From Corallococcus macrosporus DSM 14697 (GTDB taxonomy: Bacteria; Myxococcota; Myxococcia; Myxococcales; Myxococcaceae): a DNA stretch of 64,000 nucleotides. Both the position numbers and the translations under genes were made by a program. The notes below the pieces were generated by a model. The model did no database searches, was not told the DNA's origin, and saw only the letters and a list, made by a program, of their open reading frames with translations. Below, one piece after another: positions 1 through 64,000 of the stretch (the stretch's first letter is position 1; every line of letters starts with the position of its first letter). Where the stretch lies: positions 6,482,001 to 6,546,000 of the forward strand of contig NZ_CP022203.1 in assembly GCF_002305895.1 (NCBI RefSeq). The letters run 5' to 3'.

Positions 1-1
1 G

Positions 2-88
2 TCCTACCGGCGCCTCACCGGGCCCCAGGACCTCGTCTTCAGCGGCGAGCGGCGGCGCGCGGTAGGCCGGCGCATCCTCCCCGGGTGA
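2..88 (+). CDS. 3' end of a gene entering from the left (unidentified)
   Basis: An open frame enters from the left edge and stops at TGA 86-88, giving 28 C-terminal residues (from SYRRLTGPQD to RRILPG). The length and basic tail fit a real protein end, but nothing identifies the family. It is convergent with the small minus-strand gene that ends at 190. Confidence 0.4.
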   Translation, partial: SYRRLTGPQDLVFSGERRRAVGRRILPG

Positions 89-189
89 TACCCTGGCGCC
101 CCCGCGGGAGCCGAGGCACGGAGGCCCCGCGGGCCGGAAGCACTGGGGCCGCTTGCGGCAGAGAACCGAAGCGCGCCCCCGTGCATCCT

Positions 190-429
190 TCACTGGATGT
201 CGGAGTCAGGGGGACTGAGTCGAACCGAGCGTTGCGCTTCGACCGTCGCTCCCCTGACAGCGCTGAGGGACGGAAGCCGGTCAGGCTCCGCGCTTCCCAG
301 CACCACCCCGGACTCCTCGAGCACCTGCTCAATCTCCAAGCCCGCGGCTTGAAGCCGCGCGATGACGTCCTCGAAGCGGTCCGGAGGTGCGGCGTCTATC
401 AGGACGGAGACCGACGTTTTCCCGGGCAT
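190..429 (-). CDS. Small stand-alone I9-like protease inhibitor/propeptide protein (79 aa)
   Basis: This 79-residue protein has no signal peptide, Cys or membrane segment. The pattern (TSVSVLIDA strand, PPDRFEDVIARLQAAGL helix, then IEQVLEESGVVLGSAEP and a final strand near RGATVEAQRSVRL) fits the small ferredoxin-like fold of subtilisin propeptides (inhibitor I9). It lies 34 bp downstream of the S8 protease gene on the same strand, so the two are probably co-transcribed. The likely role, by inference, is to bind and inhibit that protease or to act as a chaperone in trans. No good Shine-Dalgarno precedes the ATG at 429, so translation may depend on coupling to the upstream gene. I recall similar small proteins carrying misleading aldolase names in databases; no aldolase feature is visible. 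Confidence 0.65.
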   Translation of the reverse strand: MPGKTSVSVLIDAAPPDRFEDVIARLQAAGLEIEQVLEESGVVLGSAEPDRLPSLSAVRGATVEAQRSVRLSPPDSDIQ

Positions 430-463
430 CGGTGCGCTCGTACGAAGGAGAGGGAGCCGTGGC

Positions 464-1936
464 TCACGGAGCCTGGACGAGCCCCTGGCCGACGTCGCGG
501 ACGGGGAGAGGGAGTCGCTGCACCGACTTCACGATGGCGGTCCACAAGGGCAGGCCCCTCAACTTCGTCGCCTGCGCGAACAACGCGGCGATGCCCGCGA
601 CATGTGGCGTTGCCATGCTCGTCCCCGACAGCCGCTTGTAGTGGGGCGGCAGCGGATACGAGGAGAAGACGTCGACACCGGGCGCGGCGATGTTCACCTC
701 ACCCCCATTGGGATTGACCTCACCACACGAGAACCAGGCCACCTGAAGGTTCATATCGACGGCCGCCACGGCCAGGATGTGGGGGCAGTTCGCTGGATGT
801 TCGACGGGCTTGATGTCACCGGGCCGACGGCTTGCGTTGCCTGCCGCGGCAATCATCAGCGTGCCGCGCAGCAGCGCGCGCTGAGCCACCCCGTCATAGA
901 CAGTGCTGAACGACTGCCCGGGCAGGACCGACGCGCCCAACGACAACGAAATGATGTTGGCCCCCTGCGCCACGGCCCAATTGATGCCAGCGAGGATTCC
1001 GCCGTCCGTGCCGAAGCCATCATCCCCCAGCACCTTCCCCACGATGATGTCGGCCTCGCAGGCGATTCCGTAGCGGGGCCCCCGCGTGACGGGCCGGAAG
1101 CCACAAGCCGTCCCGATGCAATGGGTACCGTGGCCGTTCCTGTCCGTCACCTCTTGCCCCGGGACGAAAGAAGCCGTGAGGAAGTTCCGGTTGGCGAAGT
1201 CCGCATGGGGACCGAAGCCGGTATCCAGCACGGCGACCTTGATTCCCCTCCCCGTGTATTGCGAGGCGGGGACGCGCGTCGCATGAAGGCCCCAGGTCGC
1301 CTCGAGGTCGTCCATCGCCCGGAGCGCCGCCGGCGCGTAACGCTCCACGGAGACGCCGCCATCCCCCAACAAGCGGTCCACGAGCTGAACGACGGAGTCC
1401 CTGTACCCCCGCAGGTACGCCGCGGAGAGCTCCTGGGTGGGGGCCAGGTTCATGGGCAGCCCCATCCGAGGCGGACCCTCCAGGGCAAGGCGCTCCGCGG
1501 GATGGGGCCACACCGGCGCCCCTGCCAAGGAGCCAGACAGGTCCAGCCCGGCGCTCCCCCCTCCGTTCAGGCCGGTGACGCCGGCGTCAGGCCCGGGGAA
1601 GGCGCGCACCACACGCTCCGGCTCGACGGCCAGCGTCGGCAATTCCCCCTTCTGCTCCGCGACACCGAGCGCCTGGAGCTGATCGGGGTCCATCTCCACG
1701 ACGGCGGCCCCGATGGCCGGGAAGACGATGCTCCCGGATTCGATTCCCCCCTGTGCCTCGGGAGGCCCGCCGTTCAGCACCCTCGCCTTGACGCCCGCCA
1801 CTTTGTCGAGCGAGTGCGCCGCCTGCGCGCCCTCGACGTCAGGAAGAAGGACGATGTAGCGGCCCGTCGTCTCCGCGGCGCCCGGGCTCGGCATCATTCC
1901 GCTTCCGTTCCCGTTCTTCTTTCCGCCCATTGGCAT
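464..1936 (-). CDS. S8 family (subtilisin-like) serine peptidase
   Basis: This 490-residue subtilase has a complete catalytic set, numbered from the ATG at 1936: Asp238 in VAVLDTGFG, His270 in NGHGTH, oxyanion Asn367 in AAAGN and Ser440 in GTSMATPHVAG. Residues about 25-110 form an I9-type propeptide-like region (starting GRYIVLLPDVEG). The start at 1936 is preferred because GGGGGAG lies 6 bp upstream; a GTG at 1960 lacks this. The N-terminus (MPMGGKKNGNGSGMM) is not a signal peptide, so the enzyme is either cytoplasmic or exported by another route. The small inhibitor-like gene follows 34 bp downstream. The protease class is certain from the motifs; substrate and localisation are unknown. 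Confidence 0.9.
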   Translation of the reverse strand: MPMGGKKNGNGSGMMPSPGAAETTGRYIVLLPDVEGAQAAHSLDKVAGVKARVLNGGPPEAQGGIESGSIVFPAIGAAVVEMDPDQLQALGVAEQKGELPTLAVEPERVVRAFPGPDAGVTGLNGGGSAGLDLSGSLAGAPVWPHPAERLALEGPPRMGLPMNLAPTQELSAAYLRGYRDSVVQLVDRLLGDGGVSVERYAPAALRAMDDLEATWGLHATRVPASQYTGRGIKVAVLDTGFGPHADFANRNFLTASFVPGQEVTDRNGHGTHCIGTACGFRPVTRGPRYGIACEADIIVGKVLGDDGFGTDGGILAGINWAVAQGANIISLSLGASVLPGQSFSTVYDGVAQRALLRGTLMIAAAGNASRRPGDIKPVEHPANCPHILAVAAVDMNLQVAWFSCGEVNPNGGEVNIAAPGVDVFSSYPLPPHYKRLSGTSMATPHVAGIAALFAQATKLRGLPLWTAIVKSVQRLPLPVRDVGQGLVQAP

Positions 1937-2188
1937 GGTGACTCCCCCCACCGCATGCACCGTCTTCGGTGCGGCCGGTCCCCCCGGCTCAGTGGGGAGT
2001 ACACCCGATGCCAGGACGCCCGATTTCGATTCGCGGAGGCACGGCCGTCAGTCGTGCGCTGCTGAAACCTCTCAGCCCAGGACCTTCGCGTAGCGGCCAG
2101 CAGCCCTGGCCTTCGAGGCGGGGCCGATGGTCGCAGGCCCGTCAGGGACGTGGAGCGTACGCCTGGCGACGGCCTCGCCCGGCGCACG
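1937..2188. other. Intergenic, promoter region of the protease gene
   Basis: These 252 bp lie between the end of the methyltransferase gene and the protease start. I see no convincing gene. The only clear element is the protease ribosome binding site (minus-strand GGGGGAG, about 1942-1949). Confidence 0.5.
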
Positions 2189-2632
2189 TCAGAGCCACCG
2201 GCGGGTGCGACGCGCGTATCGCAGATACGCTTCGCCAAAGCGGGCGCGCATCATGTTCTCCTCGAACGCGATGTACCAGCGGTCGGAGATGACGAGATAG
2301 GCCACGGCACAGAGCATCGCGGGCGTTGAGCCAAGGAAGACGGCGAGGCCCGTGAGCGCCAGGGAGAACCCCAGGTACATGGGGTTGCGGGTGAAGCGGA
2401 ACAGTCCGTCCGTGACCAGATGGTCCGGTTGGCGGAAGGTGTAGATGTTGGTGCGGGCCCGCGCGAACTGGGCCCGCGCGACGATGGTGACGACGAGGCC
2501 CAGCAGGAACAGCGGCCCTCCCAGCCATTGGAACCCGGGAGGCACCAACTCCGGGCCAGGAAGAAATCTGTCGAAGCCCACCATCAATGCGGCCAGGATG
2601 AGCGCGAGACGCGGAGGAAGGAGCCTTTGCAT
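2189..2632 (-). CDS. Isoprenylcysteine carboxyl methyltransferase (ICMT)-type membrane methyltransferase
   Basis: A 147-residue protein with about four hydrophobic segments. The conserved SAM-binding end of the ICMT/PEMT-like family is visible: LVTDGLFRFTRNPMYLG, then the late motif EENMMRARFGEAYLRYARRTRRW. Members methylate small hydrophobic or lipid-like substrates in the membrane; the substrate here cannot be read. The ATG at 2632 shares its bases with the ATG of the divergent TetR gene (palindrome CATG at 2630-2633). A TTG at 2641 has GAGG at better spacing and is an alternative start, which would increase the overlap. The divergent TetR gene is a natural candidate regulator. Confidence 0.8.
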   Translation of the reverse strand: MQRLLPPRLALILAALMVGFDRFLPGPELVPPGFQWLGGPLFLLGLVVTIVARAQFARARTNIYTFRQPDHLVTDGLFRFTRNPMYLGFSLALTGLAVFLGSTPAMLCAVAYLVISDRWYIAFEENMMRARFGEAYLRYARRTRRWL

Positions 2633-3302
2633 GCCTCGCAATGTAGAAACCTCGACTGCCGCTCGAAACTCGCGTTCGCGGCGTCCCGTGAGGAGGCCCG
2701 AGCCCCCTCGGAAGGAGCCTCGCCAGGGGCGCTCGATGCACATGGTCGACACCATCCTGGAGGCGGCGGCTCGCGTTTTCGACCAGCATGGCTATGAGGG
2801 GGCGAACACCAACCGTGTCGCGGAGCGGGCCGGTGTCAGCGTGGGGTCCGTCTACCAGTACTTCCCAAACAAGAACGCCCTCCTGACGGCGCTGCACGAA
2901 CGGCACTACCTGCAAATGCAGGCCGTCGTGGACCGCGCGCTGGATGCGGCGCAAGGCCGGACGTTGCGCGCGGTCATCGAAGACATCGTGGCGGGTGCGC
3001 TGGCGCTTCACCGGGCAGAGCCTCGCCTGCAGCGCATCCTCCACGTGGAGTACCCGTACTTCGAGAAGCCCCCTGGCACGAGCCGCTCGGCGGGACGGCT
3101 GTTCGAGCGCTCCAGGGCCCTGCTCGAAGCGCACCGTACCCAGATGGGGCGTGACGACCTCGACCTCGCGACACACATGGTGCTGCGGATGGTCGAGTCA
3201 CTGGTGCACGCGGCGGTGCTGGACCCTCCCGTCACGGACGCGGGGGCTCACGAGGCAGCCATCGCCGACGCCGTGGAGGGCTATCTGAAGCTCCGGCGCT
3301 GA
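2631..3302 (+). CDS. TetR/AcrR family transcriptional regulator
   Basis: A 223-residue regulator. The N-terminal HTH is at about residues 38-85 (ILEAAARVFDQHGYEGANT, then NRVAERAGVSVGSVYQYFPNK), with recognition helix around VSVGSVYQYF; the rest is a helical ligand-binding domain typical of the family. The ATG at 2631 is supported by AAGGAG 7 bp upstream and by the basic lead-in (RKEPRQGRS) usual before TetR helices. The gene overlaps the divergent methyltransferase at the start codon, so its promoter must lie inside that gene. Autoregulation and control of the neighbour are inferred from the arrangement. Confidence 0.88.
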   Translation: MPRNVETSTAARNSRSRRPVRRPEPPRKEPRQGRSMHMVDTILEAAARVFDQHGYEGANTNRVAERAGVSVGSVYQYFPNKNALLTALHERHYLQMQAVVDRALDAAQGRTLRAVIEDIVAGALALHRAEPRLQRILHVEYPYFEKPPGTSRSAGRLFERSRALLEAHRTQMGRDDLDLATHMVLRMVESLVHAAVLDPPVTDAGAHEAAIADAVEGYLKLRR

Positions 3303-3422
3303 GCCGCGCGGCGCCGCCGCATGCAACGCAATCCACCCGGCCCGCGGCGCCATCGACGGCCATCGAAATCGCCCGCCGCGAGCGCATCGTCTTCGCTGAC
3401 GCGATTGCCCTGGCCTTCGGGG

Positions 3423-3809
3423 CTACCTCGGCCTTGACCAGCCTGGACCGACGGAGAACTCATAGTCCAGGCGCACGGCCTCCCCCGTCCCCACCGTGAA
3501 GTCCGTGCAGCGTTCGAAGGTCGTGCAGATCCGGTAGTCCCCCGGCTCCAACGCGAACTCGTAGAAGCCCTCCTCGTTGGACGTCACAGACCCCACGTCC
3601 GACTCCCCGGGGAGTGCACGCAGCAAGAAAGTCATCTGCCTGGGGCCGGAATCACATTCTCCCGAGCACACATCATCCACATAGGTCGTCACGCCATAGA
3701 CACCCTGGGTGATTGTCAGGGCATCCAGGGGATTGGACTCACCGCACCCCGGTCCGCCCACTGCCATCACCGAAACGGTCGCCAGGAGCATTGAAAGACG
3801 TTGGGCCAT
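3423..3809 (-). CDS. Predicted lipoprotein with carboxypeptidase-regulatory-like fold
   Basis: A 128-residue protein with an N-terminal signal ending in a lipobox-like GGPGC (Cys at residue 22), so it is probably lipid-anchored. The mature part contains SNEEGFYEFALEPGDYRICT, the pattern of the prealbumin/CarbopepD_reg-like beta-sandwich seen in many myxobacterial lipoproteins. Function is unknown. The gene stands alone: the flanking TetR gene is convergent, and the upstream SRPBCC gene is on the same strand but 168 bp away. Confidence 0.7.
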   Translation of the reverse strand: MAQRLSMLLATVSVMAVGGPGCGESNPLDALTITQGVYGVTTYVDDVCSGECDSGPRQMTFLLRALPGESDVGSVTSNEEGFYEFALEPGDYRICTTFERCTDFTVGTGEAVRLDYEFSVGPGWSRPR

Positions 3810-3977
3810 GGCGTCAGTCTATCGGCCGCGACAGGCAATGCCAACCCTGCCCCGGGGCAACGATTTCGACCGCCTCATTACAAACGGCGGACGACGTCCG
3901 CTGTCACCGAGGCATCACGCGGCTTCGCCCCCTCGGCATACCGCGGCGCCGGACCGGGGGGCGGCCCCGTCCTCGGC

Positions 3978-4454
3978 TCAGGCGAAGCGCGAATCCAGCT
4001 TCGTGAGCTGGCTCGTGAAGCCCTCCTGCTGCATCTTCGTGAACTCGTCGCTGTGCATCGCGTCCAGCGTGACGACCATGCGGACGCGGTCGCCGCTCGA
4101 GAGGAAGTCCACGGCGATGTTGCTCTCATAGGTCGCGACGCCCGGCAGGAAGTCGATGACGTTCGTGAGCACGAGCCGTGAGTGCGGCGCCACCTCGGTG
4201 AAGCGAGACCGGGTCGCATGAGAGGTTGGCTCCCCCGCCTGCTTCATGGCGGCGATCATCTCCGGCGAGTCGGCAATCATGTCGTACCGGAGGGCTCCGC
4301 CCACGCGGGCGTCGAGTTCGTGGACCTCGGCGCGGAAGCCCTGCGGCCCCCACCACGATTCGAACCCCTCCTTCGTGGTCCACAGCGCCCAGAGGTCCTG
4401 GATGCCCGCCCGGTAGGTCCGCTCGATGACGACCTTCGCCTTCTCGTTGCTCAT
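3978..4454 (-). CDS. SRPBCC (AHSA1-like) domain protein
   Basis: A 158-residue protein of the AHSA1/START-like superfamily. The N-terminal pattern (IERTYRAGIQDLWALWTTKEGFESWWGP) and TRSRFTEVAPHSRLVLT are typical; these proteins bind hydrophobic ligands in a helix-grip fold. It overlaps the upstream ArsR gene by 4 bp (ATGA), implying translational coupling. ArsR-SRPBCC pairs are very common, and the repressor is generally thought to control the pair. The ligand is unknown. Confidence 0.85.
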   Translation of the reverse strand: MSNEKAKVVIERTYRAGIQDLWALWTTKEGFESWWGPQGFRAEVHELDARVGGALRYDMIADSPEMIAAMKQAGEPTSHATRSRFTEVAPHSRLVLTNVIDFLPGVATYESNIAVDFLSSGDRVRMVVTLDAMHSDEFTKMQQEGFTSQLTKLDSRFA

Positions 4455-4807
4455 TTCCGCTGGCTCCTGTCATTGACTCGACGAGTCTGTTGTTGTTGCT
4501 GCTGCTTCTTCTCCAGTGCGGCCCCGAAGCGGTCGAGCCGCGCCTCCCACAGCTCCCGGTACGGGGTGAGCCACCCTTCGAGCTCCCGGAACGGCTCCGG
4601 CCTCAAGGCATAGAGGCGACGTTGCCCGTCTGGCCGCATGGAGACGAAGCCGGACTCCGAAAGGATGCGCAGATGCCGAGAGACGCCGGACTGGTGGACA
4701 CCGGCCTTCTCGACAACGTCACCCACCTGCTGCTCCCCATGCCGGAGGGCCTCGACGATGCGACGGCGCGTCGGGTCGGCGAGCACCTGGAAGACATCAA
4801 GTTGCAT
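4451..4807 (-). CDS. ArsR family HTH transcriptional regulator
   Basis: A 118-residue winged-helix regulator. The family start (DVFQVLADPTRRRIVEALR) is followed by recognition region AGVHQSGVSRHLRILSE and wing FVSMRPDGQRRLYAL. No Cys metal site (CxC) is present, matching the SRPBCC-linked rather than metal-sensing branch. The tail carries seven Gln in a row from a CAG/CAA run (about 4487-4507). I chose the ATG at 4807 because a TATATA hexamer ends 7 bp before it and no Shine-Dalgarno exists, suggesting a leaderless mRNA; in-frame starts at 4813 and at GTG 4825 would lie in or against the promoter/operator. It overlaps the SRPBCC gene by 4 bp. Confidence 0.85.
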   Translation of the reverse strand: MQLDVFQVLADPTRRRIVEALRHGEQQVGDVVEKAGVHQSGVSRHLRILSESGFVSMRPDGQRRLYALRPEPFRELEGWLTPYRELWEARLDRFGAALEKKQQQQQQTRRVNDRSQRK

Positions 4808-4814
4808 GCCCATG

Positions 4815-4836
4815 TATATACGCACTGGCGCATATA
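4815..4836 (-). promoter_or_regulatory. Probable ArsR operator overlapping the -10 element
   Basis: Inverted repeat: TATATACGC at 4815-4823 and GCGCATATA at 4828-4836, 8 of 9 bases symmetric, with 4 bp between the arms. The minus-strand TATATA (4820-4815) is a good -10 element 7 bp from the chosen ATG, so a bound ArsR dimer would block RNA polymerase. Size and position are those of ArsR-family autoregulatory operators; binding is inferred. Confidence 0.55.
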
Positions 4837-4966
4837 TCCGTCAAGGCCAGGCCCTCGGGGGGGGGGAGCCCCGCCGCGGAGCGGACTTCACCTGACGTCG
4901 AAGCGAAGCGCACGGCGGGAAGCGGTCCGGCCACACCGCCGCGGTTGTTGGCGGGCCCCCAATGGG

Positions 4967-4972
4967 TACAGT
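4967..4972 (+). promoter_or_regulatory. -10-like hexamer of the MFS gene (likely leaderless)
   Basis: TACAGT ends 7 bp before the ATG at 4980, and TTGTTG (4945-4950) lies 16 bp upstream as a possible -35. No Shine-Dalgarno is present, so transcription probably starts at or next to the ATG. Confidence 0.4.
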
Positions 4973-4979
4973 GCGCGCC

Positions 4980-6224
4980 ATGAAAGCCTCCTGGAAGCGC
5001 AACACGGCCCTCTTCCTGGGCAGCCAGGCCCTCTCCCTGCTGGGCTCCTCCCTGGTGCAGTACGCGCTCCTGTGGCAGGTCACCCTGCAGACGCGCTCCA
5101 GCGTCATGATGACGCTCTACATCGTGGCGGGCTTCCTGCCCACGTTCCTCCTGTCGCCTTTCGCGGGCGTCTGGGCGGACCGGTATGACCGTCGCAAGCT
5201 CATCGTCCTCGCCGACGCGATGATTGCGCTGGTGACCCTGGCGCTGGCGGTGACCTTCTCCCTGCGCGGCCCGGAGCTCTGGCTCTTCTTCCTGGCCGCG
5301 GCGGTCCGCTCGGTGGGCGCGGCCGTCCAGCAGCCCGCGGTGGGCGCGCTGCTGCCGCAGCTCGTGCCCGAGGACCAGTTGATGCGGGTCAACGGCATCC
5401 AGGGCACCCTCCTCTCGGTCAACATGCTGGGGGCGCCCGCGCTCGCGGGCTTCCTCATGTCCGTAGCGCCCCTGCAAGTCATCTTCTTCATCGACGTGTC
5501 GACGGCGGCCCTGGCCATCGCCCTGGTGATGCTCTTCGTCCGGGTCGAGCCCCGCCCCCGCGCGCCGGAGCAGGAAGGGTCGTCGCAGTTGAAGGAGATT
5601 CGCGACGGCTTCCGGTACATCCGCGGCCACACGCACCTGGTGCCGTTCTTCTGCTATCTGGGCTTCATCCTGGTCCTCATCACCCCCGCCGCGTTCCTCA
5701 CGCCGCTGCAGACGGCGCGCAGCTTCGGAGACGAGGTATGGCGGCTGACGGCCATCGAGATGTTCTTCTCGGTGGGCATGATGCTGGGGGGCGCCGCGCT
5801 CGCCGCGTGGGGCGGCTTCGACAGCCGCATGCGGACGATGGTCGCCTCCAACGTCATCATGGGCGCGTGCACCGTGGCCCTCGGCGTGGTGCCCCACTTC
5901 GGGGTGTACCTGGCGGCCATGGGCCTCTTCGGGGTGGCGCTGCCGCTCTACAACACCCCCGCCACGGTGATGCTCCAGGAGCGCGTGGAGCCGGCCTACC
6001 TGGGCCGCGTCCTCAGCGTGATGACCATGCTCTCCACCGCGCTGATGCCGCTGGCCATGCTGCTGTTCGGTCCGCTGGCGGAGGTCGTCTCCATCGAGCG
6101 GCTCCTCCAGGTCACCGGCGTGCTGGTGGTGCTCGTCGGGCTGCTCACCCCACTCCACCGCCGGTTGATGTCCTTTGGCGAGCCCAAGCAGGTCCCAGTC
6201 GAGCCCCAGGACCTGGCCGGGTGA
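4980..6224 (+). CDS. MFS transporter (MefA/MFS_3-like drug efflux type)
   Basis: A 414-residue integral membrane protein with about 10-12 hydrophobic helices. The MFS loop 2-3 signature is visible as GVWADRYDRRKLIV (about residues 60-73). The overall sequence (NTALFLGSQALSLLGSSLVQ start; PLYNTPATVMLQERVEPAYLGRV near the end) resembles the macrolide-efflux subgroup (MFS_3). It should export small molecules by proton antiport; the substrate is unknown. The ATG at 4980 is preferred over an in-frame ATG 18 bp upstream because the -10-like TACAGT covers the space between them. It ends 4 bp from the convergent SGNH gene. Confidence 0.88.
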   Translation: MKASWKRNTALFLGSQALSLLGSSLVQYALLWQVTLQTRSSVMMTLYIVAGFLPTFLLSPFAGVWADRYDRRKLIVLADAMIALVTLALAVTFSLRGPELWLFFLAAAVRSVGAAVQQPAVGALLPQLVPEDQLMRVNGIQGTLLSVNMLGAPALAGFLMSVAPLQVIFFIDVSTAALAIALVMLFVRVEPRPRAPEQEGSSQLKEIRDGFRYIRGHTHLVPFFCYLGFILVLITPAAFLTPLQTARSFGDEVWRLTAIEMFFSVGMMLGGAALAAWGGFDSRMRTMVASNVIMGACTVALGVVPHFGVYLAAMGLFGVALPLYNTPATVMLQERVEPAYLGRVLSVMTMLSTALMPLAMLLFGPLAEVVSIERLLQVTGVLVVLVGLLTPLHRRLMSFGEPKQVPVEPQDLAG

Positions 6225-6228
6225 GGGG

Positions 6229-7461
6229 CTATGGAGGGGGCAGCGGCTCCCAGTTCGGGTCCGGCCAGACGAAGGGATTTCCACCCGAGCCCGGAGCCGC
6301 GTTGCCGAAGTAGCGCTGGCACCCCGCGACGTTCTCGGAGCGGCCCAGGAGTTCCCAGAAACCCGGGCAGACGTCCCGAGGGATTCGCTCGCGGCAGTCC
6401 GCCATGGTCCGCTCGCCCGCGTCAGGCCGCGCGTAGTAGTCGCTCACGAACTCCCAGGCGATGCGCTGGAGGGCCTGCACCGTCGCCGCATTCGCGCCAG
6501 GAACTCCCTCCGCCCCCTCGGGCGACGCCCGGAACACGGAGGCGTGATGGACGGCGGCCATGTAGTAGGCGCCCAGGGGCGTCAGGTGGACGTTGTCGCT
6601 GAAGAGCATATCGAGCCTCTGCGACGTCGACCCACTGATGCCTGGCACCTCATCCGCCAGGACTCGCTCCACCAGCTCGACCAGCGCCGTGCTCCCCGGG
6701 AGCGCCCGCACGCGGTCCTGCCTTCCCGCGGCTTGCAACGTGAGGTTCACCTTGGAGGAGACACACTCCCAGGCAACCCGGGCGTTCTTCTCATAGGCCA
6801 TCCACGGGGCCGGGTTGGCTTTATTGATGTCCAGCCACGTGTGATAGAAATACGTAACGGCTTGCGGATTCCCGGCAATCAACCGGTCATGGAAGTGCCG
6901 CAGGTAGCCGACGCTGTTCTCCCACTCGATGGTGCCCAGGAGGTCATGGCGCTCGGTGATGAGGAGGGTGTCGTAGGTCTCCCTGTCTCCCAGCGTCTGG
7001 GGAGACAGCAGCTCCTGAACCACGTTCATGTCGGAGCCGACGCGATTCTTGCCTTGGCGGTACCCGGCCCATCCACCATTGCCCCAGGTCCGTACCCGGA
7101 GGGGCGAACCAATCACGTTCTGCTGGTTCCAGTTGAAGTCCTTGCCCTGGCTCCTGGCAATGACATCGAAGTAATCAGGCATGGGGTTGTCGAGCAGGCT
7201 GTGCCCGGAGAAGAAGACCCGGGCGCTCGTGATGGGAGGCGTGGTGACGGGCCCACCCGCGTCCGGGCCGCCTGCATCCGGCACGCCCGCGTCGTCCGTC
7301 CCCGCATCCTGCCCCGCTCCGCCGTCTCCCGGGGGAGGCACGCCTGAATCAGGGGGGCCTGGAAGCTCCTCTTCGGGCGTGCCCTGGCCCGACGACCCGC
7401 CACACGCCAGCCCGAGTGAGACAACCAGAAGTGCGCACGGCGCCACACGGAATGCGTTCAT
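6229..7461 (-). CDS. SGNH/GDSL-type hydrolase-like lipoprotein
   Basis: A 410-residue protein. The signal peptide ends at LGLAC (lipobox), then comes a long Pro/Gly/Asp-Ala-Gly linker (about 25-75), then the catalytic domain. Block I is FFSGHSLLDNP with Ser in a GHS context, and the terminal block DNVHLTPLGAYY carries the Asp-x-x-His pair; these fit SGNH esterases. The Gly and Asn blocks are less clear. The start at 7461 is chosen because GAGGA lies 9 bp upstream. It is probably anchored on the outer membrane and acts on an ester or acetyl group of an unknown substrate. Confidence 0.7.
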   Translation of the reverse strand: MNAFRVAPCALLVVSLGLACGGSSGQGTPEEELPGPPDSGVPPPGDGGAGQDAGTDDAGVPDAGGPDAGGPVTTPPITSARVFFSGHSLLDNPMPDYFDVIARSQGKDFNWNQQNVIGSPLRVRTWGNGGWAGYRQGKNRVGSDMNVVQELLSPQTLGDRETYDTLLITERHDLLGTIEWENSVGYLRHFHDRLIAGNPQAVTYFYHTWLDINKANPAPWMAYEKNARVAWECVSSKVNLTLQAAGRQDRVRALPGSTALVELVERVLADEVPGISGSTSQRLDMLFSDNVHLTPLGAYYMAAVHHASVFRASPEGAEGVPGANAATVQALQRIAWEFVSDYYARPDAGERTMADCRERIPRDVCPGFWELLGRSENVAGCQRYFGNAAPGSGGNPFVWPDPNWEPLPPP

Positions 7462-7769
7462 GACCCAGGTCCTCATCGTGGAAGCGATGGCTCCATCCGC
7501 AGACCTGAAGCCATGAGTTCAAGCATCCTATGCCACCTCCAGGGGGGCACAAGTGAAGATGGGACGTATCGCAGTGGGCCGCGCACCGGCAGCACACCTG
7601 TGCAGCCGGATACACGATGGGACAGGCACGTCCAGGCATCGAGCCCCGCCGGCGTGGAGGCGGTACGTGCCGAGACCTACGCAAGTTCCGGCACGTTTGA
7701 GTCGCCGTCATCGATGTACCGGGCGCGCTCCAGGCAGAGACAGTTCGCCCGTGTGGCCATGGCCCCTCC
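7462..7769. other. Intergenic between the SGNH gene and the IS element
   Basis: About 300 bp without an identifiable gene. A minus-strand mini-ORF at 7677-7760 (27 residues, MATRANCLCLERARY...) has GGGAGGGG just before its ATG, but its Shine-Dalgarno almost touches the IS target repeat. It could be a fragment of something cut by the insertion. The SGNH promoter should lie around 7462-7530. Confidence 0.4.
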
Positions 7770-7778
7770 CATCAAGAG
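7770..7778 (+). repeat. Target-site duplication, left copy
   Basis: CATCAAGAG directly precedes the left inverted repeat; an identical copy directly follows the right one at 9221-9229. Nine base pairs fits IS4-family target duplications. Confidence 0.85.
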
Positions 7779-9220
7779 CATCCGCTTCCGGTTTAGCGGC
7801 CGCTCCCGAGGGAAGCCTCCCGCTTGCGTCGTTCACGCTCGCGGCGCTGCTGGCGTGAACGAGCGGTCACCTCCGCGATGAGGAGGATGCGCTCCTCCAA
7901 TTGCTCCAGGGTTACGCCCCGGCTCATCATCGCATGCGACAGCAGCAGTGGGGCGCAGCGGGTCAACGCCAGCACCAGCGCGAGCCGCCCCGTCGCATGC
8001 TGCTGACCCGACTCGCCTGCCTTCTGCTGCATCGACAGTTCCAGCAGGCGCGAGAGGGCCAGGGCAATCACCTTGGCGTACACCAACGAGAGCACCGCGC
8101 CAGGCCGCGTGGCGCGCAGCGCCGTCAGTCCCACACCGGATTTGAGGGCTTTGAAGAGAAGTTCCACCCTCCAGCGCAGACGGTAGGCCTCGGCCACCTC
8201 CAGGGCTGTCAACACGTCGCGGCCTACCGTCGTCAGATACCAGCGCCGCTCACCCTCTGGCCCTTGCACGGCCACCACCCGCGCCGAGGCCGTGCGCCCC
8301 TGCTTCTCCAGTTGCACGTCCACGTCGATGACGCCGCCCTCCTCACGCAGCACGCCCTGCAGTAGCGCATCCGTCAGGCGCATGCCCCGGGCCCGCACGC
8401 GCTCGCCCTTGCCCACGTGCACCCGCAGCACCTTCGGGTCATGCTGGGCCTTCAGCCGCACCAGGAAATGGGCTCCGGCCTCAATCGCATCAAGGAAGCG
8501 GCCGGTGTCTGTGTACCCCAAGTCCATGAAGGTGAGCGTGCCGGGCGCCAGCGCCTCTTCGGGCAATGCGCGCGTGTCCTGGGTGCGCTGGGGCGTCACT
8601 CCGTCCGCCACCGGCAACTCGTCTCGCAGCGATACCAGCGCGTGCCATTTGAAGGACGCTGGCCGTGCCTGGCTGGTGGAGGGGGCCCAGTCAGCCGCCA
8701 GTCGCCGCAGCAGTTGGCAGGTGGAGTCGGCCACCTGCACGTCTGAGAATTCTTCCAGCAAGGCTCCCAGTTCATTGAAGGGCTTGTCCTCGCCGATGGC
8801 CTCGCGCACGGCCTGCACGGCCCGGCCGGCCACCTCACACATCAACAGCCCAAAGGCGTGGTTGAAGCGCTCGAAGAAGGCGCTGGGTGACAGCTTCTGT
8901 CCGGTGAGCGCGATGTAGTTGGCGAAGGCCGTTGTCTGCGTGCCGGGCAGCGGCGTCACCGCGGCCACGGTGGACTCCACCAGCGCCACCAGGTCCACCT
9001 TGCGCTGGCGCTGCAACGCACCCAACCGCCGCGCCGCCTCCAGAATGTCCTCGGCCGACACCAGTGCCCGGAGTCCCTCAGCCACCTTCGCTCTCGGAGT
9101 ATTCTTCATGCCGGGAGAATGGTCCTCGTCCCTCCGTTTCGACGGGCCCTGCCTGCTCGGCTGCACCTATCTCTCTGATTCTGCTCTGCTTTTCCTCACC
9201 GCGTTAAACGGACGCGGATG
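7779..9220 (-). mobile_element. IS4-family insertion sequence, 1442 bp, complete
   Basis: The element is bounded by imperfect terminal inverted repeats. The left end reads CATCCGCTTCCGGTTTAGCG from 7779; the right end read inward from 9220 is CATCCGCGTCCGTTTAACGC, matching after one gap and few changes. Both ends are flanked by the same 9-bp CATCAAGAG. It carries one transposase gene whose TAA stop lies inside the left repeat. Intact ends, perfect target duplication and an intact reading frame indicate a recent, possibly still mobile, insertion. Confidence 0.9.
7793..9109 (-). CDS. IS4 family transposase
   Basis: A 438-residue DDE transposase from the ATG at 9109 (MKNTPRAKVAEG); an in-frame start at 9166 would add 19 residues. 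The IS4 signature Y-(2)-R-(3)-E-(6)-K is exact in YRLRWRVELLFKALK, giving the catalytic Glu; an acidic residue of the triad is in TFMDLGYTDTGRF. An N-terminal region of about 100 residues probably binds the ends. It inserts the element by cut-and-paste. No frameshift or stop is seen, so it should be active. Confidence 0.92.
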   Translation of the reverse strand: MKNTPRAKVAEGLRALVSAEDILEAARRLGALQRQRKVDLVALVESTVAAVTPLPGTQTTAFANYIALTGQKLSPSAFFERFNHAFGLLMCEVAGRAVQAVREAIGEDKPFNELGALLEEFSDVQVADSTCQLLRRLAADWAPSTSQARPASFKWHALVSLRDELPVADGVTPQRTQDTRALPEEALAPGTLTFMDLGYTDTGRFLDAIEAGAHFLVRLKAQHDPKVLRVHVGKGERVRARGMRLTDALLQGVLREEGGVIDVDVQLEKQGRTASARVVAVQGPEGERRWYLTTVGRDVLTALEVAEAYRLRWRVELLFKALKSGVGLTALRATRPGAVLSLVYAKVIALALSRLLELSMQQKAGESGQQHATGRLALVLALTRCAPLLLSHAMMSRGVTLEQLEERILLIAEVTARSRQQRRERERRKREASLGSGR

Positions 9221-9229
9221 CATCAAGAG
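9221..9229 (+). repeat. Target-site duplication, right copy
   Basis: CATCAAGAG, identical to 7770-7778, abuts the right inverted repeat of the IS4 element. Confidence 0.85.
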
Positions 9230-9502
9230 ACAGGCGGGACCGCATGCAATTCCTAGCAAGCCCTCGAAGCCACCACCCCAAACCAACACTAATTGACATT
9301 CGCCTTCCACACGGCGCCCCTTCACGCCCTCGACCATAGGCAATGATTGACACGGTGGATTCGGCGTTCCCAAGGTGAGCCTGTCGACGCCGCTGGCGGC
9401 TCGGAGCGCGCCAGGGCGTGGGCGGTCGCAATCGCTCGCACTGGCAGACGCTGCTCGCCGTCCATCGCTTCTTTCGCAGCACTCAACGCAGAGGACCCCT
9501 CC

Positions 9503-11104
9503 ATGCCCCAGTCGGATCAACTCGCGCCCACCACGCACCACCGCCGCCTGTTGCCAGCGCTCGCCGCGCTCGCCCTGGCCATCGCCGCGACAGACGCCAG
9601 CGCGTACTCGGCCATCTACGGCGGTGGCCCGTTCTATTCCGGTGGGACGCCGGTGATGAATGACCTGCGCGGCTCAGGGTTCACCACCGTCATCCTGTGG
9701 AGCTTCCACATCGAGGAGAACGGCGACCTCATCTACAACGACATCCCGGTGGTCAGGAATGGTGCCTACGTCGGTGATGCCGGGTGGCCGGGCCGGCTGG
9801 CAACGCTCAAGGCCGCGCCGACCTCGGTCAACCGCATCGAGGTGTCGATTGGGGCCTGGGGCGTTCCGGACTTCGAGCGCATGATTCGGCTGGTCAACGG
9901 CACCGCGCCCGGCTGCGGCACCACCATCGTCTGCGGCACCGGCAGCAACAGCATCCTGTACAGGAACTTCCAGGTCCTGAAGACCATCACCGGCGCAGAC
10001 GCGGTGAACTTCGACGACGAGAGCGCCTACGACCTGGTCCCCACCACGACCTTCAGCCAGATGCTCATTGGGATGGGCTACAAGATTTCCTTCGCCCCGT
10101 ACACGCAACAGACGTTCTGGCGGAACCTCAAGGACAACCTCGGCAGTGCCGTTGACCGCATCTACCTGCAGGTCTACGCCGGCGGCGCGGGCAACAACCC
10201 GGCGAACTGGAACACGGCGATGGGCATGACGGTGGCCCCGGGCCTGTGGTCCAAGAACGGCGCCGGCTGCGCGTCGGGTGACAGCCCGTCCACCGTGCAG
10301 ACCCGGATGAGCAACTGGAAGGCGAGCGCTGGCATCAGCGGCGGCTTCATGTGGCTGTATGACGACATCCAGCGTTGCTCCGCGCAGGGCACGAGCGCGC
10401 AGTACGCGGCGGCCATCAACACCGCCGTCAGCGGCAACACCCCGCCGGTGGCGAACTTTGGCGTCACCGTCAGCGGCCTCACCGCGACCTTCAGCGATGC
10501 GTCCACCGACGCCGACGGCACCATCACCTCGCGCAGTTGGAGCTTCGGTGACGCAAGCACCTCCACCGCGACCAACCCCTCGCGCACCTATGCGAGCGCT
10601 GGCCACTACACCGTCACCCTCACCGTCACCGACAATGGCGGCGCGAGCCACACCAGGACGCAGACGGTGTCGGTGGGTTCAGGCTACGTCAATCTGGCGT
10701 TGAACAAGCCCACCACCAGCTCGGCACCGTGCAACAGCAGCGAATCGGCGGCCAAGGCTGTCAACGGCAGCGTCTCCGGCGGAACCACCGACAAGTTCTG
10801 CTCCCTGGCCGCTTCGGCGTGGATGCAGGTCGACCTGGGCTCGGCGCGGACGGTCAGCAGCTTCACCGTCCAGCACGCGGGGGCGGGCGGTGAATCAGCC
10901 ACTTGGAACAGCAGGGCATTCTCCATCCAGACTTCGAGCAACGGCTCCACCTGGACGACGCCTGTCACGGTGAGCAACAACACCCACAACAGCTCGACGC
11001 ATGCCATCACTCCGACGTCGGCGCGTTACATCCGGCTCAACGTGACGACGCCGACCCAGAACGGCGACCCGGCGACGCGCATCTACGAGTTCGAGGTCCG
11101 CTGA
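9503..11104 (+). CDS. Secreted GH18-like protein with PKD and discoidin (F5/8 type C) domains
   Basis: A 533-residue exported protein; GAGG about 8 bp before the ATG at 9503 sets the start. Domains: Sec signal (to about residue 34, ending ATDASA); a catalytic-like TIM-barrel domain (about 35-310) with the segment ADAVNFDDESAYD, which resembles the acidic GH18 active-site strand; a PKD domain (about 315-395, with WSFGDASTST and HYTVTLTVTDNGG); and a C-terminal F5/8 type C/CBM32-like domain (about 398-533, NLALNKPTTSS to ARYIRLNV). The likely role is binding and degrading a polysaccharide outside the cell, as in predation or nutrient scavenging. The GH18 assignment is inferred; the accessory domains are clear. 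Confidence 0.75.
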   Translation: MPQSDQLAPTTHHRRLLPALAALALAIAATDASAYSAIYGGGPFYSGGTPVMNDLRGSGFTTVILWSFHIEENGDLIYNDIPVVRNGAYVGDAGWPGRLATLKAAPTSVNRIEVSIGAWGVPDFERMIRLVNGTAPGCGTTIVCGTGSNSILYRNFQVLKTITGADAVNFDDESAYDLVPTTTFSQMLIGMGYKISFAPYTQQTFWRNLKDNLGSAVDRIYLQVYAGGAGNNPANWNTAMGMTVAPGLWSKNGAGCASGDSPSTVQTRMSNWKASAGISGGFMWLYDDIQRCSAQGTSAQYAAAINTAVSGNTPPVANFGVTVSGLTATFSDASTDADGTITSRSWSFGDASTSTATNPSRTYASAGHYTVTLTVTDNGGASHTRTQTVSVGSGYVNLALNKPTTSSAPCNSSESAAKAVNGSVSGGTTDKFCSLAASAWMQVDLGSARTVSSFTVQHAGAGGESATWNSRAFSIQTSSNGSTWTTPVTVSNNTHNSSTHAITPTSARYIRLNVTTPTQNGDPATRIYEFEVR

Positions 11105-11161
11105 CCTTTCGAGAGCGCTGCACGTCGGAGTGCATCCTCCGTAGGGCGCATACCGGGAGCG

Positions 11162-11187
11162 GCCGGCAGCACCTCATGGCTGCCGGC
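11162..11187. terminator. Bidirectional hairpin between convergent genes
   Basis: GCCGGCAGC (11162-11170) and GCTGCCGGC (11179-11187) form a perfect 9-bp stem with an 8-base loop between the convergent glycosidase-like and M28 peptidase genes. No T-run follows, so it may serve as a rho-independent-like stop or as mRNA end protection. Confidence 0.5.
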
Positions 11188-11219
11188 ATATCGGCGAGGA
11201 CCGTGCCCGCGCGGTCCCT

Positions 11220-13361
11220 TCAGCGTGCGCGCGTCATGACGCCGCCGCGCTCGAGCAGCGTGAAGAGGTCCACCAGCGCTTCGACGGGGAAGACATGACC
11301 GTACTCGGCATAGGCCGCGTCGCGGATGTCCGCCACGGACCGCTGACCGTTGGCGTAGCTCGCGACGGCGTCCGCCAGTTGGTAGAACCGGAGCTCTCCT
11401 TCGCCGCGCTGGCGCATGGCCTCGGCGGCCGCGTCCAATGCCGCCTGGACCGCCGCCACCCGGGGCTGGTCCTCGGCCGGTGCCTTGCCAACAACCTCGT
11501 CGTAGGCCGCGAGCTCCTGCCCCTTCACCCTGCGTGGAATGAAGGCCCGTGCCTGTCGCTCGGTGGTGGAGAGCGCGGGCTCCCTGGGCGCCGGTCCGCG
11601 CAGCTTGACGTCCGCCTCGATGCGCCCCAGGGCCTGGGCCTCGGCGGCGTCCAGGCCCTTCACCTGGGCCTTCACCAGCGATTCAGACGCCCCCAGGGGA
11701 AGGCATGAGCGGAGCGCCTCGCGCTCGCGCTGATAGGCGGCGCGCACCACCGCGCGCGCCAGACGGTAGCTGACAGGCAGTTCGGCCCGGCTCGCGGCGG
11801 CCAGGTCGCGCCGCGCCCGGAACTCGTCCTCGGCCACGCGCCGCGTTCCGTGCACCGCGACCAGCCGCGCCAGCTCCACCGCGTCCGGGCCCTGGGCCCA
11901 GGCAGCGACGGTGACGGTGGCCAGCCCCGCGAAGGCGGCCCGGTGAAGCTGCGTGGGGTCCACGAGGCCCGGCCGGTCCTCACTGGTGTGATAGGCATCA
12001 TCGGGCCACGTGGAGAAGGCCACGCCCGGGATGCCATGGTCATTGAAGAGCTGGTGGTCCGACCCCCGGCTGTAGCGGTCCATGTGGATGTCCAGCGGGT
12101 CCCGCGACCCCGTCACCGAGCCGATGCGGAAGTCCTTCCGCGGAGGATAGGCCACGCCGTTGAAGCGGTTCATGAAGGCGACCGTGGACTCCGACACGGC
12201 GTTCACGAAGCTGCCGTTCCAGTCCGGCGTGTAGGTGACCAGGAAGCGTGAGTGCGCCCGGGACAGGCTGGCGCCCAGCATGTCGAAGTTGAAATGCGCC
12301 ACGCGCCGCACCGGGTCGTCCGCGTGATGGGCGAACCACTCCCGCGTCCCCTCGAACTCCGGCAGCCACAGCACCCGGAGCGTCCGCACCGGTGGCGGCA
12401 GCACGCCGCGCTGGATGAGCGAGGCATAGGTGCGGACCATCTCCAACAGGGTCGCCGCCCCCGACGCATTGTCATCCGCGCCGGGCTTGTAGTGGTCCAG
12501 GTGCGCGGTGAGGACGACCTCCTCCCCCGTGTCGCGCCCGGGGATGACGCCACTGACGATGCTGAAGTGTCCCGGGCTGAGCTCGGCGGCGACGCTCACG
12601 TCCACCTTCACGGGGCCGTCTCGCAGTTGAGCGCGCAGCTCGCGCCCCACCCGGTCGGAGACCATGAAGAGGAAGGGCACGCGCGCGCCCGGCGGCACCA
12701 GCGTCCGGGGCACCATGGCCCAGCCCACCTGGTCCGGAAAGTCACCGTCCATGCGGTGAGGCAGGTTCCAAGGCGGCGTCGAGTACGAGGAGACCACCCC
12801 CACCGCCCCATGCTCCACCACGGCCCGGCGCAAGGCCGCGCTGGGAGGCCCTCGCGTGAGCGCGACCTTTCCCTTCAACGCCTTGCCCACGTAGTCGGAA
12901 TCCCGGGCACCGAGCCCCACGTCGACGAGCTCCAGGTCCGTCCCCTCGAAGCTGCCGCTCCCCACCGCCAGCGACATGGCCAGGTCCGCGTGGGACGTCA
13001 CCCGGTAGCGCTGCGGCCCGGCCACCCACAGCTCTCCGCGGATGGCGCGCCACTGCGGCCCTGCCTTCATGGCCTCCAGGCGGACGTCCTCCAGGCCCGC
13101 GGCTTCGGCGGCACGCCGCACCCAGTCCGCGGCTTCGGCGTAGCCCGCGTGCGAATCCCGGGCGAGCAGCGAGAGGCGCTGCACACCGTCGTGGATGCGG
13201 TCCCCGGAGCTCTCGTGGATGAGGGCACGGACCACGTCATCCCGCAGCACCAACCCGGTCGTCGGGGACACGGGGCCCACGGGTGACGCTGGCGCCTGAG
13301 CGTCCGCGCGAGGCGACAGGAACAACCCGATGCAAGCGAGGAGGACAGGGAGGGTGCGCAT
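11220..13361 (-). CDS. M28 family metallopeptidase (aminopeptidase-like), secreted
   Basis: A 713-residue protein with a Sec signal (MRTLPVLLACIGLFLSPRADA). Residues about 130-250 look like a protease-associated (PA) insert, and the M28 zinc domain follows. Ligand candidates are His287 in LTAHLDH, Asp296 in PGADDNASG, Glu335 or Glu337 in LPEFEGTREW, Asp360 in NFDMLG and a His in DDAYHTSED. The C-terminal ~200 residues are helical and charged and belong to no domain I can name. It probably removes N-terminal amino acids from peptides in the periplasm or outside the cell. No Shine-Dalgarno is obvious before the ATG. Confidence 0.88.
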   Translation of the reverse strand: MRTLPVLLACIGLFLSPRADAQAPASPVGPVSPTTGLVLRDDVVRALIHESSGDRIHDGVQRLSLLARDSHAGYAEAADWVRRAAEAAGLEDVRLEAMKAGPQWRAIRGELWVAGPQRYRVTSHADLAMSLAVGSGSFEGTDLELVDVGLGARDSDYVGKALKGKVALTRGPPSAALRRAVVEHGAVGVVSSYSTPPWNLPHRMDGDFPDQVGWAMVPRTLVPPGARVPFLFMVSDRVGRELRAQLRDGPVKVDVSVAAELSPGHFSIVSGVIPGRDTGEEVVLTAHLDHYKPGADDNASGAATLLEMVRTYASLIQRGVLPPPVRTLRVLWLPEFEGTREWFAHHADDPVRRVAHFNFDMLGASLSRAHSRFLVTYTPDWNGSFVNAVSESTVAFMNRFNGVAYPPRKDFRIGSVTGSRDPLDIHMDRYSRGSDHQLFNDHGIPGVAFSTWPDDAYHTSEDRPGLVDPTQLHRAAFAGLATVTVAAWAQGPDAVELARLVAVHGTRRVAEDEFRARRDLAAASRAELPVSYRLARAVVRAAYQREREALRSCLPLGASESLVKAQVKGLDAAEAQALGRIEADVKLRGPAPREPALSTTERQARAFIPRRVKGQELAAYDEVVGKAPAEDQPRVAAVQAALDAAAEAMRQRGEGELRFYQLADAVASYANGQRSVADIRDAAYAEYGHVFPVEALVDLFTLLERGGVMTRAR

Positions 13362-13502
13362 GAAGAGTCTCGGCGAGAGTGCGCCGCGCTGGGCGTCGAT
13401 GGAATCGCCCGGATGCTGCCGAAGAGTTCAGCGGCAGCCAACTCCTTGTCGGCAGCAGCCCCTTCGCCGAGGAGGAGACGCGAACATCCCTGGGCCGAGG
13501 CC

Positions 13503-14984
13503 TCAGCGCGTCCCGAAGCCTGGCCCCTTCGAGAACGTCCACAGCAGGCGAATCTGCGTCGCACGCTGGCGGAGCGTGTCGGAGCCGATGCCGAACTGCC
13601 CCGCGCGGTTGGCGACGAAGGCTTCGAGCGCCACGCCGTGCTGTCCGGCCAGCAGCAGCTCGGCGCGCGCGGTGGCGTAGGTGATGAGCTCCACCCCTTC
13701 TCCGAGGAAGGCGCCCGAGATGAGGTAGTTGCGCACGGACACGCCCACGCGCCCGACGCCGCGGCGCACCAGCCCCAGTTCGAATGCCGACTGCGCGCCG
13801 GGCCCGAAGTGGTAGTCACGGGCGGACTCCGGCGAGGTGAGCCCGCCGCCGTGGCCAAACGGCACCCCCGCGACGGTCGCCGTCGAGTCCAGGGTGAGCT
13901 GTGACGTGAGCGGGACCTGCGCCACGCCGCCGATGCCGAGGCTCACCGTGGAGACGCGCAGCGTGTTCGGATTGGCGAAGTCGTAGCCCGCCATCAGGCC
14001 CCAGAGGCCAGAGACGGAACGGAACTGGAAGCGGTCGCCATAGAGGAGCCCGCGACTGAAGAAGCCCACCGTCAGCGTGTCGCGCGAGAAGCCCATCCGC
14101 GCGGTGAGGGTGAAGTAGTCGAAGGGCTGGTCATAGTCCCCCGAGGTGAGCTGCGGGGGCCCGTAGACGACTTCGACGCCGAGGTGCCCCTCCAGTTGGT
14201 TGGGGACGTCGAAGCGCGTGCCGTCGATGTCGTTGTAGTTGTCGACGTTGCTCGTCACGCCGGCCATCCCCTGGAGGAAGCTGCCCGGTACGGGGAAGAA
14301 GTCGTTCTTCCGGCGGCCGAAGAGGAAGCGGTTGATGCCGCCCACGGGCTCGACGAGCAGCGAAATCACCGAGCGCGCCAGCGTGGGCTCGCCTTCGTCG
14401 AGGATGGCGAGCGCCGTGCGATGCAGCACCTCCCCCAGCACGACGCCTCCGATGGAGGTCGTGATGAGGTCGTTCGTGGACGGGGACTCGGACTCCATGA
14501 AGAGCTCCCACAGCACGCTCGACGCCACCGTGAACGGGACCGAGCCCCAGAAGCCGAAGCCGTTCGAGCGCGCCGCGGTGTAGGCCAGCGAGCCTTGATA
14601 GGGATGCCCGAAGGCGTTGGTCGCGAACGCGTCCTCGTCCCAGACCCAGCCGTCGGTGAGGTTCCGACGCATGGTCTCCAACGAGATGTCCGCGTAGGGC
14701 TTTCCGAGAACCTTCGCCGTCCCCCAGAAGATGCCGTGGAGGGCCGCCATCTCCACGATGGGCACCAGGAAGTCGCGGCCGCCGCCGTCAGGCGCGCTCC
14801 AGATTGCGCGGCGAGGCGGGTGCACCAACTCCGGCAGGAGCAGCTGGGGGCTGGTGGGAGCAACCTCGACGCACGCCTCGGACGCCAGGGGCGCATCCGC
14901 GGGTGCTGCGTTTGCCTCGCCTCTTGAGACGAGCACGAATACCAAGAGGAAGCAGGAGACGCGTTGCACGAGGAGCGAAAGCAT
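13503..14984 (-). CDS. DUF3943 domain outer-membrane protein
   Basis: A 493-residue protein with a signal peptide (to about residue 27). Residues about 75-190 carry the DUF3943 pattern: WDEDAFATNAFGHPYQGSLA, then AARSNGFGFW and SPSTNDLITTSIGGVVLGE. The remainder alternates short amphipathic strands with Gly/Tyr/Phe turns and is probably a beta-barrel; the C-terminus (IRLLWTFSKGPGF) fits an outer-membrane strand. Function is unknown for the family. An ACTCTC/GAGAGT inverted repeat at 15006-15021 lies just upstream and could be an operator. Confidence 0.75.
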   Translation of the reverse strand: MLSLLVQRVSCFLLVFVLVSRGEANAAPADAPLASEACVEVAPTSPQLLLPELVHPPRRAIWSAPDGGGRDFLVPIVEMAALHGIFWGTAKVLGKPYADISLETMRRNLTDGWVWDEDAFATNAFGHPYQGSLAYTAARSNGFGFWGSVPFTVASSVLWELFMESESPSTNDLITTSIGGVVLGEVLHRTALAILDEGEPTLARSVISLLVEPVGGINRFLFGRRKNDFFPVPGSFLQGMAGVTSNVDNYNDIDGTRFDVPNQLEGHLGVEVVYGPPQLTSGDYDQPFDYFTLTARMGFSRDTLTVGFFSRGLLYGDRFQFRSVSGLWGLMAGYDFANPNTLRVSTVSLGIGGVAQVPLTSQLTLDSTATVAGVPFGHGGGLTSPESARDYHFGPGAQSAFELGLVRRGVGRVGVSVRNYLISGAFLGEGVELITYATARAELLLAGQHGVALEAFVANRAGQFGIGSDTLRQRATQIRLLWTFSKGPGFGTR

Positions 14985-15347
14985 GAGGCCCCTTGGGCTT
15001 TAGCCACTCTCAAGAGAGAGTGCACGCACCAACCACCGCGGGGACGAGCGCCGCGGCACGCCGAGCAACGACTCCGGAACGAGGTTCCGGCGCTCGCCGG
15101 CTCGCCTGCCCTGTGCGTTGGCACGTCATGTCGCCACCCCTCCGTGAGAACGCGGCCCACGGACTCCGGTGGGGCGGCAAGCGTCCGGGCATACCCAGGA
15201 AATGAAGTGAAGCTTCGGGTTCATTCATGAGGACCCGACAGGAACGCTGTTCGCGCACCGCGGGTACGACGGCCCCGGATACAACGCTGTTACGAGAATT
15301 TTCGGTTCCGCTCGCATCTCCGTGCCGAACCCGTGACAATCCGCGAA
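14985..15347. other. Divergent intergenic region (363 bp)
   Basis: No gene is supported here. It must hold the promoters of DUF3943 (minus) and the repeat lipoprotein (plus). The only clear structure is the inverted repeat ACTCTC-AAGA-GAGAGT at 15006-15021, 22 bp before the DUF3943 start; a weaker one, CCGGAAC...GTTCCGG, lies near 15073-15090. Confidence 0.5.
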
Positions 15348-16313
15348 ATGAACCTGCGACGCTCGATTCGCTCCCTGTTGGTTTTCTCCCTCGCGGTCGT
15401 TCCCATCACATCCGGATGCGGTTCGGATGACACCAATCCAACGCCGGACGCCGGCCTCCCGTCGGACTCGGGCACCGAGCCCGATGCGGGTACTGAGTCG
15501 GATGCCGGCACCGAGCCTGAGCCCGACGCGGGCACTGAGCCTGAGCCCGACGCTGGCACCGAGCCGGAGCCCGACGCTGGCACCGAGCCTGAGCCGGACG
15601 CGGGCACTGAGCCTGAGCCCGACGCTGGCACCGAGCCGGAGCCCGACGCTGGCACCGAGCCGGAGCCCGACGCTGGCACCGAGCCGGAGCCCGACGCTGG
15701 CACTGAGCCGGAGCCCGACGCCGGCACCGAGCCCGATGCGGGTACTGAGCCGGACGCCGGCACCGAGCCCGATGCGGGTACCGAGCCGGACGCTGGCACC
15801 GACCCGTTCACCGTCTGCGAGGGTGCGTGCCAGCAGACTGACGTCACAATCCAGTTGGACTCAAACCAGCGCACCTTGACCAGCGCCTACTTCGGTTACG
15901 AGGAGCCTGAGAACCCGGGAGACCCGTGGGAGCTTTGGATCGAGCTCAACAACGGCGCGCCGAACGAGTGCCCGACTCCAACCTCAGACCTCCCGCCGCA
16001 GTTGGTCAACGTCTACAATGTCACGGTGCCGGTGGACGCGACGCCGCAGATGGGCTCCGAAGAGGGCGAACCGCGTGCCACGCTGGTCGACTTCGACGGC
16101 GTGCTCACCACCGCGTGGTTCCTTCACACCACGAACTTCACCTTCACGCCGGTGGCGGCCTCGCTCTGCCCCGCCTGCCTCCGCGACGAGAGCTTCCCCG
16201 CGTCGCACTTCGTGGCCTTCACCGTGGACGGGCTCTACGAGAATGGCGCCCTCAGCGGCCACGCCTACGCCACCTACTGCCCCTCGCTCAACACCGTGAA
16301 GCGCAGGAAGTAA
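15348..16313 (+). CDS. Lipoprotein with long PDAGTE/EPEPDAGT repeat stalk
   Basis: A 321-residue protein. The signal peptide ends at the lipobox ITSGC. Residues about 30-150 are a low-complexity acidic stalk built of PDAGTE (6-residue) and EPEPDAGT (8-residue) units. A Cys-containing globular domain of about 165 residues follows (starting FTVCEGACQQTDVTIQLDSN, with a CPAC motif near the end). The stalk probably lifts the domain off the outer membrane. The domain is not recognised. Length is likely to vary between strains because the repeats are near-identical in DNA. Confidence 0.75.
   Translation: MNLRRSIRSLLVFSLAVVPITSGCGSDDTNPTPDAGLPSDSGTEPDAGTESDAGTEPEPDAGTEPEPDAGTEPEPDAGTEPEPDAGTEPEPDAGTEPEPDAGTEPEPDAGTEPEPDAGTEPEPDAGTEPDAGTEPDAGTEPDAGTEPDAGTDPFTVCEGACQQTDVTIQLDSNQRTLTSAYFGYEEPENPGDPWELWIELNNGAPNECPTPTSDLPPQLVNVYNVTVPVDATPQMGSEEGEPRATLVDFDGVLTTAWFLHTTNFTFTPVAASLCPACLRDESFPASHFVAFTVDGLYENGALSGHAYATYCPSLNTVKRRK
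15469..15804 (+). repeat. In-frame tandem repeat array (18- and 24-bp units)
   Basis: Units such as GAGCCCGACGCTGGCACC recur with few silent changes and code for the acidic stalk. The middle block is of 24-bp units (GTEPEPDA) and both ends are of 18-bp units (GTEPDA), consistent with slippage or unequal recombination. All units are multiples of three, so copy-number change keeps the frame. The complementary strand is also open across the array, a by-product of the repeat. Confidence 0.85.
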
Positions 16314-16349
16314 TCGCGGTCCGACGCGCCTGAGCGCGAGTTGGACCAG

Positions 16350-16377
16350 CCCGGGCCCCAGCGTGACGGGGCCCGGG
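16350..16377 (+). terminator. Strong hairpin after the repeat lipoprotein
   Basis: CCCGGGCCCC (16350-16359) pairs perfectly with GGGGCCCGGG (16368-16377) around an 8-base loop, 36 bp after the stop. There is no T-run. It also lies just past the TPR remnant on the other strand. Confidence 0.55.
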
Positions 16378-16445
16378 CCCGCCGTCTCGCATGACGGCGC
16401 GGTGCCGGCCGCGCGTGAGCTGCACGGCCGTGCACCTGTGCGGCT

Positions 16446-16703
16446 TCAATGCCCCGGCGCTTGAGCGGAGGCAGCCTTCGCCGCCATGCCCCCACGCTGA
16501 TAGCGAGCCGACGTCAGCCAGAAGCGCTCGCGCTCCGGAGCGGGCCACTCCCGCGGCGGCTTCTCCACCGCGCGCCGCGGCTCCTGCACGGACTGCGCAC
16601 ATTGATTCGTCCCGGCAAACACCGCCGCGGACGTCTCCAGGACGTAGGGATTGTCGAACGCGATGGCGCGGGCCCGCTTCACCAGCGGCGCGGCGTCCGC
16701 CCA
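16446..16703 (-). pseudogene. 3' remnant of a TPR-type protein gene
   Basis: The last ~85 codons before TGA at 16446-16448 read like the end of a myxobacterial TPR protein: DAAPLVKRARAIAFDNPYVL, TSAAVFAGTNQCAQSV, RRAVEKPPREWPAPERERF. Further upstream the frame remains open but is only the complement of the plus-strand gene that starts at 16719, and no start codon precedes the recognisable part. This fits a gene whose 5' part was lost when the neighbouring DNA arrived. It could instead be a chance open frame. Confidence 0.4.
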
Positions 16704-16706
16704 GTG

Positions 16707-16712
16707 TACCCT
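16707..16712 (+). promoter_or_regulatory. -10-like hexamer of the gene at 16719 (likely leaderless)
   Basis: TACCCT ends 6 bp before the first ATG at 16719, with no Shine-Dalgarno between them. Confidence 0.35.
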
Positions 16713-16718
16713 GCCATC

Positions 16719-17627
16719 ATGATGAGCGAGCCCGACACGGAGCAAGCCCCAGTCAACGCCAGGCACCTCTCGGGGAGGGACGCCCCGCTTCCCGATGAGC
16801 GAGGCGACGCTTTTGAAATCTTCGTCGGTTACTTCCCCGTGCTCTTCGGGCTCGCGCAGTTCCTCCCGGTGCTCGATGGCGAGCCCCTGGGACTGAAGGC
16901 CTACCTGCTGGGGCCCGTCCTGATTGCATCGGGGAGCTATGTCATTGCCTGGGGTCGTGCCCGCCGCAAGCGGTTCAGGCGCGTGCGCGACGAAATCGAG
17001 GCGTCCATCCCCAGCGAGGACCGCATCCACCAGGAGGTCCTCCCCGCCCTCCTCCACCCTTTGTCCGGCACCATCGCCCCGGCCGAGCCCCTGGGCTTCG
17101 TCGACTCGCTTCGTCAGTCCGGCCAGGAGAGCGCACCCGAGCGCTTCGAGCGTGTCCACTTCAGCCGCGGGGGCATCTCCCTGGTGACCTACCGGACCCA
17201 CTGGTCCAAGAGCTCGAGGGTTCCCGTGGATGAAAGAGGGCCCGGCCTGGATTACCTCGACTACTGGCGCGTGCGCGCCGAGGTCGCGACCTCGGTCAGC
17301 TTCCAGCTCCTTCCCAGGAAGAAGGCGCTCACGTTGAGCCTCACGTCCCCAGGGCAAGACGAGACGCCGTCCTTCGAGCAAGCCTTCGAGGTCCGAGACC
17401 CCTCCGGCTGGGTCCAAGCCCATCTCGGCGAATCCGTTCGCGAAGTGCTGACCCGGCGCACGGGCTTCTATGTGCGCTGTCAGCACGGCCGGGTGGAGTG
17501 TCTGTGGCCCCGCTACGTCGGCCCGGACACCTTCTCCCGCTTCGAGGACGCCGCGCACGTCGTCGCGACCCTCGCACGGGCGCTGGCGGCTCCCGAGGCC
17601 GCCCGTCCAGCCTCGGCCCCGCGCTGA
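16719..17627 (+). CDS. Uncharacterised membrane protein
   Basis: A 302-residue protein from the tandem ATGATG at 16719. Two hydrophobic segments (about residues 38-55 FVGYFPVLFGLAQFLPVL and 62-80 LKAYLLGPVLIASGSYVIAW) are followed by a basic stop-transfer (GRARRKRFRRVR) and a soluble domain of about 210 residues. The soluble part is not recognised. It stands between a degraded TPR gene and a convergent HEAT protein gene, in a patch with other signs of rearrangement. Confidence 0.65.
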   Translation: MMSEPDTEQAPVNARHLSGRDAPLPDERGDAFEIFVGYFPVLFGLAQFLPVLDGEPLGLKAYLLGPVLIASGSYVIAWGRARRKRFRRVRDEIEASIPSEDRIHQEVLPALLHPLSGTIAPAEPLGFVDSLRQSGQESAPERFERVHFSRGGISLVTYRTHWSKSSRVPVDERGPGLDYLDYWRVRAEVATSVSFQLLPRKKALTLSLTSPGQDETPSFEQAFEVRDPSGWVQAHLGESVREVLTRRTGFYVRCQHGRVECLWPRYVGPDTFSRFEDAAHVVATLARALAAPEAARPASAPR

Positions 17628-17641
17628 AGGTGCCCTGCCCT

Positions 17642-18796
17642 TCACGACGTACGCACGAGCCTCGCGCACGCCTCGCGCTCATAGGGGAGCCCTGCCTTCC
17701 GGAAGTGTCCCCCGGCGTTGCCGAAGCGCGGGTCCCAGAGGTGCGAGGCGTCCACGAGCGCGGCGAGAAAGCGCCGCTGTGCTTCAGTCCTCACCACCCC
17801 GTCTCCACTCGGAAAGGCGTGGACAAGGAGGGGGCCCCATTCGAAGTCGACCCAGGACTTCTTCGTGGTCCGCGCGACCGCCACGGCCGCGTCCACGATG
17901 CGGTCGAAGTCGGGGACTCGCTCCAGGAGCCGCTGGACGACCGTGAAGCGCGGCTGCATCGGAAGCTGCGGCGGCTTCACCGGGAACCAGTCGTTGATAT
18001 GCGCGGCATGCTGCTCCAGCGCGGTGCACAGCTCGCGCGTCGCGGCCTCGTTCCGTGCCAGGGATGGCGCCATCGCCGCGCAGAGGCGCACCGAGGGCTC
18101 CGCATCCGACAGGAGGTCCTCCAGGGGCCCGTTGAGCGCGCCCAGCGCCAGGACCAGGGAGCATCGCTCCGCCACATCCCCCGTCCGCTTCGCCATCTCC
18201 GTCAACCGCTCCACCAGTTCGTCCTGCCGCACGCCCGACGCCGGTGACGCGGCGAGCGCGGTGGCGGCCATGGCCGCCTGCATCCGCACCCGGGCATCCG
18301 CATGGTCCAGGTTCGCCAGCAGCGAGCGGGTCAGGAACGGCGCCACCCGGACACACGCCAGCACGGACTTCGCATAAAGCGCGTTCGAGGCGTCCTCGTC
18401 CTCGAAGATGGCATCATCGTCGTCCGCGTCCAGGATCGGCCCCAGGTCGAACCGGGCCATCGACTCCAGCGCCTCCATCGTCGCGCCGCTCCGCTCGAAG
18501 GCGTCCACCACACGCGTCAGGAACAGGAGCAGTTCCGCGCGAACGGGCTCCTCGCCCGCATCCAGCCTCGCGTCATCGAGCAACCCGAGAACCACGAGTG
18601 CCACCGGCGCCGTCGCGGGGAAGACGGTGCCCTGATGGATGATGGCCGACCACAGGTGCTGCATGGCGGCGCCGCGGGCCCGTGCGTCCTCGGTGAGCAG
18701 GGCACGAAGGTGTTCAGGCGTGTCAGTGGCGCGGCCATAGGCGTGCACCAGCCGAGACCAGTCCGTCGCGTCGAGTGCGGGAATCCCGATGAGCAT
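17642..18796 (-). CDS. HEAT-repeat protein
   Basis: A 384-residue soluble, almost wholly helical protein. The middle contains HEAT-like units such as LDHADARVRMQAAMAATALAA and LSDAEPSVRLCAAMAPSLAR; the front (DWSRLVHAYGRATDTPEHLR) matches a type I have seen in actinobacteria and myxobacteria. An acidic run DADDDD is at about residue 143. Such proteins act as protein-binding scaffolds; some sit beside toxins as immunity proteins, but no toxin is seen here. The ATG at 18796 follows a GATAGT hexamer by 7 bp. Confidence 0.7.
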   Translation of the reverse strand: MLIGIPALDATDWSRLVHAYGRATDTPEHLRALLTEDARARGAAMQHLWSAIIHQGTVFPATAPVALVVLGLLDDARLDAGEEPVRAELLLFLTRVVDAFERSGATMEALESMARFDLGPILDADDDDAIFEDEDASNALYAKSVLACVRVAPFLTRSLLANLDHADARVRMQAAMAATALAASPASGVRQDELVERLTEMAKRTGDVAERCSLVLALGALNGPLEDLLSDAEPSVRLCAAMAPSLARNEAATRELCTALEQHAAHINDWFPVKPPQLPMQPRFTVVQRLLERVPDFDRIVDAAVAVARTTKKSWVDFEWGPLLVHAFPSGDGVVRTEAQRRFLAALVDASHLWDPRFGNAGGHFRKAGLPYEREACARLVRTS

Positions 18797-18867
18797 CGGC
18801 GCGACTATCCCCTACGCGTGACAGCGCCTCAATGCATGCACCCAGCGGAGGCACCGAGGTCAAAGAA

Positions 18868-18901
18868 GAAGCCCAGCAACCGCGTTGGATTGCTGGGCTT
18901 C
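18868..18901 (-). terminator. Rho-independent terminator after the ssrA 3'-end relic
   Basis: GAAGCCCAGCAA (18868-18879) pairs perfectly with TTGCTGGGCTTC (18890-18901) around a 10-base loop, and the minus strand continues TTCTTTG. This is the most canonical terminator in the left half of the window. It lies directly downstream (minus strand) of the tmRNA-like end, as expected for the native ssrA terminator. Confidence 0.8.
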
Positions 18902-18906
18902 GGACT

Positions 18907-18927
18907 GTGGAGGCGGCGGGAATCGAA
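18907..18927 (-). other. tmRNA (ssrA) 3'-end relic, probable attachment site
   Basis: On the minus strand the sequence runs TTCGATTCCCGCC then GCCTCCAC, the T-loop, T-stem 3' half and acceptor 3' strand typical of bacterial tmRNA. The T-stem 5' half has one mismatch, and no tmRNA body lies upstream: a protein gene ends 20 bp away. A perfect terminator follows. Integrases often use the ssrA 3' end and leave such a copy with the old terminator. It is therefore probably one end of an old integrated element, or what is left of a displaced gene. A tRNA-Ser fragment is less likely because of the T-loop sequence. Confidence 0.55.
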
Positions 18928-18946
18928 GCCGCCGCTCAACGGCGCA

Positions 18947-20113
18947 TCACGCCCTGTGGAAGGCCTTGGCGAAGAAGTTCTCCACGCGGGACTTCTCGGG
19001 CTCGATGGTGCTCGCGGGCGAGGCCACGGCCGTGGCGCCGCCGAGGGAGGGACGCAGCCCCGAGGCGATGCCCGGCTGCAGGTGGTGCCGCAAGTCGACC
19101 GCCACGTCGGACTTCACGTGGGTGCCCAGGCCCATGGCGGCGTTCACGTCCGCGGAGTGCTTGAGGAAGCCGTTCTCCAGACCGACCTTGCCGCCCGCCT
19201 GGGCCGCCGCGCCCGCCACCGCGCCCCCGGTGACCGAGCCGTGCAGCCGGCCCAGGTGCCCGCCCGCCGTGCCGTACACGCCCGCCGTGGCGGACGCGCC
19301 CACCTGGCCAGAGAGCATCGCCGTGGCCGTCCTCGGGTCCAGGCTGGCCACACCCTCGGCATACGCCGTGGCCGAGGCCTTGGCCTCGCCCTTGACGTAG
19401 CCACCCACGTGCCGGTTGAAGTCGTGGCTCGCGCTCGCCCCCACGCCCACGCCCGTCTCCGCCTTCGCCGTCAGCGCGGCCGTGTAGGCGTGATCGTTCC
19501 GGTTGGCGGACACTCCCGCCTGGGCCTGCGCCTTGAACGTGTTGGCCTCGGCGGTGAGCTGGCCGCTCGTCACGCCCAACCGGCCCGCGTGCGTCTTCTG
19601 CAGCTCGTAGCCGACGTGAGGCCCGTTCAGCTCGGCCTGGGCGGCGTAGTGATGCACGCCACCGCCGCTGTAGCTGGACGTGGAGGCCTGCATCGAGCCC
19701 ACGTTGCCGCTCAGCCTGCCGCCACCGAAGGTGTCCTTCTCGAAGGGGCGGCCCGGCTTGTCGAGGTACAGGTGCTGCTTGGCGGCGGCGGGCGCCGTGA
19801 GCTTGTTGTCACCACCGCTCACCATCACGTCCGAGGCCTGGCCCGTGCTCAGCTCCCAGGGGCTGTAGGAGGGCTGCCCCTCGGGCATGCCCGGGTGCTT
19901 CAGGGGCCTGGACTCCGGGGCCGTCGGCGTCGCCGTGGGCTTGCTGGCCGTCGCCGCGGGCGGAGTCGCCGTCGCTGCCGGCGGGGTCGCCGTGGGCCGG
20001 GCCGCCGTCGTGCCGGGGAGCGTGGAGGCACGCGCGGGGGGCTTGGGCTGGAACGGCTTGGAGGACGGGAGGGACGAAGAACGGGAGAGGTTCGAACCGA
20101 TGCGGCGGGCCAT
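18947..20113 (-). CDS. Ala/Gly-rich low-complexity protein of unknown function
   Basis: A 388-residue protein; GAGGAG 8 bp upstream fixes the ATG at 20113. Residues 1-80 are disordered and Pro/Thr/Ala-rich with repeated TATPPAA. Residues about 150-370 are a regular series of small-residue segments (QAQAGVSANRND, GVGVGASASHDFN, GEAKASATAYAEGVAS, GQVGASATAGVYG, GGAVAGAAAQAGGKVG), like glycine-zipper or beta-solenoid material found in the middle of some secreted toxins. There is no signal peptide and no toxin domain. Its end lies 20 bp from the ssrA relic, so it may be the terminal gene of an integrated element. Confidence 0.65.
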   Translation of the reverse strand: MARRIGSNLSRSSSLPSSKPFQPKPPARASTLPGTTAARPTATPPAATATPPAATASKPTATPTAPESRPLKHPGMPEGQPSYSPWELSTGQASDVMVSGGDNKLTAPAAAKQHLYLDKPGRPFEKDTFGGGRLSGNVGSMQASTSSYSGGGVHHYAAQAELNGPHVGYELQKTHAGRLGVTSGQLTAEANTFKAQAQAGVSANRNDHAYTAALTAKAETGVGVGASASHDFNRHVGGYVKGEAKASATAYAEGVASLDPRTATAMLSGQVGASATAGVYGTAGGHLGRLHGSVTGGAVAGAAAQAGGKVGLENGFLKHSADVNAAMGLGTHVKSDVAVDLRHHLQPGIASGLRPSLGGATAVASPASTIEPEKSRVENFFAKAFHRA

Positions 20114-20359
20114 GGTCAACTCCTCGGGAGGTGCTGCAGATGGGGTCAGGACAGCGATGCCTGGACCTACTGCAGCCGACATGCCACGTCGTTGTCGGGC
20201 TTTGTGGCCTTCACACCTTCGTGGTTTCAAGGGCTTGGCGGACGAAGCGCCCATGAACCCGGCCGGAAGCTGGTGTCTGCAGTCACCAGCCTCAGGACAG
20301 CCGTCACCATGCTTCATCCCTGCGCCCCGTTCGCCGGGCCGCGGCGCCCCGGATTCGCC

Positions 20360-20794
20360 TCAGCGGCGAGTGGCGCGTGACTTGTCGGAGCTGGCGCGGC
20401 GTGCCCGGGCGGGCGGAGGCGGGGCCTCCGGCTCACTGTCGGGCATCGCCGTCAGCTCGACGTTGTACGACTCCTTGTAGTCCGCCGCCCAGAACAGCGT
20501 GGCGAAGACGGGGAGGATGAACAGGCCTCCAATGATGCCGCCCGCGGTGCGCGCCCCACTCCACTGGTCCCTTTTGATGGTGACGTACTCCGGCTCGTAG
20601 CCGTCCATCTCCACGGTGAAGCTCTCGGTGTTGTTGATGGTGGCGGAGTCGCTGTACTCGTACGGCGTCCGGCCCAGCACTTCGCCCGAGCGAGCTCGAA
20701 CCTTGGCGCCGCTGGGGCTGGAGCGAATCACCGTCGAGCTGGCGCAGCCGGTGGACAGGAGGACGACAAGAGCGGAGGAGACGATGCGCTGCAT
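20360..20794 (-). CDS. PEGA-domain lipoprotein
   Basis: A 144-residue protein. A short signal ends at LLSTGC (lipobox), followed by a PEGA-like domain: VIRSSPSGAKVRARSGEVLG, RTPYEYSDSATINN and VEMDGYEPEYVTIKR. A hydrophobic stretch (GGIIGGLFILPVFATLFWAA) precedes the last strand, and the C-terminus is Pro/Ala/Arg-rich. Proteins of this type bind cell-wall or surface components, but the ligand is unknown. The start at 20794 is chosen because it begins the signal peptide and has GGAAGG upstream. Confidence 0.75.
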   Translation of the reverse strand: MQRIVSSALVVLLSTGCASSTVIRSSPSGAKVRARSGEVLGRTPYEYSDSATINNTESFTVEMDGYEPEYVTIKRDQWSGARTAGGIIGGLFILPVFATLFWAADYKESYNVELTAMPDSEPEAPPPPARARRASSDKSRATRR

Positions 20795-21018
20795 GAGATG
20801 GACCTTCCAAGGAAGAGGGGTCGCGCTCCCGTTGCAGCCCATGGACCAGTCGGTACCGCACGTCTTCTGGCCCACTTACGACGGCAGAGGCGTCCACGAG
20901 CGGAGCGCCCATCTCGCGCCATGGATTCCACACCGGGACGGCCGCGGCGCTCCGTCGCCCTGACGAACTCGGGGGTGCCTCGTCCCGCCTGGCGGTTATC
21001 CGGCTTCCCGGGTTGCGC

Positions 21019-21024
21019 TAGAAA
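21019..21024 (+). promoter_or_regulatory. -10-like hexamer of the gene at 21031 (likely leaderless)
   Basis: TAGAAA ends 6 bp before ATG 21031, with TTATCC (20996-21001) 17 bp upstream as a possible -35. There is no Shine-Dalgarno. Confidence 0.4.
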
Positions 21025-21030
21025 GCACGT

Positions 21031-22113
21031 ATGCACCGCTCGCGTCTCCTCGTCCTGACCCTCACGGCAACCGCCGTGGCCGTCACTGCCTGCTCCTCGC
21101 CGGATCCCGTCCCGGACCTCCCCCGCATCCTGCGCTTCGAAGCAGCCCCCGCGACCATCGGCCCGGGCGAGTCTGCGGAGCTGTCCTGGGAGGCCACCGG
21201 CGCGCAGCGCTTCTCCATTGATAACGGCGTGGGAGCGGTGAGCGGAGGCTCGGCCCAGGTTCGCCCGACCACGACTACGACGTACACGCTCACGGCGACC
21301 AATGACCGCGGCAGCACCACCGCGAAGACCACGGTCGCGGTGACCACCTCTGGAGGAACGGACCTCTCCGGGAGCCTCACGACGCGCACGCTGACGCTCG
21401 CGGGCTCGCCCTACCAGGTGACGGGTGACCTGTTCGTGCCCGAAGGGAGCCGGCTCACCATTGAGCCCGGCGTCCGCCTGGTCTTCATGGGGCACTACAA
21501 GCTCGCCGTGCGTGGACGTATCACCGCGCAGGGCACCGCCGCCAATCCCATTGTCTTCACCGCCAGCGACCCCGCAACCGGCTGGAACGGCCTGCGGCTG
21601 GCGGCGACCTCGGACGCCGGAGCGGACTTCCTCGAACACTGCATCCTGGAGTACGGCAACAAGGTCGACGGAGAGAACGGCGCCGGTGACGAGGGCTCGT
21701 ATTCGGAGAACGCCGGTGGCGCGCTCTGGATTGGCTCACGCGCGAACGTGAATGTGAACGACAACGAGTTCCGCTTCAACAAGGCGCCCGCGTTCGGAGG
21801 TGCGCTGATGTTGATTGCGCCCACCAGCGGTGGGGTCGCCACCGGGAACATCTTCCACGACAACGAGTGCACCGGGCCGCGGACCCAGTTCGGCGGCGTG
21901 GGCGGCGCGGTCAACACCGCGCACCTGCCGGCCAGCAATCAGTGGACCTTCCGTGGCGGCGAGTTCCGCGACAACCGGGCCCCGGAGGGTGGAGCGCTCT
22001 ACTTCTTCGACAGCAACGTGACCATCGACAGCATCGCCATGTCTGGCAACACCCCGCAGAACTGGGCCACGCCAGAGCCCCAGCGGCTGACGGTCATCAA
22101 CACGCCGCTGTAG
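21031..22113 (+). CDS. Lipoprotein with Ig-like domain and right-handed beta-helix
   Basis: A 360-residue protein. The signal peptide ends at AVTAC (lipobox). Residues about 30-110 form an Ig-like domain (ILRFEAAPATIGPGESAELS to TYTLTATNDRG). The rest looks like a parallel beta-helix: a capping segment (LTIEPGVRLVFMGHYKLAV) and coils with G-G-A-L-x-I/F patterns (GGALWIGSRANVNVNDNEF; GGALYFFDSNVTIDSIAMSG). Such helices bind or cleave polysaccharides; no catalytic site is evident. It is probably on the cell surface. Confidence 0.75.
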   Translation: MHRSRLLVLTLTATAVAVTACSSPDPVPDLPRILRFEAAPATIGPGESAELSWEATGAQRFSIDNGVGAVSGGSAQVRPTTTTTYTLTATNDRGSTTAKTTVAVTTSGGTDLSGSLTTRTLTLAGSPYQVTGDLFVPEGSRLTIEPGVRLVFMGHYKLAVRGRITAQGTAANPIVFTASDPATGWNGLRLAATSDAGADFLEHCILEYGNKVDGENGAGDEGSYSENAGGALWIGSRANVNVNDNEFRFNKAPAFGGALMLIAPTSGGVATGNIFHDNECTGPRTQFGGVGGAVNTAHLPASNQWTFRGGEFRDNRAPEGGALYFFDSNVTIDSIAMSGNTPQNWATPEPQRLTVINTPL

Positions 22114-22131
22114 CGGGCGGTGCCGGGGCCG

Positions 22132-22656
22132 TCAGTTCTTGACGACCGTGGTGATGGTCAGCGGCGTGGGGGTGCCGATGAAGCTCCCGGCGGTGTTCGT
22201 GCACGGCGTCGGCACCTGCGAGAAGTCCGCGGCGTAATAACCCCAGGTGGAGTCATTGCCCTTCTCGTAGAACTCGTGACCATCCGGGAGGACCACCTTC
22301 CAGACGTAGTTGATGCTCGAGTACTGCGTGGACGACCGAGCCCGGATGATGCCCGTCACCGTGGTGCCCCAATGGTATGGCGCCACGGCCGGCACTTCGA
22401 CCGTCTGCGGCGCCGGAGCCCAGTCGAACGCGCTGGAAGGGCCGGAGCTTCCGCCCCAGCCGTAGATGAGGAACACGCGGGTTCCCCAGGGCAGGTCATC
22501 GTTGCGGTACGTGAGGGTGATTTCCGCCTGGGCGTTGCTGAAATAGCCGCAGGTGTTGAGCACCGTCCGCGCCTGCACCCACTGCGCTCCCGCGAGGGCC
22601 GACGTGGACGTGAGCAACAGGGCGAGCACCAACGCGTGGCGGGAAAACCGGGACAT
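22132..22656 (-). CDS. Secreted protein of unknown function
   Basis: A 174-residue protein with a clear Sec signal (MSRFSRHALVLALLLTSTSA, cleavage near ALAGA). The mature part is rich in aromatic residues and beta-prone (YFSNAQAEITLTYRNDDLPW; GTRVFLIYGWGGSS; WGYYAADFSQVPTPC) with Cys that could form one or two disulfides. I do not recognise the family. GGAG 8 bp before the ATG at 22656 supports the start. It converges on the beta-helix lipoprotein with an 18-bp gap. Confidence 0.65.
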   Translation of the reverse strand: MSRFSRHALVLALLLTSTSALAGAQWVQARTVLNTCGYFSNAQAEITLTYRNDDLPWGTRVFLIYGWGGSSGPSSAFDWAPAPQTVEVPAVAPYHWGTTVTGIIRARSSTQYSSINYVWKVVLPDGHEFYEKGNDSTWGYYAADFSQVPTPCTNTAGSFIGTPTPLTITTVVKN

Positions 22657-22747
22657 GCGGAGACTCCAGGGTATGGTTTGACAACCACGCCCCTCTAGCA
22701 GAGCCAGAGGCGTCCCTGGAAATCCGGAGTGGCCCCAGCGCTTTGGC

Positions 22748-23650
22748 TCAGCTCTCCGACGCCAGGCGGGAGATGGCCTCCACCACGGAGTCAGGCGGGG
22801 GCGTCGCGCCGAAGAAGCGAGCCAGCTCGTCCTGGGCGTCGCGGGCTTGCGCCGCGCTGATGCGTCTTTCGCGCTCCATCCGCGTGATGATGACGGCGGC
22901 GCGGGTGCGCAGGGTCTCTGGCTTCTGGGCGGGCAGCCAGCGACGTGGGGCGGGCAACATCGCCGCGAGCATCGCGCCCTGCGCCACGCTGAGCGCCCCC
23001 GCCGAGGTGCCGAAGTGCTCGCGCGCCGCCGCCTCGATGCCGTACACCCCCTCGCCCCACTCCACGACATTCACGTACAGCGTGAGGATGTGCTGCTTGG
23101 AGAGATGCGTCTCCAGTTGGCGGGCGAGCAGCAACTCCTTGCCTTTGCGCAGCAGGCTGCGGTCGGTGGAGAGATAGAGATTCTTGGCCAACTGCTGGGT
23201 GAGCGTGGAGGCGCCGCGCCCCAGCCGCGCCTTTCGCACGGACTGTTCGAGGGCGTTCTCCACCTCAATCCAGTCGACGCCCTCATGCTTGTAGAAGCGC
23301 GCGTCCTCGGAGGTCAGCACGGCCTCCACCGCGTGCGGGGCCACCGCGTTCAGGGGCACCCAGGCCTGGCGCGCACGGGGCTGCTTGCCCGCGGCGAGCG
23401 CCTCCTCGGCGCGCTGCGTGATGAGCGCGGTGGTGCGGGGGTTCTGCGTCAGCAGGCGCTTCACGTCGGGCAGCCGCGCGTACTCCACGCTGAGCCAGAG
23501 GACCAGCAGCAGCCACCCGCCGAAAAGCCAACGCCCCCAGCCAGGACCGGAGGAGGACTCCGCGCCGACGCGCCGGGCGCTGGCGGGGAGCTGCTTCGTC
23601 TTCCGCGTCCGGGGCGAGGCGGCACGGGCGGAGGGCGGACGGGAGGCCAT
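22748..23650 (-). CDS. mtgA: Monofunctional peptidoglycan glycosyltransferase (GT51)
   Basis: A 300-residue single-span membrane protein. A basic, disordered N-terminus (1-40) precedes one TM helix (GWGRWLFGGWLLLVLWLSVEY), and then the GT51 domain: motif 1 EDARFYKHEGVDW with catalytic Glu, motif 2 GRGASTLTQQLAKNLYL, motif 3 RKGKELLLARQLE, and VNVVEWGEGVYGIEAAAREHFG. There is no transpeptidase domain. It polymerises lipid II into glycan strands at the inner membrane. The ATG at 23650 gives the usual short cytoplasmic tail. It is divergent from the TPR gene at 23746. Confidence 0.9.
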   Translation of the reverse strand: MASRPPSARAASPRTRKTKQLPASARRVGAESSSGPGWGRWLFGGWLLLVLWLSVEYARLPDVKRLLTQNPRTTALITQRAEEALAAGKQPRARQAWVPLNAVAPHAVEAVLTSEDARFYKHEGVDWIEVENALEQSVRKARLGRGASTLTQQLAKNLYLSTDRSLLRKGKELLLARQLETHLSKQHILTLYVNVVEWGEGVYGIEAAAREHFGTSAGALSVAQGAMLAAMLPAPRRWLPAQKPETLRTRAAVIITRMERERRISAAQARDAQDELARFFGATPPPDSVVEAISRLASES

Positions 23651-23745
23651 CGGTAGGAGCACATCTGCCCCGGACCATGGCCGCTGTCCAGAAGACAGCC
23701 GAAGAGGCACGCGGCGGCCTGTCCTCGGGTAGGATGCTTTTCCCA

Positions 23746-25356
23746 ATGCCTACTCTTCGGACCGCGCTTGGCGCGGGCGTCGTCGTCCTCAGCCTCGGTG
23801 TGGCTGGGGTTGCTGTGAACGCCGCACTGTCCCAGCGGCGCGCGGACATCGCGACGCGCATCGCGGCCCGCCAGGAGCCCGTCCTGACACCCGCCCCCGG
23901 CCCCGCGCCGCGCGGACTGCCCGTCGTGGCCCCGGCGGAGCGCAAGGAAGGAGAAGTTCCTCGTGGCCATGTGGACGGGGTGGCGCTGCGCTCGCTCCTG
24001 CTCCGGCGCCAGTTCGAGGAGCTGACCCTGGCGGTCGAGCAGCTCCAGTGGGGCATGGAGGCCAATCCCCAGGACGAGCATTGGATGACGGACGGCATCC
24101 TGGCGCTCGGCAATGGCTCCCCCGATTCAACGGCGCTCCTCGACGCCTGGGTGGAGGCCTCACCGCGCTCCTTCGCGCCCTACCTCGCACGGGGAACGCA
24201 CTGGGTGTCGGTGGGCTACCTGCGGCGCGGGGCGAGGTTCTCGGCGGAGACAGCCGCGGAGGAGTTCTCCGGGATGCACGAGGCCTTCGAGCGCGCGATG
24301 CCCGACCTCACCCGCGCCTGGGCGCTCCATCCGAAGGCGGTCATGGCGGCGAGGCCGCTGATCCACATGGCGAACGCGCTCGGCGACGACGAGGGGCGCG
24401 AGAGCGCCTTCGCCCGCGCCATGGAGCAGTGCCCCACCTGCGTGGACATCCGGGCCGTCTACCTCCACTCCCTCGCCCCTCGCTGGGGCGGCAGCTACGA
24501 GGCAATGGACACCTTCGCCCAGGCGCAGAGCCTCGCTCGCCCGGAGCTGGGCTACCTGCGTGGCTTCGCCGACTTCGACCGCGCGCGTGACATGAAGGCC
24601 AGGGACGCGGACGACCCGGGCCTGGCGTTGCTCGACCGGGCGCTGGCGACCGGCGACTACTGGGAGTTCAGGCTGGCGCGTTCACAGCGGCTGCGCCGCG
24701 CCAAGGCCCTGGAGGCCGCGCTCGACGAGTCGAACCGGGCCGTGGCCTTGCGGCCCGCTCGCGCGTCCGTCTACTTCGAACGTGCCCGCGTCCATTCCAG
24801 CAGCCGGAAGTGGAAACCCGCGGGCGAGGACCTCCTGCACGCCCTGCGGTTGGATGCGACGGACTCGGACGGGCGGGCCATCCGGGACCACGTGGTGAAG
24901 GGAGTCATCTACGACGCCTGGGAGGCGCACAAGGCCGGGCGCCGCGAGGAGTCCTTGAGCCTGCTCGAGCTGGCGGGGGAGCTCTCACCCGGCAACCCCG
25001 AGGTGGCGCGGCGGCGCGCCTGGGTCGTCACGTCGGCGCGGCAGGAGCCGGGGGCCACCGCGGCGGAAGAGACGCCCGCCGACGGGACAGCGGACTTCCG
25101 CACCGTGCAGCAGCGGGACTACGCGCTGGCGCGCGAGCGGCGCTTCAAGGAAATCCTCCCACTCTGGGACGCCTTCCTCGAGCACAATCCCGACCACGGG
25201 CTCGCCTACCTCGAACGCAGCGGGACGCACTACCACCTGCGGGACCTCCCGTCCGCCATGGCCGACCTGAAGAAGGCCTGCGACCTGGGCGTCAACGAGG
25301 GCTGTGCCCGCCTGCGCAAGCTCGAGCGCGCCAGGGCCAAAGCCAAGGCCCGCTGA
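23746..25356 (+). CDS. DUF4034/TPR membrane-anchored protein
   Basis: A 536-residue protein. An N-terminal hydrophobic helix (TALGAGVVVLSLGVAGVAVNA) anchors or exports it. Residues about 85-230 match the DUF4034 pattern (RRQFEELTLAVEQLQ, LLDAWVEASPRSFAPYLARG, RGARFSAETAAEEFSGM, FERAMPDLTRAWALHP), and the C-terminal part carries TPR-like helical pairs, including a Sel1-like end (AMADLKKACDLGVNEGCARL). The likely role is protein-protein scaffolding in the periplasm. An upstream ATG at 23734 is possible; 23746 starts the hydrophobic segment cleanly. Confidence 0.75.
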   Translation: MPTLRTALGAGVVVLSLGVAGVAVNAALSQRRADIATRIAARQEPVLTPAPGPAPRGLPVVAPAERKEGEVPRGHVDGVALRSLLLRRQFEELTLAVEQLQWGMEANPQDEHWMTDGILALGNGSPDSTALLDAWVEASPRSFAPYLARGTHWVSVGYLRRGARFSAETAAEEFSGMHEAFERAMPDLTRAWALHPKAVMAARPLIHMANALGDDEGRESAFARAMEQCPTCVDIRAVYLHSLAPRWGGSYEAMDTFAQAQSLARPELGYLRGFADFDRARDMKARDADDPGLALLDRALATGDYWEFRLARSQRLRRAKALEAALDESNRAVALRPARASVYFERARVHSSSRKWKPAGEDLLHALRLDATDSDGRAIRDHVVKGVIYDAWEAHKAGRREESLSLLELAGELSPGNPEVARRRAWVVTSARQEPGATAAEETPADGTADFRTVQQRDYALARERRFKEILPLWDAFLEHNPDHGLAYLERSGTHYHLRDLPSAMADLKKACDLGVNEGCARLRKLERARAKAKAR

Positions 25357-25522
25357 GGCGCGGCTGCCCACCGTCCCCACTCCCGCGTCCAGGAAGCAGC
25401 TCGCGCCAGCGTGTCCTTCCCCACCGGCGACAGGGAATGTGACGCACGCCATGGCGCGCTCACCGCGGATGCCTGGGACACACACCGCCGCATCGCCGGG
25501 CTTCCAGCGGTCCGCGAGGTGG

Positions 25523-25528
25523 TAGGCT
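25523..25528 (+). promoter_or_regulatory. -10-like hexamer of the gene at 25535 (likely leaderless)
   Basis: TAGGCT ends 6 bp before ATG 25535, and no Shine-Dalgarno is present. Confidence 0.35.
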
Positions 25529-25534
25529 GACGCC

Positions 25535-25918
25535 ATGGTGCCGCTGACCGACCATGCCTCGCTGACAGCGGACGCACGCGCCGCGCTGGAGAAGGCGCTG
25601 GCGCCCCTCACCCTGCTCCAGGACGTGGTGCGCTGGGGCTTCGCGAGCACTCCGCCGCGCGACGTGACGGAGGTCATCGTCCAGGACGAGTTCACCCACG
25701 ACGTCGTGATGCCGTGGGACCAGGGCAGCTACCTCGTCTTCGACACGACCTGACTGGGCGGAGTCACTTCGGTCTCCGTGTGGGACCACCGCCCCAGCGC
25801 AGATGAGCTCCTCGACGCCCGGCTCGCCTCCGGTTGGACGCCGACGCCCACCAGCACCGTCGACGGAGACGTCATCCTCGGCCACGCCGCGTGCAGGGTG
25901 CCGCGGCCGGTGCGCTGA
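25535..25918 (+). pseudogene. Small protein gene with an in-frame TGA
   Basis: The first 72 codons (MVPLTDHASLTADARAALEK... YLVFDTT) stop at TGA 25751-25753. The same frame then continues as convincing protein for 54 codons (LGGVTSVSVWDHRPSADELL, ASGWTPTPTSTVDGDVILGH) to TGA 25916-25918. The two halves read as one 127-residue protein with a single interrupted codon, so this is most simply a nonsense mutation of TGC, TGT or TGG. Readthrough or selenocysteine is a remote alternative; I see no obvious SECIS-like hairpin. The protein is unrecognised and soluble, with no signal peptide. A sequencing error is also possible. Confidence 0.55.
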
Positions 25919-25933
25919 CGGCGCGGCGCGTCC

Positions 25934-26398
25934 TCAATGATGGGGCCCGGCCCCACTCGCCGCGGCGGAAGGACCGCCCGCGGCAGGCGGCGGCATGGCA
26001 ACCAGGGCGCCCGCGGTGGCCGCGCCGAACATGCGCCGGATGTTGTCACCGAAGAGCGTGAGCGTCAGCAGGCCCATCACGACGATGAAGGAGAGCGCGG
26101 CCGTCGCGGTCAACGCCGTGCCGAGGAGCGTGGCTGCCTCCTCTCGCTGCTGGCGCCAGATGCGCCGGCAATCCCCCGTGACGACGGTCCCATCCGGCCG
26201 CCGGTAGAGCCGCGCACAGACGCGCCCACCCTGCTGGAGCAGCGCCTCCACCTCCAGCGTGGTCATCTCGGCCAGGTTGTGGACGGAGAGCCGGCAAGCA
26301 CCGCAGTGCCGGACGCGTGCGTCGCCCCGCATGTCTTCCCAACGCATCTCGCAAGGTGTCGCGAGGGTGAGCCGCTCCGCCAGGGCGTGTGTGTCCAT
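25934..26398 (-). CDS. Cys-motif membrane protein (myxobacterial type)
   Basis: A 154-residue protein from ATG 26398. The N-terminal ~75 residues have a Cys/His arrangement: TPCEMRWEDM, VRHCGACRLSVHNLAEM, GRVCARLYRRPDGTVVTGDC, probably a zinc or redox site with spacing Cys-x(17)-C-x2-C. One TM segment (TALTATAALSFIVVMGLLTLTLF) and an Ala/Pro/Gly tail follow. I have seen this Cys domain often in myxobacteria, usually just before a TM helix, but no function is established. The topology (Cys domain inside) suggests a membrane-tethered sensor; this is inference. Confidence 0.6.
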   Translation of the reverse strand: MDTHALAERLTLATPCEMRWEDMRGDARVRHCGACRLSVHNLAEMTTLEVEALLQQGGRVCARLYRRPDGTVVTGDCRRIWRQQREEAATLLGTALTATAALSFIVVMGLLTLTLFGDNIRRMFGAATAGALVAMPPPAAGGPSAAASGAGPHH

Positions 26399-26556
26399 GG
26401 CCAGGGAAGGTACGGGACGCGCAGGTCCGCGCCCATCGGGCATGCATCCGTAGGACAAATGACCGACCCCACGCGCGGTGAGCAGCCGGAGCTCCCTCGA
26501 GTGACGCCCCACCGGCGCGAGGAGGCACCGGTGGGGCATCGTCAAGGTCGCGGCGC

Positions 26557-29442
26557 CTACTGGCCGTCGAGCCTGCCGTCCAGGTTCCGGTCGAGCGCGA
26601 TGCGCGTGCCGGAGCCCGGGGGCACGGCGGTGAAGGTGACCTCCTGCCCCGCGGTGTTCGCCAGCGCGCGGAGCGCCGCGGTGGAGACGTTCGCGCCGCC
26701 ATCGTCGGGCCGCCACGTCCCGGCCCCACGCTCGTACAAGAAGCCCTTCACCCGGTTCCCCGTGGCCACCTTCGCCACCAGGTCGGCCTCATGCGTCGCG
26801 CCACCGAGGATGGCTGACGCGAAGGGAGCCCGGGCACGCGCTATCAGCAGGTCGATGCGCGCGCTGACGGCGGGGGCGTTCGACGCCGTGAGCGTCACCT
26901 GCTGGCCGACAATCGGCGCCAGGTCCGTGTCCGCCGCCAGCATGAAGTCCTCCATCTGTCGGCGCTCGGTGTCGTTCCGGAAGCCCACGAGCGGCCCACC
27001 GATGCTCGTGTTGGTGAACACGATGGCGCTGAAGAAGCGGAACAGGGTGTCCACCGCGCCGTCGTGCGTGAAGCCGAAGCCGCGGACCTGGTCTCCCAGT
27101 TGCCCCGTCTCCGGGTGCGTGAAGAAGCTGCTGTCCGGGAAGCCGAACATGCCGACCTTCGTGTACATGTTCCGCACGTGGGGAATCTTCATGATTTGAC
27201 TGATGCCCTCGAAGCTGGCCCGGGTATCGGTGCCGAAGAAGCCCCGCGCGCCGTCAATCGCGTGACAGCCATTGCAGTTGAAGCCGTTGTCTTCACCAAT
27301 GGCGATGCCATCCACCCGGCGGCTGCCGAAGTAGAAGTCGCTCCCCGCCTTCTGGGACGCCGTGAGCGAGTTGTCCAGCCTGCGAACGGGGTTGGGCGGC
27401 AACTGCACCTGGAGCTGGAAGGCCGTGAACCGATCCATCTCCGCCTCGGTGGGCATGGACGCACGGCCCAGCAGCTCCGGGAAGGCCACGATGAAGTTCT
27501 TGAAGGACATCTCCTCACCGCCGGCATCGACGCCGAAGAAGCCATTCGCGCGGTCGCCTCGCCAGTGCATGGCGCCGCCGTTCGTCATGCCGCGCAGGGT
27601 CTGCGTCGTCATGGGGCCCTTCATCGGGTGGAACGCGTTCTGCTTCCCCGTTCCGTTGATGGGCGAGCTCGGGTGGCCGGTGAAGGCGCGGAAGATGCCA
27701 ATCTCCAGGTCGCTCGCGAGGCGCATGTTGATGGGGTTGACCGTCACCGGCGCGTCCGGATTGCCCAAATCCCAGGCGAGCTCGTCCTTGTCACCGAAGA
27801 TGTGGCAGCTCGCGCAAGACGCCTCGCCGTTGGCCGACGAGAAGCTGGCGTCATAGAGGAACGGGCGGCCCTGGACCACGGAGGCGGGCTCCGGGTTGTA
27901 GAGCGCCACCGAGGACACCTGCGCCTTCGTCGCCAGGTCGATGACCTTCACCGCGTTGTCGAAGCGGGTCATCACGTAGAGGCGGTTGCGCGCCTCGTCC
28001 AGCACCAGGCCGCTGGGGCCGCCGCCGCTCACCGGGATGTGGTTGGCGCTCGCGGTGCGCGGGTCGAAGGCGTTGCTCTCCAAGGACGCCGTGTCGTAGA
28101 CGCCAATCTTGCTGGAGCTGAACGCGGCCACGTACAGCTTCGTCCCATCCCGGGAGACGACCATCTCCGTCGGCGTGGAGAGGCTGTGGTTCTTCACCGT
28201 GGGGTCGAAGCCGGGCTTCCCCGCCAGCTTCGAGTAGTCGATGTGCTTGTTGAGGTGCCGGGGATGGACCGCCCCACCGGAGACGACGGTGATGCGCATC
28301 TGCGCGATGTTTCCCTGCACCGTGCTGCCGCCGAACTCACCCGCGCCCTCGAAGTGCGTCAGGTTGTTGGCCTCGCTGTTGGACGCGTACAGCACGCCGG
28401 ACTTCGGGTTGGTGACCAGGTTGAAGATGGTGGTGCCCACGCCCGTGTAGACGGCCGTCTCCTGGAGGCTGTCCGCGTCGATGGCGAAGACATCCTTGTC
28501 CGGCAGCCGCAGGCGCACGCCGTTGTTGAAGTTGCGGCCCAGCGAGTCCTGCCACTGTCCGGCGGCCTCGTTCCACTTGACGATGAGCGCGGCCTCCGGC
28601 GCCTTCGCGCCCTGGAAGTTCGTCGCGGGCCCGGGCAGGCCGCCCGGCATCAGGTTGTTGCCGTAGGGCGGGGTGTCGGGGAAGACGAGGCAGAGGTCCC
28701 GCTCCTTGAATCCGTCGCAGACGTTCCCCAGGTTGACGGACGTCGTCTGGTTGCCGGACTGGGCAATGGCCGCATAGACAGTCTTCTTGTCGGGGCTGGT
28801 GGCGAGCGCGCGCGGCGTGTCGCCAAAGAGTGTCACGATGCGCAGCGGCGTGCCGCCCAGCGTCGCGCCCAGGGACGCCGGGTTGAAGACCCAGACGTCC
28901 GCGCGTCCGACTCCGGGCGTGGTGAGCTTGGGGTCGCCCGCGCCAGGGACGCTGGCGATGGACGGGTCGGTGCGGTGCTGGCCCCGGTGCGCGGTGGTGA
29001 TGAAGGCGTTGCCGTTGGTGCCGGCGAAGACGATGTCGCGCGGCTCATCCCCCACCAGCAGCGTGCGCACCACGCGCGGCGTGCCCACCAGGCTCACCAC
29101 GCTGACGCTGTCCGACAGGTGGTTGACCACCCAGACTTCCGTGTTGCTCCGCGCGGCGACGGAGACGGGCTCCAGCCCCACCGGCACCGTCGCGACGAGC
29201 GACAGCCCCGCGCTGCTGACCGCGAAGACCTCCAGGCGGTTGTCCGGCGTGTTGACGGCGAACAGCCGCGTCCCGTCCGGGGAGAGCGCCAGGGGACGCA
29301 CGTGCGCGCTGTCGAACGTGATGAACGACGGCACCTGCGCCGCCGCGGAGAATGCGGCGAACAAAGACACCACGGCGCACAACGAGACGGCGCGAGCGCG
29401 CCAACAACTCCTGCGCACGCCCACTTGCTGAGTACCCACCAT
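26557..29442 (-). CDS. Exported beta-propeller / di-haem cytochrome c protein (YncE-MauG-like)
   Basis: A 961-residue protein with a signal peptide (ending AAFSAAAQ). Residues about 40-530 are YncE-like propeller repeats (PLALSPDGTRLFAVNTPDNR; EMVVSRDGTKLYVAAFSSSK; GLVLDEARNRLYVMTRFDNA). The C-terminal ~400 residues resemble the di-haem cytochrome c peroxidase/MauG fold with two haem c sites: C543-A-S-C546-H and C723-N-G-C726-H. The end (ALDRNLDGRLDGQ) looks like a Ca-binding loop. It is probably a periplasmic oxidase or peroxidase. GGAGG 7 bp before the ATG supports the start. It is divergent from the LuxR regulator gene. Confidence 0.8.
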   Translation of the reverse strand: MVGTQQVGVRRSCWRARAVSLCAVVSLFAAFSAAAQVPSFITFDSAHVRPLALSPDGTRLFAVNTPDNRLEVFAVSSAGLSLVATVPVGLEPVSVAARSNTEVWVVNHLSDSVSVVSLVGTPRVVRTLLVGDEPRDIVFAGTNGNAFITTAHRGQHRTDPSIASVPGAGDPKLTTPGVGRADVWVFNPASLGATLGGTPLRIVTLFGDTPRALATSPDKKTVYAAIAQSGNQTTSVNLGNVCDGFKERDLCLVFPDTPPYGNNLMPGGLPGPATNFQGAKAPEAALIVKWNEAAGQWQDSLGRNFNNGVRLRLPDKDVFAIDADSLQETAVYTGVGTTIFNLVTNPKSGVLYASNSEANNLTHFEGAGEFGGSTVQGNIAQMRITVVSGGAVHPRHLNKHIDYSKLAGKPGFDPTVKNHSLSTPTEMVVSRDGTKLYVAAFSSSKIGVYDTASLESNAFDPRTASANHIPVSGGGPSGLVLDEARNRLYVMTRFDNAVKVIDLATKAQVSSVALYNPEPASVVQGRPFLYDASFSSANGEASCASCHIFGDKDELAWDLGNPDAPVTVNPINMRLASDLEIGIFRAFTGHPSSPINGTGKQNAFHPMKGPMTTQTLRGMTNGGAMHWRGDRANGFFGVDAGGEEMSFKNFIVAFPELLGRASMPTEAEMDRFTAFQLQVQLPPNPVRRLDNSLTASQKAGSDFYFGSRRVDGIAIGEDNGFNCNGCHAIDGARGFFGTDTRASFEGISQIMKIPHVRNMYTKVGMFGFPDSSFFTHPETGQLGDQVRGFGFTHDGAVDTLFRFFSAIVFTNTSIGGPLVGFRNDTERRQMEDFMLAADTDLAPIVGQQVTLTASNAPAVSARIDLLIARARAPFASAILGGATHEADLVAKVATGNRVKGFLYERGAGTWRPDDGGANVSTAALRALANTAGQEVTFTAVPPGSGTRIALDRNLDGRLDGQ

Positions 29443-29745
29443 AGGGACCTCCTCACGAGTCGGGGAAGCGTTGCTGTCTTGGAATTACCAGTGGGCTTCC
29501 CGACAACGCCCCCGCCGAAGGGAGGGGAACGGCCCCTCCCCGCGCGCAATGACAGGCATTGGCCCGGCGCGTCAGGCCTTGTTCGTGAGCGCCACGCTTC
29601 ACAATTCCGTGGGGCCGCGAATGCGACGCATATCAGTGTCCAGTCCATGACACTCATTGCGGGGTGGCGCGTGCCCGCACCTGCCAGATTCGCCTGTTTT
29701 CCGTGGTCTACTCGCTGACGCAACCGGACGAAGAGGGACGTGCTC
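29443..29745. other. Divergent regulatory region between the di-haem protein and the LuxR gene
   Basis: 303 bp with no gene. It should hold both promoters. Visible structures are the minus-strand Shine-Dalgarno GGAGG near 29450 and a GTGTC...GACAC inverted repeat at about 29636-29653. No clear sigma-70 hexamers stand out. Confidence 0.45.
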
Positions 29746-32481
29746 ATGCCGAGCCTTCGCAGCGCACCGGACAGCCTGGCTGGACCGGGCGAGCCGCCTT
29801 CGCATCTGCTGCCCACGAAGCTCTCCCCGCCGCGCGCGGCGTCCGTGCTGGTGCCGTGCGGGCCCGCCCTGCGGAGAATCGACCAGGGCGTCGGAGGGAA
29901 GCTGGTGCTGGTGACGGCGCCGCTCGGCTCGGGCAAGACGACGCTGCTGACGCAGTGGTACCGCGAGACGCGGGGGCCTCACCTGCTCGCGTGGCTGTCC
30001 CTGGACGAGCAGGACAACGCGCCCGAGCGGTTCTTCGCGTACCTGGTCGGAGCGGTTCGCCGCGTGGCGCCCGACTTCGACGCGTACAGCACGAGCGAGG
30101 CCGGCCACGCGACGTCCGTCGTGCTGCGCAGCCTGTGGAACCTGGGCCGCGAGCTCGTCGTGGTGCTGGACGACTTCCACGTGCTTCGGGAGCGCTCGCT
30201 GGTGAGGGCCTTCTCCTACCTGCTGGACCACTCACCGCCGCACGTGCACTGGGTTGTGTCGTCGCGCAACATCCCGGAGCTGGACCTGGCCAAGCTGAAG
30301 CTCACCGAGCAACTGGTGACGCTCGACGGCAGGGACTTGAACCTGGACAGCGAGGCCATCCGCGAGCTGGGCCTGCGCCTGTGCGGCGCCGCGCTCACGC
30401 CGGAGGACGTCGAGTCCCTCCGCTCCCGCACCGAGGGCTGGGTCGCGGGCGTCAAGCTGGCGCTGCTGTCGGCGGGCGAGCACGCGAGCGTGAGTGACGC
30501 GCTGGGGAAGGCCATTGGCTCCAACCACGACGTGGCCCGGTACCTGGCGGACGCGGTGCTGCGCGAGCAGCCCGAGGAGGTCCGCGAGTTCCTGGTCCTG
30601 AGCTCCGTGGTGGAGCAACTCCATGGAGACCTCTGCAACGCGCTGCTCGGCACCACCCGAGGACCTGCGCTGTTGGGGCAGCTCGAGCGGTCCCAGTTGT
30701 TCATCCAGGCGCTGGATGCCGAGCGCCAGTGGTACCGGTATCACCCGCTGTTCCTCGAGGTCCTCCGCGCCCAGCTCGCGTGCGACCATGGCGACCGCGT
30801 CCCAGGGCTGCACCGCGCCGCGAGCGCCTGGTTCGCGGAGCACCAGATGCCGGATGAGGCGCTGACGCACGCGTTCGCCTCCGGGGACCGGGCGTGGTGC
30901 CTCACGCTCACCGCGCGCTGCATGGAGGCATGGATGCGCGAGGGGGAGCTGGCCTCCGTCCTCCATTGGACGGCGAAGCTGACGCCCGCGGAGGTCATCC
31001 GCTCCCCCGCCATCTGCGTGGGACACATCGCCTGCCTCATCCTGTCCCGCCGCTTCGCCCATGCGACCGCCGCGCTGCAGGACGCCCAGCACCACCTGGA
31101 GACGGCGTACGAGGTGCCCGCCCCGGAGCGCGAGCGCCTGACGAAGCGGCTCGCCCACCTCACGCTGCTCCAAGCCGTGCTGTCTGATTCGGCCCCGGAC
31201 TCCGGCATGGACCTGGACGCGTCCCCTGGCGCCGAGGAGCCGGACGTCTTCGTGGCGGGCGCGGTGCTGGCGGCGAAGGCGTATCAGGCGCTCCGGATGA
31301 ACCGCTTCGATGCGATGCGCCGGCTCGCGCTGAGCGCGCGGGAGACGCTGCAGGGACACGACAATCCCTTCCTCGTCGGCTACACGGACGTGCTGGTCGC
31401 GCTGGCGGACCGGGCGCAGGGGAACATGAAGGACGCGGCGGCGCGGTGCGAGGAGGCCTTCGAGCGCGCGAGCCTCGGACGGCGCAACCCGGTGTGGGCG
31501 AACGCGGCCACGGCGCTGGCCAACGCCCGGTACGAGCAGAACCGGCTCGATGAAGCCGAGGCGCTCTGCGTGGAGGTGCTGCCGCTGCTCCCGCAGGCCT
31601 CCGTGTTCGAGACCTTCGCGATTGCGTACCTGATGCTGGCCCGTATCAAGACGGTTCGCGGGAAGTACGCGGAGGCGTACCGGCTCCTGGACTATCTCCA
31701 TGGGGTCCTGGAGTGCGGTCACCAGACGCGCTTCCTGGCCCACGTGTGCGGCGAGAAGATTCGCCTCTACCTGGTGGAGCAGGCGCCCGCGCGGATGCGG
31801 GTGGTGGCCCAGGAGTTCGGCCTGGGTGAGCGCATGCGCCGGGGCGAGTGGAGCGAGAAGCGCTTCTATGACGAGACGTGGGAGCGGCTCGGGCTCGCGC
31901 AGGCCTGGGTGATGATGGTGCGCGGCCGGCATGACAAGGCGCACGCCATTCTGGAGACGCTGCGCGCCAGCGCGCACGAGGTGGGCTACGTGTCCCGGGA
32001 GACGGCGCTCCTCGCCGCCATCGCCGTGTGCCATTGGCGCGCGGGGGACGCGCTGGCCGCGTTCGCGGCGCTGAACCGGGGCTTCGCGCTGGCGCGGCGC
32101 TTCGGCTTCGGACGCAGCGTGTTCGACGAGACGCCGGGCTTGCAGGAGGTGGTCATCGCGGCGGCCCGGCAGCGGAAGCTGAGCTACGCGCTCCCGGACC
32201 GGTACACCACGCGCTACCAGGACCTGCTGTCCGCGGGGGCCCGCGTGCCCCGCGAGTTCGCCGCGCCGCCCTCCGCGCCCCTGGAGCCGCTCACGGAGCG
32301 GGAGCTCCAGATGCTCAAGCTGCTCGCGCAGGGGTTGAGCAACCAGGAAATCAGTGAGCGCTCCAACGTGGCGCTGTCCACGACCAAGTGGCACCTGAGG
32401 AACGTGTTCGCCAAGCTGGACGTGACGACGCGCACCGCCGCCATCGTCAAGGCGCAGGAGCGCTTGCAGCGGAACCTGTGA
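29746..32481 (+). CDS. MalT-like LuxR-family ATP-dependent transcriptional regulator
   Basis: A 911-residue STAND regulator. The NTPase domain (about 20-330) has Walker A APLGSGKTTLL and Walker B LVVVLDDFHVL. A helical TPR-like sensor region (about 340-830) and a C-terminal LuxR HTH follow (LTERELQMLKLLAQGLSNQE, ISERSNVALSTTKWHLRNVF). This is the MalT layout: ligand and ATP binding drive oligomerisation, then promoter activation. The ATG at 29746 is preferred over GTG 29740 because GAGGG lies about 9 bp upstream. The inducer is unknown; the divergent di-haem gene is a plausible target. Confidence 0.9.
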   Translation: MPSLRSAPDSLAGPGEPPSHLLPTKLSPPRAASVLVPCGPALRRIDQGVGGKLVLVTAPLGSGKTTLLTQWYRETRGPHLLAWLSLDEQDNAPERFFAYLVGAVRRVAPDFDAYSTSEAGHATSVVLRSLWNLGRELVVVLDDFHVLRERSLVRAFSYLLDHSPPHVHWVVSSRNIPELDLAKLKLTEQLVTLDGRDLNLDSEAIRELGLRLCGAALTPEDVESLRSRTEGWVAGVKLALLSAGEHASVSDALGKAIGSNHDVARYLADAVLREQPEEVREFLVLSSVVEQLHGDLCNALLGTTRGPALLGQLERSQLFIQALDAERQWYRYHPLFLEVLRAQLACDHGDRVPGLHRAASAWFAEHQMPDEALTHAFASGDRAWCLTLTARCMEAWMREGELASVLHWTAKLTPAEVIRSPAICVGHIACLILSRRFAHATAALQDAQHHLETAYEVPAPERERLTKRLAHLTLLQAVLSDSAPDSGMDLDASPGAEEPDVFVAGAVLAAKAYQALRMNRFDAMRRLALSARETLQGHDNPFLVGYTDVLVALADRAQGNMKDAAARCEEAFERASLGRRNPVWANAATALANARYEQNRLDEAEALCVEVLPLLPQASVFETFAIAYLMLARIKTVRGKYAEAYRLLDYLHGVLECGHQTRFLAHVCGEKIRLYLVEQAPARMRVVAQEFGLGERMRRGEWSEKRFYDETWERLGLAQAWVMMVRGRHDKAHAILETLRASAHEVGYVSRETALLAAIAVCHWRAGDALAAFAALNRGFALARRFGFGRSVFDETPGLQEVVIAAARQRKLSYALPDRYTTRYQDLLSAGARVPREFAAPPSAPLEPLTERELQMLKLLAQGLSNQEISERSNVALSTTKWHLRNVFAKLDVTTRTAAIVKAQERLQRNL

Positions 32482-32498
32482 AGCGGCTGCTTATGGAC

Positions 32499-32523
32499 AG
32501 GTGTCTTCCGGCATGAGACGCCT
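32499..32523 (+). terminator. Hairpin after the LuxR regulator gene
   Basis: AGGTGTCT (32499-32506) pairs with AGACGCCT (32516-32523), with one G-T-type mismatch, around a 9-base loop, 17 bp after the stop. No T-run follows. Confidence 0.4.
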
Positions 32524-32597
32524 GGGGGTGGAGGAAACGGAGCCTCCGCGCCACCGCATCGGGTGGGCGAGACTCCAACTCCCCAGGAGGAGCATCC

Positions 32598-33146
32598 GTG
32601 CCCGCGACGCCCATCCCCACCATCGAAACCGAGCGCCTCGTCATGAGGGGCCATCGCATCGAGGACTTCGAAGAAGGCTTCGCGATGTGGAGTGACCCCA
32701 CGGTGGTGCGCTTCATCAGCGGAAAGCCATCCACGCGCGAGGAGATGTGGTCCCGGCTGCTGCGCTACGTGGGTCACTGGGACCTGCTGGGCTACGGCTT
32801 CTGGGCCGTGCGGGAGAAGGCCACCGGCCGCCTCGTGGGCGACGTGGGCCTGGGAGACTTCCGTCGCGAAATGCAGCCCGCGCTTCCCAAGGCGCCCGAG
32901 GCCGGCTGGGTGCTCGCCCCTGGGTTCCAGGGCAAGGGCTACGCCACCGAGGCGGTCCGCGCGGCGCTCGCATGGGCAGACGCCCGCCTCAGTCCCGAGC
33001 GCGTGGTGTGCATCATCTCGCCCGAGAACGCGGCGTCCATCCGCGTCGCCGAGAAGTCCGGCTTCCGGCAGTTCGGGCAGGGCGTCTACCTGGGACACCC
33101 CTCGCTCATGTTCGAGCGGCTGGCACCGGGGAGGGCTGGGACCTGA
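32598..33146 (+). CDS. GNAT family N-acetyltransferase (RimJ/RimL type)
   Basis: A 182-residue acetyltransferase with a GTG start at 32598 set by AGGAGG 7-8 bp upstream. Family landmarks: TERLVMRGHRIEDFEEGFAM at the front, GYGFWAVREKATGRLVGDVG, the acetyl-CoA loop GWVLAPGFQGKGYATEAVRA (Q/R-x-x-G-x-A) and the terminal pattern ENAASIRVAEKSGF. It transfers acetyl to an amine, perhaps a protein N-terminus or small molecule. The small YdeI-type gene starts 2 bp after it, so the two form an operon. Confidence 0.9.
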   Translation: MPATPIPTIETERLVMRGHRIEDFEEGFAMWSDPTVVRFISGKPSTREEMWSRLLRYVGHWDLLGYGFWAVREKATGRLVGDVGLGDFRREMQPALPKAPEAGWVLAPGFQGKGYATEAVRAALAWADARLSPERVVCIISPENAASIRVAEKSGFRQFGQGVYLGHPSLMFERLAPGRAGT

Positions 33147-33148
33147 GC

Positions 33149-33409
33149 ATGGCCACGGCGAAGCGGCGGACGCTCAAGCGCGCCATCAATCCCATGCCCG
33201 CGAAGGTCCGGGCGGCGCTGGTCAAACACGGCCTCATGGACGCCTACAAGGCGCGCCCGCCGTACCAGCAGAATGACTATCTGGGGTGGATTGCCCGGGC
33301 GAAGCTGGAGGCGACCCGCCAGAAGCGGCTCGACCAGATGTTGGGTGAACTGGCCGGCGGCACGACGTACATGAACATGGCGTGGTCTGGCGGGCGGAAG
33401 GAGCGCTGA
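33149..33409 (+). CDS. YdeI/OmpD-associated (OmdA) family small protein
   Basis: An 86-residue basic protein. The pattern PAKVRAALVKHGLMDAYKAR, then PPYQQNDYLGWIARAKLEATRQKRL and TTYMNMAW, matches the C-terminal half of the YdeI/OmdA bacteriocin-protection family; stand-alone short versions are common. It is cytosolic, with no signal or Cys. It follows the GNAT gene by 2 bp and is probably translated from the same mRNA. The molecular role is unknown. Confidence 0.75.
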   Translation: MATAKRRTLKRAINPMPAKVRAALVKHGLMDAYKARPPYQQNDYLGWIARAKLEATRQKRLDQMLGELAGGTTYMNMAWSGGRKER

Positions 33410-33440
33410 GTCAGGCGAAGACCCGAGCCGCGCGATTCGC

Positions 33441-33446
33441 TAGATT
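33441..33446 (+). promoter_or_regulatory. -10-like hexamer of the gene at 33453 (likely leaderless)
   Basis: TAGATT ends 6 bp before ATG 33453. The purine run between them (GGGAGA) is too close to the ATG to be a normal Shine-Dalgarno. Confidence 0.35.
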
Positions 33447-33452
33447 GGGAGA

Positions 33453-34169
33453 ATGCTGACGCGAATCGCGCTGTGCCTCGCCGTCGCCGCCTTCCTCTTG
33501 CCAGAGACAACGCAAGCCTGTGTCTGCATCTCGGGCACAGGCGACCTTCACCACGTCCTCAAGACAGCCCGCGAGCGTGCGAGCGCCATCTACCGGGCTC
33601 GCGTCGTCCCGGCCCCCGTGGGTCCTGACCTGGGGACCGTGAGCGTCGAGGTCCTGGACGTCATCAAAGGCCCTGTCGTCGCGGGCGAGAAGTTCGTGCT
33701 CCCCCAGGGAGGCGGTGGCGACTGTCGTGTCCGGTTCCGGGAGGAGGCGGTGTATCTCATCTACGCCGAACCCCAGAAACCCAAGCTCATCTGGAGCTGT
33801 TCCCGCACCCGCCCCCTTCCTTCGCTGGAGGATGCGGAGTGGCGCTGGCTCACCTCGGGGAAGCTCCCTGTCATCCCTGTCGCGGTGCAACGCGAGTCCG
33901 TGTCTTGCCAACCGTGCGAAGGCGCCGCCCCCGCCTGCGACCAGAACAAGCAGTGCATGGCGAAGTGGGAGCCGCCGGAGGCGCTCGCCGCGGACCAGTG
34001 CCAATGGAAGACCGCCGACCAGGCCCGCTGCACCTTCACCAGCCCCCGTGTCCCGCTCCCGCGGGACGCGCCGACTTCGCCGGTGCTGGTCTGCCGGCCT
34101 GAAGCAGGGTCCAAACACAGACACACCTGCAGCGTCCAGAAGGACCCACACCCTTCTCAGGCGGAATGA
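33453..34169 (+). CDS. Secreted Cys-rich protein with an NTR/TIMP-like N-terminal domain
   Basis: A 238-residue protein with a Sec signal (cleavage near TTQA before CVC). The mature N-terminus CVCISGTGDLHHVLKTARER, then AIYRARVVPAP, VSVEVLDVIKGPVVAGEKFV and CRVRFREEAVYLIYA, follows the netrin/TIMP-like OB-fold pattern with Cys at the mature start. A Cys-rich C-terminal part (CQPC, C...C pairs) follows. Bacterial members are uncharacterised; in animals this fold inhibits metalloproteases, which may or may not apply here. It lies close to, and convergent with, the cupin gene. Confidence 0.6.
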   Translation: MLTRIALCLAVAAFLLPETTQACVCISGTGDLHHVLKTARERASAIYRARVVPAPVGPDLGTVSVEVLDVIKGPVVAGEKFVLPQGGGGDCRVRFREEAVYLIYAEPQKPKLIWSCSRTRPLPSLEDAEWRWLTSGKLPVIPVAVQRESVSCQPCEGAAPACDQNKQCMAKWEPPEALAADQCQWKTADQARCTFTSPRVPLPRDAPTSPVLVCRPEAGSKHRHTCSVQKDPHPSQAE

Positions 34170-34190
34170 GCAACGGCGGCCCGCGGCGCC

Positions 34191-34565
34191 TCACGCCTTC
34201 GCGGGCGCCTTCTTCCCGGCGTCCTTGCCCTCATCCCGGCCGTGCACGGCCGCGGGCGGGCTGGTGGCCTCCACGGCGGAGAAGGTCTCCAGCACCTTGT
34301 ACGTGTGACTGGAGCCGCGCGGCACCAGCCAGGAGTCACCGGGGTTGAGCAGGATGACCTGCCCCTCGAGGTGCAGCTCGGCGCGGCCCTTCAGCACGAA
34401 GCCCACCGTCTCGTAGTCCCTGGCCGTGGCGGGTGCCGGCTCTCCGGGGGGCTCGTCCTCCCACAGCCGCATCGACAGGCGGACGCCGGACGCCAGGTAC
34501 TTCTGCCCCATTTCGCCCTTGGGAGAGTGCCGACTCTCCACCTTCTTCACGCTGGTGTCGCCCAT
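34191..34565 (-). CDS. Cupin domain protein
   Basis: A 124-residue single-cupin protein. The cupin motif 1 region is degenerate (ARDYETVGFVLKGRAELHLEG lacks the usual His pair), while motif 2 is clearer (LLNPGDSWLVPRGSSHTYKV). There is no signal peptide. A Lys/Ala tail (GKDAGKKAPAKA) ends it. A GGAGACGAAGG stretch precedes the ATG. Metal binding is doubtful because only one His of the set is evident; a ligand-binding role is possible. Confidence 0.75.
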   Translation of the reverse strand: MGDTSVKKVESRHSPKGEMGQKYLASGVRLSMRLWEDEPPGEPAPATARDYETVGFVLKGRAELHLEGQVILLNPGDSWLVPRGSSHTYKVLETFSAVEATSPPAAVHGRDEGKDAGKKAPAKA

Positions 34566-34692
34566 GCCTTCGTCTCCGTTGGATGGCGGCGGGTACGCCG
34601 CGCGTCTGCCGTGAAGGTAAGGAAGGCATCCAGGTGCCGATGGGCACCCCGCGTGGGCCGCCAGCCCGGCGCGTCAGGGGCCAGACATGCGA

Positions 34693-34724
34693 AGGCCCCG
34701 CCTCCCTGCTGGGAGACCGGGCCT
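34693..34724 (-). terminator. Terminator hairpin of the cold-shock gene
   Basis: AGGCCCCGCCTCCC (34693-34706) pairs with GGGAGACCGGGCCT (34711-34724) with two mismatches and a 4-base loop, about 30 bp after the csp stop on the minus strand. Confidence 0.5.
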
Positions 34725-34755
34725 CGGGCACACTCAGGGGTGGCCTGCGGGTGCT

Positions 34756-34956
34756 TCAGACGGCGCGGACGTTCTGCGCCTGCAGGCCCTTGGGGCCACG
34801 CGTGACCTCGAACTCCACCTGCTGCCCCTCCTGGAGGGTGCGGAAGCCATCCATGTTGATGGCGGTGTGGTGGCAGAACACGTCCTCACCGTTCTCCTGA
34901 GCGATGAAGCCGAACCCCTTGGCGTCGTTGAACCACTTCACGGTACCGATAGCCAT
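34756..34956 (-). CDS. CspA-family cold-shock protein
   Basis: A 66-residue OB-fold nucleic-acid-binding protein. RNP1 is KGFGFIA and RNP2 is VFCHHTAI, within the usual [14 protein letters not shown] and [20 protein letters not shown] frame; length is standard. RNP2 has VFCHH where VFVHF is usual. Such proteins bind single-stranded RNA/DNA and melt mRNA structure. AAGAAGG precedes the ATG. A long gene-free stretch upstream could be the structured 5' leader often seen in csp genes. Confidence 0.93.
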
Positions 34957-35307
34957 GTGACCTTCTTCTTTCTGCTTCGAGGCCGCCGCCAAGGGCTGCC
35001 CGAACGACTCGTGCGGAGCGGACACCGCCCCGGCCCCCCAACGACAATCTCCCTGGCGATTCCTGTCCACCCGGCAACCGCCTTCCGGGCAGGCAGGCGT
35101 CCGCCAGCAGACAATCCGTAGCACCTTTCCCGTACGCCAGGGCCCCCCGTGGGCGGCTTCCCCTCACGCCCCCCACCCCTCCCCGGGGACGCCTTCACAC
35201 TTCTTCACCGCACGCGGGCGTGGCCTTCATACCCGCCCTCTACCTTCCCGCTCGTCACCACACGCGCCGGGCTCCCCCAGGTCCGGCCTCTCTGGGAGCG
35301 AGAAGCC
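34957..35307. other. Divergent intergenic region: csp leader and Spy-like gene promoter
   Basis: 351 bp without a supported gene. The left part is the 5' leader/promoter of csp (minus); the right part serves the Spy-like cassette (plus). No clear sigma-70 or CpxR-type direct repeat is visible. The C-rich right half would be a very G-rich minus-strand RNA. Confidence 0.45.
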
Positions 35308-35868
35308 ATGTTCGGATTTCTGTTCGGAACGGCCTGCCTTGCCGGCCTCATCTACACGGTTCGGGGCGGGCGCCACGGCCATCATCGCGGGGGCCGCTGG
35401 AGCTCGCGCGGCCGCCTCCGCTGGCTCTTCGAGCGGCTGGACACGTCCCCGGGGCAGGAGAAGGTCCTGCTCAAGGCCACGGACGACGTCATGGAAGCCT
35501 TCGCCAAGGCGCGCGACGAGCTGGGCCCCAGCCGGACCGCCCTGGGCACCGCGCTGCGCGGCGAGCACTTCGATGGCGCCGCCCTGCGCGAGCTCTTCGC
35601 CCGTCACGACGTCGCCATCGACAACGTGCGCCGCACGCTGCAGGGCTCGCTGGCCCAGGTCCACGAGGCGCTGGACCCGAGGCAACGCCGGGAGCTGGCG
35701 GACCTGCTCGAGCATGGCTTCGGCTCGCGCGGTGGCCCGGGGGGCTGGCACCGCCGCTGTGGCGGCCACCGTGGCTGGAGGGGCGGAGCCTTCGGCCACG
35801 GCGGCGGATATCGCCACGGGGACGGCGGCCACAGTCCCTGGGGACGCGATGACACCCGTGGGGTGTGA
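35308..35868 (+). CDS. Spy/CpxP-like (heavy-metal-resistor type) protein with His-rich ends
   Basis: A 186-residue protein with an N-terminal hydrophobic segment (FGFLFGTACLAGLIYTV), then HGHHRGGRW, then a helical Spy/CpxP-like core (about 45-140: LFERLDTSPGQEKVLLKATD, DALDPRQRRELADLLEHG-type end, the usual LT..QR..+-like feature), and a Gly/His-rich tail (WHRRCGGHRGWRGGAFGHGG). Spy-like proteins are envelope chaperones or metal-binding adaptors. The next three genes (His-rich peptide, response regulator, kinase) make a stress-sensing cassette. The ATG at 35308 has GGGAGCGAG upstream. Confidence 0.75.
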   Translation: MFGFLFGTACLAGLIYTVRGGRHGHHRGGRWSSRGRLRWLFERLDTSPGQEKVLLKATDDVMEAFAKARDELGPSRTALGTALRGEHFDGAALRELFARHDVAIDNVRRTLQGSLAQVHEALDPRQRRELADLLEHGFGSRGGPGGWHRRCGGHRGWRGGAFGHGGGYRHGDGGHSPWGRDDTRGV

Positions 35869-35914
35869 GCCCCGCTCCACTGGCCCCTTTCGCCCCTCCT
35901 GAAGGAGACACGTC

Positions 35915-36151
35915 ATGCGCCGCCGTCTGCTCATCGTCCTGCTCGCCCTGGGCACCGTCGGGGGTTACGCCTCCGGCTTCGCCAGCCTGGCCCGCCACCG
36001 CCATCACCTGCGCCACCACTGTCACCACGGCGCCTGGGAGCGCGGGTGGAGCCCGAACAGCCCCCACGGCCGGTGGGAGCCTTCCAGCCAGCGAGAGGTG
36101 GGCCCCCCGCTGACAACAACCCGCGTGTCCGTCCACACGGCCTCCCCCTGA
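35915..36151 (+). CDS. Small secreted His-rich protein
   Basis: A 78-residue protein; GAAGGAG 8 bp before the ATG at 35915 is the strongest Shine-Dalgarno in this cluster. A signal peptide (MRRRLLIVLLALGTVGGYASG) is followed by ARHRHHLRHHCHHGAWERGW, with seven His and one Cys in 20 residues, an obvious candidate site for Ni, Cu, Zn or Co. The rest is Pro/Ser/Thr-rich and disordered. It lies between the Spy-like gene and the two-component genes. A periplasmic metal buffer or sensor ligand is inferred. Confidence 0.7.
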   Translation: MRRRLLIVLLALGTVGGYASGFASLARHRHHLRHHCHHGAWERGWSPNSPHGRWEPSSQREVGPPLTTTRVSVHTASP

Positions 36152-36166
36152 AGTAGAAGGCGGTCC

Positions 36167-36847
36167 ATGTCCACGCGCGTCCTGCTCATCGACGACGACA
36201 CCCGGATGTACGAGCTGCTCGAGCAGTACCTCGGGCAGAACGGCCTCAGCGTCACCCATGCGGCCGACGGCGGCCGAGGGCTCGCGGCCCTGGAGGCCAG
36301 CGCCTTCGACGCGGTGCTGCTCGACGTGATGATGCCCGGCATGGACGGCCTGGAGGTCTGCAAGCGCATCCGCGCCAGGAGCCGCATCCCCGTCATCATG
36401 CTCACCGCGAAGGGCGACGAGACGGACCGCGTGGTGGGCCTGGAGCTGGGCGCGGATGACTACCTCCCCAAGCCCTTCAGCCCCCGCGAGCTGCTGGCGC
36501 GGCTGCGGGCCGTGCTCCGGCGCTCCCAGCCCTCGTCGGTGGCGGACCGGCTGGAGTCGGGCGGCGTGTCCATCGACGTGGCCGGGCGCGAGGTGCGCGT
36601 GGAGGAGCGCGCCGTGGAGCTGACCGGCCTGGAGTTCGATTTGCTCGTCGCGCTGGTGCGCAGGGCCGGGCGCGTCATCCCGCGCGACGCCCTGCTGGGC
36701 GAGGCCGGCCGCAGCGACACCGTGGTGGGCGAGCGCACCGTGGACGTGCACATCTCCCACCTGCGGCAGAAGCTGGGGGACGTGGGCACCCGCCTCATCA
36801 AGACGGTGCGCGGCGTGGGCTACGTGTTCGCCAAGGAGGGCCCGTGA
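36167..36847 (+). CDS. OmpR/PhoB-family response regulator
   Basis: A 226-residue regulator. The receiver domain (1-120) has the acidic pair Asp10/Asp11, phospho-acceptor Asp53 (LLDVMMPGMDG), Thr80 and Lys102 (LPKPF). The C-terminal winged-helix domain (about 130-222) contains LTGLEFDLLVALVRRAGRV and TVDVHISHLRQKLGD. Best family resemblance is to CpxR/RstA-type regulators. It overlaps the kinase gene by 4 bp, so the pair is co-translated. Probable targets are its own cassette and envelope genes. Confidence 0.93.
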   Translation: MSTRVLLIDDDTRMYELLEQYLGQNGLSVTHAADGGRGLAALEASAFDAVLLDVMMPGMDGLEVCKRIRARSRIPVIMLTAKGDETDRVVGLELGADDYLPKPFSPRELLARLRAVLRRSQPSSVADRLESGGVSIDVAGREVRVEERAVELTGLEFDLLVALVRRAGRVIPRDALLGEAGRSDTVVGERTVDVHISHLRQKLGDVGTRLIKTVRGVGYVFAKEGP

Positions 36848-38244
36848 GGCGCGGCCGTCCCGGCGGGCCCTGGGGCCCCAAGCGCGGCTGGGGCGACGCG
36901 CACGACTGCGGCCCCTGGGGACACCGGCACCCGCCGCACGGCTACTGGCACATGGGGCGCCTGGGCGGCTTCGTGCGCGCCCGGCTGCACCGCCGCCTGT
37001 TCATGTGGTTCGGCCTGTCCATCCTCGCCACCGGCGCCGTGGTGGCCACGGTGATGAGCCTGGTGGGCGGGGGCACGTGGAAACAGGAAGGCGACCGGGT
37101 GCGCACCTTCGTGGGCCACCAGTTCGAGGAGGTCTGGGACGAGCCCGCCCGGCGAAACGCGCTGGTGGAGTCCATTGCCAGGGATTTGCAGGTGGGCGTG
37201 GAGCTGCGGGACACCTCCGGCGCGGTGCTGGCGCGGACGAAGGAACCCTGCCGCCGGCCCGAGTTCAACCTGCCCGTGGTTCGAGAGGGCGTCCCCCTGG
37301 GGACGGTGCGCGCCTGCTACGCCAGCTTCCGCCCCAAGAGCCCGCTGCGGATGGCGCTGCCGCTGGTGCTGTCGTGCATGGTGCTGTGGCTGGCCGCGGG
37401 GAAGCTCGCGCGCAGGCTCGCCCGGCCCATGGATGAGCTGGTGCGGGCCACGCGGGAGCTGGGCTCGGGCCGGCTGGACTCGCGCGCGGACATCGCGCCC
37501 CATGTCACCGGGGAGTTCGCGGTGCTGGCGGACGCCTTCAACGACATGGCCGGGCGCATCGAGAAGCAGGTGGCGGACCAGCGCGAGCTGCTCGCCGCCG
37601 TGTCCCACGAGCTGCGCACCCCGCTGGCCCGGCTGCGCGTGTTGACGGAGCTGCTCCGCGACCGCGGCGGCAACCCGAAGACGCTGGACCAGGTGGACCG
37701 CGAGGTGGTGGAGCTGGATGCGCTGGTGGGCGAGCTGCTGGCCAGCTCCCGGCTGGACTTCGGGCAGCTCACGCCGCGCGTCCTCGATGGCCAGACGCTG
37801 GCCAGCCAGGCCCTGGAGCGCGCGGGGCTGGCGAGCACCCTGCTGGACGTCCAGGCGGAACACGCCGGCCTCGTAGGGGACGCGACGCTGCTGGGCCGCG
37901 CCCTGGCCAACCTCCTGGAGAACGCGCGCAAGCACGGCGCCGGCGCCGACGCCCTGCGCCTCCAGGAGCGGGGCGAGCACCTGGCCTTCTGCGTGGAGGA
38001 CCGGGGCCCCGGGCTCCAGCCCGGCGAGGACGTGCGCATCTTCCGGCCCTTCTACCGGAAGGACCACGGCACCGAGGCCCGTGAAGCCGGCTCCCTGGGA
38101 CTGGGGCTGGCGCTGGTCCAGCGCATCGCGCACGCCCATGGCGGGGAGGTCTTCGCGGAGAACCGGCCCGGCGGAGGCGCCCGGGTGGGCTTCACCGTGC
38201 GGAAGAGCGGCCCGCCGGACTCGGAGAGCCGCCCCGCCGCGTGA
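36844..38244 (+). CDS. Sensor histidine kinase (CpxA-like) with His/Cys-rich cytoplasmic N-terminus
   Basis: A 466-residue kinase starting at GTG 36844, which overlaps the regulator stop. An unusual leader (about 17-38, AHDCGPWGHRHPPHGYWHMG) precedes TM1 (LFMWFGLSILATGAVVATVM). A ~95-residue periplasmic domain follows, then TM2 (LPLVLSCMVLWLAAG), HAMP, the H-box with His255 (AAVSHELRTPLARLR), N-box (LANLLENARKHG), DRGPGL and GLGLALVQRIA ATP motifs. The leader is the only His/Cys-dense part and by topology lies in the cytoplasm, where it could bind metal. Phosphotransfer to the neighbouring regulator is expected. Confidence 0.92.
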   Translation: MRRGRPGGPWGPKRGWGDAHDCGPWGHRHPPHGYWHMGRLGGFVRARLHRRLFMWFGLSILATGAVVATVMSLVGGGTWKQEGDRVRTFVGHQFEEVWDEPARRNALVESIARDLQVGVELRDTSGAVLARTKEPCRRPEFNLPVVREGVPLGTVRACYASFRPKSPLRMALPLVLSCMVLWLAAGKLARRLARPMDELVRATRELGSGRLDSRADIAPHVTGEFAVLADAFNDMAGRIEKQVADQRELLAAVSHELRTPLARLRVLTELLRDRGGNPKTLDQVDREVVELDALVGELLASSRLDFGQLTPRVLDGQTLASQALERAGLASTLLDVQAEHAGLVGDATLLGRALANLLENARKHGAGADALRLQERGEHLAFCVEDRGPGLQPGEDVRIFRPFYRKDHGTEAREAGSLGLGLALVQRIAHAHGGEVFAENRPGGGARVGFTVRKSGPPDSESRPAA

Positions 38245-38427
38245 GGCATGAGTGGCAAGGCGTGCGCTGCGGACTGGGGCGCGGCGAGCCGCCCCGAAGC
38301 TCGCGCGCCGAGGAAGGCCCCTCACGGATTCCTCACGCCGCCGCGTGGAGGCGTGCCGGGCAGGCGTGAGCCGCGCTCGCCACGAGGAGCGCGCCCACCA
38401 GGAGCGCCCTCCCCGCCCGAGCGTCCT

Positions 38428-39252
38428 TCACTTCCGCGCGGAGGCGTCCTCGGCGGAGAAGGTGAACGCGGCTTCCGCCGGCGCGTCGTCCTTCACCGTG
38501 ACTTCGGCCGTCTTCGTGCCGAGCGTCTCGTGCCAGGCCTCCACCGTGTACGTGCCCGCCGGGAGGCCCTCGAGCGCGAAGGTGCCGTCCTCGCCCGTCG
38601 TCACGAAGTACGGGTTCTCCGTGGGAACGACGAACGCCGACATCCACGGGTGCACGTCGCACTTGAGCTTCAGCACGTCCGCGTCCGCGGGCAGCGGCCG
38701 CTCCACGGGCGCGCCGGACGGCGGCTGGGCGACGTTGAACGCGGGCCTGGTGCCCACGATGCCGCGCACGTTGTGCAGCGTGCCGTCGCTGTTCTTGAAC
38801 GCCACCTGCTGGCCGACCCGAGCGCCCTGCACGCGCGGGACGTAGGTGCACTTCGACTGGTCCACCACCACCGGGGTGCCCGGCGCCGCGGGCGCCCCGG
38901 GCACCTGGCCCTTCACGCGCACCAGCACGTTCCGCAGGTTGCCGTCATGCACCAACACCGACGCGTCCTTCGTCGCCATGCCCTCGCAGGCGGGGTCATT
39001 GCTGGCGGGGATGTCCTCGGCCGCGGGCGGCGTGCCGGTGAACTTCACGGTGCCCTTCACCACGCCCTTGCCCGCCGGAGCCACGGGCGCGGCGGCGGCG
39101 CCTTCGGGGGCCTGGATGGGCGAGGCGGCGTGGACCTTCTTCTCCGCGGGCGGCGTCGCGGCGGGAGCAGCCGGCTCCTCCTTCTTGCAGGCGGAGAGGG
39201 TCAGCAGCCCCGCGGTTCCCAGCAGCGTCAGGCCGAGCGTGCGCAGCGTCAT
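38428..39252 (-). CDS. Cupredoxin-like lipoprotein (probable copper protein)
   Basis: A 274-residue protein; signal peptide and lipobox LLTLSAC, then a Pro/Ala linker (to about 60). The cupredoxin domain (about 65-210) shows the type-1 copper ligand set: His in GTLHNVRG, then Cys, His and Met in KLKCDVHPWM. A carboxypeptidase-regulatory-like domain closes the protein (TTGEDGTFALEGLPAGTYTV). It could carry electrons or deliver copper to the terminal oxidase. It is on the same strand as the ABC exporter and haem O synthase genes but 101 bp from the first, so shared transcription is likely, not proven. Confidence 0.8.
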   Translation of the reverse strand: MTLRTLGLTLLGTAGLLTLSACKKEEPAAPAATPPAEKKVHAASPIQAPEGAAAAPVAPAGKGVVKGTVKFTGTPPAAEDIPASNDPACEGMATKDASVLVHDGNLRNVLVRVKGQVPGAPAAPGTPVVVDQSKCTYVPRVQGARVGQQVAFKNSDGTLHNVRGIVGTRPAFNVAQPPSGAPVERPLPADADVLKLKCDVHPWMSAFVVPTENPYFVTTGEDGTFALEGLPAGTYTVEAWHETLGTKTAEVTVKDDAPAEAAFTFSAEDASARK

Positions 39253-39353
39253 GGTGCAATCTCCTCGGGAAGTCAGGTGATGCGTCTGCCCACCTCGTAG
39301 CGAAAGGGGCAGCCCATGTCCAACCCACCGGGGCGCCGCGCCCGGGCGCTGAA

Positions 39354-40211
39354 CTACTCGCGGCGGCTGACGCTGAAGGCGGCCAAGCCCACGAACACCG
39401 CGGCGAACGCCACCAGCACGGGGACTTCCAACCCCGCAGAGGACGAGGACGCGCCCAGCGCCACCGACGCCTCCGCGCCGTACAGCGCCCGCCGCACGCC
39501 CTCCACGGAGTAGCGCATCGGGTTGAGGCGCATCACCCAGGCCAGCCAGGTGTCCGCGCCCTTGAGCGGGAACATGGCGCCGGACAGCACCCACATGGGG
39601 AGCAGCACGATGCTCATCACCGCGTGGTAGCCCGCGCTGGAGCGCACCCACCACGCCAACGACATGCCCATGCCCGTCAGCGCCAGCGCCGACAGCACCA
39701 TGACGGCCAGCAGCAGCGGCACGTTCAGCGTGGCCGCGCTCACGCCCGCCAGCGGCGCCAGCAGCAGGAACAGCGACGCCTGGAGCAACGCGATGGCGGA
39801 CGAGCCCAGCGCCTTGCCCAGCACCACCGCCAGCCGAGAGCCCGGCCCGGCGAGCACCGCCTGGAGGAAGCCCTCCTTGCGGTCCTCGATGACGGTAATC
39901 GTCGCGAAGATGGCGCTGAACAGCAGCACCATGGTGACGACGCCCGGGAAGAAGAACTGCTGGTAGCCCAGGCCCCGCGCGCCCTCCACGCGGAAGGAGC
40001 CCGCGAAGCCGGAGCCGATGACGAACCAGAAGAGCACGGGCTGCGCCAGCGCCCCCACCACCCGGGAGGGCTGGCGGAAGAAGCGGACGATGTCGCGCAT
40101 CATCAGCACCCGCACCGTCGCCCACTGGAGGGCGAGCGCGCCAGGCGGAGACGACACCGCCGGAGCCCCGGCGTTCATCGGTTCAGGGGCGGCGGACAGC
40201 TCGGCGCTCAT
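39354..40211 (-). CDS. ABC-2 type transporter permease
   Basis: A 285-residue integral membrane protein with about six TM helices. ABC-2 landmarks: VRVLMMRDIVRFFRQPSRVV, the FFFPGVVTMVLLFSAIFATI helix, EDRKEGFLQAVLAGPGSR (coupling region) and LPMWVLSGAMFPLKG before LNPMRYSVEGVRRALYG. It overlaps the ATPase gene by 4 bp and is its partner. The substrate is not evident; the genes beside it (haem O synthase, cupredoxin) suggest a role in cytochrome oxidase maturation. Confidence 0.88.
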   Translation of the reverse strand: MSAELSAAPEPMNAGAPAVSSPPGALALQWATVRVLMMRDIVRFFRQPSRVVGALAQPVLFWFVIGSGFAGSFRVEGARGLGYQQFFFPGVVTMVLLFSAIFATITVIEDRKEGFLQAVLAGPGSRLAVVLGKALGSSAIALLQASLFLLLAPLAGVSAATLNVPLLLAVMVLSALALTGMGMSLAWWVRSSAGYHAVMSIVLLPMWVLSGAMFPLKGADTWLAWVMRLNPMRYSVEGVRRALYGAEASVALGASSSSAGLEVPVLVAFAAVFVGLAAFSVSRRE

Positions 40212-41200
40212 CGGCGTCTCCTCGGCGCGGGCTCAGCGGTGGGCACGTCCGCGCCCAGCGCGCGCCCCGTCAATTGGAGGAACACGTCCGCCAGCGTGGG
40301 CCGGCGCAAGGCCACGGAGTTCAGCCGGCCGGCCGGGAAGGCCTCCACCAGCCGGGGCACCAGCGCGTGCCCCTGCGGGGCCTCCACCTGCACCCGGCCC
40401 TCCACCACCTTCGCGTCCAGCCCCAGCCGCTCGCGCAGCTCGGCCGCCAGCGCCTCCGGCTCGGACGCGTCCACGGAGAGGATGTCTCCGCCCATGCGCG
40501 AAGCCAGCGCCTGCGGCGTGTCACACGCCACCAGCCTGCCCGCGTCCAGCACCGCCAGCCGGTCACAGACGTCGGCCTCGTCCGCGCGGTGCGTGGTGAG
40601 CAGCACCGTGAGACCCTCGCTGTCGCGCAGCCGCTTCAGGTGCGCCCAGAAGGTGCGGAAGGCCCCCTCGTCCAGGCCCTGCGTGGGCTCGTCCATGAGC
40701 AGCACGCGCGGCTGATGCACCAGCGCCCGCGCCAGCTCCAGGCGGCGGCGCATGCCACCGGACCACGTGCCCACCCGCTCGTCACCCCGGTCGGCCAGGC
40801 CGATGAGCGCCAGCATCGCCTCCACGCGCTCGCGGGCCCGCTCGCCGCCCAGGCCATACAGCCGGGCGCCGAGCATCAGGTTCTCCCGCGCGGTGAGCAG
40901 GTCATCCAGGCTGCCGCGCTGGAAGATGATGCCCATCTGCCGGCGCAGCGACGGGTCGCTCAGCGACAGCTCCCGCCCCTCGAAGCGCACCAGGCCGGCG
41001 TCGGGGGAGAGCAGGCCGGCCAGCACCTGGAACGTGGTGGACTTGCCCGCGCCGTTGGGGCCCAGCAGGCCCAGGATTTCCCCCGGCCGCACCGACAGGG
41101 ACAGGCCGTCCACGGCCGTGCGCCCCTTGAAGCGGCGCGTGAGCCCCTCGAGCTGGAGGAGCGGTTGGGAGGTGGCGGTGGAAACCAGGACTTCGGGCAT
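40208..41200 (-). CDS. ABC transporter ATP-binding protein
   Basis: A 330-residue ATPase. Walker A GPNGAGKST, Q-loop IFQRGSLDD, signature WSGGMRRRLELARAL and Walker B VLLMDEPTQGLD followed by switch His in LTTHRADEAD. A C-terminal ~100-residue extension is typical of ABC-2 (DrrA/CcmA-like) ATPases. The start at 41200 is chosen as the first Met before the domain. Four-base overlap with the permease gene shows they are one unit; the haem O synthase gene lies 29 bp upstream. Confidence 0.9.
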   Translation of the reverse strand: MPEVLVSTATSQPLLQLEGLTRRFKGRTAVDGLSLSVRPGEILGLLGPNGAGKSTTFQVLAGLLSPDAGLVRFEGRELSLSDPSLRRQMGIIFQRGSLDDLLTARENLMLGARLYGLGGERARERVEAMLALIGLADRGDERVGTWSGGMRRRLELARALVHQPRVLLMDEPTQGLDEGAFRTFWAHLKRLRDSEGLTVLLTTHRADEADVCDRLAVLDAGRLVACDTPQALASRMGGDILSVDASEPEALAAELRERLGLDAKVVEGRVQVEAPQGHALVPRLVEAFPAGRLNSVALRRPTLADVFLQLTGRALGADVPTAEPAPRRRR

Positions 41201-41229
41201 GAGCGGGCGGCCCCCGTGCGCCCTGGCTG

Positions 41230-42114
41230 CTATTCGCGAGGAACGCGATCCAGCGCCAGCGCGGCGAACAAGCCGGTGAGGTAGATGAGTGAGAAGAAGA
41301 ACGTCTGGCGGGCCCAGGTGTTTCCCAGCCGCCGGAAGAAGCCCCACGCTCCCAGGCCGAGGAAGCTCAGGCCCAGGACCACCGCCGCGGCCAGGTACCA
41401 CCCGCCGGCGATGTGGAGCTGGAAGGGCAACAGCGACATCGGCATCAGCGCCACCAGGTAGAGCACCACCTGCGCACGGCTGGACTCGTCCCCCCACTCC
41501 AGCGGCACCGACGTGAGGCCCGCCGCCCAGTACTCCTCCTTGCGGAAGAGCGCGATGGCGATGAAGTGCGGCATCTGCCAGAGGAACATGATGGCGAAGA
41601 GGGAGAAGCCCCCCGCGTCCAGTTGGTTGGTGACGGCCGTCCAGCCCATGAGCGGGGGCAGCGCGCCGGGCACCGCGCCCACAATCATGGCCGCGGACGT
41701 GCGCGCCTTCAGCGGCGTGTAGGCCAGCACGTAGCTCAGCAGCGCCAGCAGCCCCAGCGCGGCGGTGAGCACGTTGGCGCCCAGGGCCAGCGCCGGGAGG
41801 GACACCGCCGCCAGGGAGATGCCGAACCACAGCGCCACCGCCGGCTCCATGCGCCCGGAGGGCAGCGGCCGGTTGCGGGTGCGGTCCATGAACTGGTCGC
41901 TGTGCCGCTCCCAGTAGCAGTTGAGGGCGTTGGCCGCGCCCACGGTTCCAGCCGTGGCCAGCAGCGTCACCAGCGCGTTGACGGCGCCCATGTGGCCGGG
42001 CGCCAGCCACATGCCCCCCGCCGCGGTGACGAGCACCAGGGACGACAGGCGCGGCTTGGTGAGGGAGATCAGGTCGGACGCGACTGTCGGCAGGGACTCG
42101 GCACGCGCGTTCAC
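41230..42114 (-). CDS. ctaB: Protoheme IX farnesyltransferase (haem O synthase)
   Basis: A 294-residue UbiA-family prenyltransferase with about nine TM helices. The first allylic site is NCYWERHSDQFMDRT then NRPLPSGR, and the second region contains KEEYWAAGLTSVPLEWGDES. It joins farnesyl diphosphate to haem B to give haem O, required for aa3- and bo3-type oxidases. The start is GTG 42114, with GGAG 5 bp upstream (minus strand); it gives the usual family length. It heads the minus-strand group with the ABC exporter and the cupredoxin. Confidence 0.92.
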   Translation of the reverse strand: MNARAESLPTVASDLISLTKPRLSSLVLVTAAGGMWLAPGHMGAVNALVTLLATAGTVGAANALNCYWERHSDQFMDRTRNRPLPSGRMEPAVALWFGISLAAVSLPALALGANVLTAALGLLALLSYVLAYTPLKARTSAAMIVGAVPGALPPLMGWTAVTNQLDAGGFSLFAIMFLWQMPHFIAIALFRKEEYWAAGLTSVPLEWGDESSRAQVVLYLVALMPMSLLPFQLHIAGGWYLAAAVVLGLSFLGLGAWGFFRRLGNTWARQTFFFSLIYLTGLFAALALDRVPRE

Positions 42115-42433
42115 ACAGACTCCAGGGGTGGGCACGACAGACGCGCTGCCGGCACGGTAACGGCCTTCCCCATACAGGCACCGCCTGGGGGTGGGCAAGG
42201 ACACGGCGCCTCTGGGAGACTCCGGCGGACGGACGCCCGGTTGGCCCCCGTGGCTCACCACGGCGACACCCGGCTCCCGCCCGCCCACCCAGGTGCGGCT
42301 GGGGGGACAAACGCCCCGGGCATAGCCTCAGGGTGCTGGGGGCGGCAACCACGACAACGGGGCTGACCCCGCGTTCAACTGCCCGCGAGCATCAGCCCCG
42401 CTTGTCCGGCGCCAGGAAGGTCGCCCGGCGGTG

Positions 42434-44779
42434 TCAGCCGCCCGCCAGCGAACGGGCCGCGGACGCGTGCTCGCCGCTCGGGTCGCGCTTCAGGTACTCC
42501 TGGGCCAGCATCCGCGCCTTGGCGCCCTGCTTCGCGTCCCGCGCCAGCAGCGTGGCGTAGAAGTAGTAGGCCGGCGAGTACGCCTCGTCCGCGTTGAGGG
42601 CGCGCTGGTAGGTCTCGTCCGCCTTCGCCGCGTCACCCTTGCCCTGGAACACGCGCCCCAGCTCGGTGAGCGCCATGGCGGCGCGGTCCGACTGGCCCAG
42701 GAACTCCTGGCTCGCCTTCTCCAACTGCTCCTGCGCCAGGTCCCACTTGGAGCGCTCGCGGTAGATGGCGCCCATGGCCAGCCGGGCCTCCGGGTTCTTC
42801 GCCTTCGGGTCCTTCACCGCGCGCTGGTACTGGGCCAGGGCGTCATCCAGCTTGCCCTGACGGCGGTACGCGTTGCCCAGCATCACCACCAGCTTCGGGC
42901 TGTCGCCCATCGTCTTGAGGGCCGTCTGGAGCGCGTCCGCGGCTTCCTTCTCGCCGCCCTGCTTGTTCATGAGGGCCTTGGCCAGCTCGACGTAGAACTG
43001 GGCGCGCGAGGCGTCCATGCGGATGGCCTTGCGAATCTCCTCGACCGCGGCGTCGAAGTTGCCTTCCGCCAGGAGGCGGCGGCCCTTGATGAGGTGCAGC
43101 TCCGGGTTCTGCTTGTCGAGCGAGAAGCCGGTCTCCTCGCTCTTGATCATCTCCGCGCGGGCCTTGTCCTTGTCCTGCGGGACGGCGGTGGCCTCGGCCA
43201 GCTTCTGCTGCACGTCCGGCTTCAGGTCCGCCATGGCCGTCGTCACGCGGCTGATGAGCAGCGAGCGCGCCAGGTGCGCCGCGGCGAGCTGCCGCGGAGA
43301 CGGCGGCGGGTCGGACTCCAGCAGCTTCTTCAGCATGGTGTGGGCCAGCCCGAAGTTGGGTGAGTCCTGCTCCAGCATCAGCAGGGAGCGGCCTAGCAGC
43401 GACTCCGGGTGGTCCTTCTCGTACCGGAGGGCGGAGTCGTAGTTGCGCCAGGCGGCGGAGTCCTGGCCCAGGCGGCGGTACACCGCGCCCAGCCCCGCGT
43501 AGGTGCGCGGGTCATCCGGCGCCAGGCCCTGCGCGCGGTCCAGGCTGTCGCGGCCGCGATCCAGGTCGCCCGCGTTCATCTGGATGAGGCCCAGCGTGAG
43601 GTACAGCAGCGAGCTGGAGCGGCCCTGGGCGTCCAGCGCCTTCACCTTCTCCTCGAGCTGCCCCAGGGCCTCCTTGCCCTTGCCGCTGTAGGTCTGGACG
43701 AGCGCCTCGGCCGCGATGAGGTGCGAGCTGAGGTCGCCGCTCTGCTTGCCCGCGGCCAGGTGCTCCTCGGCCCGGCGGCGCGCGTCGTCACCGCCGCCGT
43801 GCTCACCCCAGCGGATGGCCCAGGCATAGGCGAGGTAGCCATGCGCCACGGCGGAGTCGGAGTCCACCTCCAGCGCCTGGTCCGCCGCCTCGACGGCCTT
43901 CTTGTAGCTGTCGAAGGAGTCGTGCTTGAGCAGCTCGCTGGCCGCGTCCAGGCTCTTCTTCAGCTCGCGGGACTTCTGGCGGGCGTTGGCCGAGTACCAG
44001 CCGTAGCCGATGGCGAACAGCGGGATGGCCACCAGCAGGCCCAGCGTCACCATCTTGCTGCCATTGCCGCCGGACGAGGCGCGGCGGCGGGACACCGGCT
44101 CGTCGTCCTCGTCCTCGTCCACCTCCTCCACGACGACCTGGGGCCGGCGAGGCTGGGGCGCGGGGCGCGGGGCCTCCGCGCGCGCGGCGGGCGCGGGCTT
44201 CGCGGCGGCGGGCTTCGGCGCGGGGGCTTCCGTGGCCGCCGTGGCCGCGCCGCTGGAGAGCGAGGCGGCGGACTGCTGGGTGGCGGACGGACCCGGCGCG
44301 GCGGGCGCCGGAGCCGCGGGCGCGGCGGCCGGAGCGGGCGCGGCGGGCCGCGGCGGCTCGATCTTGTGCTGCTGGAGCAGCGTCACCGTGTCCGGGTCAC
44401 CCGGGTCCGCGGTGTAGGCCTTGAGGAGGTTCGCCTTTCCAGGCTCCGCCTCCCCGGTCTTCAGTTGGAGCGCGCCGGCCATGCGCAGCGCGACCTTGTC
44501 GTCGGGCTGCACCTGCAGGGCCCCGAGCGCCTCTTCCAGCGCCTTCTTGTCCTTGCCCTGCTCCGCATAGACGCGGGCGAGCAGGAGGCGAGGGTCCGCC
44601 GCATTCGGGTGCGCCTTCACGCCCTTCTTGCAGACGACCATCGCCTCCATGAAACGGCCCATGCTCAGGTAGGCCTCAGCGAGGGGCTTGTAGGCCGCCG
44701 ACGAAGGGTCGGAGGCAAACGCGTGTTCAAGCTTCGCGAGCTCGGCCGGGCTCAACGTCTTCGAAGGGGAGATAGACAT
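42434..44779 (-). CDS. Large TPR-repeat membrane protein
   Basis: A 781-residue protein with a central TM helix (about 270-292, MVTLGLLVAIPLFAIGYGWY). The cytoplasmic part (1-265) has TPR units (LAEAYLSMGRFMEAMVVCKK; LARVYAEQGKDKKALEEALG) and an Ala/Pro linker ending in an acidic run (VVEEVDEDEDDEPVS). The other side carries about ten TPRs to the C-terminus. Such proteins scaffold secretion, motility or envelope machines in myxobacteria, but no partner is evident. The ATG at 44779 starts the conserved part; no good Shine-Dalgarno is seen. Confidence 0.82.
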   Translation of the reverse strand: MSISPSKTLSPAELAKLEHAFASDPSSAAYKPLAEAYLSMGRFMEAMVVCKKGVKAHPNAADPRLLLARVYAEQGKDKKALEEALGALQVQPDDKVALRMAGALQLKTGEAEPGKANLLKAYTADPGDPDTVTLLQQHKIEPPRPAAPAPAAAPAAPAPAAPGPSATQQSAASLSSGAATAATEAPAPKPAAAKPAPAARAEAPRPAPQPRRPQVVVEEVDEDEDDEPVSRRRASSGGNGSKMVTLGLLVAIPLFAIGYGWYSANARQKSRELKKSLDAASELLKHDSFDSYKKAVEAADQALEVDSDSAVAHGYLAYAWAIRWGEHGGGDDARRRAEEHLAAGKQSGDLSSHLIAAEALVQTYSGKGKEALGQLEEKVKALDAQGRSSSLLYLTLGLIQMNAGDLDRGRDSLDRAQGLAPDDPRTYAGLGAVYRRLGQDSAAWRNYDSALRYEKDHPESLLGRSLLMLEQDSPNFGLAHTMLKKLLESDPPPSPRQLAAAHLARSLLISRVTTAMADLKPDVQQKLAEATAVPQDKDKARAEMIKSEETGFSLDKQNPELHLIKGRRLLAEGNFDAAVEEIRKAIRMDASRAQFYVELAKALMNKQGGEKEAADALQTALKTMGDSPKLVVMLGNAYRRQGKLDDALAQYQRAVKDPKAKNPEARLAMGAIYRERSKWDLAQEQLEKASQEFLGQSDRAAMALTELGRVFQGKGDAAKADETYQRALNADEAYSPAYYFYATLLARDAKQGAKARMLAQEYLKRDPSGEHASAARSLAGG

Positions 44780-44888
44780 TAACGGGGGGCAGCTAAACGG
44801 GCGGGAAGGAGACGCCTGACAAGGGGGGTTTTTATGGCACCCGGTACGCAGCACGTCAATCGCCGGAATCCATGTTGGCAGCTTGCGC

Positions 44889-44917
44889 TTGACATGGCGA
44901 AGGGCCTCCGGTACTAG
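44889..44917 (+). promoter_or_regulatory. Sigma-70 promoter of tRNA-Ala
   Basis: TTGACA (44889-44894, perfect -35), 17-bp spacer, TACTAG (44912-44917, -10). The tRNA starts 55 bp further on. It is the best consensus promoter seen in the window. Confidence 0.7.
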
Positions 44918-44972
44918 CCCATCCCACTTCGGCGGCCCCAAACCGCGAAGGCGCAGCAGGCAGTCCCGTTGT

Positions 44973-45048
<76 letters not shown>

Positions 45049-45059
45049 TGCAACAAGCG

Positions 45060-45089
45060 AAGGGCCTCACGGGAAACCGTGAGGCCCTT
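45060..45089 (+). terminator. Rho-independent terminator of tRNA-Ala
   Basis: AAGGGCCTCACGG (45060-45072) pairs perfectly with CCGTGAGGCCCTT (45077-45089) around a GAAA loop, 11 bp after the tRNA; TTTGCATTT overlaps and follows the stem. Confidence 0.85.
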
Positions 45090-45154
45090 TGCATTTGGGG
45101 CATCCTGGCGAACTGCCGAATTGCAAAGCATCCGGGCTTTGTTATCCGGTGCCG

Positions 45155-45769
45155 ATGACCGACCAGCCCGCCTCTTTGTCGTTCTTCGCCCGCTTCTGGC
45201 TCGCCTGGCTGTGCTTCTGGCGCTGCCTCGTGTCCCGCGAGTTCGCGCAGGCCGTGCTGCCCACGAGCAAGGCCTACGACGCCGGCCAGCTCGCCCAGCT
45301 CCCTTCGGGCGGCCCCGCCCCCACCCCGCCCCCCAGGCAGGAGGAGGTCCGGCCCGCGCCTCGGCCGGTCGAGCTGCCGCCGGAGCGCGAGCACGCCAGC
45401 GCCCTGTCCCTGCTGGGCATGCTCCAGCGCGAGGGCCGCTTCGTGGACTTCCTCCAGGAGAACGTCTCCGCCTTCTCCGACGCGGAGGTGGGCGCCGCGG
45501 CGCGCATCGTCCATGAGGGCTGCCGCAAGGTGGCCCAGACGTACCTGACGCTGGAGCGGGTGCTGCCCCAGAACGAAGGGGACGCGGTGCCGGTCCCCGT
45601 CGGGTTCGACGCCCAGCGCATCCGCCTCACCGGCAACGTGGCGGGGCAGCCCCCCTACAACGGAGTCCTGCGTCACCACGGCTGGATGACGACGGCGGTG
45701 AAGCTGCCCACCGTCAGCCCGGCCATCGACCCGCGCGTGCTTGCTCCCGCGGAGGTCGAGCTTTCCTGA
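45155..45769 (+). CDS. DUF2760 protein, first gene of the Hsp70 operon
   Basis: A 204-residue protein. An N-terminal hydrophobic stretch (LSFFARFWLAWLCFWRCLV) may be a membrane anchor; a Pro-rich linker is at about 50-75. The conserved DUF2760 core follows (SALSLLGMLQREGRFVDFLQ, SDAEVGAAARIVHEGCRKV, LTGNVAGQPPYNGVLRHHGW). DUF2760 genes regularly precede a pair of divergent Hsp70s, as here. It may tether or guide the two chaperones; this is inference. Confidence 0.85.
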   Translation: MTDQPASLSFFARFWLAWLCFWRCLVSREFAQAVLPTSKAYDAGQLAQLPSGGPAPTPPPRQEEVRPAPRPVELPPEREHASALSLLGMLQREGRFVDFLQENVSAFSDAEVGAAARIVHEGCRKVAQTYLTLERVLPQNEGDAVPVPVGFDAQRIRLTGNVAGQPPYNGVLRHHGWMTTAVKLPTVSPAIDPRVLAPAEVELS

Positions 45770-45830
45770 GCCGGCCGTCACGGCCCCCCAGCGCGAACAA
45801 ACCCGCGCCTTCCCGGAGTTCTCGTCCGAT

Positions 45831-47693
45831 ATGGCCCGCTATTCCATTGGCATCGACCTGGGTACCACGCACTCCGCGGTGTCCTACTTCAACCTGGAGG
45901 AGGGCAAGGCTCGCGGCGGCGCGCAGTCCATGCTGCCCATCCCCCAGGTGACGGCGCCCGGCACCGTCGAGGCCCGCCCGCTGCTCCCCTCCTTCCTCTA
46001 TCTGCCCTCCGCGCAGGAGTTCCCCGCGGGCAGCCTGGCGCTGCCGTGGAAGCCGGAGGCCAGCACCCTGCTGGGTGAGTTCGCCCGCACGCACGGCGCC
46101 AAGGTGCCCACCCGGCTGGTGTCCTCCGCCAAGAGCTGGCTGTCCCACCCCGGCGTGGACCGGCGCGCGGCGCTGCTGCCGTGGCAGGCCCCGGAGGAGG
46201 TGCAGCGGGTGTCGCCGCTGGACGCGTCCGCGCGCTACCTCCGCCATCTCAAGGAGGCGTGGGACTACACCTTCGCCCGCGAGCGCGACGAGGCCGGCAA
46301 CGCGCTGGAGGACCAGGATGTCATCGTCACCGTCCCCGCCTCCTTCGACGCGGCGGCGCGCGAACTGACGCTGGAGGCCGCCAAGGCGGCGGGCATCCCC
46401 AACATCACCCTGCTGGAGGAGCCCCAGGCCGCGCTCTACGCGTGGCTGGAGGCCATGGGGGAGAACTTCCGCAAGCAGGTGAGGCCCGGCGAGGTCATCC
46501 TCGTGGTGGACGTGGGCGGCGGCACCTCCGACTTCTCCGTCATCACCGTGCGCGACAACGAAGGCGACCTGGAGCTGCTCCGCGTGGCCGTGGGCGACCA
46601 CATCCTGCTGGGCGGCGACAACATGGACCTGGCGCTGGCGCACACGCTGAACCAGCGGCTGGCGGCCGAGGGCAAGAAGCTGGACGCCTGGCAGTTCAAC
46701 GCCCTCACCCATGGCTGCCGCCAGGCGAAGGAGGCGCTCTACGCCGACCCGTCCGTGGAGCGCACGCCCATCTCCATCCCGGGCCGGGGCTCGTCGCTCA
46801 TCGGCGGGACGCTGCGCACGGAGCTGACGCGCGAGGAGCTGGACCGCGTCCTCACCGACGGCTTCTTCCCGGTGACGACCGTGGCCGAGCTGCCGCGCAC
46901 CGCGCGCCGCACGGGCCTGGCGCAGATGGCGCTGCCCTACGCGCAGGACCCGGGCGTGTCCCGGCACCTGGCGGCCTTCCTCACCCGGCAGGCGCAGGCG
47001 CTGGCGACCAGCCCGGACGCGCCGGTGGACGTGAGCGGCAAGGCCTTCCTCCACCCCACGGCGGTGCTCTTCAACGGCGGCGTCTTCAAGGCCGGCCCGC
47101 TGAAGGCGCGCGTCATGGAGGTGCTCAACGGCTGGCTCGCCGCGGACGGCGGCGCGCCCGCGACGGAGCTGGAGGGCGCGGACCTGGACCTCTCGGTGGC
47201 GCGCGGCGCCGCCTACTACGGTTGGGTGCGCCAGGGCCACGGCCTGCGCATCCGCGGCGGCACGGCCCGCGCCTACTACGTGGGCGTGGAGACGGCGATG
47301 CCCGCGGTGCCCGGCATGGAGCCGCCCGTGAAGGCGCTCTGCGTGGCCCCCTTCGGCATGGAGGAAGGCACGCAGGCGGACGTCCCGCCCCAGGAGTTCG
47401 GGCTCGTCACCGGTGAGCCCACCAGCTTCCGCTTCTTCTCGTCGTCCCTGCGGCGCGACGACAGGGTGGGCGTCATGCTGGAGGACGTGGACTCCGAGCT
47501 GGCCAGCGGCGGGCTGGAGGAGCTGGCCCCCATCGAGACGACGATGCCCGGACAGCCCTCCGCCTTCAGTGACTTGACGCCCGTCAACCTCCAGGCGGCG
47601 GTGACGGAGGTGGGCACGCTGGAGCTCCGGTGCCTGGAGAAGGATGGCGCCGGACGCTGGAAGCTGGAGCTCAACGTCCGCATGAAGGAGTAG
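45831..47693 (+). CDS. Hsp70-family chaperone, first of pair
   Basis: A 620-residue Hsp70. ATPase motifs: phosphate 1 IGIDLGTTHSAVSYF, phosphate 2 VVDVGGGTSDFSVI and adenosine LFNGGVFKAGPLK. The C-terminal substrate-binding region is shorter and unlike DnaK, and no EEVD-like or DnaK lid end is present. It follows DUF2760 by 61 bp and precedes the second Hsp70 by 25 bp. This is the HscC/DUF2760-linked type, not the housekeeping DnaK; clients are unknown. Confidence 0.9.
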   Translation: MARYSIGIDLGTTHSAVSYFNLEEGKARGGAQSMLPIPQVTAPGTVEARPLLPSFLYLPSAQEFPAGSLALPWKPEASTLLGEFARTHGAKVPTRLVSSAKSWLSHPGVDRRAALLPWQAPEEVQRVSPLDASARYLRHLKEAWDYTFARERDEAGNALEDQDVIVTVPASFDAAARELTLEAAKAAGIPNITLLEEPQAALYAWLEAMGENFRKQVRPGEVILVVDVGGGTSDFSVITVRDNEGDLELLRVAVGDHILLGGDNMDLALAHTLNQRLAAEGKKLDAWQFNALTHGCRQAKEALYADPSVERTPISIPGRGSSLIGGTLRTELTREELDRVLTDGFFPVTTVAELPRTARRTGLAQMALPYAQDPGVSRHLAAFLTRQAQALATSPDAPVDVSGKAFLHPTAVLFNGGVFKAGPLKARVMEVLNGWLAADGGAPATELEGADLDLSVARGAAYYGWVRQGHGLRIRGGTARAYYVGVETAMPAVPGMEPPVKALCVAPFGMEEGTQADVPPQEFGLVTGEPTSFRFFSSSLRRDDRVGVMLEDVDSELASGGLEELAPIETTMPGQPSAFSDLTPVNLQAAVTEVGTLELRCLEKDGAGRWKLELNVRMKE

Positions 47694-47718
47694 AAAGCCA
47701 TCCGTCAATCGGAGGCGT

Positions 47719-50496
47719 ATGCGAATCGTTGGCATCGACCTGGGCACCACCCATTGCGCCGTGGCATCCGTGGACCCCTCGCGGGGCCCGGGTGCCCCCG
47801 TGGAGGACTTCCTCGTCCCGCAGCTCGTCCGGCAGGGCGAGGTGGCACCGCGGGCGCTGTTGCCCTCCACCGTGTACGTGCCCGCCGGCCACGAGCTGGC
47901 GGAGGGCGCGCTCACGCTGCCGTGGGGGGATGACGGCGGACCGTGGGTGGTGGGTGAGCTGGCGCGCTGGCAGGGCTCGCGGGTGCCGGGGCGGCTGGTG
48001 GCCAGCGCGAAGAGCTGGCTGTGCCACCCGGGCGTGGACCGCTCCGCGCCCATCCTCCCCTGGGGCGCGCCCGCGGACGTCCAGAAGCTGTCCCCGGTGG
48101 ATGCCAGCGCCCTGCTGCTGACGCACATGGCCCGCGCGTGGGATTACGCCCACCCGGACGCGCCGCTGTCGAAGCAGGAGGTGGTGATTACCGTCCCCGC
48201 CTCCTTCGACGAGGCGGCCCGCGCCCTCACGGTGAGCGCGGCGCGCAAGGCCGGGCTGGAGAAGTTCACCCTGCTGGAGGAGCCGCAGGCGGCCTTCTAC
48301 GACTACACCGCGCGCCACCGGGCGGACCTGGAGCAGACGCTCTCCCACGTCCGGCTGGTGCTGGTGGTGGACGTGGGCGGCGGCACCACGGACTTCACCC
48401 TGGTGCACGCGGGCGTGTCGCCCGAAGGCCCCATGCTGCGGCGCCTGGCGGTGGGTGACCACCTGATGCTGGGCGGCGACAACATGGACGCCGCGCTGGC
48501 GCGCCGGGTGGAGGAGAAGCTCCTGACGGACGGCCGCCGCCTGTCCGCCACGCAGTGGACGCAGGCCATCCAGGCCGCGCGCACCGCGAAGGAGGCGCTG
48601 CTGGGCCACGCGCCGCCGGAGAAGCACGGCGTGTCGCTGGTGGGCGGCGGCAGCAAGCTCTTGGGCGGAACCCTGTCCACGGACCTGACGCGCGACGAGG
48701 CGCAGGCGCTGGTGCTGGACGGCTTCTTCCCCCGCTCCTCGCCCGCCGACAGGCCGCGCCGCGCCGCGCGCATGGCGCTGCAGGAACTGGGGCTCCCGTA
48801 CGTGCAGGACGCGGCGGTGACGCGGCACCTGGCGGCCTTCCTCGCGCAGCACGCGGCGGCGGGCTTCGCGGCGCTGGGCGAGACGGCGCCCGCCGAAGGC
48901 GCCCTGCCCCGCCCGGACGCCATCCTGCTCAACGGCGGCGTGTTCAACTCGCCCCGGATTTCCGAGCGGCTGGTGGAGGCCCTGTCCGCGTGGTGGCCGG
49001 GCGCGCCGCGCATCCCCCTGCTGCGGCACGAGTCGCTGGAGCTCGCGGTGGCCCGCGGCGCCGCGTACTACGGGCTGGTGCGGCGCGGCCACGGCCTGCG
49101 CATTGGCGGCGGCGCGGCGCGCGCCTACTACGTGGGCCTGCAGCGCGCGGCGGACAGCGCCGAGCAGCCCGCGCTGTGCCTCATCCCCCGCGGCTTCGAG
49201 GAGGGCCAGAAGGTGGACCTGGGCGAGCGCCCCTTCTCCCTCACCCTGGGCCGACCGGTGCAGTTCCAGCTCTACTCCACCACCAGCGACCGCATCGACA
49301 AGCCCGGGGATTTGGTGCCGCTGGTGGAGGACCTCAAGCCCCTGCCGCCCATCCACACGCTGCTCAAGGGCGCCAGCGGCAAGGTGGCCGAGGTGCCGGT
49401 GCACCTGCAGGCGGCGCTGACGGAGATTGGCACGCTGGAGCTGTACTGCGTCTCCGACGTCGCGGACGAGCGGTGGCGCCTGGAGTTCGAGCTGCGCGGC
49501 ACCGGCGGCTCGCACGAGCTCACCGTCACCGAGTCCATGCCGGCGCGCTTCGTCGAGGCGAAGGACAACATCGAGCGCGTCTACGGCAACAAGCCGCTGC
49601 CCATTGGCCCCAAGGACGTGAAGCAGCTCGGGCGCACGCTGGAGAAGGCCCTGGGCGCGCGCGAGACGTGGCGCGTGCCGGTGCTGCGGGAGATGTGGAG
49701 CACCCTCTTCGCGGGCGCGAGCAAGCGCCGGCGCACCGAGGACCACGAGCGCGTCTTCTACAGCCTCACCGGCTTCAGCCTGCGGCCGGGCTTCGGCTAC
49801 CCGCTGGACGCCTGGCGCGCGGAGCAGACCTTCGGCCTGTTCGACGCGCTGGTGCAGCACCACACGGACAAGGCGGTGTGGACGGAGTTCTGGGTGATGT
49901 GGCGCCGCATCGCGGGCGGGCTGGACGAGGCGCGGCAGCAGAAGCTCTACGCGTACCTCCAGCCGCACCTGGCGCGGAAGGTGCCGCCGGACGCGCCGCC
50001 ACCGGGGAAGCTGAAGGGCATCCAGCCCGAGGGCCTGGAGGAGATGGTCCGCACCGCGGCCTCGCTGGAGCACCTGCAACCGGGTGACAAGGCGGAGCTG
50101 GGCCGGTGGATCGCCGCGCGCCTCAAGGCCGAGGCGAAGTCCGGCGGCCCCTGGGCCTGGTCCCTGGGCCGGCTGGGCGCGCGCGTGCCCTTGTACGGCA
50201 GCAGCCACAAGGCGGTGGACGTGGACACCGCCGAGGCGTGGCTCACGCTGCTGTTGGAGCTGGACCTGCGCAAGATTGACGGCGCGTCCTTCGCGGCGGC
50301 GCAGCTCGCGCGGCTCACGGGAGACAGGACGCGGGATTTGGACCCGGCCCTGCGCGAGCGCACGGCCCAGGCCCTGCTCGCGGCGAAGGCCTCGGAGACG
50401 TGGGTGCGCATGGTGCGCGAGGTCGTCGCGCTGGAAGCCGCGGACGAGGCTCGCGCGCTCGGGGATACGCTCCCCGCCGGTCTGCGGCTGTCGTAG
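47719..50496 (+). CDS. Hsp70-family protein with C-terminal DUF3731 extension
   Basis: A 925-residue protein, about 300 longer than a normal Hsp70. ATPase motifs: VGIDLGTTHCAVASV, VVDVGGGTTDFTLV and LLNGGVFNSPRISERL. From about residue 600 onward comes a helical extension matching the DUF3731 type (LGRTLEKALGARETWRVPVL, HERVFYSLTGFSLRPGFGYP, EFWVMWRRIAGGLDEARQQK). GGAGG sits close to the ATG. Together with the upstream Hsp70 it probably forms a hetero-chaperone with its own built-in cofactor domain. Confidence 0.9.
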   Translation: MRIVGIDLGTTHCAVASVDPSRGPGAPVEDFLVPQLVRQGEVAPRALLPSTVYVPAGHELAEGALTLPWGDDGGPWVVGELARWQGSRVPGRLVASAKSWLCHPGVDRSAPILPWGAPADVQKLSPVDASALLLTHMARAWDYAHPDAPLSKQEVVITVPASFDEAARALTVSAARKAGLEKFTLLEEPQAAFYDYTARHRADLEQTLSHVRLVLVVDVGGGTTDFTLVHAGVSPEGPMLRRLAVGDHLMLGGDNMDAALARRVEEKLLTDGRRLSATQWTQAIQAARTAKEALLGHAPPEKHGVSLVGGGSKLLGGTLSTDLTRDEAQALVLDGFFPRSSPADRPRRAARMALQELGLPYVQDAAVTRHLAAFLAQHAAAGFAALGETAPAEGALPRPDAILLNGGVFNSPRISERLVEALSAWWPGAPRIPLLRHESLELAVARGAAYYGLVRRGHGLRIGGGAARAYYVGLQRAADSAEQPALCLIPRGFEEGQKVDLGERPFSLTLGRPVQFQLYSTTSDRIDKPGDLVPLVEDLKPLPPIHTLLKGASGKVAEVPVHLQAALTEIGTLELYCVSDVADERWRLEFELRGTGGSHELTVTESMPARFVEAKDNIERVYGNKPLPIGPKDVKQLGRTLEKALGARETWRVPVLREMWSTLFAGASKRRRTEDHERVFYSLTGFSLRPGFGYPLDAWRAEQTFGLFDALVQHHTDKAVWTEFWVMWRRIAGGLDEARQQKLYAYLQPHLARKVPPDAPPPGKLKGIQPEGLEEMVRTAASLEHLQPGDKAELGRWIAARLKAEAKSGGPWAWSLGRLGARVPLYGSSHKAVDVDTAEAWLTLLLELDLRKIDGASFAAAQLARLTGDRTRDLDPALRERTAQALLAAKASETWVRMVREVVALEAADEARALGDTLPAGLRLS

Positions 50497-50571
50497 GTCT
50501 GGAAGGAATGCTCCCGCGGGAGCCGGACCTGGAAGGGTCCAGCCCCCGGGAGCCGGGACTGCGACGGTGGA

Positions 50572-50976
50572 TCAGCCCTGCGCGGCGGCGACGGACGCGG
50601 CGGGGGCTTCACCCGCCTCGGGCCGCGACGCGTCCGGGACCACCTGGAGCACCGCGGCCGCTTCCTCCACGGGCGTGGCGGCCACGGCGGCGGCGTCCTT
50701 GCCGGCCTTGGGCTTCTTGCTGCCCGCACCCGAGCGACACGTGCGGCACCAGGGCTGATTCCGGATGGCGCCATCCGCCATCTTCCGCAGGCCGAACTGC
50801 GCCAGCGGCTTGAGCGTCTTGCACTTGATGCACATCAGCGAGATGAGCACCTCATGGCCGTCCGCGTCGTAGACGGCGGACTTGCGACGCTTGCGCGGCT
50901 GGCCCTGCCCCGGTTCACGCTGCTTCGCCTTCTCAGGCGCAGGCGGCGCCATCATCGGGGTCACTTTGTAGAGCAT
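50572..50976 (-). CDS. Zinc-ribbon-type small protein
   Basis: A 134-residue soluble protein. A central four-Cys motif (LMCIKCKTLKPLAQFGLRKM, then QPWCRTCRSGAG; C-x2-C-x~23-C-x2-C) should bind one zinc. A Lys/Arg-rich N-terminus (KAKQREPGQGQPRKRRKS) suggests nucleic-acid binding, and the C-terminal ~50 residues are Ala/Glu/Pro-rich and disordered. GGAGG precedes the ATG at 50976. An inverted repeat (GAGTCCAC near 50998 with GTGGAC near 51032) lies just upstream and may be an operator. The target is unknown. Confidence 0.75.
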   Translation of the reverse strand: MLYKVTPMMAPPAPEKAKQREPGQGQPRKRRKSAVYDADGHEVLISLMCIKCKTLKPLAQFGLRKMADGAIRNQPWCRTCRSGAGSKKPKAGKDAAAVAATPVEEAAAVLQVVPDASRPEAGEAPAASVAAAQG

Positions 50977-51086
50977 GTCGGTTCCTCCAGCTCACAAGAG
51001 TCCACCCTCGCAGGCCCTGGGCCACCTCGGAGTGGACACTCGCAGGGACTAGAGTAGGACCTCCGCTCCCCGTTGAAAACTGATCC

Positions 51087-51151
51087 CAGGCCGAAAAATC
51101 GGCCCCGGGCGCGGTTTCCTCCGCCTTCCGCTGAACGGAGCCCCTCCGTTC
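51087..51151 (-). terminator. Two stacked hairpins after the 5'-nucleotidase gene
   Basis: GAACGGAG-CCC-CTCCGTTC (51133-51151) is a perfect 8-bp stem, and GGCCGA-AAAA-TCGGCC (51087-51102) a second one. Both lie 45-110 bp past the 5'-nucleotidase stop on the minus strand and also sit upstream of the zinc-ribbon gene, which they would insulate. Confidence 0.6.
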
Positions 51152-51197
51152 AATCCCAGCGGATCAGCCGTCGTCCGAATTTTCAGCCGGGAGTCCC

Positions 51198-52985
51198 TCA
51201 GCGTCCCGCTTGCGGACACGCTGCTACACCCGCGTAGCGGACGCGGCCCAGCGCGGGGGCCTCCAGCGTGCCGCCCCGGGCCTTCCCGTAGGTGATGAGC
51301 GCCTCGCGCAGGTCCAGCCCGTTGACGGGGGTCATCTCGATGCGCTCCGGCGGCACCTGACGCAGCAGCGGCTCCAGCCCGTCCCCGCCTCGCGCCAGGA
51401 AGTCCGGGAGGGCCACCCGGTATGTCTTCTGGGGGTCGAACACGAGCGGCTGCCCCCCCGTGAGCGTCACGCCCGAGAGCCGGCCCGCCCCGGGGCAGCG
51501 CTCCAACGTCACCTCCAGGCCGGAGACGGCGAAGACGGCGCCCATGGGATTGCCATAGGCCAGCGTCAGCAACCGCGCCAGCTCGGGACCTGTCAGGGTG
51601 ACGACAGCCACCGTGTTGTCGAAGGGCAGCGCTTCGAACACCTGACCGAACGTGAGCGGCCCGGCCGGCAGGTCCGCGCGGACGCCGCCCGGGTTCATCA
51701 GCCCCACGTCCGCCTTGGCGGAAGCGCGCAGCACGTCCGCCACCAGGTTGCCCAGTACGCCCTCCTCCGTGTAGCCGCGGGCCAGGGGCGCGGACGCCAC
51801 CAGGCCCAACTGACGATGCTGCGCCTCGCGCGCCAGCGCCAGCGCGGGCGCCAGCAGCGGCGCCACCTTCGCGTCGGGCACCACCGGTCCAGCCAGGAAC
51901 GACGCGGGCTCCAGGCGGACCTGGGGCGCGTCGCGCAGACGGCGGCCGTCGCAGGTGCCCTGGGTGGCGTCCACCTTCGCACAGAGCGGGATGGCGGCCT
52001 GGATGCGGGTGCGCCCGGGCAGGATGCGGCGGCTGCCCGGGTCCACGAACAGCTCCACCACGCCCAGGGAGCGTGCCTGTCCCGTCGTCTCGATGATGGG
52101 GACGTTGGCGAAGAAGTGGCCCATCGTCTGGTGGGTGTGCCCCGCCACGATGGCGTCGAGCGTCCCCAGCGGCAGGCGCTTCACCATCGACAGAATCTCC
52201 GCGTCGCCCTGGTCGCAGCTCGACGTGTCGCGGGGGTTGTTCAGGTCCGTGCACTTGCCCCCCGCGTGCGCAACCGCCACCACCACCTCCGCGCCGCGAG
52301 CGCGCAGGGAACGGGACGCCTCCAGCGCGGCGGGGGCCAGGGGCAGGAAGCGCAGGGACTCCACGTTGGCGGGGTTGGTGACCTTGGGCGTGGCCTCCGT
52401 GGACAGGCCGAGGATGCCCACCTTCACGCCCTTCACCTCCAGCAGGTAGGTGCCGTCGTTGCCCGTCCAGTCCGGAGGCTTGCCGGTGGCGGCGTCGCGG
52501 AGGTTCGCCGACAGCATGGGGAAGCGGGCCTGCCCGATGCGCGCCTTGAGCGCGCCCAACGGGTCATCCCCGGGCCGCTTCGCCATGGAGCCCGGGCCCA
52601 CGGGGCCATAGTCGAACTCGTGGTTGCCGATGGCGGCCGCCGTCACCCCCAGGTGGTTGTACACGTCGACGACGACGGCCCCTTCCGTGAGGTTGGAAGG
52701 CAGCGTGCCCTGGAACATGTCGCCCGCGTCCAGCAGCACCACGCCGCCCGGATTGTCCGCGCGCAGCCGCGCCACGTAGGCCGCGAGCGTGGCGGCGCCG
52801 CCCTCCTCCAGCACCTGGCCGTCCTTCAGCGGCGTGCGGTGGGGCTCCACCTGTCCGTGGAAGTCGTTGATGCCCACCAGGGTGATGCGGATGGGCTCCG
52901 GAGGCGCGGCGCGAGTCCGGGCGCCAGAGCACGCCAGGGTGGCCCCGCCCACCAGCGCGAGGGCGATGAGTCGAAAGGAACGCAT
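51198..52985 (-). CDS. 5'-nucleotidase / metallophosphatase lipoprotein (UshA-like)
   Basis: A 595-residue protein; lipobox in ALVGGATLAC, so it is lipid-anchored. The calcineurin-like metal domain (about 30-290) has GINDFHG, DAGDMFQG, GNHEFDYG and GHTHQTMG. The C-terminal nucleotidase domain (about 370-590) has GNLVADVLRAS, NPGGVRADLPAGPLTFG and VFEALPFDNTV. It should hydrolyse nucleotides or related phosphoesters in the envelope to salvage nucleosides and phosphate. The ATG at 52985 opens the signal peptide. A phytase-like gene lies just upstream on the same strand, a link to phosphate acquisition. Confidence 0.9.
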   Translation of the reverse strand: MRSFRLIALALVGGATLACSGARTRAAPPEPIRITLVGINDFHGQVEPHRTPLKDGQVLEEGGAATLAAYVARLRADNPGGVVLLDAGDMFQGTLPSNLTEGAVVVDVYNHLGVTAAAIGNHEFDYGPVGPGSMAKRPGDDPLGALKARIGQARFPMLSANLRDAATGKPPDWTGNDGTYLLEVKGVKVGILGLSTEATPKVTNPANVESLRFLPLAPAALEASRSLRARGAEVVVAVAHAGGKCTDLNNPRDTSSCDQGDAEILSMVKRLPLGTLDAIVAGHTHQTMGHFFANVPIIETTGQARSLGVVELFVDPGSRRILPGRTRIQAAIPLCAKVDATQGTCDGRRLRDAPQVRLEPASFLAGPVVPDAKVAPLLAPALALAREAQHRQLGLVASAPLARGYTEEGVLGNLVADVLRASAKADVGLMNPGGVRADLPAGPLTFGQVFEALPFDNTVAVVTLTGPELARLLTLAYGNPMGAVFAVSGLEVTLERCPGAGRLSGVTLTGGQPLVFDPQKTYRVALPDFLARGGDGLEPLLRQVPPERIEMTPVNGLDLREALITYGKARGGTLEAPALGRVRYAGVAACPQAGR

Positions 52986-53030
52986 GAGGGCGCGCACTTC
53001 AGCGCGGTGCGCGCCCGCTGGCAACGCGCA

Positions 53031-54287
53031 TCAGTCGCGGCGGCGGCGCCCCAACCGCACCAGGGCGAGCAGCGCGAACGCCGCGGTGGCCGGCACGGAG
53101 CCCGAGGTGCACGAACAGCCGGAGTCATCCGGAGGCAGCCCGGTCCCCGGCCGCTGAGGCCCGGGCCCGCCGATGACGCCTCCCCCGTCCGTCGAGCCGC
53201 CGTCCGTGCCCCCGTCCGTCCCTCCGTCCGAGTCGAGCCGCGTGTCGATTCGCAGCGCGGGGTCGAAGGCCTCGGCCACCGCCGGCCAGGCCGCGAACTG
53301 GAGGCGCTGCGGATTGGACTGCGCGTCACCGCCCACGAAGAGCCCTTCGGGGTAGGCGGTGCCCAGCGAGGACGCGGAGACGGCCAGGGCCACCGGGTCA
53401 TTCGCCCGGATGACGCCCCCTCCCTCGTCGGCGAGGCGGAACGCGCCCACGTAGGTCCACGCGCGCCGCTCATAGACGGCGAACGCGTCCGCGCCCGTGT
53501 CCGCGACCAGGATGTACCCCTCGCCGTTGCGCGCGCGGTACAGCGCGACCCGGCCCACGTTGGCGGAGAGCCCACCCGTGCCTGGGATGGGGAGCTGCTG
53601 CCCGGTGACCTCCGCGTTCGCGGCCAGCGCATAGCGCCACAGGCCCTGGCCCTGCTGGGTGACGAACAACGAGCCGGACGCCTCATCCACGGCCAGGCCC
53701 GCGATGGGCCCCGTCGTGGTGAGCGTGCGGACCAGGGTGGCCGTCACGACGCCGTCTTCCCCATCCAGCTCGTACTGCTGGAGGACGCCCGCGGACGTCC
53801 CCGCGAACACATAGAACCGGCCGGAGTCCTCATCCTGGGAGATCGCCACCGCGGAGAACTGCGTCCCCGTCAGGAAGCTCCCCGCGCCGACGCGGACCAC
53901 CCGGTCCGAGCGGTCGGGGTCCACCGTGTAGGCCACCAGCCCGTTGAGGTTGACGCTGGCCGCCACGGCCAGGGTCTGCTGCACCCCGGACAGCGCGAAG
54001 CCGTCCCGCACGGCCACGGCCGACATCGGGCCGTCCGTAAGCTCGGCGTCGAGCTGCTCGCCGCCCACGCCGAAGGTGACGAGCCCCGAGTTGGGGCTGC
54101 TGTAGGCGGTGAGGAGCAGGCTGCTGGCGGGCGCGCCAGGGCTCACCCAGAGGGCCACGTCCTGGAGCACCCCGCCGGAGATGGACGGGTCGGGCTCGGT
54201 CTGAGCCGTGGGCGGGACGGCGACCTGCGCGGACACCGGAGTGCCCAGGAGCAGTGCCGCCAGGGCCAGGGGGGTTGGGTTGCGCAT
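53031..54287 (-). CDS. Phytase-like beta-propeller phosphatase with MYXO-CTERM tail
   Basis: A 418-residue protein with a Sec signal (MRNPTPLALAALLLGTPVSAQ). Residues about 25-355 match the 3-phytase/BPP propeller type (DPSISGGVLQDVALWVSPGA, VAISQDEDSGRFYVFAGTSA, NDPVALAVSASSLGTAYPEG). An Asp-Gly-Gly-Ser/Thr linker is followed by SGCSCTSGS, a hydrophobic helix and RLGRRRRD: the MYXO-CTERM sorting signal processed by a myxosortase at the Cys motif. GGAGG before ATG 54287 supports the start. It probably releases phosphate at the cell surface. The 5'-nucleotidase gene follows 45 bp on. Confidence 0.85.
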   Translation of the reverse strand: MRNPTPLALAALLLGTPVSAQVAVPPTAQTEPDPSISGGVLQDVALWVSPGAPASSLLLTAYSSPNSGLVTFGVGGEQLDAELTDGPMSAVAVRDGFALSGVQQTLAVAASVNLNGLVAYTVDPDRSDRVVRVGAGSFLTGTQFSAVAISQDEDSGRFYVFAGTSAGVLQQYELDGEDGVVTATLVRTLTTTGPIAGLAVDEASGSLFVTQQGQGLWRYALAANAEVTGQQLPIPGTGGLSANVGRVALYRARNGEGYILVADTGADAFAVYERRAWTYVGAFRLADEGGGVIRANDPVALAVSASSLGTAYPEGLFVGGDAQSNPQRLQFAAWPAVAEAFDPALRIDTRLDSDGGTDGGTDGGSTDGGGVIGGPGPQRPGTGLPPDDSGCSCTSGSVPATAAFALLALVRLGRRRRD

Positions 54288-54352
54288 GACCGCCTCCACG
54301 TTGAGGGATTGGGACTCCCTAACTTGTCACGCGACGCAAGGCTTTCAAGTAG

Positions 54353-55405
<1,053 letters not shown>

Positions 55406-56332
55406 ATGCGCATTCTGGTAACAGGCGCGGATGGCTTCGTCGGCCGGCACTTGTGCGCCCTGCTGCGCGCCGCCGGCGACGAGGTGGTGGAGGCCCACGG
55501 GCCACGCGGTGAGGGCATCAACAGCAACGCCCTGCACTTCGACGTGGCCAACGAGGCCGCGGTGAAGGCGGCGGTGGCCGAGTCGAAGCCCGAGGGCGTC
55601 ATCCACCTGGCGGGCTTCAGCTCGGTCGCGAAGAGCCACCACAACCCGTCCCGGGTGTTCGCGGTGAACACCATGGGCGTGGTGCACCTGCTCACCGCGG
55701 TGCGCGAGAGCGCTCCGAAGGCGCGCGTGGTGCTGGTGGGCTCCGGCGAGGTGTACGGCCCCGTGCCGGAGGGCACGCGCGCCACCGAGGACACCCCGGC
55801 GGTGCCCCTGAGCCCCTACGCGGCCTCCAAGTCCGCCGCGGAGCTGGCCGCGGTGCAGTTCCACCGCAGCTACGGGCTGGAGGTCGTCATGGCGCGGCCC
55901 TTCAACCACCTGGGCGCGGGCCAGGACCCCACCTTCGTGGTGCCCTCCTTCGCGTCGCAGATTCGCGCCATTGGCCTGGGCACGGTGGACCCGGTGCTGC
56001 GCACCGGCAACCTGGACGCCGTGCGCGACTTCTCCCACGTCCGTGACGTGGTGGAGGCCTACCGGCTGCTGCTGGACAAGGGCGAGCCCGGGCAGGCGTA
56101 CAACATCGGCAGCGGCGAGGGCCGCACCATCCGCAGCCTGCTGGAGGAGATGCTGACGCTGGCGGGCGTCAACGCGCGCATCGAGCTGGACCCCGCGCGG
56201 CTGCGCCCCTCCGACATCCCCAGCCTCGTCGGCGCGCCCGACAAGCTGAAGGCGCTGGGCTGGGCGCCGAAGTTGACGGTGACGGATGCGCTGCGCGACG
56301 TGCTCGGCCCCCGCGTGCCCGGCGCGGCCTGA
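55406..56332 (+). CDS. NAD(P)-dependent sugar-nucleotide reductase (GDP-6-deoxy-mannose reductase type)
   Basis: A 308-residue extended SDR. TGADGFVGRHL binding loop (7-13), SGEVYG, Tyr138/Lys142 in SPYAASK, and ARPFNHLGAGQDPTFVVPSF, the substrate loop typical of RMD/GDP-4-keto-6-deoxymannose reductases. Given its partner, it most likely makes GDP-D-rhamnose; an epimerase/reductase role giving another 6-deoxyhexose cannot be excluded. Its ATG directly abuts the gmd stop codon, so translation is coupled. Confidence 0.85.
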   Translation: MRILVTGADGFVGRHLCALLRAAGDEVVEAHGPRGEGINSNALHFDVANEAAVKAAVAESKPEGVIHLAGFSSVAKSHHNPSRVFAVNTMGVVHLLTAVRESAPKARVVLVGSGEVYGPVPEGTRATEDTPAVPLSPYAASKSAAELAAVQFHRSYGLEVVMARPFNHLGAGQDPTFVVPSFASQIRAIGLGTVDPVLRTGNLDAVRDFSHVRDVVEAYRLLLDKGEPGQAYNIGSGEGRTIRSLLEEMLTLAGVNARIELDPARLRPSDIPSLVGAPDKLKALGWAPKLTVTDALRDVLGPRVPGAA

Positions 56333-56339
56333 GGGAATG

Positions 56340-56377
56340 ACGGCGCGTGCGTCTCCCTGCCGGGACGCGCGCGCCGT
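56340..56377. terminator. Bidirectional hairpin after the gmd operon
   Basis: ACGGCGCGTGCGTC (56340-56353) pairs with GACGCGCGCGCCGT (56364-56377), one mismatch, 10-base loop, between the reductase gene and the convergent gene ending at 56393. Confidence 0.6.
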
Positions 56378-56392
56378 GTCAGGCGCTCCCAG

Positions 56393-57118
56393 TCACTGGA
56401 GGGCGCTCCAGGCCTGAAGCCGCCGGTCCAGGGCCGTGAGGGTCCACAGGTCCGCGGGGTTGTCGGGCCGCACCAGGGCCAGGTCCCGCAGGAGCGCCTC
56501 CCGCGACTCGACGACGCCCCACTCCGACAACACCCGCAGCGCCATCAGCGAGGGCTTGCGCGCCACCAGCGCGAGCAACGCCGCCACGACGCGCGGGCTT
56601 CGCTCGTCGGCCAGGCGCTGCACCGCCTCGTGACGCGCCTCGGGCGTGGAGTCTGGCGCCTCCAGCACCTCGGCGAGCGAGGTGAAGCGCGCATCATCCA
56701 GCAGCGGGCGTGGACCGGGCAGCGGGTCCCAATGCTCCACGGTGACGTTCGTCCGCCCCAGTGAGACGCATTCCCGGCGCACCCCGTCATCGCCGAAGAG
56801 GTCCAGGATGCGATCTCTCGACGGCGTGCCGCCCACGAGCAGTCGCGCCGCGCGCTCGGAGAGCAGGGGCGACACACCGAGCAGATGGACGCGCAGCACC
56901 GTGGCCTCCGCCGTCGCCCCCTGCCCGGCGGCGTGGCGGGGCCACTTGAGGAACACCTCCGCCATGCCCCGCGCCTGGACGTACCAGCGGTACTCCAACC
57001 ACACCGCGCTGGGGCGAAGCGCGAAGCGCGCGTCTTCCTGCTCCTGAAGCCGGGGAGCACCCTCCCCCACTCCCGAGAAGCAGCGTTCCAACAAGAGCAG
57101 GGCGTCGGAGAGCGTCAT
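56393..57118 (-). CDS. Unrecognised protein with HEAT-like C-terminal part
   Basis: A 241-residue soluble protein. The first ~130 residues are mixed alpha/beta (FALRPSAVWLEYRWYVQARG, TVLRVHLLGVSPLLSERAAR), and the rest looks like two HEAT-like helical pairs (STPEARHEAVQRLADERSPR, VVAALLALVARKPSLMALRV). There is no signal peptide or catalytic motif. It is convergent with the gmd operon and divergent from the NADAR gene. A TACACT hexamer lies 11 bp before its ATG on the minus strand. Confidence 0.65.
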   Translation of the reverse strand: MTLSDALLLLERCFSGVGEGAPRLQEQEDARFALRPSAVWLEYRWYVQARGMAEVFLKWPRHAAGQGATAEATVLRVHLLGVSPLLSERAARLLVGGTPSRDRILDLFGDDGVRRECVSLGRTNVTVEHWDPLPGPRPLLDDARFTSLAEVLEAPDSTPEARHEAVQRLADERSPRVVAALLALVARKPSLMALRVLSEWGVVESREALLRDLALVRPDNPADLWTLTALDRRLQAWSALQ

Positions 57119-57202
57119 GAAGTGGGGCCAGTGTAGCGGCGTTTGTCAGGGCCTCGGGCCCCCATCGTTAGTGTACAATCAACACCATTCACGAGGATGC
57201 CC

Positions 57203-57700
57203 ATGAGCGACGCAGGACAGCCCCGCTTCACCTTCTTCTGGCAGGCGCACTCCCCCTTCTCCCAATGGCACCCGTCCGAGTTCGTGGTGGATGGCGTGAG
57301 CTACGTGTGCGCGGAGCAGTACATGATGGCGGGCAAGGCGCGCCTCTTCGGCGACGAAGAGGCGCTGGCGACCATCCTGAAGTCGAAGTCGCCCAAGACG
57401 CACAAGGCGCTGGGCCGCAAGGTCCGCGGTTTCGACAACACGCGTTGGGAGAAGGCGCGCGAGCGCATCGTCTATGAGGGCAATCGCGCGAAGTTCACCC
57501 AGAGCCCCGAGTTGCTGAAGGCGCTGCTGGCCACCGCGGGGACGGAGCTGGTGGAGGCCAGCCCCGTGGACCGCATCTGGGGCGTGGGCCTGGATGAGGA
57601 AGACCCGCGCATCCACCACCCCGCGAAGTGGCGGGGCCTGAATCTGCTGGGCAAGGTCCTCACGAAGCTCCGCGAGGACCTGCTGGCGGAAGGCGCGTGA
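57203..57700 (+). CDS. NADAR family protein (N-glycosidase, YbiA/RibX-like)
   Basis: A 165-residue NADAR protein with all main blocks: FFWQAHSPFSQWHPSEFVVD, YVCAEQYMMAGKARLFGD (with the AEQ-x-x-M signature), GRKVRGFDNTRWEKAR, YEGNRAKFTQSPELLKALL and the end RIWGVGLDEEDPR. Members remove ribosylamino sugars from riboflavin intermediates or ADP-ribose derivatives. The ATG at 57203 is chosen because GAGG lies 6 bp upstream. A TACAAT -10 (57175-57180) is visible. It is not obviously linked to the surrounding polysaccharide genes. Confidence 0.9.
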   Translation: MSDAGQPRFTFFWQAHSPFSQWHPSEFVVDGVSYVCAEQYMMAGKARLFGDEEALATILKSKSPKTHKALGRKVRGFDNTRWEKARERIVYEGNRAKFTQSPELLKALLATAGTELVEASPVDRIWGVGLDEEDPRIHHPAKWRGLNLLGKVLTKLREDLLAEGA

Positions 57701-57703
57701 GGC

Positions 57704-58258
57704 TCAGAAGTCGTAGCGCACGGGGGCCTGGTCCGCGAGGGCCAGGTTCACCGTGCCCGACGTCTTGCCGGACTGCGCGCCGAAGCGCTGGGAAATCGCG
57801 GACAGGTCGAAGCGCGGATGCGCCCGCAGCAGCGCCTTGCACCGGTCCCTGTTTCCGTCGTGTACCAGGACCAGGTTCGCCACCGGCGTGCCGTCAGCGC
57901 CCGGCTGGAGCGCTCCATCCCAGGCCAGCGAGTACGTGTGCTCGGCGCAGCCGCCACCATGCGTCACGTCCAGCACCAGGATGCCGCCTTCCACCCGGGC
58001 GCTGTTGAGGATGATGGCGTCCTTGGGCTCGGGGTTCGCGGTCACCACCAGCGGCTGGACGGGGAGGACGGGGAACAGAGCCTCACCTTCCGCGGGCGCT
58101 GCTTCGACGGGCCGCGCGTCTTCGGGCGTGGGCGCCGCCGCCTCGGCGCCCGTCTCCTCCGACTGTGGGTCTACCGGCGCGGAGCCCACGTCCTGCCGGC
58201 TCGCGCAACCCGCGAGCAGTCCGCACAGCACCACTCCACTCCAGACGAGCTTTCGCAT
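57704..58258 (-). CDS. Predicted lipoprotein of unknown function
   Basis: A 184-residue protein; lipobox in GVVLCGLLAGC, followed by a disordered Asp/Glu/Pro/Ala linker (to about 60). The mature domain (IILNSARVEGGILVLDVTHG, GCAEHTYSLAWDGALQPG, VANLVLVHDGNRDRCKALLR) has two Cys and looks like a small beta-sandwich. AGGAG precedes ATG 58258; an ATG at 58270 overlaps the stop of the upstream glycosyltransferase gene (ATGA) and is the alternative. It is probably co-transcribed with that gene. Confidence 0.7.
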   Translation of the reverse strand: MRKLVWSGVVLCGLLAGCASRQDVGSAPVDPQSEETGAEAAAPTPEDARPVEAAPAEGEALFPVLPVQPLVVTANPEPKDAIILNSARVEGGILVLDVTHGGGCAEHTYSLAWDGALQPGADGTPVANLVLVHDGNRDRCKALLRAHPRFDLSAISQRFGAQSGKTSGTVNLALADQAPVRYDF

Positions 58259-58266
58259 CGGTCTCC

Positions 58267-59370
58267 TCATCGCCGCAGCGCGGCTTCGTACGCCGCCAAG
58301 GTGCCCTCGGCGGTCCGCTTCCAGGTGAACTTCGCGGCCTGTGCCTTTCCACGCTCGGCGAACGCCCGCCGTTCCTCGGGCGAGTGGAGCAGCCGCTCCA
58401 GGGCCCGCGCGAGCCCGTTCGCGTCATCCGGCCCCACGCTCAGCGCGGCGTCGCCGCAGACCTCCGGCAGCGAGCCGGCCGTGGAGACGATGGTGGGCGT
58501 CCCCAGCCGCATCGCCTCCAGCGGAGGCAGCCCGAACCCCTCGTAGCGCGAGGGGAAGACGAACACGGCCGCGCGGCGCATCAGCTCGTAGAACACGGCG
58601 TCGGACTGATAGCCGAGCGAGCGCACCTCGAAGCCCTCCGAGCGCAGCCGCGCGACGCGGGCCTCCACGCGTCCGGCGCCAAACCAGCTCTGGCCCGCAA
58701 GCACGAGCGAGGCGGGCCGGCCCCGCAGCCGGAGCCGCTCCAGCGCGTCCAGCACCAGGTCCACGTTCTTCCGCACGTCGAGCGAGCCCGCGTACAGCAC
58801 GTAGTCCTTTGGCAGGGAGAGCGCGCGCAGGAAGTCCTTGCTGGTGGCATCCAGCTCGGGCGCGTGGACGTGGTCCACGCCGTTGGGCACCACCGTCGTG
58901 CGCGCCGCCACTTCCGGGTAGCGGGCCAGCAGGTCCTGCCGCGTGCGCTCGCTCACGCACACCACCTGGTCCGCCAGCATCAGGCTGCGCGACAGCCACA
59001 GGCGGAACTGCCAGCGGAACGCGGACGACACCGTCTCCGGCATCAGCAGCGGGATGAGGTCGTGCACCGTCAGCACGTACTTCATGCCCGGGGCGCGGAG
59101 CAGGGGCAGGTTGAAGTTTCCGTGCGCGTGGTACAGCGGCGCGCCCGAGCCCTGGAGCACGCGAGGCAAGCCTCCCAACGTCCAGGCGGTGCGGCCGGCC
59201 TTCGCGCGGGGCGCCTCACCGGACGCCTGCGCGCCCACGCGGGTGAGCTGGACGCCCAGCGCCTCCAGCGCGGAGGCCAGGCAACGGGTGTACAGGCCGA
59301 TGCCGGTGGTCGGCTCGTCCCAGAGTGTCGCGTCGAAGGCGATAGGTCCCATGGACACGGTGCGCCTCAT
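58267..59370 (-). CDS. Glycosyltransferase family 4
   Basis: A 367-residue GT-B enzyme. N-terminal acceptor domain with TGIGLYTRCLASALEALG and HAHGNFNLPLL; C-terminal donor domain with PNGVDHVHAP, YVLYAGSLDVRKNVDLVLDA, and the E-x7-E region FPSRYEGFGLPPLEAMRLGT followed by AGSLPEVCGDAAL. It transfers a sugar (often mannose, rhamnose or similar) from a nucleotide donor; donor and acceptor are unknown. It starts 29 bp from, and divergent to, the two-domain glycosyltransferase gene. Confidence 0.92.
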   Translation of the reverse strand: MRRTVSMGPIAFDATLWDEPTTGIGLYTRCLASALEALGVQLTRVGAQASGEAPRAKAGRTAWTLGGLPRVLQGSGAPLYHAHGNFNLPLLRAPGMKYVLTVHDLIPLLMPETVSSAFRWQFRLWLSRSLMLADQVVCVSERTRQDLLARYPEVAARTTVVPNGVDHVHAPELDATSKDFLRALSLPKDYVLYAGSLDVRKNVDLVLDALERLRLRGRPASLVLAGQSWFGAGRVEARVARLRSEGFEVRSLGYQSDAVFYELMRRAAVFVFPSRYEGFGLPPLEAMRLGTPTIVSTAGSLPEVCGDAALSVGPDDANGLARALERLLHSPEERRAFAERGKAQAAKFTWKRTAEGTLAAYEAALRR

Positions 59371-59399
59371 ACCACGTGCGTGTGATAGGCAGGGCCCGC

Positions 59400-61640
59400 A
59401 TGGCGATCCACCAGTTGATACCGAGCTTCGTCCCCGGCGACGCCACCGGGCAGGCCGCGCTGCACCTGCAGCTCCTGCTGCGACGCCTGGGGCATGCGGG
59501 CGCGCTGTACGCGGACGAGGTGGGGCCGGGGCTCGAAGGGCTGGCCCAGCCCGCGGCCAGACTGCGGCCCGAGCCCGGTGACCTGGTCCTCTACCACCAC
59601 GGCATCGCCTCCCCGCTCAGCAGCCGGCTGATGCACCTGCCCTGCCGGCGCGGCGTCGTCTTCCACAACATCAGCCCCGCGCGCTTCTACGAAGGGCTGC
59701 CCCTGGCGGACGCGCTCGTGGCCGGCCGGGCCCAGCTCGCCGCGATGGCCCCCTTCACGGAGGTGGCCATCGGCGTGTCGGACTTCAACGCCGCCGAGCT
59801 GCGCGTCGCGGGCCACCGCAACGTCCACACGGTGCCCCTCTTCATCGAGCCGGAGCGCTTCTCCCGCGCCAGCGCGGACGCGAAGCTGCTCCAGCGGCTC
59901 GCCGGCCCGGGGCCCGTGCTGCTGGGCGTGAGCCGGGTGATGCCGCACAAGCGCTTCGAGGACCTGCTCGCGCTCCACCGCGAAGTGCTGCGGCTGCGTC
60001 CCCAGGCGCGCCTGCTGATGGTGGGCGGCTACGAGCCCGGCAGCCGCTACTTCCGCATGCTCCAGCGCGAGGCGCGCGACCTGCGCGGCGTGAGCTTCCT
60101 GGGCCGGCTCACCCACGCGCAGCTCGTGGCCGCGTACCGCTCCGCCTCCCTGTTCGTCTCCATGAGCGAGCACGAGGGCTTCGGCGTCCCGCTCATCGAA
60201 GCCATGGCCGCGGAGGTGCCCGTGCTGGCCTACGCGGCGGCGGCGGTGCCGGAGACGCTGGGCGGCGCGGGCGTGGCGTTCGACCAGAAGCGCTTCGCCT
60301 TCCTCGCGGAGCTGGCGGTGGACCTGAGCGAGGACCTGTCCCTGCGAGAGCCCGTCATCGCCGGCCAGACGCGGCGCCTGGAGCACTTCTCCGCGCCCTC
60401 CGCGCAGGCCGCCTTCGCGAAGGCGCTGGAGACGGTGCTCCCCCGCCCCGCGGCGCCCAGGCCCCGGAAGGCGCCCCAGCGGCCCCGGGTGGCGCTGGTG
60501 GTGCAGCGCTACGGCGAGGTGACGGGCGGCGCGGAGAAGCTCGCCGCGCAGATGGCCGAGCACCTGGCCCCGCACTGGGACCTCACCGTGCTGACGACCT
60601 GCGCGAAGAACCACCTCGAGTGGGACAACGCGTTCCCGCCCGGCCCGGACGTCGTGGACGGCATCAAGGTGCTGCGCTTCCCGTCGGCGCGCACGCGCAA
60701 CATCCGCGGCTTCAACGGGCTGTCGCGGCAGGTGTTCGACAAGCGCAACGAGCGGCTCCGCGAGGAGCAGTGGGTGGCCGAACAGGGCCCCCTGTGCCCG
60801 GGCCTGCTGAATCACCTGGCCACCGAGCGCGACGCCTACGACGGCTACCTCTTCTTCACCTACCTCTACGCGCCCACGGTGTGGGGACTGCCGCTGGTGG
60901 CGGACCGGGCCCTGCTGGTGCCCACCACGCATGACGAAGCCCCCGTCCGCTTCGGCGTGTACCGGGACGTGTTCGAGCGCCCGCGCGCCCTGCTCTGCCT
61001 CACGCCGGAGGAGCACACGCTCATCGAGAAGTGCTTCCCGAATCACGCGCGCACGCGCGTGGTGGGCGTGGGCGTGGACCGGCCGCGGGCGGACGGCTCG
61101 CGCTTCAAGGAGAAGCACGGCCTCCACCGGCACTACCTGCTGTACATCGGCCGGCAGGAGCCCGGCAAAGGCGTGCCCGAGCTGCTGGAGTACCACCAGG
61201 CGCTGAAGGAGCGCTTCGAGGACGCGCCGGACCTGGTGCTCGCGGGTGACACCAACATGGAGCTGTCCGGCGAGGGCGTGCGCTACCTGGGCCGCATCAG
61301 CGAGCAGGACAAGCACGACGCGCTGGCGGGCGCGCTGGCGGTGGTGGTGCCCTCCCGCTACGAGAGCCTGTCGCTGCTGACGCTGGAGTCCTTCGCCCAG
61401 GGGACGCCGGTGCTGGTGAATGGGCGCTCGGACGTGCTGGTGGGCCAGGTGGAGCGCAGCGGCGCGGGCCGCGCGTACACGGACCTGGCGTCGTTCGTCC
61501 AGGGCCTGCGCGAGGTGGGCTCCGAGCGTGAGCCCATGGGCAAGCGGGGCCTGGCGTACGTGAAGAAGCAGGGCTGGCCCCAGGTGGTCGCGGCCTACCG
61601 GGAAGAAATGCAACGCATCCTCGAGGAGAAGCGCCAATGA
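59400..61640 (+). CDS. Fused double glycosyltransferase (two GT4 domains)
   Basis: A 746-residue protein made of two GT-B glycosyltransferases. Domain 1 (about 1-360): HQLIPSFVPGDATGQAALHL, VPLFIEPERF, LLGVSRVMPHKRFEDLLALH and SEHEGFGVPLIEAMAAEVPV. Domain 2 (about 365-740): ALVVQRYGEVTGGAEKLAAQ, YIGRQEPGKGVPELLEYHQA and PSRYESLSLLTLESFAQGTP. Both Glu-x7-Glu regions are present, so both sites may be active and add successive sugars to one chain. It overlaps the next gene by 4 bp. Confidence 0.9.
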   Translation: MAIHQLIPSFVPGDATGQAALHLQLLLRRLGHAGALYADEVGPGLEGLAQPAARLRPEPGDLVLYHHGIASPLSSRLMHLPCRRGVVFHNISPARFYEGLPLADALVAGRAQLAAMAPFTEVAIGVSDFNAAELRVAGHRNVHTVPLFIEPERFSRASADAKLLQRLAGPGPVLLGVSRVMPHKRFEDLLALHREVLRLRPQARLLMVGGYEPGSRYFRMLQREARDLRGVSFLGRLTHAQLVAAYRSASLFVSMSEHEGFGVPLIEAMAAEVPVLAYAAAAVPETLGGAGVAFDQKRFAFLAELAVDLSEDLSLREPVIAGQTRRLEHFSAPSAQAAFAKALETVLPRPAAPRPRKAPQRPRVALVVQRYGEVTGGAEKLAAQMAEHLAPHWDLTVLTTCAKNHLEWDNAFPPGPDVVDGIKVLRFPSARTRNIRGFNGLSRQVFDKRNERLREEQWVAEQGPLCPGLLNHLATERDAYDGYLFFTYLYAPTVWGLPLVADRALLVPTTHDEAPVRFGVYRDVFERPRALLCLTPEEHTLIEKCFPNHARTRVVGVGVDRPRADGSRFKEKHGLHRHYLLYIGRQEPGKGVPELLEYHQALKERFEDAPDLVLAGDTNMELSGEGVRYLGRISEQDKHDALAGALAVVVPSRYESLSLLTLESFAQGTPVLVNGRSDVLVGQVERSGAGRAYTDLASFVQGLREVGSEREPMGKRGLAYVKKQGWPQVVAAYREEMQRILEEKRQ

Positions 61641-62440
61641 AGCTGTTGGGACGGGACATCCCCGCGCGGGAGCTGATTGCCCGCATCGAGGAGCGCCTGC
61701 GCACGCGCGGCCTCCCCACCTCGGAGGAGGTCGAGCTGCCCCCGGAAGGCGTGGAGCCCCGGGTGGAGCCGCTGACCTTCAACCTGCACGCGCTGGAGGA
61801 GAACGCGGACGCCACGCGTGCCCTCCCCTTGCACACCCACCGGGGCGGCCTGGGGCAGGCCGTGCTGCTGGCCAAGTGGGCCTTCCGCAAGTCGTGCCAG
61901 GTGTTCATCAACGAGGCGCTTGGCCGGCAGCGCGTGTTCAACGGCCACGTGCGTGACTCCTACGCACAGCTCTCCGCCGAGGTGCTGCGCCTGCGGCGCG
62001 AGGTGGAGGAGCTCCGGGCCCGCCAGGCCGCCGGCGCGGCGGCGCAGCAGGAGCGCGCACCACGGAATGAACCGGGTGTGGAACCTCTGGCCATGAAGCC
62101 ACCGGCCCCCCCGGAGGCCGCTGCGACAGCGCCGGCGGGAGACACCGTGCTGCCCAGGCCGCGTGACGCCCGGCCCTCGGCCCGGCCGCGGCCCGCGGCA
62201 AGTCCGGCCTCGACGGAAGTGGCTTCACCCCAGGCTTCCGGTACGCAGGCCGCGAAAGCGCGAGCGAAGCCCCCGGCGCGCACGGAGGCACCAGCGACCG
62301 TCGTGGGTGCGCCAGCTCCGGGCCAGCCTGCGCGCACGACGAAGGCCGCGGCCCCAGGCCCAGCGCCCTCCCAGACGGGGAACGCACCGCGCCGGAGTAC
62401 CTCCGGGCAGAAGAAGCGCCGCGACAAGAAGTCCCGCTAG
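61637..62440 (+). CDS. Coiled-coil, Ala/Pro-rich protein coupled to the glycosyltransferase
   Basis: A 267-residue protein starting in an ATGA overlap with the glycosyltransferase. Residues 1-110 are conserved-looking (LLGRDIPARELIARIEERLR, FNLHALEENADATRALPLHT, GQAVLLAKWAFRKSCQVFIN); about 112-140 form a coiled coil (YAQLSAEVLRLRREVEELRA); the rest is disordered Ala/Pro/Lys/Arg-rich with a basic end (KKRRDKKSR). The N-terminal part resembles leader segments of polysaccharide-locus methyltransferases, but no methyltransferase domain follows. A chain-length or complex-forming role is possible. Confidence 0.75.
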   Translation: MKLLGRDIPARELIARIEERLRTRGLPTSEEVELPPEGVEPRVEPLTFNLHALEENADATRALPLHTHRGGLGQAVLLAKWAFRKSCQVFINEALGRQRVFNGHVRDSYAQLSAEVLRLRREVEELRARQAAGAAAQQERAPRNEPGVEPLAMKPPAPPEAAATAPAGDTVLPRPRDARPSARPRPAASPASTEVASPQASGTQAAKARAKPPARTEAPATVVGAPAPGQPARTTKAAAPGPAPSQTGNAPRRSTSGQKKRRDKKSR

Positions 62441-62608
62441 CGCCAGCTCTCCGAGGCGCGCGAAGGCGCCGGCGCCCAGGGATGCCTCGGGCGCACGGCG
62501 CGCGACAGGACCTCGGGCTCGAACTTCCGTTGCGTGAGCGGCACGCGGCGGGCGCCCCGCCGACGGCTCGCATTGACGGCCCGTCCGCACCTGTGCTCAA
62601 TCGCGCTC

Positions 62609-63430
62609 GTGCAAGCGCCCTCTGTCAGCGTCGTCATCCCCGCCTACAACGAGGGCCAGCGATTGCCGCGCTTCGTCGCGGAGCTCACGCGCGTGTTCCT
62701 TGAACGGAGCGCCCCGCCGGTGGAGTTCGTCGTCGTCGACGATGGCAGCGCGCCGGAGCACGCCGAGCTTCAACGCGCGAGCGTGAACGAGGCCCAGGCC
62801 CGCCTCACCAGCAAGGCCTCGCCGCACCAGTTCACCTACGTGGCGGCGCCTCGCAACCAGGGCAAGGGCTCGGCCATCCGGCTCGGCTGGCGGCATGCAT
62901 CGGCGGGCGTCACCTGGCTGGCCTTCCTGGACGCGGATGGCGCCATCAACGCGGAGGAGTTCCACCGGCTGGTGGAGCTGAGTGCTTCCGGCACGGCGAA
63001 GAACGTGGACGTGCTCGCGGGCTCGCGCATCCTCATGGCGGGCCGCCGCGTGGTGCGGAACCTCCACCGGCACCTCCAGGGCCGCATCTTCGCCACGCTG
63101 ACGGACGCGAACTTCAAGCTGCACTTCTATGACACCCAATGTGGCGTGAAGTTCGTCCGTGCCGACCTGCTGCGGCCGCTGCTGGACGTGCTCCAGGAGC
63201 AGCGCTGGCTGCTGGACGTGGAGCTGCTGGTGCTGCTGAAGCGCCAGGGCGCGCGCTTCCTGGAGGTCCCCATCGACTGGGAGGACTTCGGAGGCTCCAA
63301 GGTCACCCCCGGGCTCGACGCGGCGCGCATGTTCTGGGGGTTGCTGCGGCTGCGTCGGCGCCTCGAACGCGTATCGCTGCCGACCCTCCGTGACTCGCTG
63401 CCCGAAGGCGGGCCGCATGGCCAGCAGTAG
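62609..63430 (+). CDS. Glycosyltransferase family 2 (dolichyl/polyprenyl-phosphate glucose synthase-like)
   Basis: A 273-residue GT-A enzyme. VSVVIPAYNEGQRLPRFV at the front, VEFVVVDDGSAPEHAEL (donor Asp pair), GKGSAIRLGWRHASAG, the metal-binding LAFLDADGAI (DxD), DTQCGVKFVRADL and RWLLDVELLVLLKRQG, as in the DPG-synthase branch. No C-terminal TM helices are seen. It would make a lipid-linked sugar for wall or surface glycans. The start is uncertain: GTG 62609 gives the usual N-terminus; GTG 62534 would add 25 atypical residues; neither has a Shine-Dalgarno. Confidence 0.88.
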   Translation: MQAPSVSVVIPAYNEGQRLPRFVAELTRVFLERSAPPVEFVVVDDGSAPEHAELQRASVNEAQARLTSKASPHQFTYVAAPRNQGKGSAIRLGWRHASAGVTWLAFLDADGAINAEEFHRLVELSASGTAKNVDVLAGSRILMAGRRVVRNLHRHLQGRIFATLTDANFKLHFYDTQCGVKFVRADLLRPLLDVLQEQRWLLDVELLVLLKRQGARFLEVPIDWEDFGGSKVTPGLDAARMFWGLLRLRRRLERVSLPTLRDSLPEGGPHGQQ

Positions 63431-63471
63431 GCAGAACCGCGACTGTGTAGGCGTGCATCTCCGCCCCCCCT

Positions 63472-63507
63472 GCCTGTCAGTGCACGCTCGCACCTCCTGT
63501 GACAGGC
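63472..63507 (+). terminator. Hairpin after the GT2 gene
   Basis: GCCTGTCA (63472-63479) and TGACAGGC (63500-63507) form a perfect 8-bp stem with a 20-base loop, 42 bp after the stop. Confidence 0.4.
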
Positions 63508-63594
63508 CCGCGTGATTTCCGGGCTGCGCACCGCGAAAGAAATAGGTCACCCTTGGGCGCCGTTTTCCCAGGTTCCCCCCACACTGTGCGTGAC

Positions 63595-64000
63595 ATGCGA
63601 GCCTTGACCGACCTGCCCTCCGACCCCACCCATTCTCTGAACCTGGGCCTGCCGGGCTTCACCTTCGAGGACCTGTACCGCCCCGCCGGTCTGCGCAGGC
63701 TCGCGGAGCGCTTCGACGCGCAGCTCGCCGAGGACGCGCCCGAGCTCGCCCAGGCCTTCGACGCCTACCGCGCGTCAGGCGGCACGAGCCTCTCCGGAGC
63801 CGCGGAGTCGGACCTTCTCATCCGCGTGGCGCGCCACGTCTCACACTTCGTGACGCGGCTCTTCCGCGTGGAGCAGGAGCTGGAGCGCCTGTCCGGCGGC
63901 CTCAAGGGCGAGCTGCCGCTCTTCGACTTCAAGCGCGAGTTCATCACCCGACGCGTCTTCAAGAAGGGCGCCGCGGACCGCCCGACGCTGGCCGAGTTCC
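63595..64000 (+). CDS. 5' part of a gene leaving the window (possibly a large FAD/Fe-S oxidoreductase)
   Basis: The ATG at 63595 opens a frame still open at the right edge (135 codons): LNLGLPGFTFEDLYRPAGLR, RLAERFDAQLAEDAPELAQA, VARHVSHFVTRLFRVEQELE, LPLFDFKREFITRRVF. There is no signal peptide. The N-terminus reminds me of the helical leader of large FAD-dependent/Fe-S oxidoreductases (glutamate-synthase-like) in myxobacteria and relatives, but no cofactor motif is inside the window, so the name is tentative. Confidence 0.55.
   Translation, partial: MRALTDLPSDPTHSLNLGLPGFTFEDLYRPAGLRRLAERFDAQLAEDAPELAQAFDAYRASGGTSLSGAAESDLLIRVARHVSHFVTRLFRVEQELERLSGGLKGELPLFDFKREFITRRVFKKGAADRPTLAEF

Follow-up and report, generated by a model that had tools for sequence, protein, structure and literature searches.

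The first-pass annotation placed a four-gene cassette (a Spy-like protein, a small His-rich protein, an OmpR-type regulator and a sensor kinase) at positions 35308-38244 of the window, the 64,000-nucleotide stretch of Corallococcus macrosporus DSM 14697 DNA that was analysed. All four open reading frames were confirmed, and the Spy-regulator-kinase cassette with its extra small gene is real (Table 1). The genes are co-directional and form a tight operon, with intergenic distances of +46, +15 and -4 bp in gene order. This spacing and overlap, and the Shine-Dalgarno sequences of the cassette genes, are kept in relatives, so the start codons, including the GTG of the kinase, are well supported. 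AAGGAGG sits 4 nt before that GTG, and because the site is conserved, the His-rich leader of the kinase is very probably translated. A longer start for the Spy-like gene, GTG 35149, was rejected, since the reading frame would cross the operator and the Shine-Dalgarno sequence is conserved at ATG 35308. A scan for the sigma-70 consensus upstream of the Spy-like gene gave no match, and a terminator scan was uninformative. The neighbouring genes for a cold-shock protein, a cupin, a cupredoxin-like lipoprotein and an ABC permease were rejected as cassette members because their conservation is mostly confined to the genus; flanking genes were undetected in the family- and order-level loci L030-L037. 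Downstream, a lipoprotein-like gene in convergent orientation (38428-39280, minus strand), whose CDVHPWM motif is cupredoxin-like, is kept within the genus.

Table 1. Features of the cassette in the window and predicted targets of its regulator.
Feature	Position	Strand	Evidence or operator
Operator, direct repeats CTTCAC, CTTCAC, CTTCAT	35193-35198, 35203-35208, 35225-35230 (span 35193..35230)	+	upstream alignment, pattern counts
Possible -10 element TACCTT, conserved	35241..35246	+	upstream alignment; role putative
Spy-fold protein, PF13801 Metal_resist	35308..35868	+	profile match, model, alignment
78-aa small membrane protein, unnamed family	35915..36151	+	alignment, omega, gene linkage
OmpR-family response regulator, Response_reg + Trans_reg_C	36167..36847	+	profile match
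HAMP sensor kinase	36844..38244	+	profile match, alignment, model
Predicted target: cassette operon itself			operator at 35193..35230
Predicted target: periplasmic Spy	L183 1501-2064 (own genome about 7061901-7062464)		operator about 120 bp upstream
Predicted target: 390-490 aa protein, signal-like start, possible beta-barrel (outer-membrane-type)			
Predicted target: siderophore-interacting FAD-binding protein (PF08021)	L191, L192, L210, L211		
Predicted target: DUF4440/SnoaL-like protein			
Predicted target: 80-aa MLLDMYLFFCLP protein			

The first-pass annotation had proposed searching other myxobacteria for this gene order, and had held that absence of the small gene from related loci would speak against its reading. 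The order proved to be conserved across Myxococcota. In a set of 27 genomes from the genus, which includes Myxococcus xanthus, the kinase was present in 27/27 and the gene order wherever the contig was long enough. A scan for the Spy-like protein with one genome per species returned 80 loci, nearly all from Myxococcota; they came from Myxococcus, Corallococcus, Archangium, Hyalangium, Sorangium, Polyangium, Minicystis, Sandaracinaceae and Nannocystaceae. The small gene lies directly 3' of the Spy-like gene in 72 of the 73 loci with room for it, and regulator and kinase genes follow next in 61 of 68 testable loci. Seven loci have a Spy-like gene without regulator or kinase and still keep the small gene, which indicates that the closest partnership is that between the Spy-like and small genes. 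In the Polyangium loci L111, L112, L115 and L119, Spy-like and small genes occur with operator half-sites and without an adjacent regulator or kinase. In phylum-wide searches the small-protein profile was found in 88/174 genomes and the Spy profile in 119/174, a count that takes in other Spy families. The regulator is 92-99% identical within the genus and 72-76% identical in more distant relatives at the family and order level. Among the 80 loci were records titled Comamonas, Actinomycetota and Proteobacteria, of which the first is clearly Myxococcus and the rest are likely to be misassigned MAGs. The Comamonas record (L069, BNCN01000001.1, titled Comamonas sp. KCTC 72670) holds a Myxococcus cassette, and its title is probably wrong.

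The Spy-like protein consists of an N-terminal anchor (residues 1-19), an R/H/G-rich linker (20-35), a helical hairpin (48-136) and a Gly/His/Cys tail. It matched PF13801 at E=7e-12 with 46 bits, above the curated cut-off of 29.2, and its AlphaFold2 model is a helical hairpin with a core pLDDT of about 90. Foldseek matches for the model include Spy, CnrX and ZraP at probabilities of 0.91-0.97 with weak E-values, and CpxP reached a Z of about 8 in VIA-align, where several de novo coiled coils scored similarly. Given the weak E-values and the similar scores of designed coiled coils, these matches support the fold class only, within which Spy, CnrX, ZraP and CpxP are the best biologically sensible matches for the model. 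PDB sequence searches using the Spy and sensor profiles returned weak matches only.

The first-pass reading of this protein as simply periplasmic was not borne out. In 114/114 sequences the anchor starts at residue 1-3 and no Lys or Arg stands before it, and the 20 residues that follow the anchor hold an average of 4.9. By the positive-inside rule, this charge pattern predicts an N-out/C-in anchor, so that the Spy domain of the cassette may face the cytoplasm and not the periplasm. Should the reversed anchor be real, the cytoplasmic location of a Spy-fold domain would be a surprise. A PF13801 search of the genome found only one Spy gene besides that of the cassette. The n-region of the second Spy protein in these genomes (MMKRFAVVGSALLAVALLSGF...) is basic, as in a normal signal peptide, and a periplasmic location is expected for it.

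The kinase comprises a His/Cys leader (residues 1-38), a basic stretch, TM1, a PAS-like extracytoplasmic domain, TM2, HAMP, HisKA and HATPase; the basic stretch before TM1 indicates that the leader is cytoplasmic. A Cys136/Cys158 pair occurs in the extracytoplasmic domain of 54/56 sequences and could form a disulfide. Several sensor domains, among them those of BaeS and CusS, gave weak PAS-like matches to the model of this domain. Regulator and kinase match the CpxR/BaeR and the CpxA/RstB/BaeS models, respectively, every one below its equivalog cut-off (183 bits against 341 for CpxR and 160 against 486 for CpxA).

The operator lies 115 bp upstream of the Spy-like ATG and could be aligned in 25/25 upstream regions of Myxococcus and Archangium. 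The alignment shows CTTCAC-N4-CTTCAC with a third half-site 22-23 bp further on, and the conserved operator reads CTTCAY-N4-CTTCAY. A 16-bp pattern of it, CTTCAYNNTTCTTCAY, had 139 matches in the 27 genus genomes, at 4-6 per genome, and the reversed-pattern control had 0. The pattern was found in 81/86 family genomes. In 18 relatives with no cassette Spy gene detected, it averaged 0.6 per genome; these genomes are smaller, so that the per-megabase difference is about fourfold. A relaxed form stands upstream of the Spy-like gene in 55/79 loci, with about 0.01 expected per region. From this position and co-occurrence we infer that the regulator binds CTTCAY-N4-CTTCAY.

In the part of the genus sites examined, the operator lies 97-168 bp upstream of six gene classes, which we list as predicted targets in Table 1. 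Other genera of the family also have sites upstream of the second Spy gene. The site at the siderophore-interacting protein gene was found in several other genomes and not in the own genome. No metal-export genes, efflux pumps, P-type ATPases or DegP/DsbA homologues were found among the operator sites examined, and no metal-resistance genes among these sites or the genus-conserved adjacent genes. There are only a few targets per genome, and the predicted regulon is small beside that of Cpx. A recurrent match inside rpsG was attributed to coding conservation and rejected as a target; some matches to the pattern are therefore not regulatory. Individual sites include that of a 393-aa envelope-type protein with no Pfam match (L180 1501-2805; own genome about 349627-350931; operator 123 bp upstream), and longer proteins share this type of site in other species (L188, L199, L212). 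In several Myxococcus genomes (L184, L186, L187, L194, L214) a conserved 80-aa protein, MLLDMYLFFCLPLP..., with no family match lies 3' of an operator site.

Taken together, the four genes, found across Myxococcota, would form a stress-signalling unit that resembles the E. coli Cpx system and has an added small membrane protein. We consider it rather probable that the operon encodes a Cpx-like two-component system for envelope stress, together with two accessory proteins bound to the membrane. The predicted targets point to envelope maintenance more than to metal export, and this favours such a role over metal sensing. The kinase would read the envelope through its PAS-like extracytoplasmic domain, for which the fold match is weak, and its conserved Cys pair. 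It would phosphorylate the OmpR-type regulator, which would bind the direct repeats and induce its own operon, the periplasmic Spy chaperone, the outer-membrane-type protein and the other targets. The Spy-fold and small transmembrane proteins would act as a pair, since their linkage persists in loci that lack regulator and kinase, and from their place in the membrane they would probably attenuate or adjust the kinase, as in CpxP-CpxA and MgrB-PhoQ. That the Spy-fold protein, the small protein and the kinase interact is suggested by gene linkage alone.

As with CpxP-CpxRA, a Spy-fold accessory protein is encoded beside an OmpR-family regulator and a HAMP kinase with a periplasmic sensor, and the operator is a direct repeat with a period of about 10 bp. 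Read on the opposite strand, the repeat is GTGAAG-N4-GTGAAG, which is similar to the CpxR box, GTAAA-N4-8-GTAAA (PMC5063474), although the half-site here is GTGAAG. A Spy-type chaperone, predicted here as a target, is also a member of the Cpx regulon (PMC6737893). The cassette differs from CpxP-CpxRA in that its Spy gene opens the operon and is read in the same direction as the other genes, instead of diverging from them. In addition, the Spy domain is anchored and predicted to be C-in, a periplasmic signal peptide of the CpxP type being absent by the topology rule only; there is an extra small transmembrane protein, and regulator and kinase fall below the Cpx cut-offs. The cassette would work like Cpx yet add an unnamed small membrane-protein family and possibly a reversed Spy anchor. 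Our literature search returned nothing specific on this cassette, on cytoplasmic His-rich kinase leaders or on Spy in Myxococcus, and no Cpx-type envelope-stress system of myxobacteria. The cassette is a phylum-wide envelope-stress candidate whose operator is defined and whose list of predicted targets is short.

The dense His content of three of the four proteins, with which the first-pass annotation had begun, was confirmed. The Spy-like protein carries HGHHRGGRW and a tail of His and Gly. Seven His fall in an 11-residue stretch (28-38) of the 78-aa protein, and residues 20-36 of the kinase leader, a segment that stops about 15 residues short of TM1, include five His and one Cys. The sequence does not support the additional claim that each lies in a different compartment. 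Two of the three grounds for refutation named in the first-pass annotation, lack of His conservation in orthologues and absence of the small gene from related loci, were checked and did not apply. His richness is broadly kept as a property, with a total of at least 6 His over the four segments in 70/72 de-duplicated loci, but the segment carrying them changes between lineages. Among 99 cassette kinases, some genomes being counted twice, His makes up on average 14.7% of the final 30 residues of the leader. At least four His were found in the leaders of 71/99 and at most one in 11/99; the His leader is therefore common but absent in some lineages, and is not a defining feature.

On the Cpx-like reading, the His-rich segments of the Spy linker, the small-protein tail and the kinase leader would be variable ligand or charge segments that tune sensitivity to metal or pH. 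Alternatively, these runs of His, Gly, Arg, Trp and Pro may be low-complexity drift in high-GC genomes, with the cassette working regardless. This would suit leaders that vary from 13 to 212 residues and keep composition rather than sequence, and loci with few His such as L031 and L065. However, 9 of the 11 other HAMP kinases of the own genome that were scored have no His at the equivalent position (the exceptions have 2 and 4), an enrichment of the cassette kinase above its genomic background, and an omega of 0.29 indicates constraint on the leader. We regard segments without ligand function as fairly unlikely, and they would be compatible with the Cpx-like reading.

A dedicated metal-sensing function like that of ZraPSR or CnrX, with His and Cys as ligands for Cu, Zn, Ni or Co on either side of the membrane and a kinase that activates metal resistance, is possible but unlikely. 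It would account for the His-dense, Cys-containing segments of several proteins, a property retained by most loci, for the HDHHDHHDHREHH-type linkers in some relatives (L128) and for the siderophore-interacting protein among the predicted targets. ZraP and CnrX share the helical-hairpin fold class with the cassette Spy protein and contain His, and this fold kinship speaks for the same reading. CnrX is also membrane-anchored. The anchor orientation predicted here, however, is opposite, the His lie in linker and tail and were not shown in the fold core, and the output is OmpR-type rather than NtrC-type or ECF. Metal efflux or sequestration genes were found neither beside the cassette nor at the examined operator sites, the His segments evolve fast (as in the small-protein tail), and the leader His are missing from some kinases. 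The known copper two-component system of M. xanthus, CorSR, is another locus. It likewise has a myxobacterial kinase and regulator whose operon also encodes a His-rich envelope protein (PMC3707914), but its gene content comprises a cupredoxin, a multicopper oxidase and CopA, with no Spy-fold or small transmembrane protein seen in the portion of the description consulted. Identity of the cassette with CorSR was rejected on this difference in gene content.

The 78-aa protein had been taken for a secreted His peptide, and this was not supported. It has no match in Pfam or NCBIfam. It starts with MRRR, within the N-terminus MRRRLLIVLLALGTVGGYASGF, and continues with a transmembrane helix bearing G13-x3-G17-x3-G21 and a His/Cys-rich tail. 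The helix pattern G-x3-G/S-x3-G/A (GxxxGxxxG) was present in 107/107 members; shuffled helices gave a mean of 20. In nine close species, omega was 0.06 for residues 1-28, close to the 0.08 of the regulator and lower than the 0.22 of the kinase, and 0.48 for the remainder with the His tail. The tail is His/Cys/Pro in Myxococcus and an RRxxFExHVAxxCxxAA module in Polyangia and relatives. These data fit a small bitopic membrane protein with the helix as its working part. A cleaved peptide acting as a periplasmic metal buffer, for which MRRR and the hydrophobic stretch would merely be a signal peptide and the Myxococcus His/Cys tail the mature part, is improbable, since the hydrophobic segment is much more constrained than the mature part and the glycine spacing is phylum-wide, whereas the Polyangia tail is unrelated in sequence.

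The small protein shares with MgrB-type regulators a constrained transmembrane segment and a conserved Cys, probably on the extracytoplasmic side. MgrB is likewise small, with a basic N-terminus, a functional transmembrane helix and a conserved periplasmic-side Cys. Its transmembrane region and W20 are needed for PhoQ binding, and C28 and C39 are also needed, which sets a precedent for function residing in the helix (PMC8404706). Unlike MgrB, to which no sequence relation was shown, the cassette protein has GxxxGxxxG instead of Trp, has one Cys in most Myxococcus members and is co-encoded. It represents an unnamed membrane-protein family tied more tightly to the Spy-fold gene than to the kinase.

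A further elaboration is more tentative, and we give it a minority chance: a cytoplasmic-face Spy domain with a reversed anchor, paired through GxxxG with the small transmembrane protein, might together with the kinase His leader form a cytoplasmic module that responds to metal or pH and gates the envelope-stress kinase. If true, this module would link cytoplasmic and periplasmic state in one sensor. Separately, kinase leaders of about 200 residues with AWEEHRRAWEEHR-type repeats, possibly an added coiled coil, were seen in L052 and L055.
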